A DNA stretch of 31,180 bases from a virus. A program made the position numbers and the translations under genes. Under the pieces are notes generated by a model that saw only the letters and a list, made by a program, of their open reading frames with translations, was not told the origin of the DNA and did not search any database. This document shows, in pieces, positions 1 through 31,180 of this stretch (positions within the stretch are counted from its first letter, which is position 1; every line of letters begins with the position of its first letter). The stretch covers positions 1-31,180 of IMG/VR virus record IMGVR_UViG_3300042992_000679; one strand, 5' to 3'.

Positions 1-2
1 TC

Positions 3-320
3 GCTGGGCACATTCACAATATGGATATACGTATGGGCAGTCTGACTCCGAACGTTAAGCTAATTTACGAACGAGTAGGCGGCACTGTATATGCCCGCGA
101 ACAAGGTAGCACTGAAAGGACCGTTGTGGGATACGACTATCATAGGGATCCGTTAGATCACAGAAATTATATGAGTACGCCTAGCGAATCTCAGTTATGG
201 CATGATATTAGACAAGCAGCCTTGGACAATAAAGAATTGGAAAACGCCTTAGAACGTGTTAAAATATTGTACTATCTAAGCAAAGACAAAGAATATAAAG
301 TTCCTCATCATCCGGTATAA
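3..320 (+). CDS. Conserved phage protein, 5'-partial, function unknown
   Basis: The frame is open from the left window edge (Ala-Gly-His-Ile-His-Asn precede the first ATG at 21) and there is no ribosome site before that ATG, so the gene probably begins upstream of the window. The visible part is about 105 residues, soluble and charged, with no membrane segment. It includes a short stretch with Tyr-Glu-Arg-Val and Val-Tyr-Ala-Arg that I associate with conserved hypothetical proteins of T4-like marine phages, from memory only. It ends 2 bp before the gp62-like gene, so the two are probably co-transcribed. No function can be given. Confidence 0.6.
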   Translation, partial: AGHIHNMDIRMGSLTPNVKLIYERVGGTVYAREQGSTERTVVGYDYHRDPLDHRNYMSTPSESQLWHDIRQAALDNKELENALERVKILYYLSKDKEYKVPHHPV

Positions 321-322
321 AC

Positions 323-784
323 ATGGCAGCAAAACTAGACATTGGCAGAGAATTAACAGCGGTAAATCGTAGAGACCACGATTTTTATAAGAACTTAACT
401 GACGAAGAGAAGAAAGTTTTTAGTCCGTATATTTTAATGAGATATGTAAGCAATCCTCAAGTTGATCCCGAAACATATCAGTTCATTCTCGAACGAGTTA
501 ATGATCTTGTCAATATCAATCACTGGACTTTAAGTAAAGGTCATAAGCAACTTCTTTGGCAATTATTTGCCAGTTGCGGAGTTGGTGTGCCTGTCAAATA
601 CACATACCTGAAGTCAGGTGCCAAAGGCAAAGCAAACAAGATTGAGAAGCTTCTTGAAGAATTATATCCTGCAATGAAGTTAAGTGATATCAAAGTGTTA
701 GCATCATTGATGGACGATAAAGACAAACAAGAATTGTTTGATAAAATGGGATTTGATAAGAAACAACGGAAAGAATACGAGTAA
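323..784 (+). CDS. Clamp-loader small subunit, gp62-like
   Basis: A 153-residue protein resembling the short form of the T4 gp62 family found in marine T4-like phages. Residues 25-45 carry the Phe-Ser-Pro-Tyr-Ile-Leu-Met-Arg-Tyr segment typical of that form, followed by a Trp-Thr-Leu...Leu-Leu-Trp-Gln-Leu-Phe region. In T4, gp62 forms a complex with the ATPase gp44 and loads the gp45 sliding clamp for the replicative polymerase. No ATPase motif is expected here and none is seen. The gene sits in a rightward replication operon, 2 bp after the previous gene and with its TAA overlapping the next ATG (TAATG). The call rests on local motifs, length and context. T4 gp62 itself is longer (187 residues). 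A structure-based search would decide. Confidence 0.6.
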   Translation: MAAKLDIGRELTAVNRRDHDFYKNLTDEEKKVFSPYILMRYVSNPQVDPETYQFILERVNDLVNINHWTLSKGHKQLLWQLFASCGVGVPVKYTYLKSGAKGKANKIEKLLEELYPAMKLSDIKVLASLMDDKDKQELFDKMGFDKKQRKEYE

Positions 785-1476
785 TGGAGTTAGTTGACCA
801 ACCTTTTACATGTGTGCATTGTAACAAGAGTTTTATGCAAGAGAAAACTCTTGTTGCTCATATGTGTGAACGAAAAAGGCGAGTGCTACAAAAGGATGAA
901 AAAAGAGTCCAGATGGGATTCTTTGCCTACAACAGATTTTATCAACTTACTCAGGCTGCAAAAAAACAAAAACCCTATAGTGACTTTTGTAAGAGTGCAT
1001 ACTATAATGCCTTTGTAAAATTTGGTAGCTTTATTAACAATGTAAATCCTTTGTATCCAGAACGATTTATCGACTACGTAGTTAAGAGCGGAATTAAATT
1101 AGATCATTGGTGTAGAGATGATCTGTATGACAAATATCTAAGTGAGCTGATCAAAATAGAGCCTGTAGAAAGTGCTATTGAAAGAAGCTTGCAATATATG
1201 ATGGAATGGGGCGAAGAACAAAATGCAAATTTTGCACATTACTTCAAATACGTAAATGTAAATCGTGCAGTACATCATATTAGAGATGGAAAAGTCAGTC
1301 CCTGGTTAGTTCTAAATTCTGGGAGCGGAGTTGAACTAATGAGAATGTTTAATGACGAGCAATTGGATATGATTAATCAAACATTAGATTTATCTTTTTG
1401 GTCAAAGAAATTTAGAGACTGCCCGGCGGATGTGGCGTTTGTAAAAGAAATTTGTAGGGAGACTGGAATTGCCTGA
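784..1476 (+). CDS. Zinc-finger protein of the replication cluster
   Basis: A 230-residue protein with an N-terminal zinc finger of C2HC type: Cys10, Cys13, His26 and Cys28, with a hydrophobic core like a C2H2 finger. The remainder (about 30-230) is helical and charged, with several Trp and Tyr residues and no catalytic motif I recognise. It overlaps the gp62-like gene by one base and the DnaE-like gene by 8 bp, so translational coupling is likely. In T4 this position beside the clamp loader holds regA, but length and sequence do not match regA. I recall similar zinc-finger proteins in replication clusters of marine T4-like phages. A role in nucleic-acid binding during replication or late transcription is inference. 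Confidence 0.75.
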   Translation: MELVDQPFTCVHCNKSFMQEKTLVAHMCERKRRVLQKDEKRVQMGFFAYNRFYQLTQAAKKQKPYSDFCKSAYYNAFVKFGSFINNVNPLYPERFIDYVVKSGIKLDHWCRDDLYDKYLSELIKIEPVESAIERSLQYMMEWGEEQNANFAHYFKYVNVNRAVHHIRDGKVSPWLVLNSGSGVELMRMFNDEQLDMINQTLDLSFWSKKFRDCPADVAFVKEICRETGIA

Positions 1477-2047
1477 TATTGATATAGATTTCTTAAATCG
1501 TTCAAATGTGTTGGATATAATTCAGCATGTGCCTGCTTGTCTTGAAGACGGAAAGAAACATAACACAGGTGCGTATTGTCATGCAATTCCTGTTAACTCA
1601 TTAACCGGCAATGCCAATATCAATTATAAAGAAGCAGAATCTCGAGGCTACTTTAAAATTGATTTTTTAAATGTTAGTGCATATGAAGGTGTCCGTAATG
1701 AAGAACATCTTAAAGAATTATTAGCAGCTGAGCCGCTTTGGGACTTATTAGAAGATCCGGCGGTATGTGACCAGCTGTTTCATATCAATGGGTATCATCA
1801 ATTGATTGCAAAATTAAAGCCTAAGAGCATTGAAGAATTATCCATGTTCCTTGCACTTCTCCGCCCGGGTAAAAAACATCTCATCCCAGTATGCGAGAAA
1901 GAAGGTTTCCAAGGTATCCAACAGGAGATATGGACTAAAACGGATGATGCTTATTTCTTTAAGAAGGCTCATGCTGTTGCTTATGCTCACGTTATTGTTG
2001 TTCAACTTAACTTGATTTGCGAACGGGTTAGCTACCCTTTTTCTTAA
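1469..2047 (+). CDS. Miniature DnaE-like (Pol III alpha) protein
   Basis: A 192-residue protein, starting at TTG with an AGGGAG site 8 nt upstream, that strings together hallmarks of the bacterial replicative polymerase DnaE, normally over 1100 residues. Residues 2-8 are Pro-Asp-Ile-Asp-Ile-Asp-Phe, matching the palm motif with two catalytic aspartates. Lys63-Ile-Asp65-Phe-Leu matches the third catalytic aspartate region. Residues 116-134 hold a Leu-Lys-Pro-x-Ser...Arg-Pro-Gly segment and 163-173 a Phe-Phe-Lys-Lys-Ala-His-Ala-Val-Ala-Tyr-Ala segment, both typical of DnaE. The PHP, fingers tip, beta-binding and OB domains are absent. It overlaps the zinc-finger gene by 8 bp and the leftward gene by 20 bp. 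I recall such short DnaE-like proteins in marine T4-like phages. Whether it is catalytic is unknown. Confidence 0.75.
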   Translation: MPDIDIDFLNRSNVLDIIQHVPACLEDGKKHNTGAYCHAIPVNSLTGNANINYKEAESRGYFKIDFLNVSAYEGVRNEEHLKELLAAEPLWDLLEDPAVCDQLFHINGYHQLIAKLKPKSIEELSMFLALLRPGKKHLIPVCEKEGFQGIQQEIWTKTDDAYFFKKAHAVAYAHVIVVQLNLICERVSYPFS

Positions 2048-2411
2048 CACTTCTAACCAGTTGAATGCTCTTGCGTTTGACACGCTTTTCAGCAATCTCA
2101 CCTAGATTAACAATTGGCCCAAAAATAATTTCAACATCTTTGCTGTTGAATGTTTTTATAAAAGGCCTGAAAGCCACCATTTCTTGTTTTAGAAAAATGT
2201 TGATAGGGATTTTCCTATTACTTTCCCACCACCAAACTTCTCCCATTTCTAAGAACAAGTGTTTATGTTCTTCGTTGCGTATATCAGCATAGTTGTATAT
2301 GCTAGTAACGTTATCATCGTGATTTACAATGATACCTATATACTCATTATCTGAGGTTTTGATGCAGGTTATGAATGGAAACTTTTGTTGAAACTCGTCC
2401 TTGTTGGTCAT
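2028..2411 (-). CDS. Conserved phage protein, unknown function
   Basis: I chose the ATG at 2411 (127 residues, Met-Thr-Asn-Lys), which lies downstream of a perfect T4-late-type box at 2443-2450; an in-frame ATG at 2441 would place the start beside the box. The protein has a beta-rich N-terminal half with an Ile-Ile-Val-Asn-His-Asp-Asp stretch, a Trp-Trp-Trp-Glu-Ser-Asn-Arg motif near residue 60, and a basic C-terminus. I recall this family from marine T4-like phages without a known role; the first half could be an Sm- or SH3-like barrel, a guess from strand pattern. It converges with the DnaE-like gene, overlapping it by 20 bp, and diverges from the structural gene at 2426. Confidence 0.75.
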   Translation of the reverse strand: MTNKDEFQQKFPFITCIKTSDNEYIGIIVNHDDNVTSIYNYADIRNEEHKHLFLEMGEVWWWESNRKIPINIFLKQEMVAFRPFIKTFNSKDVEIIFGPIVNLGEIAEKRVKRKSIQLVRSVKKKGS

Positions 2412-2414
2412 TAA

Positions 2415-2420
2415 TAAATA
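2415..2420 (+). promoter_or_regulatory. Late-type TAAATA box before the structural gene
   Basis: AATAAATA ends 5 nt before the ATG at 2426. With T4-type spacing of about 6 nt from box to start site, transcription would begin at or next to the start codon, giving a leaderless message. The same arrangement recurs at several other late-type genes in the window. Confidence 0.45.
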
Positions 2421-2425
2421 TATGT

Positions 2426-3544
2426 ATGCAGAAATTACCAATCTATTTATACTCCAATTTGTTCAGTGTACAATTAGATCTGGACGACGATATAACAAGG
2501 ACACATGAAACTATGTACCAACGAGAGTTAAAATTACAAAGAGGACTTAAAAACAAGGTACAGCTACAGTTTAAAAACTCTGATCAAAAATTAGTTAGAA
2601 TTTTAGCTGCATCTAGTACTGTTGGGGCTGCAACATCTGCTTCTAATTTACTCACAGTAGCCGATGCTACCAATGTCCAAGTAGGTATGCTAGTGAACAG
2701 TGATAGTGTAACTAACGGCACTTATATTTCTGCAATTAATTCAAATACCCTAACACTTGATAACTTAGATCCACAATACGATGCTGATCTAGGACAATTC
2801 CTATCACCCATTACTGAAACTATAACATCGGGCACCGCGGTTACTTTCAATCATAATTTTGTATTTTCTATGTTTGATGCAGAACAAAATAGAATGGTTG
2901 TGCAGAAAACACTTGAAGTTATTGACAACGGTGTTACTACTGCAACTCGCGGACTAGCGGTATTATCGTTGACTGAAAACGACACTCGAGAACTACATAA
3001 CGGTTACTATAATTTTTCAGTTACATTGACTGACAATGATGGTTCATCTATCCCTGCATATTCAAACACATATTATAATATTGCCGGAGTTGCAAGATTA
3101 ACTAGCGAACTTGTACCAGTATTGAAAGACAGTTTAGAAACTGCTGCCTTTAAATATTTTGCAAATAGGGACGTCGAACCTAATAGATATGAATTCTATT
3201 CTGGAAACTTACGTGCAAATCCTGAAATGAGTCAGGCCACTACAATCGCTATGTATTTTACCAATTACACTGGCACCGTAGATGTGCAAGCAACCTTGGA
3301 CAATGCACCTTCTAACTTTGCTAATTATGCAACATTAGAAACTAAAACCTATACAAATTTTACCGGTGTAGATTATGCAAATGCAGTAGGCATTTGGAGT
3401 GATGTTAGAGTAAAATGGTATCCTGATAATTCAAATTTACCAAATCTGTTAAACTTCTACAGTCCTGAAATGCCAGGCAATCCTACTCCTGGTTCGGCTT
3501 ATTATCCAAACGGAAAAATTGACAAAGTACTTGTAAGAAGCTAA
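2426..3544 (+). CDS. Putative virion structural protein with inserted domain
   Basis: A 372-residue protein. I prefer the ATG at 2426 (Met-Gln-Lys-Leu-Pro-Ile-Tyr) to the one at 2375, because the earlier start runs back over the divergent gene and its promoter. The N-terminus has a Leu-Asp-Leu-Asp-Asp-Asp segment followed by Tyr-Gln-Arg-Glu-Leu-Lys-Leu, and the body is beta-rich with many Asn, Thr and Tyr residues, as in phage neck or baseplate-attached proteins. Residues about 60-110 look like an inserted small beta domain (Val-Gly-Met-Leu-Val...Gly-Thr-Tyr-Ile-Ser-Ala-Ile) of a type repeated in phage fibres, splitting the host fold between Lys-Leu-Val-Arg-Ile and Phe-Val-Phe-Ser-Met-Phe-Asp. 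The late-type box fits a virion role. The exact particle location is not determined. Confidence 0.65.
   Translation: MQKLPIYLYSNLFSVQLDLDDDITRTHETMYQRELKLQRGLKNKVQLQFKNSDQKLVRILAASSTVGAATSASNLLTVADATNVQVGMLVNSDSVTNGTYISAINSNTLTLDNLDPQYDADLGQFLSPITETITSGTAVTFNHNFVFSMFDAEQNRMVVQKTLEVIDNGVTTATRGLAVLSLTENDTRELHNGYYNFSVTLTDNDGSSIPAYSNTYYNIAGVARLTSELVPVLKDSLETAAFKYFANRDVEPNRYEFYSGNLRANPEMSQATTIAMYFTNYTGTVDVQATLDNAPSNFANYATLETKTYTNFTGVDYANAVGIWSDVRVKWYPDNSNLPNLLNFYSPEMPGNPTPGSAYYPNGKIDKVLVRS
2443..2450 (-). promoter_or_regulatory. Late promoter box TATAAATA
   Basis: An exact TATAAATA octamer on the minus strand, identical to the T4 late-promoter consensus. With T4 spacing the start of transcription would fall near 2436-2437, giving a leader of about 25 nt for the gene starting at 2411. 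There is no -35 hexamer, as expected for a late promoter served by a phage sigma-like factor. Confidence 0.6.
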
Positions 3545-3553
3545 ACTGTATGT

Positions 3554-4555
3554 ATGAATCTCATACAGGCTTCCGTACAAACTTTTCTGCCTCCTAAAAG
3601 GAAGACAACTCCTAGTGGCTGGATAGGTTTCAACGCAGTCTGTTGCCATCACAATGGAGATCATCAAGACACAAGAAAACGTGGTGGTGTGCTGTTCAGT
3701 AACGATGGATTCCAATATCATTGTTTCAACTGCGGATTCAAAGCAGGCTGGACACCCGGAAGGTTATTAAGCAAGAATACTAAAAATTTGTTTAACTGGA
3801 TGGGAATGCCTAGTGAGGAAATTAATAAACTAAACCTCGAGGCGTTACGTAGTAAAGAAGATCAACCGGTAGCTGCTCCTACTATTAATTTTCATCAAGA
3901 GCCCAGACCTCTCCCGGAAGACTGTAAGTCAATATTAGAATGGTTAATGGCTGAGCCAAACGATGAAGTATTAGCAGTGGTTGATTACCTTGCTGGTAGA
4001 AGCATGGATTTAGAATGGTACAACTGGATGTGGAGTCCGGAGAACGGATATCGTGATCGAGTTATTATTCCCTTCTATCAGGACGGTGTGGTAGTGGGGT
4101 TTACTGGGCGGAAAATAAAACCCGGTAAACCCAAATACCTTACAGACAGTCAAAGTGGCTATGTGTTCAACATCGATCGGCAGACCGAAGATAGAGAATA
4201 TGTAATTGTAGTTGAAGGGCAATTTGATGCGATAGCTGTTGACGGTGTAGCAATTATGACTAACGAACCAAATGCTACGCAAATTGCTAGAATTAATAAG
4301 TTAGGTAAGCGAGTTATCGCGGTGCCTGATCGAGACAAGCCTGGAGCAAAATTAATACAAGCCGCATTAGAAAATAGCTGGACAGTGAGTATGCCAGAGT
4401 GGCAAGACAGCGTCAAAGACTGTGCCGATGCTGTGCATAGATATGGTAGATTGTATACCCTGTTCACAATTCTACAGTACGTAGAAGCAAATGAGATAAA
4501 AATACAATTACTAAAGAAAAAACTAGAGAACCTGCATGACGATGAACAAACCTAA
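3554..4555 (+). CDS. DNA primase, gp61/DnaG-type
   Basis: A 333-residue primase that makes RNA primers for lagging-strand synthesis with the helicase encoded next. An N-terminal zinc ribbon is visible: Cys30/Cys31 with nearby His, then Cys57 and Cys60. The TOPRIM catalytic core follows, with Val-Val-Glu221-Gly-Gln-Phe-Asp and Val-Pro-Asp259-Arg-Asp261, the acidic residues that bind the metals. Between them is an Asp-Arg-Val-Ile-Ile-Pro-Phe stretch typical of DnaG-like enzymes. The length is close to T4 gp61 (342). It starts 9 bp after the structural gene with no clear ribosome site and ends 20 bp inside the helicase gene. Confidence 0.9.
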   Translation: MNLIQASVQTFLPPKRKTTPSGWIGFNAVCCHHNGDHQDTRKRGGVLFSNDGFQYHCFNCGFKAGWTPGRLLSKNTKNLFNWMGMPSEEINKLNLEALRSKEDQPVAAPTINFHQEPRPLPEDCKSILEWLMAEPNDEVLAVVDYLAGRSMDLEWYNWMWSPENGYRDRVIIPFYQDGVVVGFTGRKIKPGKPKYLTDSQSGYVFNIDRQTEDREYVIVVEGQFDAIAVDGVAIMTNEPNATQIARINKLGKRVIAVPDRDKPGAKLIQAALENSWTVSMPEWQDSVKDCADAVHRYGRLYTLFTILQYVEANEIKIQLLKKKLENLHDDEQT

Positions 4556-5984
4556 TTATAACGCAGAAATGCAAAAACTGTATCTGGAGATGTTTCTTTC
4601 AGATGCTGAAACTTTTATCCGCTGTCAGAATATCTTTGATGCTGAAAATTTTGACAAACGATATCAGGATTCTGCGGCGTTTGTTACCAAGTATGTAGAC
4701 GACTACAAAGTCATGCCTGAGGTTAGTATTGTTAATGCTAGCTGTAGCACAGACTTTCAGGCTATTACATTACCTAAAGAAAACTATGACTGGTTGATGA
4801 ATGAATTTGAAACATTTAGTCGACATAAAGGGCTAGAGCGGGCAATTCTTAAATCAGCCGACTTGTTGGAAAAGGGCGAGTACACTCCGGTCGAAAAGCT
4901 GATCAAAGACGCTATCCAGATCAGTTTGAACAAAGACATGGGCACTGACTACTGGTTTGATCCAAGAGCCCGCTTGTTATTGTTGAAGGACAATAATGGA
5001 CAGATCAGCACTGGTTATCCAAGTATTGATCGCAAGCTGTACGGCGGTTTCAAGCGTGGTGAATTGAACATTTTCTGTGCTGGCTCTGGTGGCGGTAAGA
5101 GTTTATTCCTTGCCAACTTAGGTGTAAACTTTTCGCTCGCCGGGTTGAACGTGATCTATTTTACCTTTGAATTGAGTGAAGGTTTAGTGGGTATGCGTGT
5201 GGACAGTATGCTAACTGGTATTGCTTCCAAAGACATCTTTAAGAACTTAGATGACGTTGAAATGAAGGTTAAACTCACTGGTCGCCGTGCTGGCGGAATG
5301 CAGATAAAATACATGCCTTCCGGCAAAAACTGTAACGATTTAAGGTCATATTTAAAAGAATATCAGGTCAAAACAGGCAAAAAACCTGACATTATTTTAG
5401 TGGACTACTTGGACCTTATGATGCCACTAAGTGTTAAAGTTAGCCCAAGTGACTTGTTTGTTAAAGACAAATACGTATCAGAAGAGCTTCGTAACTTTGC
5501 AATGGAAACTCAGTGTGTAGTAGTAACTGCCGCACAGTTGAACCGCAGTGCTGTTGAAGAAATCGAATTTGATCACAGTCACATCTCAGGTGGTTTAAGT
5601 AAGATTCAAACAGCAGATAACGTTATTGGTATCTTTACCAGTAGGGCTATGCGTGAACGTGGACGTTATCAAATTCAATTTATGAAGACACGTAGTTCGA
5701 GCGGAGTAGGGCAAAAGGTTGACTTAGAATTTGACATCGATAGTCTTAGAATTAAGGACTTAGGTGAAGAAGAAGAGGGCAGTTTTAGCCAACAACGTAG
5801 TGCAGCAAGCAATGCATTAATTGACGGATTAAAGAAAACCAGTGTAGTTACAGCAACTAACGTTGATCCGGAAACTGGTGAAATCGATCCTACTAGAGGC
5901 AGCTCGTTGCCTAAGGCCAAAGTCTCACCGCAACAAAGAAGTGTTAGAGATATCCTGAGTAGTTTTAGTCCGGAAAAGGATTAA
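4536..5984 (+). CDS. Replicative DNA helicase, gp41/DnaB-type
   Basis: A 482-residue RecA-fold hexameric helicase of the DnaB family, which unwinds the fork and recruits primase. Walker A is Gly183-Ser-Gly-Gly-Gly-Lys-Ser189; the Thr-Phe-Glu-Leu-Ser segment at 210-214 is the DnaB H1a-type motif; Walker B is Ile-Leu-Val-Asp-Tyr-Leu-Asp at 287-293; a Gln-Leu-Asn-Arg-Ser segment near 335 matches the H3 region. Residues 1-135 form the helical N-terminal domain and the C-terminal 70 residues are polar and probably disordered, a likely partner-binding tail. T4 gp41 is 475 residues. ATG codons at 4536 and 4542 are both possible. The overlap with the primase gene suggests coupled translation. Confidence 0.92.
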   Translation: MTMNKPNYNAEMQKLYLEMFLSDAETFIRCQNIFDAENFDKRYQDSAAFVTKYVDDYKVMPEVSIVNASCSTDFQAITLPKENYDWLMNEFETFSRHKGLERAILKSADLLEKGEYTPVEKLIKDAIQISLNKDMGTDYWFDPRARLLLLKDNNGQISTGYPSIDRKLYGGFKRGELNIFCAGSGGGKSLFLANLGVNFSLAGLNVIYFTFELSEGLVGMRVDSMLTGIASKDIFKNLDDVEMKVKLTGRRAGGMQIKYMPSGKNCNDLRSYLKEYQVKTGKKPDIILVDYLDLMMPLSVKVSPSDLFVKDKYVSEELRNFAMETQCVVVTAAQLNRSAVEEIEFDHSHISGGLSKIQTADNVIGIFTSRAMRERGRYQIQFMKTRSSSGVGQKVDLEFDIDSLRIKDLGEEEEGSFSQQRSAASNALIDGLKKTSVVTATNVDPETGEIDPTRGSSLPKAKVSPQQRSVRDILSSFSPEKD

Positions 5985-6541
5985 AGCCAATTGGAGATTT
6001 TGTTTTGTGCAACTAGTTCTATACTGCGATTCCATTGACCGTCATCGACTAGATTGAAAATTGACTCAATGGTTGCCGGGGCATCGAGCCATCTATTTTG
6101 TGGTTTCCACGGAGGATCTCCCCTAAATTCTCCGTCTAATTGATTAGGTGCCCAACCACAGCTACCTATACATGTTCTATAAAGTCCCGGGCCTTCGTCT
6201 TTACTAATTGCAGCAAGTATGGCCATTTCGTTAGTGATTCCAATATCTGGCGTAATTTTTATAGTATTAGAACTTTGCCAATCTAGAGTATGAATAATAA
6301 ACACTCTGTGCGTATCGACTGGTCCTCCAACAAATACTTTATCTCGTTTTTTTGAATCAATCCCTACTGCCTGCATAATTGTACCCAGGGTTAAATTTGC
6401 GGCAGGTTTGTTAACCATTAAACCCCAAGACCCGCTAGGACTGTGTTTTGCAACTAATATAACTCCCTTGGTAAAATAGGGATCCTCGCTTCTAGGCTGC
6501 GATACTATAATACTTCCGGTTAAACTTTTTATTTCACTCAT
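5981..6541 (-). CDS. YqgE/AlgH (UPF0301) family protein
   Basis: A 186-residue protein closely following the bacterial YqgE/AlgH family, which is usually about 185 residues. Visible family hallmarks are an N-terminal Asp-Pro-Tyr-Phe followed by Val-Ile-Leu-Val-Ala-Lys-His, then Gly-Leu-Met-Val-Asn-Lys-Pro, Val-Gly-Gly-Pro-Val near 71-75, and Gly-Ser-Cys-Gly-Trp-Ala-Pro-Asn-Gln-Leu near 126-135. The family's biochemical role is not established; AlgH was linked to alginate regulation in Pseudomonas. It overlaps the helicase gene tail to tail by 4 bp and has its own late-type box 5 nt before the ATG. Presence in a phage suggests capture of a host gene. Confidence 0.9.
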   Translation of the reverse strand: MSEIKSLTGSIIVSQPRSEDPYFTKGVILVAKHSPSGSWGLMVNKPAANLTLGTIMQAVGIDSKKRDKVFVGGPVDTHRVFIIHTLDWQSSNTIKITPDIGITNEMAILAAISKDEGPGLYRTCIGSCGWAPNQLDGEFRGDPPWKPQNRWLDAPATIESIFNLVDDGQWNRSIELVAQNKISNWL

Positions 6542-6546
6542 CGAGA

Positions 6547-6552
6547 TATTTA
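6547..6552 (-). promoter_or_regulatory. Late-type TAAATA box before the YqgE gene
   Basis: TTAAATA on the minus strand, 5 nt before the ATG at 6541. It lies back to back with the box at 6559-6564 serving the divergent gene, so a 29-bp intergenic space holds two opposed late-type promoters. No Shine-Dalgarno sequence fits between box and start codon. Confidence 0.45.
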
Positions 6553-6558
6553 ATAAAA

Positions 6559-6564
6559 TAAATA
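6559..6564 (+). promoter_or_regulatory. Late-type TAAATA box before the nucleotidyltransferase gene
   Basis: AATAAATA ends 6 nt before the ATG at 6571, so T4-type spacing places the transcription start on the start codon. There is no AGGAG-like site upstream of the gene. Confidence 0.45.
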
Positions 6565-6570
6565 ATAGTT

Positions 6571-7257
6571 ATGAGTATTGCTGAATTTACTGACCCAATT
6601 GATCTTAATAAAGAACTCAATCCTGCATTGTGGCAGGGCAGTGATCTAAGAACAGATGTAAGAGTTGCGTTATTAAAAATAGCCAAAGCCTACTATAATT
6701 TTTTAGACATAGATGTTCCTATTATAGACATACTAGTAACAGGCAGTCAGGCAAACTATAACTATACTCGACATTCAGATTTAGATCTGCATCTTATTGT
6801 TCCGTATGACAGCGTCGATTGTGATCTTGCAGTTGCAGAATTGTTTGACGCAAAAAGAAGATTATGGAAACAAAATCACGATCTATACATTCGTAACGTT
6901 CCTGTAGAATTGTACGCAGAAGATTCTAAAGAGCCTGCTGTTTCGTCTACATACTCAGTTCTTAGAGGAGAGTGGATTAAGAAACCCGGTGCTCCTATTA
7001 TGGACTATGATCGGAAAGAAGTTAGACGATTGTTTGATATGTGGGAAAATTTAATTCTTAAAGCAGTTAAAACTGGTGATCTAGAATTTATGGAAAAACT
7101 AAAAGACATGCTGAAGAATTTCAGAAAGGCGGGACTGGCAAAAGATGGCGAATTTGGTCCTGCAAATCTGGCATTCAAAAGCCTTCGCAACGACGGCTTA
7201 GTTGGACATCTTATGTCTGCAATTACTAAAGCAACCGATAAACAATTAAGTATTTGA
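6571..7257 (+). CDS. Nucleotidyltransferase-fold protein
   Basis: A 228-residue protein with a Pol-beta-type nucleotidyltransferase signature: Val-Thr-Gly57-Ser58-Gln-Ala, then His-Ser-Asp70-Leu-Asp72-Leu-His-Leu, where the two aspartates would bind metal. A third acidic residue may be the Glu of Val-Glu-Leu-Tyr near residue 112. Residues 145-228 are helical and basic and could bind a substrate. I recall related proteins in T4-like marine phages without a proven role. It could add a nucleotide to RNA, protein or a small molecule; the sequence does not say which. It is preceded by a late-type box and followed at 30 bp by the nucleotidase gene, which has its own promoter. Confidence 0.75.
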   Translation: MSIAEFTDPIDLNKELNPALWQGSDLRTDVRVALLKIAKAYYNFLDIDVPIIDILVTGSQANYNYTRHSDLDLHLIVPYDSVDCDLAVAELFDAKRRLWKQNHDLYIRNVPVELYAEDSKEPAVSSTYSVLRGEWIKKPGAPIMDYDRKEVRRLFDMWENLILKAVKTGDLEFMEKLKDMLKNFRKAGLAKDGEFGPANLAFKSLRNDGLVGHLMSAITKATDKQLSI

Positions 7258-7282
7258 CATTAGATTGCAAATAGTTTATAAT
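7254..7282 (+). promoter_or_regulatory. Sigma70 promoter abutting a start codon
   Basis: TTGACA (7254-7259), a 17-bp spacer and TATAAT (7277-7282) form an exact consensus promoter. Only 5 nt separate the -10 box from the ATG at 7288, so initiation 7 nt downstream falls within the start codon. The -35 hexamer overlaps the stop codon of the preceding gene. It is the only perfect sigma70 promoter seen on the plus strand. Confidence 0.75.
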
Positions 7283-7287
7283 AAACT

Positions 7288-12674
<5,387 letters not shown>

Positions 12675-12730
12675 TCAAGGTTATCCTGTTTAGATATGCT
12701 AATTTTTATATTTAGCAGGATATTAACAAG

Positions 12731-12736
12731 TAAATA
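12731..12736 (+). promoter_or_regulatory. Late-type TAAATA box before the radical SAM gene
   Basis: GTAAATA ends 6 nt before the ATG at 12743, so T4-type spacing places the transcription start at the start codon. The intergenic space to the divergent fibre gene is 71 bp and also contains an inverted repeat GCTAA...TTAGC around 12698-12717. Confidence 0.45.
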
Positions 12737-12742
12737 CTCTGT

Positions 12743-13684
12743 ATGGTAAACACTGAAATTTTAGAAATCACAGCTAACGACCCTGTATTCCAATTGACCT
12801 GGAGTATCAACAATATCTGCACCAACCACTGCCGTTACTGCCCTTCAACACTGCATTCTGGAAAAAATCATCACTATGAATGGGCACACGCAGAACGTTT
12901 TGCCCTGGCCCTGATGGATCGACATGAACATATACAGTTGGCCATAGCAGGTGGTGAACCCACTGTGAGTCCCTGGCTTAAAGATCTCATTAATCTATTT
13001 CTCAGCAGGGGGCATCAGGTAGGAGTGACTTCAAACGGTGTTCGTGCTGCTCATTACTGGAGTGATTGCCGCCCGGACTATATCTGTCTCAGCTATCATG
13101 CCGAATACGCAGACGATGAGTGGGTTGTTCGTGCTGTGGCTACTAATCAGCTGATACCGCACACCACTGCCAGAATAATGATGGATCCCGATCGATGGGA
13201 TCAATGTGTCAGAGTGTTTAAAATGTTGCAGGCAACTCCCATGGGTGTAGAAGCTGTACGCATATTGGATTGGGGCGGTGGCAGTCAAACAGTACTGTAC
13301 ACTGAGGAACAGCTAGCATGGTTGGACCAGTGCCGGAACAAAAAGCCCCGTCCTTTTGCCACTGACAAGTTGGAATATTCTGCCACTGTACACTATCTAG
13401 CGGGCCACACTGAATATGCATCGGGTCCCTGGGCAAATCAGCTGATCAGCCAGAATAAACACTATTTCACCGGCTGGCAATGTGACATTGGCCTAAACAG
13501 CCTATTTGTGCAGTACGACGGCAGCTATCGTAGGGGCAACTGCTCGCAGGGCGGATATATAGGATGGCTGAAAGATCCCCTGCTGAAATGGCCCACAGAA
13601 TCCGTGATCTGTGAACTGAACCACTGCCACTGCACCACGGACATATTAACTCCCAAACGCTTGATCCCCATCCGGCAGATCTGA
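12743..13684 (+). CDS. Radical SAM protein with C-terminal cysteine cluster
   Basis: A 313-residue radical SAM enzyme. Cys26, Cys30 and Cys33 form the CxxxCxxC motif that binds the 4Fe-4S cluster, and Gly70-Gly-Glu-Pro-Thr is the SAM-binding GGEP motif. The C-terminus has Cys247, Cys267, Cys290, Cys295 and Cys297, a spacing like SPASM or twitch auxiliary-cluster domains. Such enzymes typically modify peptides, proteins or sugars by radical chemistry. No precursor peptide is obvious beside it. It is followed by a strong terminator at 13694-13735, so it appears to be a single-gene late unit. A second radical SAM gene lies at 30345. Substrate unknown. Confidence 0.85.
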   Translation: MVNTEILEITANDPVFQLTWSINNICTNHCRYCPSTLHSGKNHHYEWAHAERFALALMDRHEHIQLAIAGGEPTVSPWLKDLINLFLSRGHQVGVTSNGVRAAHYWSDCRPDYICLSYHAEYADDEWVVRAVATNQLIPHTTARIMMDPDRWDQCVRVFKMLQATPMGVEAVRILDWGGGSQTVLYTEEQLAWLDQCRNKKPRPFATDKLEYSATVHYLAGHTEYASGPWANQLISQNKHYFTGWQCDIGLNSLFVQYDGSYRRGNCSQGGYIGWLKDPLLKWPTESVICELNHCHCTTDILTPKRLIPIRQI

Positions 13685-13693
13685 ACATTCCTG

Positions 13694-13735
13694 TTTCTTG
13701 CGGCGAAGCCGCGAAGCGGTAACGCAGAAATTTTT
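13694..13735 (+). terminator. Rho-independent terminator after the radical SAM gene
   Basis: An 8-bp stem (TTTCTTGCG against CGCAGAAA, with one bulged T) is followed by five T residues. The apical part contains GCGGC-GAA-GCCGC-GAA-GCGG, in which either of two alternate hairpins can form. It lies 10 bp after the stop codon. Confidence 0.65.
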
Positions 13736-13777
13736 CTAACATAAACTACCCAGATAATAATTTAAACCACATTAAAA

Positions 13778-13783
13778 TAAATA
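13778..13783 (+). promoter_or_regulatory. Late-type TAAATA box
   Basis: AATAAATA ends 4 nt before the ATG at 13788. No ribosome site lies between. It restarts transcription just after the terminator at 13694-13735. Confidence 0.45.
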
Positions 13784-13787
13784 CTGG

Positions 13788-14333
13788 ATGCTGCCCTACT
13801 ATAAACAACTAGACTACGAACATTCAGCTATCCAACAGCAGGCAGCAATGCTGGCATTGAGTTTGGATCTGATTCATAACCCCATAACAATCCCATGGCG
13901 TGAAATCAGTTTGGACATGCTGTACAATGAAATTCCCACTATACGTCCACTGTTGAGTCTGTATAATTTCACTGTGAAAACTGCTAGTCTTACTGTGTTA
14001 AAAGAGTTGGACAGTACTGCTATATACTCTGAAATATTGGGCCCGGGTGCTAGATTGGAAATTCCAGTTATAGGCTGTGAGTATGGATACACTGCTTACT
14101 ATCCCACAGCTGAAATGCTCAAGTATGATCCCACTGTGACAGCCAACTACTGGAGATATAACAGTGAAAGTGCTGTAGAAATGGCACGAGTCACTATGAG
14201 AAAGCCCACAGTGATCAACACCAAAATTCCACGTGCTACAGTGGTCACAAGACGGCATGTAAGACGTATCAGTCTAATGCTGGATGTGGGTCCAATAGCA
14301 TACTCTATGTTGACTAACCCTGAAGCACAATGA
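13788..14333 (+). CDS. Unknown protein, possibly cupin-like
   Basis: A 181-residue protein with a helical first half and a beta-rich second half. The stretch Ala-Arg-Leu-Glu-Ile-Pro-Val-Ile-Gly-Cys-Glu-Tyr near residues 89-100, followed later by Lys-Pro-Thr-Val-Ile-Asn-Thr-Lys-Ile-Pro-Arg (around 144-154) and a strand ending in Ile-Ser-Leu, has the spacing of phage proteins I recall with a cupin or 2-oxoglutarate-oxygenase-like barrel. The metal-binding His-x-Asp/Glu pair is not convincingly present, so catalysis is doubtful. It overlaps the next gene by 4 bp (ATGA). The call is weak and rests on motif pattern alone. Confidence 0.65.
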   Translation: MLPYYKQLDYEHSAIQQQAAMLALSLDLIHNPITIPWREISLDMLYNEIPTIRPLLSLYNFTVKTASLTVLKELDSTAIYSEILGPGARLEIPVIGCEYGYTAYYPTAEMLKYDPTVTANYWRYNSESAVEMARVTMRKPTVINTKIPRATVVTRRHVRRISLMLDVGPIAYSMLTNPEAQ

Positions 14334-14554
14334 TCTCATTGGTGAGAGTCACTGCACAAACACTGAATCCAAATAGACTAGACGCTGTTATCAGTGGTCC
14401 AAAAGGTACACTACTGTTGAAAGATCTACTGTGGATAGTGGATGAACAGGCAGTATTGGACTGTTACTATTGGTCAGCATGGGCCAGTACACAGGGCATG
14501 TATCACTGCTGTTGGTCATGGCCCGGTAAAGTTACGCTGTTGCCACCACAGTAG
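14330..14554 (+). CDS. Small hypothetical protein, possible
   Basis: A 74-residue reading frame that begins with ATGA overlapping the previous stop, the usual coupling arrangement in this genome. It is aromatic-rich near the C-terminus (several Trp, Tyr and Cys). No family is recognised. It overlaps the leftward small membrane-protein gene by 39 bp at its 3' end, which is unusual and lowers confidence that both are real over their whole length. Confidence 0.5.
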   Translation: MISLVRVTAQTLNPNRLDAVISGPKGTLLLKDLLWIVDEQAVLDCYYWSAWASTQGMYHCCWSWPGKVTLLPPQ

Positions 14555-14710
14555 CCAAGGTAGAACATGTGCTAGACTCATGATAAACCACATGGCAGTC
14601 ATACTATAGTCAGTGCCGCAGATGGGACTGTGATTAAACAGGCTCCAAATGAAACCTATAAAGAACAAGGGTGCGGGCACAAGACTCAACGCAGTGTATA
14701 ATAGACGCAT
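14516..14710 (-). CDS. Small membrane protein, unknown
   Basis: A 64-residue protein with two likely membrane segments, residues about 3-24 and 38-55, ending in a short basic polar tail. TGTAAATA lies 4 nt before the ATG, matching the late-type boxes elsewhere. No ribosome site is present. It overlaps the convergent gene at 14330-14554 by 39 bp. No family recognised; two-helix phage proteins of this size can be holin-like, but nothing here proves that. Confidence 0.55.
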   Translation of the reverse strand: MRLLYTALSLVPAPLFFIGFIWSLFNHSPICGTDYSMTAMWFIMSLAHVLPWLLWWQQRNFTGP

Positions 14711-14714
14711 AGTG

Positions 14715-14720
14715 TATTTA
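14715..14720 (-). promoter_or_regulatory. Late-type TAAATA box
   Basis: GTAAATA on the minus strand, 4 nt before the ATG at 14710; it supports the small membrane-protein gene as a late gene with no leader. Confidence 0.4.
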
Positions 14721-14731
14721 CAGTACCAACA

Positions 14732-14917
14732 CTAGTCAATGTGCTCACAATGCTGACCCCAACGTAGTAAGAACTCTGTGAGTAGTGGACCTTCGGGAAC
14801 CCAAAAGCGAGTACGGTTTAGGTGCGGTTCCCACTGTAGGTTATGCTGACCAACCCATTCTAAACAGTAGCGGAAATTGGGATCTAGAGTGTATATAGCG
14901 TATTGTCTTGTGCTCAT
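14732..14917 (-). CDS. Small hypothetical protein
   Basis: A 61-residue protein rich in Trp, Tyr and Arg with no membrane segment. Upstream, TATAAGTA ends 6 nt before the ATG, one mismatch from TATAAATA. A weak sigma70 reading (TTGTCC, 18-bp spacer, TATAAG) is also possible. It precedes the small membrane-protein gene by 21 bp. Function unknown. Confidence 0.6.
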   Translation of the reverse strand: MSTRQYAIYTLDPNFRYCLEWVGQHNLQWEPHLNRTRFWVPEGPLLTEFLLRWGQHCEHID

Positions 14918-15198
14918 AGTGTGTACTTATACAGGCCGAAGTATACAGCGGACAAAAAATTGCGTAAAAAAATTTTCAAGAGTGCAAAACAGTAGTGGCC
15001 GAGAGTTTTACAACCCCGGTCTATATAGCCCGCAAAAAATTACTACGCAGTTAAAAGTATAGAGTGAGAACCGTGGTCCTGGTGATCTAGTCTAACAGGG
15101 GTGGGGATTTTGGAAAAAGTTTGACAAGCAAGCAAAGCTAGCGGGCAAGCGGCAGCAGGGGAGCGACCCCCCACCCCACCTCAGTGCCCCACCCCACC
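14918..15198 (-). other. Intergenic region with G-rich tandem repeat
   Basis: No gene is seen here. The right end, from about 15168 to 15210, is read on the minus strand as runs of GGTGGGGTGGGG: an 18-bp unit (GGTGGGGTGGGGCACTGA) occurs twice, the first copy overlapping the stop codon of the gene at 15199. At least four G-runs of 4 lie within 40 nt, a G-quadruplex pattern on the transcript strand. A GGGG...CCCC hairpin follows at 15162-15174. The middle is AT-rich with A- and T-tracts. This may be the end of the long leftward early transcription unit. Confidence 0.6.
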
Positions 15199-15504
15199 TC
15201 AGTGCCCCACCACCACCTGGTCCTCATCAGCCTCGAACTGATTAGTCTTGAGTTCTGATGTGCCGTAGCAGTCAAATCCTTCTGCTTCCAGCTGTTCGAT
15301 AGCATCGTTGAACAGTGACTCTACTAGCCTAACCTTCTGTGCGATCAGTTCGTCCTTGCGTCTACGTGTGCCCGAGCCTACCTTGTAGACCATTGCGTAG
15401 TGCTCTGCACAGTAGCTCTTGCCGGGCAGTGTTGCGTGTCCACAGGCAGTGTTGGTGTGACCCAGGTAGGTACATGCTGTGATCTGTGTGCTCTGCTGCT
15501 TCAT
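15199..15504 (-). CDS. Small zinc-binding protein with GcrA-like motif
   Basis: A 101-residue protein. Residues 11-40 hold Cys11, Cys21, Cys32 and His35 in the context Cys-Gly-His-Ala-Thr-Leu-Pro-Gly-Lys-Ser-Tyr-Cys-Ala-Glu-His, very like the C-terminal zinc motif of GcrA, the alphaproteobacterial cell-cycle regulator that acts with sigma70. The helix-turn-helix of GcrA is missing; a basic linker and an amphipathic helix follow, then an acidic tail. It could therefore mimic one GcrA surface; this is inference. It overlaps the membrane-protein gene upstream by ATGA and its stop is within an 18-bp duplicated G-rich unit. Confidence 0.7.
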   Translation of the reverse strand: MKQQSTQITACTYLGHTNTACGHATLPGKSYCAEHYAMVYKVGSGTRRRKDELIAQKVRLVESLFNDAIEQLEAEGFDCYGTSELKTNQFEADEDQVVVGH

Positions 15505-15701
15505 GGTGTGTCCTTGTTGTTGTTGTCTGCTCGCATCCGAGCTACTTCTTCAGTGATCTGATCCCACAGTTCCTGTCTGGTCAAGTGCTCCGATGCCCAG
15601 AACAATCCCACCACTGACCAGAACTGCCATGTGTCCAGTGTGGCACCCACAGCACTGAGCACTAGGCCCAATGCGGTGTACAGTGCTAGCCTAGTCAACA
15701 T
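15501..15701 (-). CDS. Small membrane protein
   Basis: A 66-residue protein with one or two hydrophobic segments (about residues 4-36) and a charged amphipathic C-terminal half. It begins 1 bp after the AAA+ ATPase gene and overlaps the next gene by 4 bp (ATGA), so it belongs to the three-gene unit headed by the promoter at 16612-16640. Function unknown. Confidence 0.65.
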   Translation of the reverse strand: MLTRLALYTALGLVLSAVGATLDTWQFWSVVGLFWASEHLTRQELWDQITEEVARMRADNNNKDTP

Positions 15702-15702
15702 G

Positions 15703-16581
15703 TTAGACTCGCTTCATACAGGTTGTCTTGGCCATTGCAGTCCAGCTCTTTGGAAAGCTCTTACGCAGGTCTGCCAACTTCAGTACCATACGCAGGCTCA
15801 GCTCACGAAGCTTGCTCTGGTTCTGCTCTACGAAGGTAACAATCTCGTCTTTCACACACTGCTCGAAATCGTAGCGGTCCAACATGCCCTTTTCATTTAC
15901 AACCTGCTTGATACGGAGTATCTTCTCACGATCAGTGTCCATCTGCAGATCGATGTAGTGGCAACGGCTTTCCAATGCATCCAAGTGATCACGCAGTCGC
16001 TTAGACTTTACGTGCTCGAACTTAATATTAGTGATGAAGATGGCTGCACCTTTGAACTCAAAGCGATCTGGAATGCCTTCTGAGCGTAGCAAGCGGCTGT
16101 CAGTGTTCCAAGCAATGAAACGGCGTTCTGAACTGTCCAAGGCACCCTTAAGGATGTTCAGGCTCAGGTCTTCCATAAGGATTGAGTCGCAGTCGTCAAA
16201 CACTACAACGTTACCTGCATCCGAGAACTCGTAGAGTTTAGCGTAGAGACCCAGTGCTGACATAGCACCTTTGACGATCTCAAACTTGGGCTTCTTCTCT
16301 GCTAAGGTATTGAAGAGGTCTGCTTTTTGCAGTACTGCCTCAACACCGTAGCTCTTGCCCACGCCCGGAGGACCCGATACGATCATAGCACGGACATCAC
16401 CTGACTTCACAGCCTTGGTCATCTCGTCCAGAATCTCAAAACGCTCGCCCAATCTGGCCAGGATCTCTTGATCTGTTTCACGTGCCACGCGGTTCTCGTT
16501 GGCTTTGATAGCCTGTGTGTCAAACTCCAGAACGGTGGTGCCCTTGCTGGGTTTCTGTGCTGCCTTCTTTGCTGTTGCCAT
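15703..16581 (-). CDS. AAA+ ATPase
   Basis: A 292-residue AAA+ protein. Walker A is Gly70-Pro-Pro-Gly-Val-Gly-Lys-Ser77; Walker B is Val-Val-Val-Phe-Asp-Asp at 125-130, with Asp instead of the usual Glu at the catalytic position; sensor 1 is Asn185 in Ile-Phe-Ile-Thr-Asn; an arginine-finger candidate lies near Ser-Lys-Arg-Leu-Arg at 193-197. The first 30 residues are Lys/Ala-rich and probably disordered. The ATPase could remodel a protein or nucleic-acid partner during takeover; partner unknown. A GCAAG/AGGAAG ribosome site precedes the ATG. Confidence 0.88.
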   Translation of the reverse strand: MATAKKAAQKPSKGTTVLEFDTQAIKANENRVARETDQEILARLGERFEILDEMTKAVKSGDVRAMIVSGPPGVGKSYGVEAVLQKADLFNTLAEKKPKFEIVKGAMSALGLYAKLYEFSDAGNVVVFDDCDSILMEDLSLNILKGALDSSERRFIAWNTDSRLLRSEGIPDRFEFKGAAIFITNIKFEHVKSKRLRDHLDALESRCHYIDLQMDTDREKILRIKQVVNEKGMLDRYDFEQCVKDEIVTFVEQNQSKLRELSLRMVLKLADLRKSFPKSWTAMAKTTCMKRV

Positions 16582-16611
16582 TTTGCTTCCTTAGTGTGTT
16601 GCGAAGTTAGT

Positions 16612-16640
16612 ATTATAACACCAATAGGGCCTAGTGTCAA
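16612..16640 (-). promoter_or_regulatory. Sigma70 promoter, with -35 in a hairpin loop
   Basis: TTGACA, 17-bp spacer and TATAAT upstream of the ATPase operon. ATAGGGC (before) and GCCCTAT (in the spacer) can pair, leaving TTGACACTAG as the loop, so the -35 hexamer sits in the loop of a 7-bp hairpin that could also end the upstream message. Confidence 0.85.
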
Positions 16641-16659
16641 GCCCTATCAGTCTTACTTA

Positions 16660-17022
16660 TCAGTCCATACGCGAGCCAGCGTAGACCTTCTCCAAGCCCA
16701 ATTTCTCTTTGAGCACCTCTGCGTATGCATAGGCACCTGCTTCCAGAACGTCGATGCTCTGTGCAGCCGCCTTGCCCGGATTCCACAATTGCAGTGAACC
16801 GGTGTAGTCTTTGCGGAAGCCTGCGGCCAACAGGGCCTTGCCCAGTTTGGAGTTGCTACGGACGCCCCACACGTTAACCCAAGCAAAGCCACAAGCACCA
16901 CGGTCGCCACCCATTTGGGCCAGCGTCTGCTTGCAGGCTGTACGAGCTTGGATTGCGGCTTCGTTACATGCGTCTTGGACTGCGTCTGCGTTGAAAGTCT
17001 CTTTAGCGGCTACTGCGAACAT
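16660..17022 (-). CDS. Conserved phage protein, unknown function
   Basis: A 120-residue protein with Ala-Cys-Gly-Phe-Ala-Trp-Val-Asn-Val near residue 43, Leu-Trp-Asn-Pro-Gly near 79 and a C-terminal Gly-Ser-Arg-Met-Asp. I recall this set of motifs in a widespread phage family of unknown role. It is soluble, with a helical N-terminus. AAGGAAA precedes the ATG. It is the only gene between its promoter (17052-17080) and the next. Confidence 0.8.
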   Translation of the reverse strand: MFAVAAKETFNADAVQDACNEAAIQARTACKQTLAQMGGDRGACGFAWVNVWGVRSNSKLGKALLAAGFRKDYTGSLQLWNPGKAAAQSIDVLEAGAYAYAEVLKEKLGLEKVYAGSRMD

Positions 17023-17051
17023 AGTGTTTCCTTTGCGTTGTTTAAGTATGT

Positions 17052-17080
17052 ATTATATGGTAAAACCACAAACCTGTCAA
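17052..17080 (-). promoter_or_regulatory. Sigma70 promoter overlapping upstream stop codon
   Basis: TTGACA, 17-bp spacer and TATAAT. The spacer ends in GGTTTTACC, the inverse of the GGTAAAACC seen in sister promoters. The TGA stop of the gene at 17077-17331 lies inside the TTGACA. Confidence 0.9.
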
Positions 17081-17331
17081 CCTCTTTTGGTGTTGTATTT
17101 TCGCAACACACTGTCAGCTTCTTCCATCTCCTGATTGACTCCGTCGTAGCATTGTTCGATGGCCGCCATCTTCATCAGCTCTACGATGGAGCAAGCTTCG
17201 TCACGCAGGGCCTGTGTAGGCAGTGCCTTGATGAACTTCTGAACACCTGCAAAGTCTCGGCAGGCCCAGATGATGTCTGCTAGGACTCGCTGTTGGGCAT
17301 TGAGCCCTTGGATTGTGAACTCAACTGACAT
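17077..17331 (-). CDS. Small hypothetical protein
   Basis: An 84-residue, mostly helical protein, with no membrane segment and no recognised motif. It starts one base inside the stop of the tiny gene upstream (TAATG), with GGGAG as ribosome site, as third gene of the unit from the promoter at 17556-17584. Its last codons are shared with the next promoter (Gly-stop read as GGT-TGA within the -35). The same 28-bp 3' end recurs at about 19173-19200. Confidence 0.75.
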   Translation of the reverse strand: MSVEFTIQGLNAQQRVLADIIWACRDFAGVQKFIKALPTQALRDEACSIVELMKMAAIEQCYDGVNQEMEEADSVLRKYNTKRG

Positions 17332-17414
17332 TAGAACTCTCCCATGATGATCATTGCCAAACCCATAACGATGACGGGCATCATAACAATAGCTAGGTTG
17401 ATGTAGGCCTGCAT
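17331..17414 (-). CDS. Tiny one-helix membrane peptide (27 aa)
   Basis: ATG at 17414 to TAA at 17331, 27 residues, almost wholly hydrophobic (Ile-Val-Met-Met-Pro-Val-Ile-Val-Met-Gly-Leu-Ala-Met-Ile). GCAGGAG lies upstream. It overlaps the next gene by one base and starts within 2 bp of the previous stop, a compact coupled series. Its Met-rich helix suggests membrane insertion; role unknown. Confidence 0.6.
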   Translation of the reverse strand: MQAYINLAIVMMPVIVMGLAMIIMGEF

Positions 17415-17415
17415 A

Positions 17416-17529
17416 TTAAACTCCTGCGATAAAAGAAAGGGCCAGCATGGTGTAGATTGCAATCAGTTGAGCGATACCAAAATGGAACATGGCCCAAATC
17501 ACTGTACACCAACCTATCAATTTTAACAT
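17416..17529 (-). CDS. Tiny membrane peptide (37 aa)
   Basis: ATG at 17529 to TAA at 17416, 37 residues with one long hydrophobic span (about 4-35) containing Trp, His and Gln. AAGGAG lies 7 nt before the ATG and the strong promoter at 17556-17584 heads it. It forms a coupled pair with the 27-residue peptide that follows. Confidence 0.62.
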   Translation of the reverse strand: MLKLIGWCTVIWAMFHFGIAQLIAIYTMLALSFIAGV

Positions 17530-17555
17530 AGTCAACTCCTTGTTGCGATGTATGT

Positions 17556-17584
17556 ATTATAACGCCTTTTGGAAACCCTGTCAA
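17556..17584 (-). promoter_or_regulatory. Sigma70 promoter, CCAAAAGG type
   Basis: Exact TTGACA and TATAAT with a 17-bp spacer that contains CCAAAAGGCG, shared with the promoter at 18454-18482. The leader reads ACATACATCGCAACAAGGAG, nearly identical to several sister leaders. Confidence 0.92.
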
Positions 17585-17592
17585 CTGGCGGG

Positions 17593-17982
17593 TTAATAGC
17601 CGTAGCCGTTGTCCTCGTCGTAGAACTCCGACTCTTCGTACTCTTCATCGGTCATCATGTACTCGTCACTGTCTTCAAACAGCATGTCGTCCTTGAGCAT
17701 CTGGTTCACAGCCTTGACGTCGACCTGCTTGGCGAGGTCCTTCCACAGTTGGGCTTCCAACTTGGCCAGTTTCTCATCAATGTGAGCTTGGATGGTCTTC
17801 ATCATAGCGTGATCTTGATTAGTGCCTACATTAGGGGCACACTCTTCGATCATGTCAAAGGTCTCTTGGAAGTTCAGAGCCTTCTCACCAGAGTTCTTGT
17901 TATAGGCTTTGCGGCTGGCACCTAGGAAGTTGATAGCGTGTTGCAGTTCCATAGGGCGGATAAGATCGTGCCAATTATACAT
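17593..17982 (-). CDS. Acidic hypothetical protein
   Basis: A 129-residue protein: a helical domain (1-100) and a C-terminal tail of about 30 residues dominated by Asp, Glu and Tyr. The tail resembles acidic DNA-mimic or partner-binding extensions common among phage early proteins, but that is only a composition argument. AAGGAG precedes the ATG. Single-gene unit. Confidence 0.8.
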   Translation of the reverse strand: MYNWHDLIRPMELQHAINFLGASRKAYNKNSGEKALNFQETFDMIEECAPNVGTNQDHAMMKTIQAHIDEKLAKLEAQLWKDLAKQVDVKAVNQMLKDDMLFEDSDEYMMTDEEYEESEFYDEDNGYGY

Positions 17983-18011
17983 GTGAGCTCCTTTTGTGTT
18001 AGTGTGTATGT

Positions 18012-18040
18012 ATTATAACTTCAATCGATCTGGACGTCAA
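18012..18040 (-). promoter_or_regulatory. Sigma70 promoter inside upstream gene end
   Basis: TTGACG, 17-bp spacer, TATAAT. The -35 encodes Val-Asp of the upstream gene at 18021-18218 and that gene's TGA lies in the spacer. Confidence 0.85.
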
Positions 18041-18218
18041 CCACTTTTCCGTCACGGAATACGAAGTAGAGGTTCATGTTGCTGTAATAGACCCAGACGC
18101 ATTCGTTGCCCGGAGTCATTGTATAGTGTGTGACCCGGGGCCAGTGCTTGGTCATGTACTCCTCAACTAGAATCACTTCTAGTGGGTTCAGCTTAGGGTG
18201 AATCGAGATGTCAGCCAT
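18021..18218 (-). CDS. Small hypothetical protein
   Basis: A 65-residue protein (Met-Ala-Asp-Ile-Ser-Ile-His). I chose the ATG at 18218 because it overlaps the upstream TGA (ATGGCTGA) with GAAG-type ribosome bases nearby; the longer frame runs through the upstream gene. Beta strands with many aromatic residues dominate the C-terminal half. Function unknown. Confidence 0.7.
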   Translation of the reverse strand: MADISIHPKLNPLEVILVEEYMTKHWPRVTHYTMTPGNECVWVYYSNMNLYFVFRDGKVVDVQID

Positions 18219-18423
18219 TCTTGAAATGCTCCATAAATTGATTGTTGATGATGTCCATCTCTTCTTTGAACACATAGAAGTCTGTAGTAGGATCGTAGTA
18301 CAGACCTTCCTTGACATCGTAGTACAGAACACGACCGGAGAAGTTGAACGGACCCTCTAGTCCCTTGCGGGCACTGTACTTGTCACGCATCATGTCTACG
18401 GTGTCCATTACGCGATATCCCAT
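18211..18423 (-). CDS. Small hypothetical protein
   Basis: A 70-residue protein from the ATG at 18423, chosen because AAGGAG lies 8 nt upstream and the promoter at 18454-18482 lies beyond; the longer frame passes through the promoter. The protein is Tyr-, Asp- and Met-rich. It overlaps the next gene by 8 bp. Confidence 0.75.
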   Translation of the reverse strand: MGYRVMDTVDMMRDKYSARKGLEGPFNFSGRVLYYDVKEGLYYDPTTDFYVFKEEMDIINNQFMEHFKNG

Positions 18424-18453
18424 GTTCTGCTCCTTGTTGCTGTCTATGTATGT

Positions 18454-18482
18454 ATTATAACGCCTTTTGGATAACCTGTCAA
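18454..18482 (-). promoter_or_regulatory. Sigma70 promoter, CCAAAAGG type
   Basis: Exact TTGACA and TATAAT, 17-bp spacer with CCAAAAGGCG and the leader ACATACATAGACAGC before AAGGAG. The spacer is almost the same as at 17562-17578. Confidence 0.92.
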
Positions 18483-18491
18483 CCAGTAGGG

Positions 18492-18716
18492 TTATAGCCA
18501 TTCCTTGTAGTCGCCCATCTCTTCGTTGTCGTTGAAGCCTGCGGTGTAGGCCACGATCTCATCGGGTGTCATGTCCTTGAGGATGACACGCCCTGAAGCT
18601 TTGGTGTCGCCCAGGTAGTAGTGGGGATTGTAGTCCCTGCGGTAGTAGCTGTCTGCCATACCGCGATCATAAGGACCACCGTGTCGTGTGTCCATCTCAA
18701 TGTGCTCTCTTACCAT
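18492..18716 (-). CDS. Small hypothetical protein
   Basis: A 74-residue polar protein rich in Tyr, Asp and Arg, with Thr-Pro-Asp-Glu-Ile-Val-Ala-Tyr-Thr-Ala-Gly-Phe near its C-terminus, a short pattern frequent in small phage proteins. The ATG overlaps the upstream stop by 7 bp and AAGGAG lies just upstream within the previous gene. Confidence 0.75.
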   Translation of the reverse strand: MVREHIEMDTRHGGPYDRGMADSYYRRDYNPHYYLGDTKASGRVILKDMTPDEIVAYTAGFNDNEEMGDYKEWL

Positions 18717-19027
18717 ACCAACTCCTTAGATGCAAAACGGATCTTACCTTCGTAGTCCAGCTGGCTCTGCTCAAACTCTGTAAGGTAGTCGTCCTTGACA
18801 ATGCGGAAGTCGATCACAGTCTCACGGAAGTGATCGTTGTCTGACTCGATCTGTGCTCGCAGGCACATGACCGCCATGGTAGCATCAGTAGAGCCACCTT
18901 TGAACTTCTTGACCACGTAGTCCGAACCGCCTTTGGCTTTCCAGTACTGTGGGCACTCGTTCTTACCGTCCCAATCATGGGCACCGTAGTTCTCGTAGAC
19001 CTGGGTTGTGATTAACAGTTTAGCCAT
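18710..19027 (-). CDS. Conserved small phage protein, unknown
   Basis: A 105-residue protein starting Met-Ala-Lys-Leu-Leu-Ile-Thr-Thr-Gln-Val-Tyr-Glu-Asn-Tyr-Gly, with Asp-Gly-Lys...Tyr-Trp-Lys-Ala-Lys-Gly-Gly. I recall this N-terminal pattern in phage proteins of unknown role. AAGGAG precedes the ATG. It is second in the unit from the promoter at 19149-19177. Confidence 0.8.
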   Translation of the reverse strand: MAKLLITTQVYENYGAHDWDGKNECPQYWKAKGGSDYVVKKFKGGSTDATMAVMCLRAQIESDNDHFRETVIDFRIVKDDYLTEFEQSQLDYEGKIRFASKELVW

Positions 19028-19037
19028 GTCCTGCTCC

Positions 19038-19121
19038 TTAGAGTTTAGTGATGATCCAGCACTTGATAGCGAAGATTGCCGCTACGATCAGTGTGGTTAC
19101 GATAATTTCAGTTCCTGTCAT
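19038..19121 (-). CDS. Tiny one-helix membrane peptide (27 aa)
   Basis: ATG at 19121 to TAA at 19038. Residues 5-25 form a hydrophobic helix (Ile-Ile-Val-Thr-Thr-Leu-Ile-Val-Ala-Ala-Ile-Phe) with a basic end, and AAGGAG lies 7 nt before the ATG. The frame also continues upstream in-frame through the promoter, so the short form is the likely product. Confidence 0.62.
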   Translation of the reverse strand: MTGTEIIVTTLIVAAIFAIKCWIITKL

Positions 19122-19148
19122 TGTGTGCTCCTTGCTGTCTATGTATGT

Positions 19149-19177
19149 ATTATAGCAAGGTTTTACCACTCTGTCAA
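19149..19177 (-). promoter_or_regulatory. Sigma70 promoter, GGTAAAACC type
   Basis: Exact TTGACA and TATAAT, 17-bp spacer with GGTAAAACC. The 28 bp starting at the -35 and extending upstream match the 3' end of the gene at 17077. Confidence 0.92.
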
Positions 19178-19204
19178 CCTCTTTTGGTGTTGTATTTTTA
19201 CAAC

Positions 19205-19275
19205 AAAGGTGAGCCCCGCGATGCTTCACAGCAGGGCGGGGCTCGGGGGTTTGCCTGGGACACTACCCCCAGGAC
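19205..19275 (-). terminator. Two strong hairpins between genes
   Basis: A 170-bp gap after the gene at 19293 holds a hairpin at 19211-19244: 9-bp stem GAGCCCCGC/GCGGGGCTC, a small internal loop, a 4-bp stem and a GTGA tetraloop. A second, CCTGGG/CCCAGG, lies at 19254-19273, and a third weak one (GTTGTA/TACAAC) at about 19190-19205. No clean T-tract follows the big hairpin. They may end transcription or protect an RNA 3' end. Confidence 0.55.
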
Positions 19276-19292
19276 TTAGGAGCGAGCTCTCT

Positions 19293-19562
19293 TTAAACTA
19301 GGCCGAGAGCCATAGCCTTATAACCTGCGGCAATCAACTTGCGGCTTGGTTGACCCATCACATACTCTGTGACTGCAACACCGTTACCGGCTTTGCGGTT
19401 GTTTGCATACACTGCAAAACCGCTTTGACGAATGCGACTGACTTCAGCTGTGACATTCTTAATACCGAAACGCTTTGCAGCCTGAGCAGGAGTTACTGCT
19501 TCGCCTGACTTCAATGCTGTGAATAGCTTACCGGTTTTGGTTTCTGGGTTAATTGTTTTCAT
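19293..19562 (-). CDS. Winged-helix/HTH DNA-binding protein
   Basis: An 89-residue protein with a helix-turn-helix pattern at about 10-50: Gly-Lys-Leu-Phe-Thr-Ala-Leu, Val-Thr-Pro-Ala-Gln-Ala-Ala-Lys-Arg-Phe-Gly, then Ala-Glu-Val-Ser-Arg-Ile-Arg-Gln-Ser-Gly-Phe-Ala-Val-Tyr as recognition helix and wing. This matches small phage HTH proteins. It probably binds DNA, perhaps the repeated early promoters or the host chromosome; this is inference. The start at 19562 has AAGGAAAC upstream. Confidence 0.8.
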   Translation of the reverse strand: MKTINPETKTGKLFTALKSGEAVTPAQAAKRFGIKNVTAEVSRIRQSGFAVYANNRKAGNGVAVTEYVMGQPSRKLIAAGYKAMALGLV

Positions 19563-19602
19563 AATAGTTTCCTTGTTTTAGACTGCTGTGCAGTTAATAA
19601 CA

Positions 19603-19631
19603 AGTATACATAACCTAGACTGGTAAATCAA
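19603..19631 (-). promoter_or_regulatory. Weaker sigma70 promoter
   Basis: TTGATT, 17-bp spacer, TATACT: one of the weaker members. The TGA stop of the gene at 19628 lies inside the -35 hexamer as in five other cases. Confidence 0.65.
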
Positions 19632-19846
19632 CCACGAATTTTGCCAAACTCTCTGCCCACATAGTGTGCAATCAGTTCTCGTTGGATTTGGGTAATGAGA
19701 TCACCGTGATCATCGTTAACCACAAACCTTACAGGGCAACGGCCCCATTTGGCTGTACGATTAAACTCGGCAAACCATTTGCGATGTTCTTTATCTTTGG
19801 CGTCAAACACTACCCAGGGACGCCCGTGCAGTTGTAAGCGGCTCAT
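19628..19846 (-). CDS. Small hypothetical protein
   Basis: A 72-residue basic protein with Trp-Val-Val-Phe-Asp and Phe-Val-Val-Asn-Asp-Asp segments. It starts with ATGA overlapping the previous gene by 4 bp, so it depends on translation of that gene. Last codon plus stop (GGT-TGA) form part of the next promoter's -35. Confidence 0.72.
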   Translation of the reverse strand: MSRLQLHGRPWVVFDAKDKEHRKWFAEFNRTAKWGRCPVRFVVNDDHGDLITQIQRELIAHYVGREFGKIRG

Positions 19847-20073
19847 TTGGTGCTCGAAGTGTTTGTAGACTTGAAGAAACTACCAACGAAGCCCAAGACC
19901 GCACCCATATCAAATGCGTCAAGTGCCAGGCCAGTAACCTGATTCAGCGTTACATTGACCACAGGGAACAACAAGTTCACACACCAGCCAACAATGCCGC
20001 CGACCAGCGTGGTCAGGATCACTACAAAGAACAGCGTGGCCAGCACGCCAGCAATTGCTAAAAATGCTTTCAT
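19843..20073 (-). CDS. Small membrane protein
   Basis: A 76-residue protein with a long hydrophobic N-terminal half (residues 3-42, probably two membrane spans) and a further hydrophobic patch at 57-67. TTAGGAG lies upstream. There is no promoter between it and the terminator-like hairpin at 20091-20140, so it is probably made by read-through of that hairpin. Confidence 0.7.
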   Translation of the reverse strand: MKAFLAIAGVLATLFFVVILTTLVGGIVGWCVNLLFPVVNVTLNQVTGLALDAFDMGAVLGFVGSFFKSTNTSSTK

Positions 20074-20090
20074 TTCAAACTCCTAAGTGT

Positions 20091-20140
20091 AAAAAGACTG
20101 TGGGATCCAGTTTTCTGACCGAGTACTAAGACCCCACAGT
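20091..20140 (-). terminator. Rho-independent terminator or attenuator
   Basis: A 9-bp stem (ACTGTGGGG with TCCCACAGT, one G-T pair) is followed by TCTTTTT. It lies between the stop at 20144 and the ribosome site of the next gene, with no promoter after it, so it may attenuate rather than end transcription. Confidence 0.7.
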
Positions 20141-20143
20141 AAA

Positions 20144-20536
20144 TCAGAACGGTGCGTCTTCGCTCTCAACAACCTTTGCAGGCACTTTGGCCTTGGCCTT
20201 GATAGACTCCAGCGTAGGCTTGACTGCCTTCTTTGCAGTGGCTTTGACTGCCTTGACCTTCTCAACCTTGCCAGTTGACTTAGGTGCCTTGGGCTCACGC
20301 TTGCCCTGCTCTGCTTCTAGTGCAGCTCGGACTTCTTTGTTACCGTTGTCGAAGTTGATGCTCAACAGGTAAGTGACCACATCCTCTTTGATCATAGGAT
20401 GCTTCAACTCCAAGATATCAATATCAGTGTGACCGTTCTTGATCAGCACCTTGGTACGAAGGCTATCATTGCAATAGCGAACTTTGAACTTACCGTCCAG
20501 TTTAGAAACACCAGCGTGGGTAAAAGATTTAGACAT
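20144..20536 (-). CDS. Small protein with SSB-like acidic tip
   Basis: A 130-residue protein in three parts: a compact N-terminal domain (1-75), a Lys/Ala/Pro-rich basic linker (76-120) and a C-terminus reading Glu-Ser-Glu-Asp-Ala-Pro-Phe. The last residues match the acidic Asp-x-Pro-Phe tip by which bacterial single-stranded-DNA-binding protein recruits repair and replication partners. The N-terminal part is not a recognised OB fold. A role as SSB mimic or recruiter is inference. AAGGAG precedes the ATG; it has its own promoter with an unusually long leader. Confidence 0.8.
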   Translation of the reverse strand: MSKSFTHAGVSKLDGKFKVRYCNDSLRTKVLIKNGHTDIDILELKHPMIKEDVVTYLLSINFDNGNKEVRAALEAEQGKREPKAPKSTGKVEKVKAVKATAKKAVKPTLESIKAKAKVPAKVVESEDAPF

Positions 20537-20592
20537 GTTAACTCCTTTGTGTATGTGTGTATGTCATCTGCGAACCGTTTCGCATTAATTAA

Positions 20593-20622
20593 ATTATAAC
20601 ACTGATTGGACGGCAGTGTCAA
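20593..20622 (-). promoter_or_regulatory. Sigma70 promoter with 18-bp spacer and long leader
   Basis: TTGACA, 18-bp spacer, TATAAT. The spacer is bounded by ACACTG and CAGTGT, an inverted repeat. The leader of about 50 nt carries a GCGAA-ACGG-TTCGC hairpin before the ribosome site. Confidence 0.85.
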
Positions 20623-20634
20623 CCGTTTTTTGGT

Positions 20635-20850
20635 TTAGGCACCGTAGTAGGGGCTATAGATCTCCTCCTCTTGTGGCTTATCTGCCACACCCATTTCTGC
20701 TAGCTCTCCAAGAACCATTTCGACTGGACAGCCTAACTCGGCTGCAATCTGTTTGGCACTCAGGCCGTCAATGTACAACTCTTGAATGTCGTAGCTCAGT
20801 TCTGCCATTTTACTCATAGCCATTTCCTTTTTACTTTTAAAGCCTGTCAT
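20635..20850 (-). CDS. Small HTH protein
   Basis: A 71-residue frame from the ATG at 20850 (one-base overlap TAATG with the upstream gene). An inner ATG at 20817 (Met-Ser-Lys-Met) has AAGGA 7 nt upstream and may be the real start. The core, Leu-Tyr-Ile-Asp-Gly-Leu-Ser-Ala-Lys-Gln-Ile-Ala-Ala-Glu-Leu-Gly-Cys-Pro, is a helix-turn-helix of the sigma-region-4 or resolvase type; the C-terminus is acidic and Tyr-rich. DNA binding is likely; target unknown. Confidence 0.75.
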   Translation of the reverse strand: MTGFKSKKEMAMSKMAELSYDIQELYIDGLSAKQIAAELGCPVEMVLGELAEMGVADKPQEEEIYSPYYGA

Positions 20851-21356
20851 TAATAGTTTTCGCCTTCTGCTACCAATGCAACAAGGCCCTGGGCCTCATC
20901 CATTGTAGCCCAGACGCCGTCTGTAGCATAGCAGCGTACAAACCACGTAGCCACGCCGTCGACGTTGCGGAGGATGTAGTCGTATTCTTCTTGCTGTGAG
21001 CAGTCGAAGTATTCGTCTGCGTTCTTGTACTTGTTGACGCTGATCTCTTCGCCACGGTCACGTGCGTAGAATGTAGTGTAACCTGCTTCGTTAGCCAAGT
21101 CAATTTCTGTTTGGATCTTGGCCCGCTTCAAAGCGTCAGTCTCATTGTAAGCAGGGCTAAAGGGATGCTTCTTGCCAATGTTCTTGCCTAGCGAACTAAT
21201 GCCGCCCATGTCAATCAAGTCACGCAGTTTGAACGGGTCGGAGTAGTGCTCCTGCAGGGTCTTGCCGTTGTAGTCCAAGTAGCCGTCCCAGTGGCAGTAG
21301 ACCTGCTCAACTGTGCCGTCTGCGAATTCCAATGCAATAGTGCTTCGTGTTCCCAT
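20850..21356 (-). CDS. Conserved phage protein, unknown function
   Basis: A 168-residue protein beginning Met-Gly-Thr-Arg-Ser-Thr-Ile-Ala-Leu-Glu, then His-Trp-Asp-Gly-Tyr-Leu and His-Pro-Phe-Ser. I recall this N-terminal pattern in a widespread phage family of unknown function. It is one of the longest early proteins. AGGAG lies before the ATG, and the gene is coupled to the HTH gene downstream. Confidence 0.82.
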   Translation of the reverse strand: MGTRSTIALEFADGTVEQVYCHWDGYLDYNGKTLQEHYSDPFKLRDLIDMGGISSLGKNIGKKHPFSPAYNETDALKRAKIQTEIDLANEAGYTTFYARDRGEEISVNKYKNADEYFDCSQQEEYDYILRNVDGVATWFVRCYATDGVWATMDEAQGLVALVAEGENY

Positions 21357-21388
21357 TGTCAGCTCCTAGTGTGTTTGTGTAAGTGTTA

Positions 21389-21417
21389 ATTATAGCGTCT
21401 TTTGGATTGGCTGTCAA
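21389..21417 (-). promoter_or_regulatory. Sigma70 promoter, CCAAAAG type
   Basis: TTGACA, 17-bp spacer with CCAAAAGACG, TATAAT. ATTG and CAAT flank the -35, making a short hairpin possible. Confidence 0.9.
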
Positions 21418-21426
21418 TCAATGCCC

Positions 21427-21561
21427 TTACTTCTTGGCGGGCTTCTGTTTAGCTTCTTGAGCGGCGATCTTACCGCTGTAGGCTTTGCCTGCGGTGTGGA
21501 TCAGGCCAGTCTTAGTGAAAGTAATAGTGCCGCCGGTGCTTGAAGCGATAGTCTTTTGCAT
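21427..21561 (-). CDS. Tiny basic protein (44 aa)
   Basis: ATG at 21561 to TAA at 21427. It starts Met-Gln-Lys-Thr-Ile-Ala-Ser, has a Thr/Gly-rich middle (Thr-Gly-Gly-Thr-Ile-Thr-Phe-Thr-Lys) and ends Lys-Pro-Ala-Lys-Lys. AAGGA lies upstream, headed by the promoter at 21588-21616. Composition suggests nucleic-acid or protein binding; no family recognised. Confidence 0.68.
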   Translation of the reverse strand: MQKTIASSTGGTITFTKTGLIHTAGKAYSGKIAAQEAKQKPAKK

Positions 21562-21587
21562 TTGAAGTCCTTGTTGTTTAAGTATGT

Positions 21588-21616
21588 ATTATAACAGGTT
21601 TTACCGACTTTGTCAA
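21588..21616 (-). promoter_or_regulatory. Sigma70 promoter overlapping upstream stop
   Basis: TTGACA, 17-bp spacer with GGTAAAACC, TATAAT. The TGA of the gene at 21613 is inside the -35. Confidence 0.92.
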
Positions 21617-21801
21617 CCGAAATAATTTTCTACGGCATCCTCAATGCCTTCTTCAAAGGTATCGCCGTAAAAGCCCTCGATGTCCTGCTCAAAGAACTTC
21701 TCTAGCACTTTTGTAGAAGGAGTCTTGCCATTGAGTTCTTTAACGTAGGCCTTGACTGATTTGACAGCATGTTTTGGAACAGTAATCGTGATCTTCATCA
21801 T
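21613..21801 (-). CDS. Small hypothetical protein
   Basis: A 62-residue protein: a basic N-terminal strand-helix (Met-Lys-Ile-Thr-Ile-Thr-Val-Pro-Lys-His) and an acidic C-terminal half. Two adjacent ATG codons (21801, 21798) follow AAGGAG, which overlaps the previous stop. The charge split could allow self-association or mimicry; function unknown. Confidence 0.72.
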   Translation of the reverse strand: MMKITITVPKHAVKSVKAYVKELNGKTPSTKVLEKFFEQDIEGFYGDTFEEGIEDAVENYFG

Positions 21802-21808
21802 TTTCTCC

Positions 21809-22054
21809 TTAACCTAGCACAACAACGCGGCGGACGGACTCTTTGTAGTTGCCCGTTTCTTCGTCGTAGCAGTCCTCGTCGTCTACCATCTTGTCCATGC
21901 GGTGGTAGTCGCTGAACTCCACTACACCTTCGTCAACACGGCTCACGCTAGGAGCGACCTCAGTACGCCAGTGGTCACCGTAGCAGTAGCTGAAGTGAAC
22001 TTCTGCTTCGGCATCCATGCATTGCAGTTGCTCGATGAGTTGTGATACTTTCAT
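21809..22054 (-). CDS. Small conserved phage protein
   Basis: An 81-residue protein starting Met-Lys-Val-Ser-Gln-Leu-Ile-Glu-Gln-Leu, followed by Asp-Ala-Glu-Ala-Glu-Val-His-Phe, a pattern I recall in small phage proteins ('percent of maximum' type N-terminus) with no known role. Middle is acidic with Cys and Tyr; the end is Arg-Arg-Val-Val-Val-Leu-Gly. AAGGAG precedes the ATG. Confidence 0.78.
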   Translation of the reverse strand: MKVSQLIEQLQCMDAEAEVHFSYCYGDHWRTEVAPSVSRVDEGVVEFSDYHRMDKMVDDEDCYDEETGNYKESVRRVVVLG

Positions 22055-22080
22055 AGTGTGCTCCTTGTTGCGATATATGT

Positions 22081-22109
22081 ATTATAACATCAGTCTTTGA
22101 AAAACACAA
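22081..22109 (-). promoter_or_regulatory. Sigma70 promoter with weak -35
   Basis: TATAAT with a 17-bp spacer from TTGTGT. The -35 and part of the spacer encode the last residues of the upstream gene at 22090-22359, whose TGA lies in the spacer; coding need may have constrained the -35. Confidence 0.7.
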
Positions 22110-22359
22110 CCAATACCCGACCATTTTGGTCAAGTACTGCATAGCCTGCATCACTACGATCTGTGTTGCTATTACGCAACACTTTGCCTGCTATGATCTT
22201 GACACTACGCTCGTTGACACTGTCGCTTACGTCATAGCCCGGGCTGTCTTCTACTGCCCCTTTAGCCGTGTAACTGTACTTGCCTGCACAACCGCACATA
22301 CAGGTCCCGGCCTTGCCCGAGTAAACTTTAGTGATGTTGCTGATGTTGACTGCTTGCAT
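22090..22359 (-). CDS. Small Cys-rich hypothetical protein
   Basis: An 89-residue protein with Gly-Thr-Cys-Met-Cys-Gly-Cys-Ala-Gly-Lys near residue 18-27, a cysteine cluster that could bind metal, then a beta-rich domain ending Val-Leu-Val-Val-Phe-Phe. I recall the Cys-Met-Cys-Gly-Cys element in phage hypothetical proteins. AAGGAG before the ATG; single-gene unit. Confidence 0.78.
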   Translation of the reverse strand: MQAVNISNITKVYSGKAGTCMCGCAGKYSYTAKGAVEDSPGYDVSDSVNERSVKIIAGKVLRNSNTDRSDAGYAVLDQNGRVLVVFFKD

Positions 22360-22385
22360 AGTGTGCTCCTTGTTGCGATGTATGT

Positions 22386-22414
22386 ATTATAACAAAGATC
22401 TGTCCAACTGTCAA
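22386..22414 (-). promoter_or_regulatory. Sigma70 promoter overlapping upstream stop
   Basis: TTGACA, 17-bp spacer, TATAAT; the TGA of the gene at 22411 is inside the -35. Confidence 0.9.
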
Positions 22415-22650
22415 CCGATGCTGGCAGTAACCCTATCCGCTGTAGGGTCATATCGCAGGAACATTTTGGCACTGTCACTGCCGCCTTTGACCTCGTGGAC
22501 AATGTGATAGCAGAACTCGCTGCCGTTAGTCATGCCCAGGAACTTGACCCCTGTGATAGCATAGCCGCTGATCTTGTTCTCAACGGCAATGGCTTTCATA
22601 TGCTCGACAGGGATGTCGATCATGTAGCGAACGTTGGCTGCTGTGATCAT
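22411..22650 (-). CDS. Small hypothetical protein
   Basis: A 79-residue soluble protein with alternating strands (Ile-Ser-Gly-Tyr-Ala-Ile-Thr-Gly-Val-Lys-Phe). The ATG overlaps the upstream TGA (ATGA) with AAGGAG 7 nt upstream. Its stop forms part of the next promoter. Function unknown. Confidence 0.75.
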   Translation of the reverse strand: MITAANVRYMIDIPVEHMKAIAVENKISGYAITGVKFLGMTNGSEFCYHIVHEVKGGSDSAKMFLRYDPTADRVTASIG

Positions 22651-22844
22651 GCCTGCTCCTTTGCCGACATGTCGTCAAACTCAATAATGTCTGACACAAT
22701 GTCGTCAGCAATACTTTGTATTGCAATATGGGTTTCCCAAGTTACATCGCTATCCCCTAGTGCCTGTTGCACTAGTGCGTCTGCTTCGTTAAGCATGTCT
22801 ACTGCTTTGTTGAGTAAAGCACTCTTTTCTGCGTTTGACAACAT
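22647..22844 (-). CDS. Small acidic helical protein
   Basis: A 65-residue protein, helical throughout, net acidic, with Asp-Asp-Ile-Val-Ser-Asp-Ile-Ile-Glu-Phe-Asp-Asp in the C-terminal half. AGGAG precedes the ATG. First gene of the unit from 22870-22898. Confidence 0.75.
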   Translation of the reverse strand: MLSNAEKSALLNKAVDMLNEADALVQQALGDSDVTWETHIAIQSIADDIVSDIIEFDDMSAKEQA

Positions 22845-22869
22845 GTCTGCTCCTGTTTAGTGTAAGTGT

Positions 22870-22898
22870 ATTATAACGCAAAAAGGCACTGCTGTCAA
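22870..22898 (-). promoter_or_regulatory. Sigma70 promoter whose -35 is a terminator loop
   Basis: TTGACA (22893-22898), 17-bp spacer, TATAAT (22870-22875). The -35 hexamer is exactly the loop of the terminator hairpin at 22885-22906, and that terminator's T-tract lies in the spacer. Confidence 0.9.
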
Positions 22899-22906
22899 GC
22901 AATGCC
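22880..22906 (-). terminator. Terminator with TTGACA loop
   Basis: GGCATTGC and GCAGTGCC form an 8-bp stem (one T-G pair) around the six-base loop TTGACA, followed by TTTTT. It starts 9 bp after the stop of the gene at 22915. It can end that message while its DNA gives the next promoter. Confidence 0.8.
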
Positions 22907-22914
22907 CTTCCACT

Positions 22915-23262
22915 TTACTCGACTACTAGTACTGTCCCAAACTTAGCTTCCCACAGTTGCAGGAACTTGCCCTCTACGTCTAAACTAACATAGTCCTCTC
23001 CCTGCATACCCTGCTCGCTATACTCCGCAGTTGCAAGACCCTGTGCTACGAGAAACTCGTTAAGCTCTCGCTTAAACTGTTTGTCTGTATAAATGAGACC
23101 CATTGTGTTTACGTCCCATGTGTCTGTGTTAAAGTAAACACACAACTCGCCGAAGCTCTTTTCGTCGTTAATGTAATTAATACGCATGTCAACAATCTCT
23201 ACTGCCTTAGCAGTGCGGCTCCAATAGCCCAGACCGTTTGTGTTAAATGTAACTGCTTGCAT
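22915..23262 (-). CDS. Small hypothetical protein
   Basis: A 115-residue protein from the ATG at 23262 (Met-Gln-Ala-Val-Thr-Phe-Asn-Thr-Asn), chosen because AGGAAG lies just upstream and the promoter beyond; the longer frame reads through the promoter. Mixed alpha/beta, with aromatic residues, no motif recognised. Single-gene unit ended by the TTGACA-loop terminator. Confidence 0.78.
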   Translation of the reverse strand: MQAVTFNTNGLGYWSRTAKAVEIVDMRINYINDEKSFGELCVYFNTDTWDVNTMGLIYTDKQFKRELNEFLVAQGLATAEYSEQGMQGEDYVSLDVEGKFLQLWEAKFGTVLVVE

Positions 23263-23292
23263 GTCGCTTCCTTTGCTGTTTAGTGTAAGTGT

Positions 23293-23321
23293 ATTATAAC
23301 AGTAAAACGCACAGTTGTCAA
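23293..23321 (-). promoter_or_regulatory. Sigma70 promoter
   Basis: TTGACA, 17-bp spacer with GTTTTAC, TATAAT. A hairpin (AGCCC-CCAG-GGGCT plus TTT) at 23326-23339 ends the upstream message just before the -35. Confidence 0.9.
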
Positions 23322-23322
23322 C

Positions 23323-23339
23323 CAAAGCCCCTGGGGGCT
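23323..23339 (-). terminator. Short GC hairpin terminator
   Basis: AGCCC/GGGCT stem with CCAG loop then TTTGG, placed between the stop at 23346 and the -35 of the next promoter. It is of the same class as the hairpins at 25824-25843 and 27020-27047. Confidence 0.6.
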
Positions 23340-23345
23340 GTAGGG

Positions 23346-23921
23346 TTATTCTTGATCCTCTTCAGCGTTCTCTGCTTCCCATTCTGCCGCACTCTCAGAG
23401 ATGCCAAACGCTTCGTCTAGTTCTGCAGGCAGTGTGTCAGCAATGCCCTTACTGTCTAAGCCACCATACTCGTAATAGTCATCATTGCCTTCTTCCCAAA
23501 TGCCGGCAAAGGCCATGCCACCTTCGTAATACATGGCACGGATACGGAAGCCCTGCTCGGTCAACTTCTCATAGGCTGCACAAGGAGGGGCCCATGCTGA
23601 GTCAAAGCCCAACATCAATCCACCTGGGATGTCCTGTGCAGGGTTGCCATCAGCACCGATGTCCCACTTAGTTCCCCATTCGTTTACGCAGTAGTCATAC
23701 CAGTTGCCGTAGCCGTGGACCTCTAGGTTACGATTGGTATCCTCTATCAACTTGGCCTGCTCTACAGGATCGCCTACTGAGCCTGCTACAATCTGCAGAC
23801 TCTCTGGCACTGGGATGAACTCTTGTAGCAGGGCACCCTTGTTGAATGCTTCACGCACTCGTTCAATCATCGCTGGGTCTTCGTGGTAGATCTCTACCGA
23901 GTTGTTGCACCAATTAGGCAT
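23346..23921 (-). CDS. DUF1281/YubB-like protein (MPNWC family)
   Basis: A 191-residue protein from the ATG at 23921, with GAGGAG upstream and overlap with the previous gene by 8 bp. The opening Met-Pro-Asn-Trp-Cys-Asn-Asn-Ser-Val-Glu-Ile is diagnostic of a phage and plasmid family with a ferredoxin-like fold (YubB/DUF1281 type). Further family traits are Trp-Gly-Thr-Lys-Trp-Asp near 83 and Ser-Ala-Trp-Ala-Pro-Pro near 108. The C-terminus is a strongly acidic tail of about 25 residues. Function in the family is not established. Confidence 0.85.
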   Translation of the reverse strand: MPNWCNNSVEIYHEDPAMIERVREAFNKGALLQEFIPVPESLQIVAGSVGDPVEQAKLIEDTNRNLEVHGYGNWYDYCVNEWGTKWDIGADGNPAQDIPGGLMLGFDSAWAPPCAAYEKLTEQGFRIRAMYYEGGMAFAGIWEEGNDDYYEYGGLDSKGIADTLPAELDEAFGISESAAEWEAENAEEDQE

Positions 23922-24126
23922 CGTAGCTCTCCTCACCAAGTTCAGTAATCTCTTCTTCCACCACACTGATATCAACAATGCGGAACCGTTGTGTCATATC
24001 GCTAACACCTAGGAACGCATCAGTGAAACTTTGATTCTCTGCTAGGAACCCTAGCACACTCTCACGATCGGTGCCTTCCGGCACTTCGATAGTCTGTCGT
24101 AGGATGGTTGTTACTTCTGCTTTCAT
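23914..24126 (-). CDS. Small acidic hypothetical protein
   Basis: A 70-residue protein from the ATG at 24126 (Met-Lys-Ala-Glu-Val-Thr-Thr), which overlaps the upstream TAA by one base (TAATG) with GAGGAG upstream. N-terminal strand pattern and acidic C-terminus; I see no family. Second gene of a three-gene unit. Confidence 0.75.
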   Translation of the reverse strand: MKAEVTTILRQTIEVPEGTDRESVLGFLAENQSFTDAFLGVSDMTQRFRIVDISVVEEEITELGEESYDA

Positions 24127-24395
24127 TAGATGATCTCCTCTTCCCACTCGTAAAAAGAAACAGCAGGGTCAAGTTGCTTCAACTGCTTGGCCGCTGTGAC
24201 CAACTCCTTGTAGCGACGATTGACTTCTGCACGGGGCAGTTCGCCATCGCAGGTAAGGTTCTCTGGGCTAAGAGCTGAGTCAATCATGTCTGCGACACGC
24301 TGACGACCCTTGGCACTCTGGATCTCGTATTGCTCGCCTTTGAAGAAACTGTTCCAGTGGTTCTTCTGCTCAATGAACTTCTGTAGTGCTTTCAT
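24126..24395 (-). CDS. Small helical protein
   Basis: An 89-residue charged helical protein beginning Met-Lys-Ala-Leu-Gln-Lys-Phe-Ile. First gene of the unit that ends with the MPNWC-family protein, so the three products may act together. AAGGAG precedes the ATG. Confidence 0.78.
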   Translation of the reverse strand: MKALQKFIEQKNHWNSFFKGEQYEIQSAKGRQRVADMIDSALSPENLTCDGELPRAEVNRRYKELVTAAKQLKQLDPAVSFYEWEEEII

Positions 24396-24421
24396 CTTTG
24401 CTCCTTAGTGTGTAAGTGTGT

Positions 24422-24450
24422 ATTATAGCAAGAAAACAGGGGATTGTCAA
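24422..24450 (-). promoter_or_regulatory. Sigma70 promoter
   Basis: TTGACA, 17-bp spacer, TATAAT. It directly follows the structured RNA upstream on the same strand. Confidence 0.9.
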
Positions 24451-24454
24451 CTAC

Positions 24455-24632
24455 CCGCTAGTCCGTCTCTAGCGTTCGGTGTGCCAAACATTACGCCCTA
24501 GTTCCCCGTCAGCAACTCGTGTAAACTTTCGTTTACAACTGCCTTCATGCCCCACAGCAACCTGTCCCCGTCGGAACCTTTCGCTTGCTGTGGGCCCTAA
24601 CGGACTAGGTAACCCTGTTTATTTCTTGCTAT
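24455..24632 (-). ncRNA. Candidate structured RNA, four-helix cloverleaf-like
   Basis: A promoter at 24639-24667 drives about 180 nt with no open frame and no ribosome site. The RNA can fold as a closed junction: P1, 9 bp, 24600-24608 with 24458-24466; P2, 10 bp, 24585-24594 with 24551-24560, capped by a GTTCC/GGGAC hairpin; P3, 7 bp with GAAA tetraloop, 24531-24537 with 24520-24526; P4, a stem spanning 24469-24501 with a six-pair GTTTGG/CCGAAC tip. All pairs are read directly. No T-tract ends it; the next -35 follows at once. It is not a tRNA, tmRNA, 6S or RNase P that I can recognise. Function unknown. Confidence 0.7.
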
Positions 24633-24638
24633 GTATCT

Positions 24639-24667
24639 ATTATAATAGGTTTTACCACTCTTGTCAA
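24639..24667 (-). promoter_or_regulatory. Sigma70 promoter for the structured RNA
   Basis: TTGACA, 17-bp spacer with GGTAAAACC, TATAAT. The TGA of the gene at 24664 lies inside the -35. What follows has no AGGAG, unlike the leaders of sister promoters. Confidence 0.9.
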
Positions 24668-24894
24668 CCAAGTGCTTTGTATAACCCTATAAGCGTTATG
24701 GTTACTCCTGTAACGTTAACAATGGTCTGTTGTCGATTTGCCACACGCAACGACCACACTAAGAACAATGCTCCTCCCATGCATCCGGCAATTAATTGCA
24801 GGGTATGCAGTTCTTTGAAGAAGCTCATAGTCGTGTACATGACCATGAAGCAGGCAGTCCCTGCCCACTGTAGTACTTCATTAATATTACGCAT
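24664..24894 (-). CDS. Small three-helix membrane protein
   Basis: A 76-residue protein from the ATG at 24894 (Met-Arg-Asn-Ile-Asn-Glu-Val), overlapping the previous stop by 8 bp with GGGAAGG upstream. Three hydrophobic segments lie at about 6-24, 30-49 and 56-73, with Trp-Ala-Gly-Thr and Asn-Val-Thr-Gly motifs. The pattern resembles half-transporter (SemiSWEET/PQ-loop-like) proteins in size and helix number, a weak analogy only. Third gene of the unit from 25466-25494. Confidence 0.68.
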   Translation of the reverse strand: MRNINEVLQWAGTACFMVMYTTMSFFKELHTLQLIAGCMGGALFLVWSLRVANRQQTIVNVTGVTITLIGLYKALG

Positions 24895-25285
24895 CAATAC
24901 CTTCCCGATCAACCATATCACTCAACTCAGCGAACTTCTGCTTGTACTTGTAGACTTCACGTTTGGCTTCTGCCAATGCTTCGCCGATGCAGTCTTCCGC
25001 AGTACCGTCTGTCAATACTTCGCGAGCGTCTTTGTACAGGCACCCTCCCAGGTAGTGCGAGCCCATCTCAAGGCTGTCAACCATTACACGTACACGCAGC
25101 ATGAACCAATCCAAGTTGCCGCTGTCAATGTCCCGGGCCATCTCTTTAAGGTCAAAGAGGGGAACACCGTTCTCGTCCAAGCTGTCATCAAAACATTGGT
25201 CCAGGCTCAGGTCTTCGTAGCTCTTGTCCACGATCACAGTAAAGCCATCACGCTCGTAAGTTGCCAGTTCGTCGTAGTATCGCAT
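24887..25285 (-). CDS. Acidic hypothetical protein
   Basis: A 132-residue acidic protein with a beta N-terminus, an Asp-rich middle and a C-terminal coiled-coil-like helix. ATAAGGA precedes the ATG. It lies between a 48-residue protein and a membrane protein in one unit. Not recognised. Confidence 0.75.
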   Translation of the reverse strand: MRYYDELATYERDGFTVIVDKSYEDLSLDQCFDDSLDENGVPLFDLKEMARDIDSGNLDWFMLRVRVMVDSLEMGSHYLGGCLYKDAREVLTDGTAEDCIGEALAEAKREVYKYKQKFAELSDMVDREGIDA

Positions 25286-25294
25286 GTTCAGTCC

Positions 25295-25441
25295 TTATCG
25301 TGTTGCGGGTTTAACAATGATGTCGCAAGGGTAGCCGTCGTGATTGATCAGGCCGTTGCGTACATACCAAAGATCACAATTGCTGTCGTAGAATACAGTG
25401 TCAATGACCTTGCCGTTGCGTATAACATCCCATGCTTTCAT
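25295..25441 (-). CDS. Tiny hypothetical protein (48 aa)
   Basis: ATG at 25441 with AAGGAG 7 nt upstream; the longer frame upstream runs through the promoter and is rejected. The product starts Met-Lys-Ala-Trp-Asp-Val-Ile-Arg-Asn-Gly-Lys-Val-Ile-Asp-Thr-Val-Phe-Tyr and looks like a small beta-sheet protein of the kind repeated in phage early regions. The similar Arg-Asp-Gly-Lys-Val-Val-Asp at the end of the gene at 18021 is notable. Confidence 0.7.
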   Translation of the reverse strand: MKAWDVIRNGKVIDTVFYDSNCDLWYVRNGLINHDGYPCDIIVKPATR

Positions 25442-25465
25442 CTCTGCTCCTTGTTGTGTAAGTGT

Positions 25466-25494
25466 ATTATAACACTGAACAGCCTCAGTGTCAA
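25466..25494 (-). promoter_or_regulatory. Sigma70 promoter with inverted repeat in spacer
   Basis: TTGACA, 17-bp spacer, TATAAT. ACACTGA and TCAGTGT form a 7-bp inverted repeat starting at the last bases of the -35 and ending at the -10, a possible operator. CCCTGC/GCAGGG upstream at about 25499-25530 may terminate the previous message. Confidence 0.9.
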
Positions 25495-25547
25495 CCCCTG
25501 CGAAGTACCCAGGCGTGTTGCAGGGTCTAGTGGCAGGGGCTGGCACT

Positions 25548-25769
25548 TCAGCAATCTGCGTCGAAGTCTGCCCACTCTTGGGCTTCGTCGGGCTGGCCGT
25601 CATCTTCTTCGTCTTCATCGTAGTCTTCGCCGATCAAAAGATCGTTAGCAAGACACATGTCTTTGACGTCATCTTCGCTCATGTAGGCCAAGGCCATCTC
25701 TGCCACAGCTTCCGCAGAGATCAAGCCCTCATCCATCATAGCAATCAGCTTCGAAGTGTATTCACGCAT
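25548..25769 (-). CDS. Acidic hypothetical protein
   Basis: A 73-residue protein: helical residues 1-48 and an Asp/Glu-rich tail ending Asp-Phe-Asp-Ala-Asp-Cys. Very acidic, a possible DNA-mimic or partner-binding early protein by composition. CAGGAG precedes the ATG. Single-gene unit. Confidence 0.75.
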   Translation of the reverse strand: MREYTSKLIAMMDEGLISAEAVAEMALAYMSEDDVKDMCLANDLLIGEDYDEDEEDDGQPDEAQEWADFDADC

Positions 25770-25794
25770 ATCATCTCCTGTTGAACAAGTATGT

Positions 25795-25823
25795 ATTATA
25801 ACACGGTTTTACCATTCAGTCAA
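25795..25823 (-). promoter_or_regulatory. Sigma70 promoter, GGTAAAACC type
   Basis: TTGACT, 17-bp spacer with GGTAAAACC, TATAAT. The terminator at 25824-25843 directly abuts it. Confidence 0.9.
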
Positions 25824-25843
25824 CCAAAGACCCTTTCGGGTCT
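25824..25843 (-). terminator. Terminator with GAAA tetraloop abutting a promoter
   Basis: AGACCC-GAAA-GGGTCT followed by TTGG that runs into the -35. The stop of the upstream gene is 5 bp away, so stop, terminator and promoter fit in under 60 bp. Confidence 0.75.
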
Positions 25844-25847
25844 AGGG

Positions 25848-26120
25848 TTAAGCCGTTTCTAGCATGTTAGCAGGCACTTTCCACAAGCCCTGCGGAGTAC
25901 GCACTGTGACGAACTTGATAGCGATCTTGTCCACAGTGCCCTGCAAGGTCATGCCCGACTTAGTGCTGGTAAACTTCACAACACCGCCTAAGCGTAGGCT
26001 CCGCTTGTTCTGTTCAGTAAGGCGTGCCCGGGCAAACTTCACAGCATCAATGACGCTGGACAGTTGCTCGTTAGTGAAGTTGCCTGCGAGGATCTCTGCG
26101 TTAACTGTTTGAATAGACAT
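25848..26120 (-). CDS. Conserved phage protein, SH3-like C-terminus
   Basis: A 90-residue protein with a helical first half (Phe-Thr-Asn-Glu-Gln-Leu...Val-Lys-Phe-Ala-Arg-Ala) and a small-barrel pattern (Gly-Gly-Val-Val-Lys-Phe-Thr-Ser, Leu-Gln-Gly-Thr-Val-Asp-Lys-Ile, Ile-Lys-Phe-Val-Thr-Val) ending Val-Pro-Ala-Asn-Met-Leu-Glu. I recall this arrangement from T4-like phages; role unknown, perhaps nucleic-acid binding. AAGGAG precedes the ATG. Confidence 0.82.
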   Translation of the reverse strand: MSIQTVNAEILAGNFTNEQLSSVIDAVKFARARLTEQNKRSLRLGGVVKFTSTKSGMTLQGTVDKIAIKFVTVRTPQGLWKVPANMLETA

Positions 26121-26147
26121 TCAATGCTCCTTAGTGTGTAAGTGTAT

Positions 26148-26177
26148 ATTATACGGTAAAACCAATAACCTTGTCAA
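26148..26177 (-). promoter_or_regulatory. Sigma70 promoter wholly inside a gene end
   Basis: TTGACA, 18-bp spacer, TATAAT. Every base from the -35 to the -10 is also coding: it encodes the last nine residues of the gene at 26149-26310, and its TAA stop is inside TATAAT. Confidence 0.85.
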
Positions 26178-26310
26178 CCATCGGGTTATTGCGAGCCACA
26201 GCCCGCCATGCCCGATTGGCCTTGGCGTATTGCTTAGGATCTGTAGTAAAGCCCGGGAAGCGATCCCGTGCCCAGATCACGAAGTTCAAGCGTTCAATTT
26301 CGTTCTTCAT
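26149..26310 (-). CDS. Small basic protein (53 aa)
   Basis: ATG at 26310, overlapping the upstream TGA (TGATG), with TGGAG 7 nt upstream; the longer frame to 26424 lies over the previous gene and is not needed. The protein is Arg-, Trp- and Asn-rich (Trp-Ala-Arg-Asp-Arg-Phe-Pro-Gly). Its last nine residues are encoded by the next promoter, which constrains them. Function unknown. Confidence 0.7.
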   Translation of the reverse strand: MKNEIERLNFVIWARDRFPGFTTDPKQYAKANRAWRAVARNNPMVDKVIGFTV

Positions 26311-26591
26311 CACATGCTCCAGTAGAGTTCGCTTGAAGGATCGCATGAGCGGGGAGTGTCCGTTGGGATCTGGATCTCTTTGCCCGACATCAAGTTGCGT
26401 ACAGTCTTCATTGCAGGGAACCATTCAAAGCGGAAGCCGTCTTCAGGCTTGTACAGGTCAAACATGTCCGCCACAGTTCGACGCATGCCGTTGTCGTCAG
26501 TGCTGGTCCAAACAGTGGTACTGAACAGACGCTCACCAGTCTTGCGACGACGATCTGCTTTGTAGATATACAGTGTGTAATCTTGTTTCAT
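26310..26591 (-). CDS. Small hypothetical protein
   Basis: A 93-residue protein with Tyr-Thr-Leu-Tyr-Ile-Tyr-Lys-Ala-Asp-Arg-Arg near the N-terminus, a pattern I recall in phage proteins of unknown role. Mixed charges and several Trp residues. AAGGAG precedes the ATG. First of a two-gene unit. Confidence 0.78.
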   Translation of the reverse strand: MKQDYTLYIYKADRRRKTGERLFSTTVWTSTDDNGMRRTVADMFDLYKPEDGFRFEWFPAMKTVRNLMSGKEIQIPTDTPRSCDPSSELYWSM

Positions 26592-26617
26592 ATCCTGCTC
26601 CTTGTTGCGATGTATGT

Positions 26618-26646
26618 ATTATAACACCAAACGAATAACCTGTCAA
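26618..26646 (-). promoter_or_regulatory. Sigma70 promoter overlapping upstream stop
   Basis: TTGACA, 17-bp spacer, TATAAT; the TGA of the gene at 26643 is inside the -35 (here as GAT-TGA). Confidence 0.9.
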
Positions 26647-26981
26647 TCACCCCGGATATCGCTGTTCAATGCGGGTTGCAGTTCGCGTCGGATACGAACT
26701 TCTTCTTTATGTGCAGGGGCCTTGCCTCGAACCACTGCCAACACTGTCACAACGATCTCGCCCTTGTCGTTGAGTTCACGCAATGCTTCGCACAAGAGCC
26801 AGTCCTTATTCTCAGTCTTGGCACGATAGAAGTGCTTGGCCGCTCTGGTACGTGCCGACTTCAATGCAGTGCTCTCTGTCTTTGCAGTGACTCCCACGTA
26901 TGTGAGTCCCATAACGTTGAGCTCATAGATCACGTGATTGCGATCTACTCTCTTCTTGCGGTGTGTAAGTGTCTGTGTCAT
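26643..26981 (-). CDS. GIY-YIG-like nuclease domain protein
   Basis: A 112-residue protein from the ATG at 26981. His-Val-Ile-Tyr at 16-19 and Thr-Tyr-Val-Gly-Val-Thr at 27-32 match the GIY and YIG halves; Arg44/Arg46, His50 and a Glu near residue 92 could complete the active site. Similar stand-alone domains occur in T7-like and T4-like phages. A role in degrading host DNA or as a relict homing endonuclease is possible. The -10 box ends 6 nt before the ATG, so the message would be leaderless; a GTG at Val17 with AAGAGAG upstream is the alternative but would cut the first motif. Confidence 0.72.
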   Translation of the reverse strand: MTQTLTHRKKRVDRNHVIYELNVMGLTYVGVTAKTESTALKSARTRAAKHFYRAKTENKDWLLCEALRELNDKGEIVVTVLAVVRGKAPAHKEEVRIRRELQPALNSDIRGD

Positions 26982-26987
26982 GTGTGT

Positions 26988-27016
26988 ATTATAGCATGGT
27001 TTTACCACAGTGTCAA
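26988..27016 (-). promoter_or_regulatory. Sigma70 promoter directly before a start codon
   Basis: TTGACA, 17-bp spacer with GGTAAAACC, TATAAT, then six bases and ATG. Predicted initiation 7 nt past the -10 is the A of the ATG. Confidence 0.9.
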
Positions 27017-27019
27017 CCA

Positions 27020-27047
27020 AAGACCCTAGACCCCGAAGGGTCTTTGC
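27020..27047 (-). terminator. Terminator with TTCG tetraloop
   Basis: AGACCC-TTCG-GGGTCT, then AGGGTCTTTGG; a second pairing with the later GGGTCTTT is possible. It lies between the stop at 27050 and the next -35. Confidence 0.75.
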
Positions 27048-27049
27048 AG

Positions 27050-27196
27050 TTAAAACACTGCGTCGTCTAGTTCCATTGCAAGTGCATTAAAAGCATTTTG
27101 TATGCGTTCGTGTTCGTCGAGACCTACGATCTCTAGCATGTCTTGCAACTGTAGCATGAGACTGTCGATTTGCTTTTTAGCTTGTGTGCTTGTCAT
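27050..27196 (-). CDS. Tiny helical protein (48 aa)
   Basis: ATG at 27196 to TAA at 27050, with AAGGAG upstream and its own promoter. It begins Met-Thr-Ser-Thr-Gln-Ala-Lys-Lys and continues as an amphipathic, acidic, Leu- and Met-rich helix (Leu-Met-Leu-Gln-Leu-Gln-Asp-Met-Leu-Glu) that could form a coiled coil. Not recognised. Confidence 0.68.
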   Translation of the reverse strand: MTSTQAKKQIDSLMLQLQDMLEIVGLDEHERIQNAFNALAMELDDAVF

Positions 27197-27222
27197 ATAG
27201 CTCCTTTTTAGTGTATGTGTGT

Positions 27223-27251
27223 ATTATAGCAAAACTTTGCAACACTGTCAA
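27223..27251 (-). promoter_or_regulatory. Sigma70 promoter
   Basis: TTGACA, 17-bp spacer, TATAAT; a terminator hairpin at 27253-27282 abuts it on the upstream side. Confidence 0.92.
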
Positions 27252-27252
27252 C

Positions 27253-27282
27253 CAAAGACCCTACACAGTGCAGGGCCTTTGT
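27253..27282 (-). terminator. Terminator abutting a promoter
   Basis: CAAAGGCCCTGCAC pairs with GTGTAGGGTCTTTG with a short loop and a G-T pair. Its T-run leads straight into the -35. Confidence 0.7.
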
Positions 27283-27291
27283 GTATTAATA

Positions 27292-27555
27292 TTAAACAAA
27301 TTCTACATAATCGGTACGCATTGTTTTTTTAGCTTGTGCTATAATGCGTTCTTTATCTGCTTGTAATGTCTCGTAACTAATATCTCCGCTAACATAAGCA
27401 CATTTACTTTGTACAGGGAACATATATACAATATCTCCATTATCTTTTTCTTTTTTATGCACATTAAATGCAAAGATAATCTTATAAGTTTCTTTATCTT
27501 TATAATAGATAATTTTAGCTTTGGCAGTGTTTGCAGTATAAACAGCTTTAGACAT
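27292..27555 (-). CDS. Small AT-rich hypothetical protein
   Basis: An 87-residue Lys- and Tyr-rich protein. Its codons are clearly more AT-rich than those of neighbouring genes, suggesting a different origin or recent acquisition. The middle (Lys-Ile-Ile-Phe-Ala-Phe-Asn-Val-His-Lys) is beta-like. AAGGAAA precedes the ATG; own promoter. Confidence 0.75.
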   Translation of the reverse strand: MSKAVYTANTAKAKIIYYKDKETYKIIFAFNVHKKEKDNGDIVYMFPVQSKCAYVSGDISYETLQADKERIIAQAKKTMRTDYVEFV

Positions 27556-27582
27556 TGTGTTTCCTTTTGCGTTTAAAAATGT

Positions 27583-27611
27583 ATTATAGCGTCTTTACTG
27601 CCAACCGTCAA
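27583..27611 (-). promoter_or_regulatory. Sigma70 promoter
   Basis: TTGACG, 17-bp spacer, TATAAT; the leader is AT-rich like the gene it serves. Confidence 0.88.
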
Positions 27612-27693
27612 CCAAAGACCCAGAGTCCCGTAGTGTTATAGGGTCTTTGGTCCAAGAGAAAACCCTAAAGCCACAAGGGTCTTAGGGTTTCTC
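27612..27693 (-). terminator. Tandem terminator hairpins
   Basis: Hairpin one, 27656-27693: GAGAA, ACCCTAA and a tip, against TTTAGGGT and TTTCTC. Hairpin two, 27612-27650: CCAAAGACCC against GGGTCTTTGG, 10 bp. Hairpin two abuts the next -35. They would end the tRNA transcript. Confidence 0.7.
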
Positions 27694-27910
27694 AGTCGTC
27701 AGCTGGGCAGGTCTCCCACTAACGCCCCCTCCAGTTGTCCCTGCAATCTCTCGATCGCGAGCCCTAACACGCTTACTGAAACGGTCCTGGATTCTCAACA
27801 GTTACGGCGATCTATGACAACTACCTCACCAGATCTGCACGGTGCTCCCAGCCAGTAAGAGCCTGCACCAGTTGATTCGGATTTACCTGCTGTTCTAGGG
27901 TTTATCTCTA
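27694..27910 (-). other. Non-coding stretch after the tRNA, possible RNA
   Basis: About 217 nt between the tRNA and the terminators contain no gene on either strand. Read on the minus strand it can form several short helices: GGTG...CACC around GCTC/GAGC, AGTTGTC with GACAACT about 90 nt later, and CTCG-CGAT-CGAG. It would be co-transcribed with the tRNA and could be a processed small RNA. No known RNA family is recognised. Confidence 0.45.
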
Positions 27911-27985
27911 TGGTGCACCAACTTGGAATTGAACCAAGACTCAATCGATTATGAGTCGAACGCTTTACCATTAAGCTATTGGTGC
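27911..27985 (-). tRNA. tRNA with CAU anticodon (Ile2 or Met)
   Basis: A clean cloverleaf with encoded CCA: acceptor stem GCACCAA with TTGGTGC, discriminator A, D stem GCTT/AAGC with a 7-nt loop, anticodon loop CTCATAA on a four-pair stem (TCGA/TCGA, first pair mismatched), five-base variable loop and T arm CTTGG-TTCAATT-CCAAG. The anticodon CAT can read Met, or AUA Ile if the C is changed to lysidine. The anticodon arm resembles bacterial tRNA-Ile2. A promoter lies at 27998-28026. Confidence 0.92.
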
Positions 27986-27997
27986 AGCTCTAACACT

Positions 27998-28026
27998 AGT
28001 ATAACATCACTTGCCCATGCTTGCAA
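27998..28026 (-). promoter_or_regulatory. Probable promoter for the tRNA
   Basis: TTGCAA, 17-bp spacer, TATACT; start predicted about 6 nt before the mature tRNA. The -35 lies in the last codons of the upstream gene at 28007. Confidence 0.6.
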
Positions 28027-28750
28027 GCGGAAAATATTGCCAGTCTGATAACAGCACAGGCGTTAGATCCATCTTTGATCTGCGGATGAACCATTTATTA
28101 CGATGCATATCCAAGCCGTCTACTAGGTTACTCACACAGCTATCAATTAGATACAGCTCTTCTGCCCCTTCTATTACTGACAGCCAGTTGACCACGTTGT
28201 CCGTGACACCTTCCCGTATATACACTACCTGATAACCCGCATCTTCAGCTTCTGAAAAGTCTAGATTCAATCGAGTATCTGATCCTTCTAGATGCACTAC
28301 TATATAATGATCCTGAGTTACTACCTTACTGTATACAGCACTCTCTGCAACGGGGTCTCTGGTTATACACTCTGGGAGTCGCTGCTTATGCTTGAATGGC
28401 ACTCCCGCCTTGGCATACTTGGTCTGATCGAACTTGAGTATGGGAAACAGATCCGGATCAGTCAGTTCGGGCATGTTACTCAAGAACTGATACAGGCATA
28501 TGATGTCCTCGCAGCCTCGGTACTTCAAATTCTTCTCTGCATGATGGTAAAAGAAGCTACCATCACGAGTAGTCTTCAACGGGATCCAAGTAACCCAAGG
28601 AGCACACTGAGTCATCGTGCTCATAAACTCTTCACAGATGGGCCACAGTACCTCATCATATCCGGATTCTTTATAGTGCAGTGCAATGGGCAATGCAATA
28701 AACAAGTCACCCAATCCACGCGACTGTATAATACCTATAGTTCTTTTCAT
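28007..28750 (-). CDS. Glycosyltransferase family 9-like protein (GT-B)
   Basis: A 247-residue protein from the ATG at 28750 (Met-Lys-Arg-Thr-Ile-Gly); a TTG at 28759 is an alternative. The opening Ile-Gly-Ile-Ile-Gln-Ser-Arg-Gly-Leu-Gly-Asp-Leu-Phe-Ile-Ala-Leu-Pro matches the N-terminal Gly-x-Gly-Asp loop of heptosyltransferase-type GT-B enzymes, and the C-terminal Glu-Leu-Tyr-Leu-Ile-Asp-Ser-Cys-Val-Ser-Asn-Leu matches their donor-binding region. It is shorter than true heptosyltransferases (about 320-350). It could glycosylate DNA, a virion protein or host surface sugar. No clear promoter or ribosome site is seen. Confidence 0.7.
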   Translation of the reverse strand: MKRTIGIIQSRGLGDLFIALPIALHYKESGYDEVLWPICEEFMSTMTQCAPWVTWIPLKTTRDGSFFYHHAEKNLKYRGCEDIICLYQFLSNMPELTDPDLFPILKFDQTKYAKAGVPFKHKQRLPECITRDPVAESAVYSKVVTQDHYIVVHLEGSDTRLNLDFSEAEDAGYQVVYIREGVTDNVVNWLSVIEGAEELYLIDSCVSNLVDGLDMHRNKWFIRRSKMDLTPVLLSDWQYFPLASMGK

Positions 28751-28788
28751 TATTTTCAATCTATTACAACGGGGTCTTTGTGTATATA

Positions 28789-28914
28789 TTACTTGCGAGT
28801 GTTACGTGCGATCTCTTCCATCCAACGATCACGATCACGCTGCTTGTACACATGGCTCTTATAAAAGAACACTGCGAAGAAGCCTATGAAGAAGCTCTTA
28901 AGTATCTGTCCCAT
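28789..28914 (-). CDS. Tiny membrane protein with basic tail (41 aa)
   Basis: ATG at 28914 to TAA at 28789, preceded by AAGGATAAC. A Phe-rich hydrophobic helix (residues 4-18) is followed by a strongly charged Arg/Asp/Lys tail, a topology for a one-span inner-membrane protein. It is the first gene of the leftward early region, with an exact promoter at 28953-28981. Confidence 0.65.
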   Translation of the reverse strand: MGQILKSFFIGFFAVFFYKSHVYKQRDRDRWMEEIARNTRK

Positions 28915-28952
28915 TGTGTTATCCTTTCGATTCTACTTAGTGTATATAGTAT

Positions 28953-28981
28953 ATTATACAACGGGGTCTTGGTTTTGTCAA
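28953..28981 (-). promoter_or_regulatory. Sigma70 promoter, start of the leftward early region
   Basis: TTGACA, 17-bp spacer that includes AGACCCCGTTG, TATAAT. It faces away from the non-coding region at 28982-29419. Confidence 0.9.
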
Positions 28982-29419
28982 TGGTTACCGTGGCAGAACC
29001 GCAACAGATCGGTGGTGATTCGGTGGCAAAATGGTGAAGAAACGGTGGAGTTTTGGTGTGGTTTTGGAGTTTTTCAGGCGGAAAACTATGGTTTTTCCAC
29101 TGTGATTTAAGCTAGAATTTTTTAGAATGGCGGCGGGGCTGAGAGGTATAGTTAGAATGGTGCCAACTCTAATCTCACAATTCTCACTGTAGACCAAAGG
29201 ATACCCCACTGTAGATATTGTTTTCTTTGGTTACTCACTGTGCCCAACAATTTCTGGATTGACCCCCACAGTTCTGCCATCGGTCTTTACAACGGGGTCT
29301 AGTGTATATATACTATAGCTAAGGTTCTTGTATATAGTATTCAAGTTCAGCACAGTGACTAGATCAGTGTTATACGCACAGTCAGTTATACACAGTGTTT
29401 GACTTAAATATCTGTACAT
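28982..29419. other. Non-coding divergent region with 11-nt iterons
   Basis: 438 bp between the leftward early genes and the rightward gene at 29420 with no convincing gene. From 29011 to 29087 GGTG or a close variant recurs every 11 nt seven times (29011, 29022, 29033, 29044, 29055, then GGAG at 29066 and GGCG at 29077). Further along, CACTGT/ACAGTG words, two TTAGAATGG copies and a TATATATA palindrome at about 29305-29314 occur. The layout suggests an origin of replication or a protein-binding control region. Confidence 0.6.
29405..29410 (+). promoter_or_regulatory. Late-type TAAATA box
   Basis: TTAAATA ends 9 nt before the ATG at 29420, so the leader would be about 3 nt. TTGACT immediately upstream overlaps the box, so it is not a -35 for it. 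Confidence 0.4.
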
Positions 29420-29635
29420 ATGAATCGAGCGGAATTTCAACAAGAGTTATTAGCATACACATATAGTCTACTAGTACAGACTCAATATGCTGACTCCGAA
29501 CGATCAGTGCAGTTGTGCTATCAGATGGGAGTTCTTTTGAGATTATTAACTGATCTGGCAGATGCTGACAGTTATAACTACAACAGGATCAAATATACTA
29601 TACATCCGGAACTCAAGCCTAAGTCTAAGAGTTAA
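29420..29635 (+). CDS. Small helical protein
   Basis: A 71-residue helical protein (Glu-Phe-Gln-Gln-Glu-Leu-Leu-Ala-Tyr...Leu-Leu-Arg-Leu-Leu-Thr) with a basic Lys-Pro-Lys-Ser-Lys-Ser end. It begins the rightward cluster that continues through the HAD and radical SAM genes. No family recognised. Confidence 0.7.
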   Translation: MNRAEFQQELLAYTYSLLVQTQYADSERSVQLCYQMGVLLRLLTDLADADSYNYNRIKYTIHPELKPKSKS

Positions 29636-29671
29636 TGATAACTATCTGAACTTATTGAGAGAGAACTATAT

Positions 29672-30352
29672 ATGAATTTTGTTTTTGATGTTGACGGTAC
29701 ATTAACACCGTCGAGAGGTCAGATGGATCCCGAGTTTAAGCTGTGGTTTAAGACGTGGATTAGGCACAAGCCCGTGTATCTGGTCACTGGATCTGATTAC
29801 GCCAAGACTTTGGAGCAGGTTGGAAAGGATCTCTGTGAGTCAGTTACGGGTGTGTATAACTGTGCCGCGAATCAACTGCATCGAAGTGGTGTTCAAGAAT
29901 ACTCGCAGGAGTTTACCTTACTGCCCGCTCAGCGGGGGTTCTTAGAAGGACTGTTGGCAGCATCGCAGTGGCCCATACGCACTGGACAGCACATAGAAGA
30001 TCGTGGTGCATTGACCAACTTTAGCACTGTGGGGCGTGGTGCTGACCCAGCTCAACGTGCTCTATATTCAGCTTGGGATCGATCTGTACAGGAACGCCGC
30101 CGACTGGCAGTGCTAATAGAAACTCAGTATCCCGAACTTGCAGCCACAGTAGCAGGTGAAACGGGCATTGACATATACCCACAGGGCCGGGACAAGAGTC
30201 AGATCTGTACAGATATTCGGGGCATTGTGTTCTTTGGAGATCAGACACAGCCCGGGGGCAATGACTATACCATCAGTCAACAGGCCCAAACAGTTCACAC
30301 TGTGTCATCGTGGACAGACACTTGGGAAATATTGCGAACACAATATGCCTAA
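29672..30352 (+). CDS. Phosphomannomutase-like HAD phosphatase
   Basis: A 226-residue HAD-superfamily protein closest by motif to eukaryotic-type phosphomannomutase. Motif I is Phe-Asp6-Val-Asp8-Gly-Thr; Thr39-Gly-Ser-Asp gives motif II; Asn116-Phe-Ser-Thr-Val-Gly-Arg recalls the PMM Asn-Val-Ser-Pro-Ile-Gly-Arg; Gly-Ile-Asp-Ile-Tyr-Pro-Gln-Gly-Arg-Asp-Lys175 and Phe-Phe-Gly-Asp190-Gln-Thr-x-Pro-Gly-Gly-Asn-Asp198 follow in PMM order. True PMM makes mannose-1-phosphate for sugar-nucleotide synthesis. Whether this one is mutase or phosphatase is open. GAGAGAG lies before the ATG; it overlaps the next gene by 8 bp. Confidence 0.75.
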   Translation: MNFVFDVDGTLTPSRGQMDPEFKLWFKTWIRHKPVYLVTGSDYAKTLEQVGKDLCESVTGVYNCAANQLHRSGVQEYSQEFTLLPAQRGFLEGLLAASQWPIRTGQHIEDRGALTNFSTVGRGADPAQRALYSAWDRSVQERRRLAVLIETQYPELAATVAGETGIDIYPQGRDKSQICTDIRGIVFFGDQTQPGGNDYTISQQAQTVHTVSSWTDTWEILRTQYA

Positions 30353-31180
30353 AACTCAGTGTGTGATCTTATGGTCAGATCACAGTTGGACAGATCGTGA
30401 CAATGAGATCAGCAGAGCATTAAATGCGGGCTATCAAAAGAGCCTGGGACCCTATCTGATCAGCAGTGCATTGGCCGCACAGGGCTACAGCACTGAAGTG
30501 GTCAATATGAGCTACATGACCTGGGATCAGCTGTGGGCACGGGTAGAACCCCTATTGGACCAGGATACACTGTGGGTGGGTGTCAGTACCACATTTGCCG
30601 TTAGGGGCCTGTTCGGACTCATGACCCTGAAATCGGATTGGCGGCAGATCATGCAGTTCATGGCTCGTGTACGCACAGTGAGCCCCAAGTGCCAGTTTGC
30701 GGCCGGTGGTTACTTCTCGGGAGTATGGACTCGACTGGGCTGGTGGGTGTTTAAAAATCACAGTGACGAAAGCATCGTAGCCTGGACAGATCATCTAGCT
30801 GGACGGAATCCCCTTTGGACCCATACTAATCGCATCATAGAGGGCAATCATAACGTGCTGTTCAAAAGTCGTGTACACACATGGCGAGGTGTGACTCAGG
30901 GTGAAGCCCTACCTCTAGAGATCAGCAGAGGGTGCCGCTTCAAGTGTGCATTCTGTAGGTTCAGCTTGAATGGCCGTGCCAAGAACGATTATCTACGTGA
31001 CCCCCAGTGTATTAGGGCAGAGCTAGAAGCCAACTATGCTCAGTGGGGTACTACACGCTATACACTGGCAGATGACACATTTAACGAAAGCACAGAAAAA
31101 CTAGAAAGCATATGGCTGGCTGTGAAAGACCTCAAGTTCAGAGTCAAGTTCTCTGCATACATACGTGTGGACCTATTGGA
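30345..31180 (+). CDS. B12-binding-type radical SAM protein, 3'-partial
   Basis: The frame runs from ATG 30345 to the window edge, 278 residues visible. An N-terminal alpha/beta domain (Val-Ile-Leu-Trp-Ser-Asp-His..., Val-Gly-Val-Ser-Thr-Thr near 78-83, Ala-Ala-Gly-Gly near 119) has the layout of a cobalamin-binding-like domain, though the usual Asp-x-His-x-x-Gly motif is not seen. Residues 193-208 (Ile-Ser-Arg-Gly-Cys197-Arg-Phe-Lys-Cys201-Ala-Phe-Cys204) give the radical SAM cluster motif. Start overlaps the HAD gene by 8 bp, so the two are coupled. Substrate unknown. Confidence 0.82.
   Translation, partial: MPKTQCVILWSDHSWTDRDNEISRALNAGYQKSLGPYLISSALAAQGYSTEVVNMSYMTWDQLWARVEPLLDQDTLWVGVSTTFAVRGLFGLMTLKSDWRQIMQFMARVRTVSPKCQFAAGGYFSGVWTRLGWWVFKNHSDESIVAWTDHLAGRNPLWTHTNRIIEGNHNVLFKSRVHTWRGVTQGEALPLEISRGCRFKCAFCRFSLNGRAKNDYLRDPQCIRAELEANYAQWGTTRYTLADDTFNESTEKLESIWLAVKDLKFRVKFSAYIRVDLL

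Follow-up and report, generated by a model that had tools for sequence, protein, structure and literature searches.

A Structured RNA Behind a Perfect Promoter

The window, by which we mean the whole stretch of 31,180 nucleotides analyzed here (positions 1 to 31,180 of virus record IMGVR_UViG_3300042992_000679), carries on its minus strand a sigma-70 promoter, TTGACA-N17-TATAAT, that agrees with the consensus at 12 of 12 positions (24639–24667) and from which transcription probably starts at about position 24632. Because this promoter reads along the minus strand, the RNA that it drives is on the minus strand. The ORF list holds no open frame of note between it and a second minus-strand promoter with 12 of 12 matches (24422–24450), which belongs to the next gene (24126–24395, minus strand). 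The 89-residue product of that gene matches nothing in Pfam, PHROG, or GenBank phages; in viral contigs, at least 586 relatives were counted among the candidate stretches that were looked at. From a covariance model and an extended fold, a structured noncoding RNA gene is predicted to occupy 24425–24632 (minus strand), the 3′ arm of its terminal helix overlapping the spacer and −10 element of the next gene's promoter. The tRNA nearest to this RNA lies more than 3 kb away.

By our own reading of the ORF list, the minus strand of the window between 20000 and 29000 contains 14 promoters with 12 of 12 matches, most of them placed before one small gene. An earlier note on this DNA had singled out the promoter of the RNA as the only early one without a following gene. 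Three other early promoters seem gene-less at first sight; they precede short frames at 27050–27196 (48 aa), at 21427–21561 (44 aa) and from an ATG at 28914, the first two taken from the ORF lists and the third read off the sequence, and the observation therefore stands on a reading of those lists. A further minus-strand spacer, at 27640–27910 after a tRNA-Met, is also without a convincing gene; similar stretches occur in L044 (80%) and L029 (73%), and its fold has a z-score of −0.7.

Folding of the minus strand from 24632 to 24455 gave −62.1 kcal/mol (z = −4.2), a value that none of 200 shuffles reached, and extension to 24422 gave −83.6 kcal/mol (z = −6.05), again reached by 0 of 200. The fold improves with the extension because the 5′ end, ATAGCAAGAAATAAACAGGG (24632–24613), pairs with CCCCTGTTTTCTTGCTAT (24442–24425). 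Three other stretches of the window, folded as controls, gave z-scores of −1.6, −0.6, and −0.7. For the plus strand of the locus the z-score was −2.1, weaker than the −4.2 of the minus strand, and 7 of 200 shuffles folded equally well; an RNA on that strand was rejected. The promoter-driven structured noncoding RNA that had been proposed is thus borne out by its 12-of-12 promoter and its minus-strand fold. Of the extent first assigned to it, 24455–24632, the folded RNA stood, but the 3′ boundary had been drawn about 30 nt short, since the terminal helix gains its 3′ arm only with the extension to 24422.

A Family of Related RNAs in Viral Contigs

The gene for the 89-residue protein led to relatives with the RNA at the same place. 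A close type comprises the window and the loci L009, L010, L037, and L044, and a second type has a terminal helix of quite different sequence, about 26 bp long in L017 and L018. Stretches of viral contigs with the 19-base pattern GGTTACCNANNCCRYTAGG, taken from the shared 5′ part of the RNA, number at least 119, and patterns from the 3′ part (GGCGG or GACGG...TAGGCAGTAATGA) returned further, more divergent members. Letters within these patterns are partly conserved by construction, because members were found through them; relatives that differ at pattern letters exist (GGTCACC, GGTTACTT).

The covariance model R1, built from 30 members, matches 89 of 100 pattern loci tested (the 100 taken from 118, among the matches listed) and 54 of the 57 loci of the second pattern set, L399, L404, and L429 being unmatched. 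At the window it matches 24620–24434 with 85.9 bits (E = 2.5e-25), the window sequence itself being in the training set as L001. The 148 rows obtained represent two registers of about 74 members, from which L156, a chance match, and rows without a clear 3′ end were omitted to leave 69. Across the family the RNA is about 190–280 nt long.

Copy number was assessed in 36 phage records, with one strong match in 30, a weak match in one, and none in five, and in 17 further records, with a single match in 15 and a double in two. Overall R1 finds 48 of these 53 records (one weakly); the records were hand-chosen, most of them for a locus in which the RNA had already been seen, and the counts are therefore not prevalence figures. 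Of the five unmatched records, four had been obtained through protein matches only and one because the pattern matched it by chance. Two copies lie in tandem in the locus L421 (93–283 and 319–514, minus strand) and far apart in record G038 (524,565 bases).

Two Nested Three-Way Junctions

The architecture is one of two nested junctions: helix P0 joins both ends of the RNA and meets P1 and P4 in an outer three-way junction, and P1b, P2, and P3 meet in an inner one. Sequence and fold place the two arms of P0, a terminal helix of leader-trailer type, at 24613–24632 (5′) and 24425–24442 (3′), these and all following positions being on the minus strand of the window. Across 78 members the eight pairs that the model has in P0 are 91.7% paired, six of the eight with double changes, and one of 55 outer P0 cells is broken among the five close sequences (in L044). 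P1 pairs CCUAG (24605–24609) with CUAGG (24497–24501) and is 99.5% paired over the 78 members, in which its fifth pair is CG 37 times, AU 19, GC 19, UA 2, and UG 1. P1b, CCGU (24600–24603) with ACGG (24506–24509), is 98.7% paired over the same members, with double changes at two of four pairs. The 3′ strands of both helices are placed by covariation in the 78 members and by the five close sequences.

P2 (24551–24594) combines a 10-bp stem with an inner hairpin, GUUCC-GACG-GGGAC. Its three helices are 82.5–89.9% paired over the 78 members, and one of its pairs is CG in 24, GC in 20, UA in 16, UG in 4, AU in 3, GU in 2, and another combination in 1. P3 (24520–24537) is a hairpin of 7 bp with a GAAA loop that is 86.7% paired in the 78-member family, where five of five pairs covary. 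P4 includes the hairpin P4b, CGCUAG-AGACGGA-CUAGCG (24456–24474), with four compensatory pairs and 2 of 30 cells broken (L009 and L010) among the five close sequences, and P4a, a small type-specific hairpin with 3 of 30 cells broken in the same comparison.

The joining bases UUA, UAGG, AUGAA, and GUAAUG are nearly invariant, some of them having been part of search patterns. UAGG, in the inner junction (24596–24599), is kept in 78 of 78 rows, partly forced by the GGTTACCNANNCCRYTAGG pattern; AUGAA, linking P2 to P3 (24544–24548), has its A, G, A, and A columns kept in 78 of 78; and GUAAUG, in the outer junction (24489–24494), is kept in 76–78 of 78 per column, partly forced by the 3′-part patterns. 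In the sequences compared, GACG or GCCG frequently caps P2, and AGACG often caps P4.

This arrangement differs from the closed cloverleaf with perfect stems of 9, 10, and 7 bp that the earlier note had drawn. All three stems exist as sequence, and two have a place in the structure. The 10-bp stem, in P2, is upheld by three compensatory pairs among the five close sequences. The 7-bp GAAA stem is P3, which covaries across the family and is unbroken and unvarying among the five. The 9-bp closing stem would join the P1 5′ strand to the 3′ hairpin P4b, and it was rejected, which leaves the cloverleaf that it closes unsupported: 5 of its 45 cells are broken, at least one in each of four relatives, without compensation, and the compensatory pairs fall instead in P2 and P4b.

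Compensatory Change Across the Family

Covariation was scored in three alignments. A1 holds 30 members, including the window sequence, aligned with MAFFT without structure; they were taken from 40 non-redundant members of at most 205 nt, so that the other 10 of these and 12 longer members are omitted. The structure tested was drawn from L143, itself a row of A1, which favors it somewhat over slid controls. In A1 the paired cells amount to 88.4%, and double changes occur at 35 of 52 pairs, with a covariation score of 0.467 against 0.179 for shuffled and at most 0.116 for slid controls. A2, with 68 distinct rows fitted to R1, scores 0.438 against 0.134 shuffled and at most 0.078 slid. A3, with 78 rows fitted to R1 from 77 sources chosen to avoid near-copies, has 90.4% of cells paired, double changes at 42 of 52 pairs, and a score of 0.511 against 0.158 shuffled and at most 0.097 slid; its weakest helix, one part of P4, is 72.9% paired. 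The strands of P1 and P1b were partly placed by best pairing in the comparison of members, and the A1 and A3 scores are independent of that placement. When column pairs of A3 were ranked by APC-corrected mutual information, the top nine and 21 of the top 30 were pairs of the structure, and the ranking gave no clear extra long-range helix beyond apparent extensions of P1, P2, and P4.

Covariation in the stems, which the earlier note had proposed to look for in homologues, is therefore present in all three alignments. Judged by sequence comparison, the family-wide compensatory changes mean that the fold is under selection. A fold arisen by chance in a spacer without function, for which a single-sequence z-score of about −4 alone would leave room, is refuted by these changes and by R1 matches in other contigs that reach E = 1e-57, and we give it a negligible probability.

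Two further contacts were considered and set aside. A loop-loop contact, ACACCA with UGGUGU, was seen by eye in long members and is beyond a covariation test because both strands are nearly invariant. A complementarity of the GGUUACC segment to the 3′ end of 16S rRNA was dropped, as L344 and other members have GGUCACC and short chance matches are expected.

No Conserved Reading Frame and No Rfam Match

In none of 69 members does a sense-strand frame stay open through the core; on the opposite strand ten frames do. Frames that begin at the conserved ATGAA run for 2–45 codons in the 64 members with the ATG, most commonly 16 codons (17 of 64), and one has no stop. A small-protein gene was rejected on these grounds: the conserved reading frame that the earlier note had named as evidence against an RNA was looked for across the 69 members, and none was found.

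The view that the RNA belongs to no recognized class also held. Rfam 15 gave no match on the RNA when the whole window was scanned at gathering score, none in 24400–24700 of the window at E values up to 10, and no listed match on the RNA in 19 other loci at E values up to 5. Rfam includes models of both ROOL and GOLLD, according to one study (PMC12286853), and neither of these matched at the window or at the other loci. Neither ARAGORN nor Rfam gave a tRNA or tmRNA match at the RNA, and blastn of GenBank phages with three members as queries returned short, chance-like matches only. With Infernal's stricter filters, E values up to 5 and no positive control, R1 found nothing in T4 (AF158101) or in nine cultured relatives picked through a DnaB-like helicase (PA5oct, Paride, Atu_ph07, Phosso, XaC1, SCTP-2, Vibrio 2.275.O, pEa_SNUABM_19, and BF). 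A bacterial origin was rejected as well, in that 74 bacterial or archaeal stretches retrieved from GTDB species genomes with the exact 19-base pattern, a search that would miss divergent bacterial members, gave no convincing R1 match; the best, and the sole one up to E = 1, had 14.5 bits (E = 0.036). Searches of open-access literature listed no paper whose title and abstract opening describe the RNA or boxA-led phage tRNA operons. Since no known RNA family matches, we regard the class as new, within the limits of Rfam 15 and these literature searches. The broader setting, that of stable RNAs beside phage tRNAs with no function found so far, is already known.

A ribozyme that processes itself, or an RNA element that is mobile, would account for closely similar cores that occur at different loci with different terminal helices (L029, L035, L135, and L221). 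Either would have to be reconciled with a copy number of one or two and with the lack of an Rfam match on the RNA, and we regard both as highly improbable.

Expression Signals and Gene Setting

Members of the family are preceded by two kinds of signal. Among the 78 members, 23 have a sigma-70 promoter of 11 or 12 matches whose end lies 22–32 nt ahead of the conserved UUACC, which would place the start of transcription at the terminal helix. The second kind goes mostly with tRNA operons: the word GTTC[ATG]TTAA[AC]A, which we identify by its consensus as the boxA of ribosomal RNA operons, stands within 200 nt upstream of 36 of 78 members, 34 of these at 55–76 nt, 26 of them with a tRNA downstream. 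The rest of the same strand in these loci, 763,680 nt, contains the word 14 times. Its strict form, GTTCTTTAA[AC]A, precedes 26 of 69 members and is absent from the window; the promoter-only members, the window included, are without the boxA word. By eye, a promoter-like sequence and a small hairpin usually lie 5′ of boxA, and another hairpin lies between boxA and the RNA. In 19 of 68 members, sequence immediately preceding P0 can also form a 7-nt pairing with the 5′ arm of that helix, compared with 3 of 68 after one shuffle. Neither boxA word nor adjacent promoter was found in 19 of 78 members, of which eight stand directly behind a conserved element of about 110 nt and one after a tandem copy, and two are on contigs that start too close upstream for a judgment.

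Several side observations concern this setting. The element of about 110 nt (for example L135 6139–6253, with promoter-like sequence before it) lies directly before the RNA in at least eight members and elsewhere in others, is 83–100% identical in 30 rows, some from overlapping loci, and also occurs in L218, L147, L133, L387, L396, L230, L185, L395, L010, and others. Among 25 other boxA words on both strands of the loci, seven precede tRNAs or recurring RNA-like stretches by our own reading (L171 5988 and 6952, L180 2732, L202 6037, L227 8427, L234 4251 on the minus strand, and L243 3158), mostly behind promoter-like sequence, and the rest look unrelated. An RNA-like stretch straight after the RNA in L245 (3540–3760) contains a hairpin, CTAATGGA-GACGT-TCTGTTAG, that resembles P4b, and stretches between tRNAs in L325 (1800–1860, 1938–2130, and 2226–2430) appear structured to the eye.

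Downstream, a tRNA starts within 220 nt in 36 of 78 members (Glu in 13, Asp in 12). Together with the promoter near the RNA in 23 of 78, this would suit a cis-acting leader, a folded RNA that modifies RNA polymerase, as the put RNA of HK022 does, or that steers processing of the following tRNAs and has no function once released. Against such a leader, the window and other members have a separate promoter for the next gene: by our tally one with 11 or 12 matches directly follows the RNA in 20 of 69 members, and in the window it overlaps the RNA's 3′ arm. Records also carry only one or two copies, yet there are 14 perfect promoters in the window and several tRNA groups in related phages, and the closed terminal helix suits release. 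We consider a leader decidedly unlikely.

The identity of the following tRNA, Glu or Asp in 25 of 36 cases, bears on another alternative, a decoy, which the earlier note had already raised. Abundant viral RNA could occupy a host defense protein or RNA-binding factor, as adenovirus VA RNA acts as a decoy in animal cells, or could mimic the tRNA target of an anticodon nuclease, and the strong promoter amid early-type genes in the window would fit such a role. ARAGORN and Rfam, however, find nothing tRNA-like at the RNA, and the conserved junction bases favor a specific fold and point to no partner. The tRNA-operon setting and the rrn-type boxA of many relatives point to a stable RNA of rRNA or tRNA kind rather than specifically to a decoy, which we think unlikely.

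Carriers and Hosts

The carriers are large uncultured phages with records of up to 524 kb. A DnaB-like helicase of the window type (52–100% identity) was found in 20 records including the window, of which 18 have the RNA; G011 and G012, with a related helicase, gave no R1 match. The nearest cultured helicases, at 51%, are those of PA5oct-like Pseudomonas jumbo phages. Near the RNA, tmRNA matches were seen in three loci: in L351 (419–759, minus strand) above the gathering scores of both beta_tmRNA and tmRNA_permuted, in L349 (1–239, truncated where the stretch ends) above the tmRNA_permuted score alone, and in L324 (2919–3141, minus strand) below those of both models. These matches to betaproteobacterial or permuted-type tmRNA suggest betaproteobacterial hosts.

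Proposed Function

Taken as a whole, the evidence is best explained by a stable noncoding RNA gene of a new family whose product is processed and acts in trans, and we hold this to be the probable, though far from certain, reading. It is the resemblance of the promoter, boxA, and closing helix to the signals of ribosomal RNA biogenesis that leads us to a processed, trans-acting stable RNA. By analogy with rRNA operons, host Nus factors would protect transcription of the boxA-bearing members, and an RNase would cut the terminal helix, RNase III being the obvious candidate. The mature RNA would be about 200 nt long and abundant, and in the window it would be made early in infection. It would then act in trans, its likeliest form being an RNA-protein particle that works on host translation or the tRNA machinery, a target guessed from genomic context. 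The translation machinery is chosen because of the tRNA neighbors and the parallel with ROOL and GOLLD, and we propose it as the target with low confidence.

A bolder version, which we put forward tentatively and with considerable doubt, is that giant phages use the host's rRNA-making route (promoter, leader hairpin, boxA, and closing leader-trailer helix) to make large amounts of a 200-nt RNA, which would assemble with host proteins and alter ribosomes or tRNA use during infection. The RNA would in that case be one of several of its kind, because other conserved RNA-like stretches adjoin it.

The family adds to the few known stable RNAs of phages a class with a comparative structure, a distribution, and expression signals. 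Since boxA stands ahead of many members and of some further tRNA operons, giant phages are predicted to borrow the ribosomal RNA transcription machinery of their hosts, and a covariance model such as R1 would allow the RNA to be searched for in phages that can be grown.

Comparison with Known Systems

RNA C and RNA D of phage T4 (rnaC and rnaD) are, by record annotation, likewise small stable phage RNAs within a tRNA cluster; they differ in being 139 and 119 nt long, and rnaC appears tRNA-like by eye. In the packaging RNA of phi29, as in the present RNA, the ends are paired and there is a three-way junction. The two differ in that the RNA described here has no Rfam match, comes from different phages, and often has members in tRNA operons.

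The precursor of 16S rRNA in E. coli offers a closer parallel in its flanks. It is described as having a boxA, leader helices, and a leader-trailer helix that is cut by RNase III and is essential for active subunits (PMC10250234). The two have in common a leader that carries boxA and helices, and a long flanking helix that varies in sequence and keeps its pairing (PMC10250234), whereas the phage RNA so enclosed is not ribosomal RNA, and the promoter-only members are without the boxA word.

The nearest likeness in setting is to ROOL and GOLLD, described in one study as structured phage and prophage RNAs, often near tRNA islands, whose function is unknown (PMC12286853). The same study reports that ROOL reaches the abundance of 16S rRNA in one strain and that GOLLD is ribosome-bound in pull-downs. 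The tRNAs downstream of 36 of 78 members, though not in the window, recall that setting. The RNAs themselves differ in structure and in size, one ROOL being 659 nt and GOLLD often more than 800 nt (PMC12286853) against about 190–280 nt here. The present RNA thus reads as one that is like ROOL and GOLLD in setting but unrelated to them.
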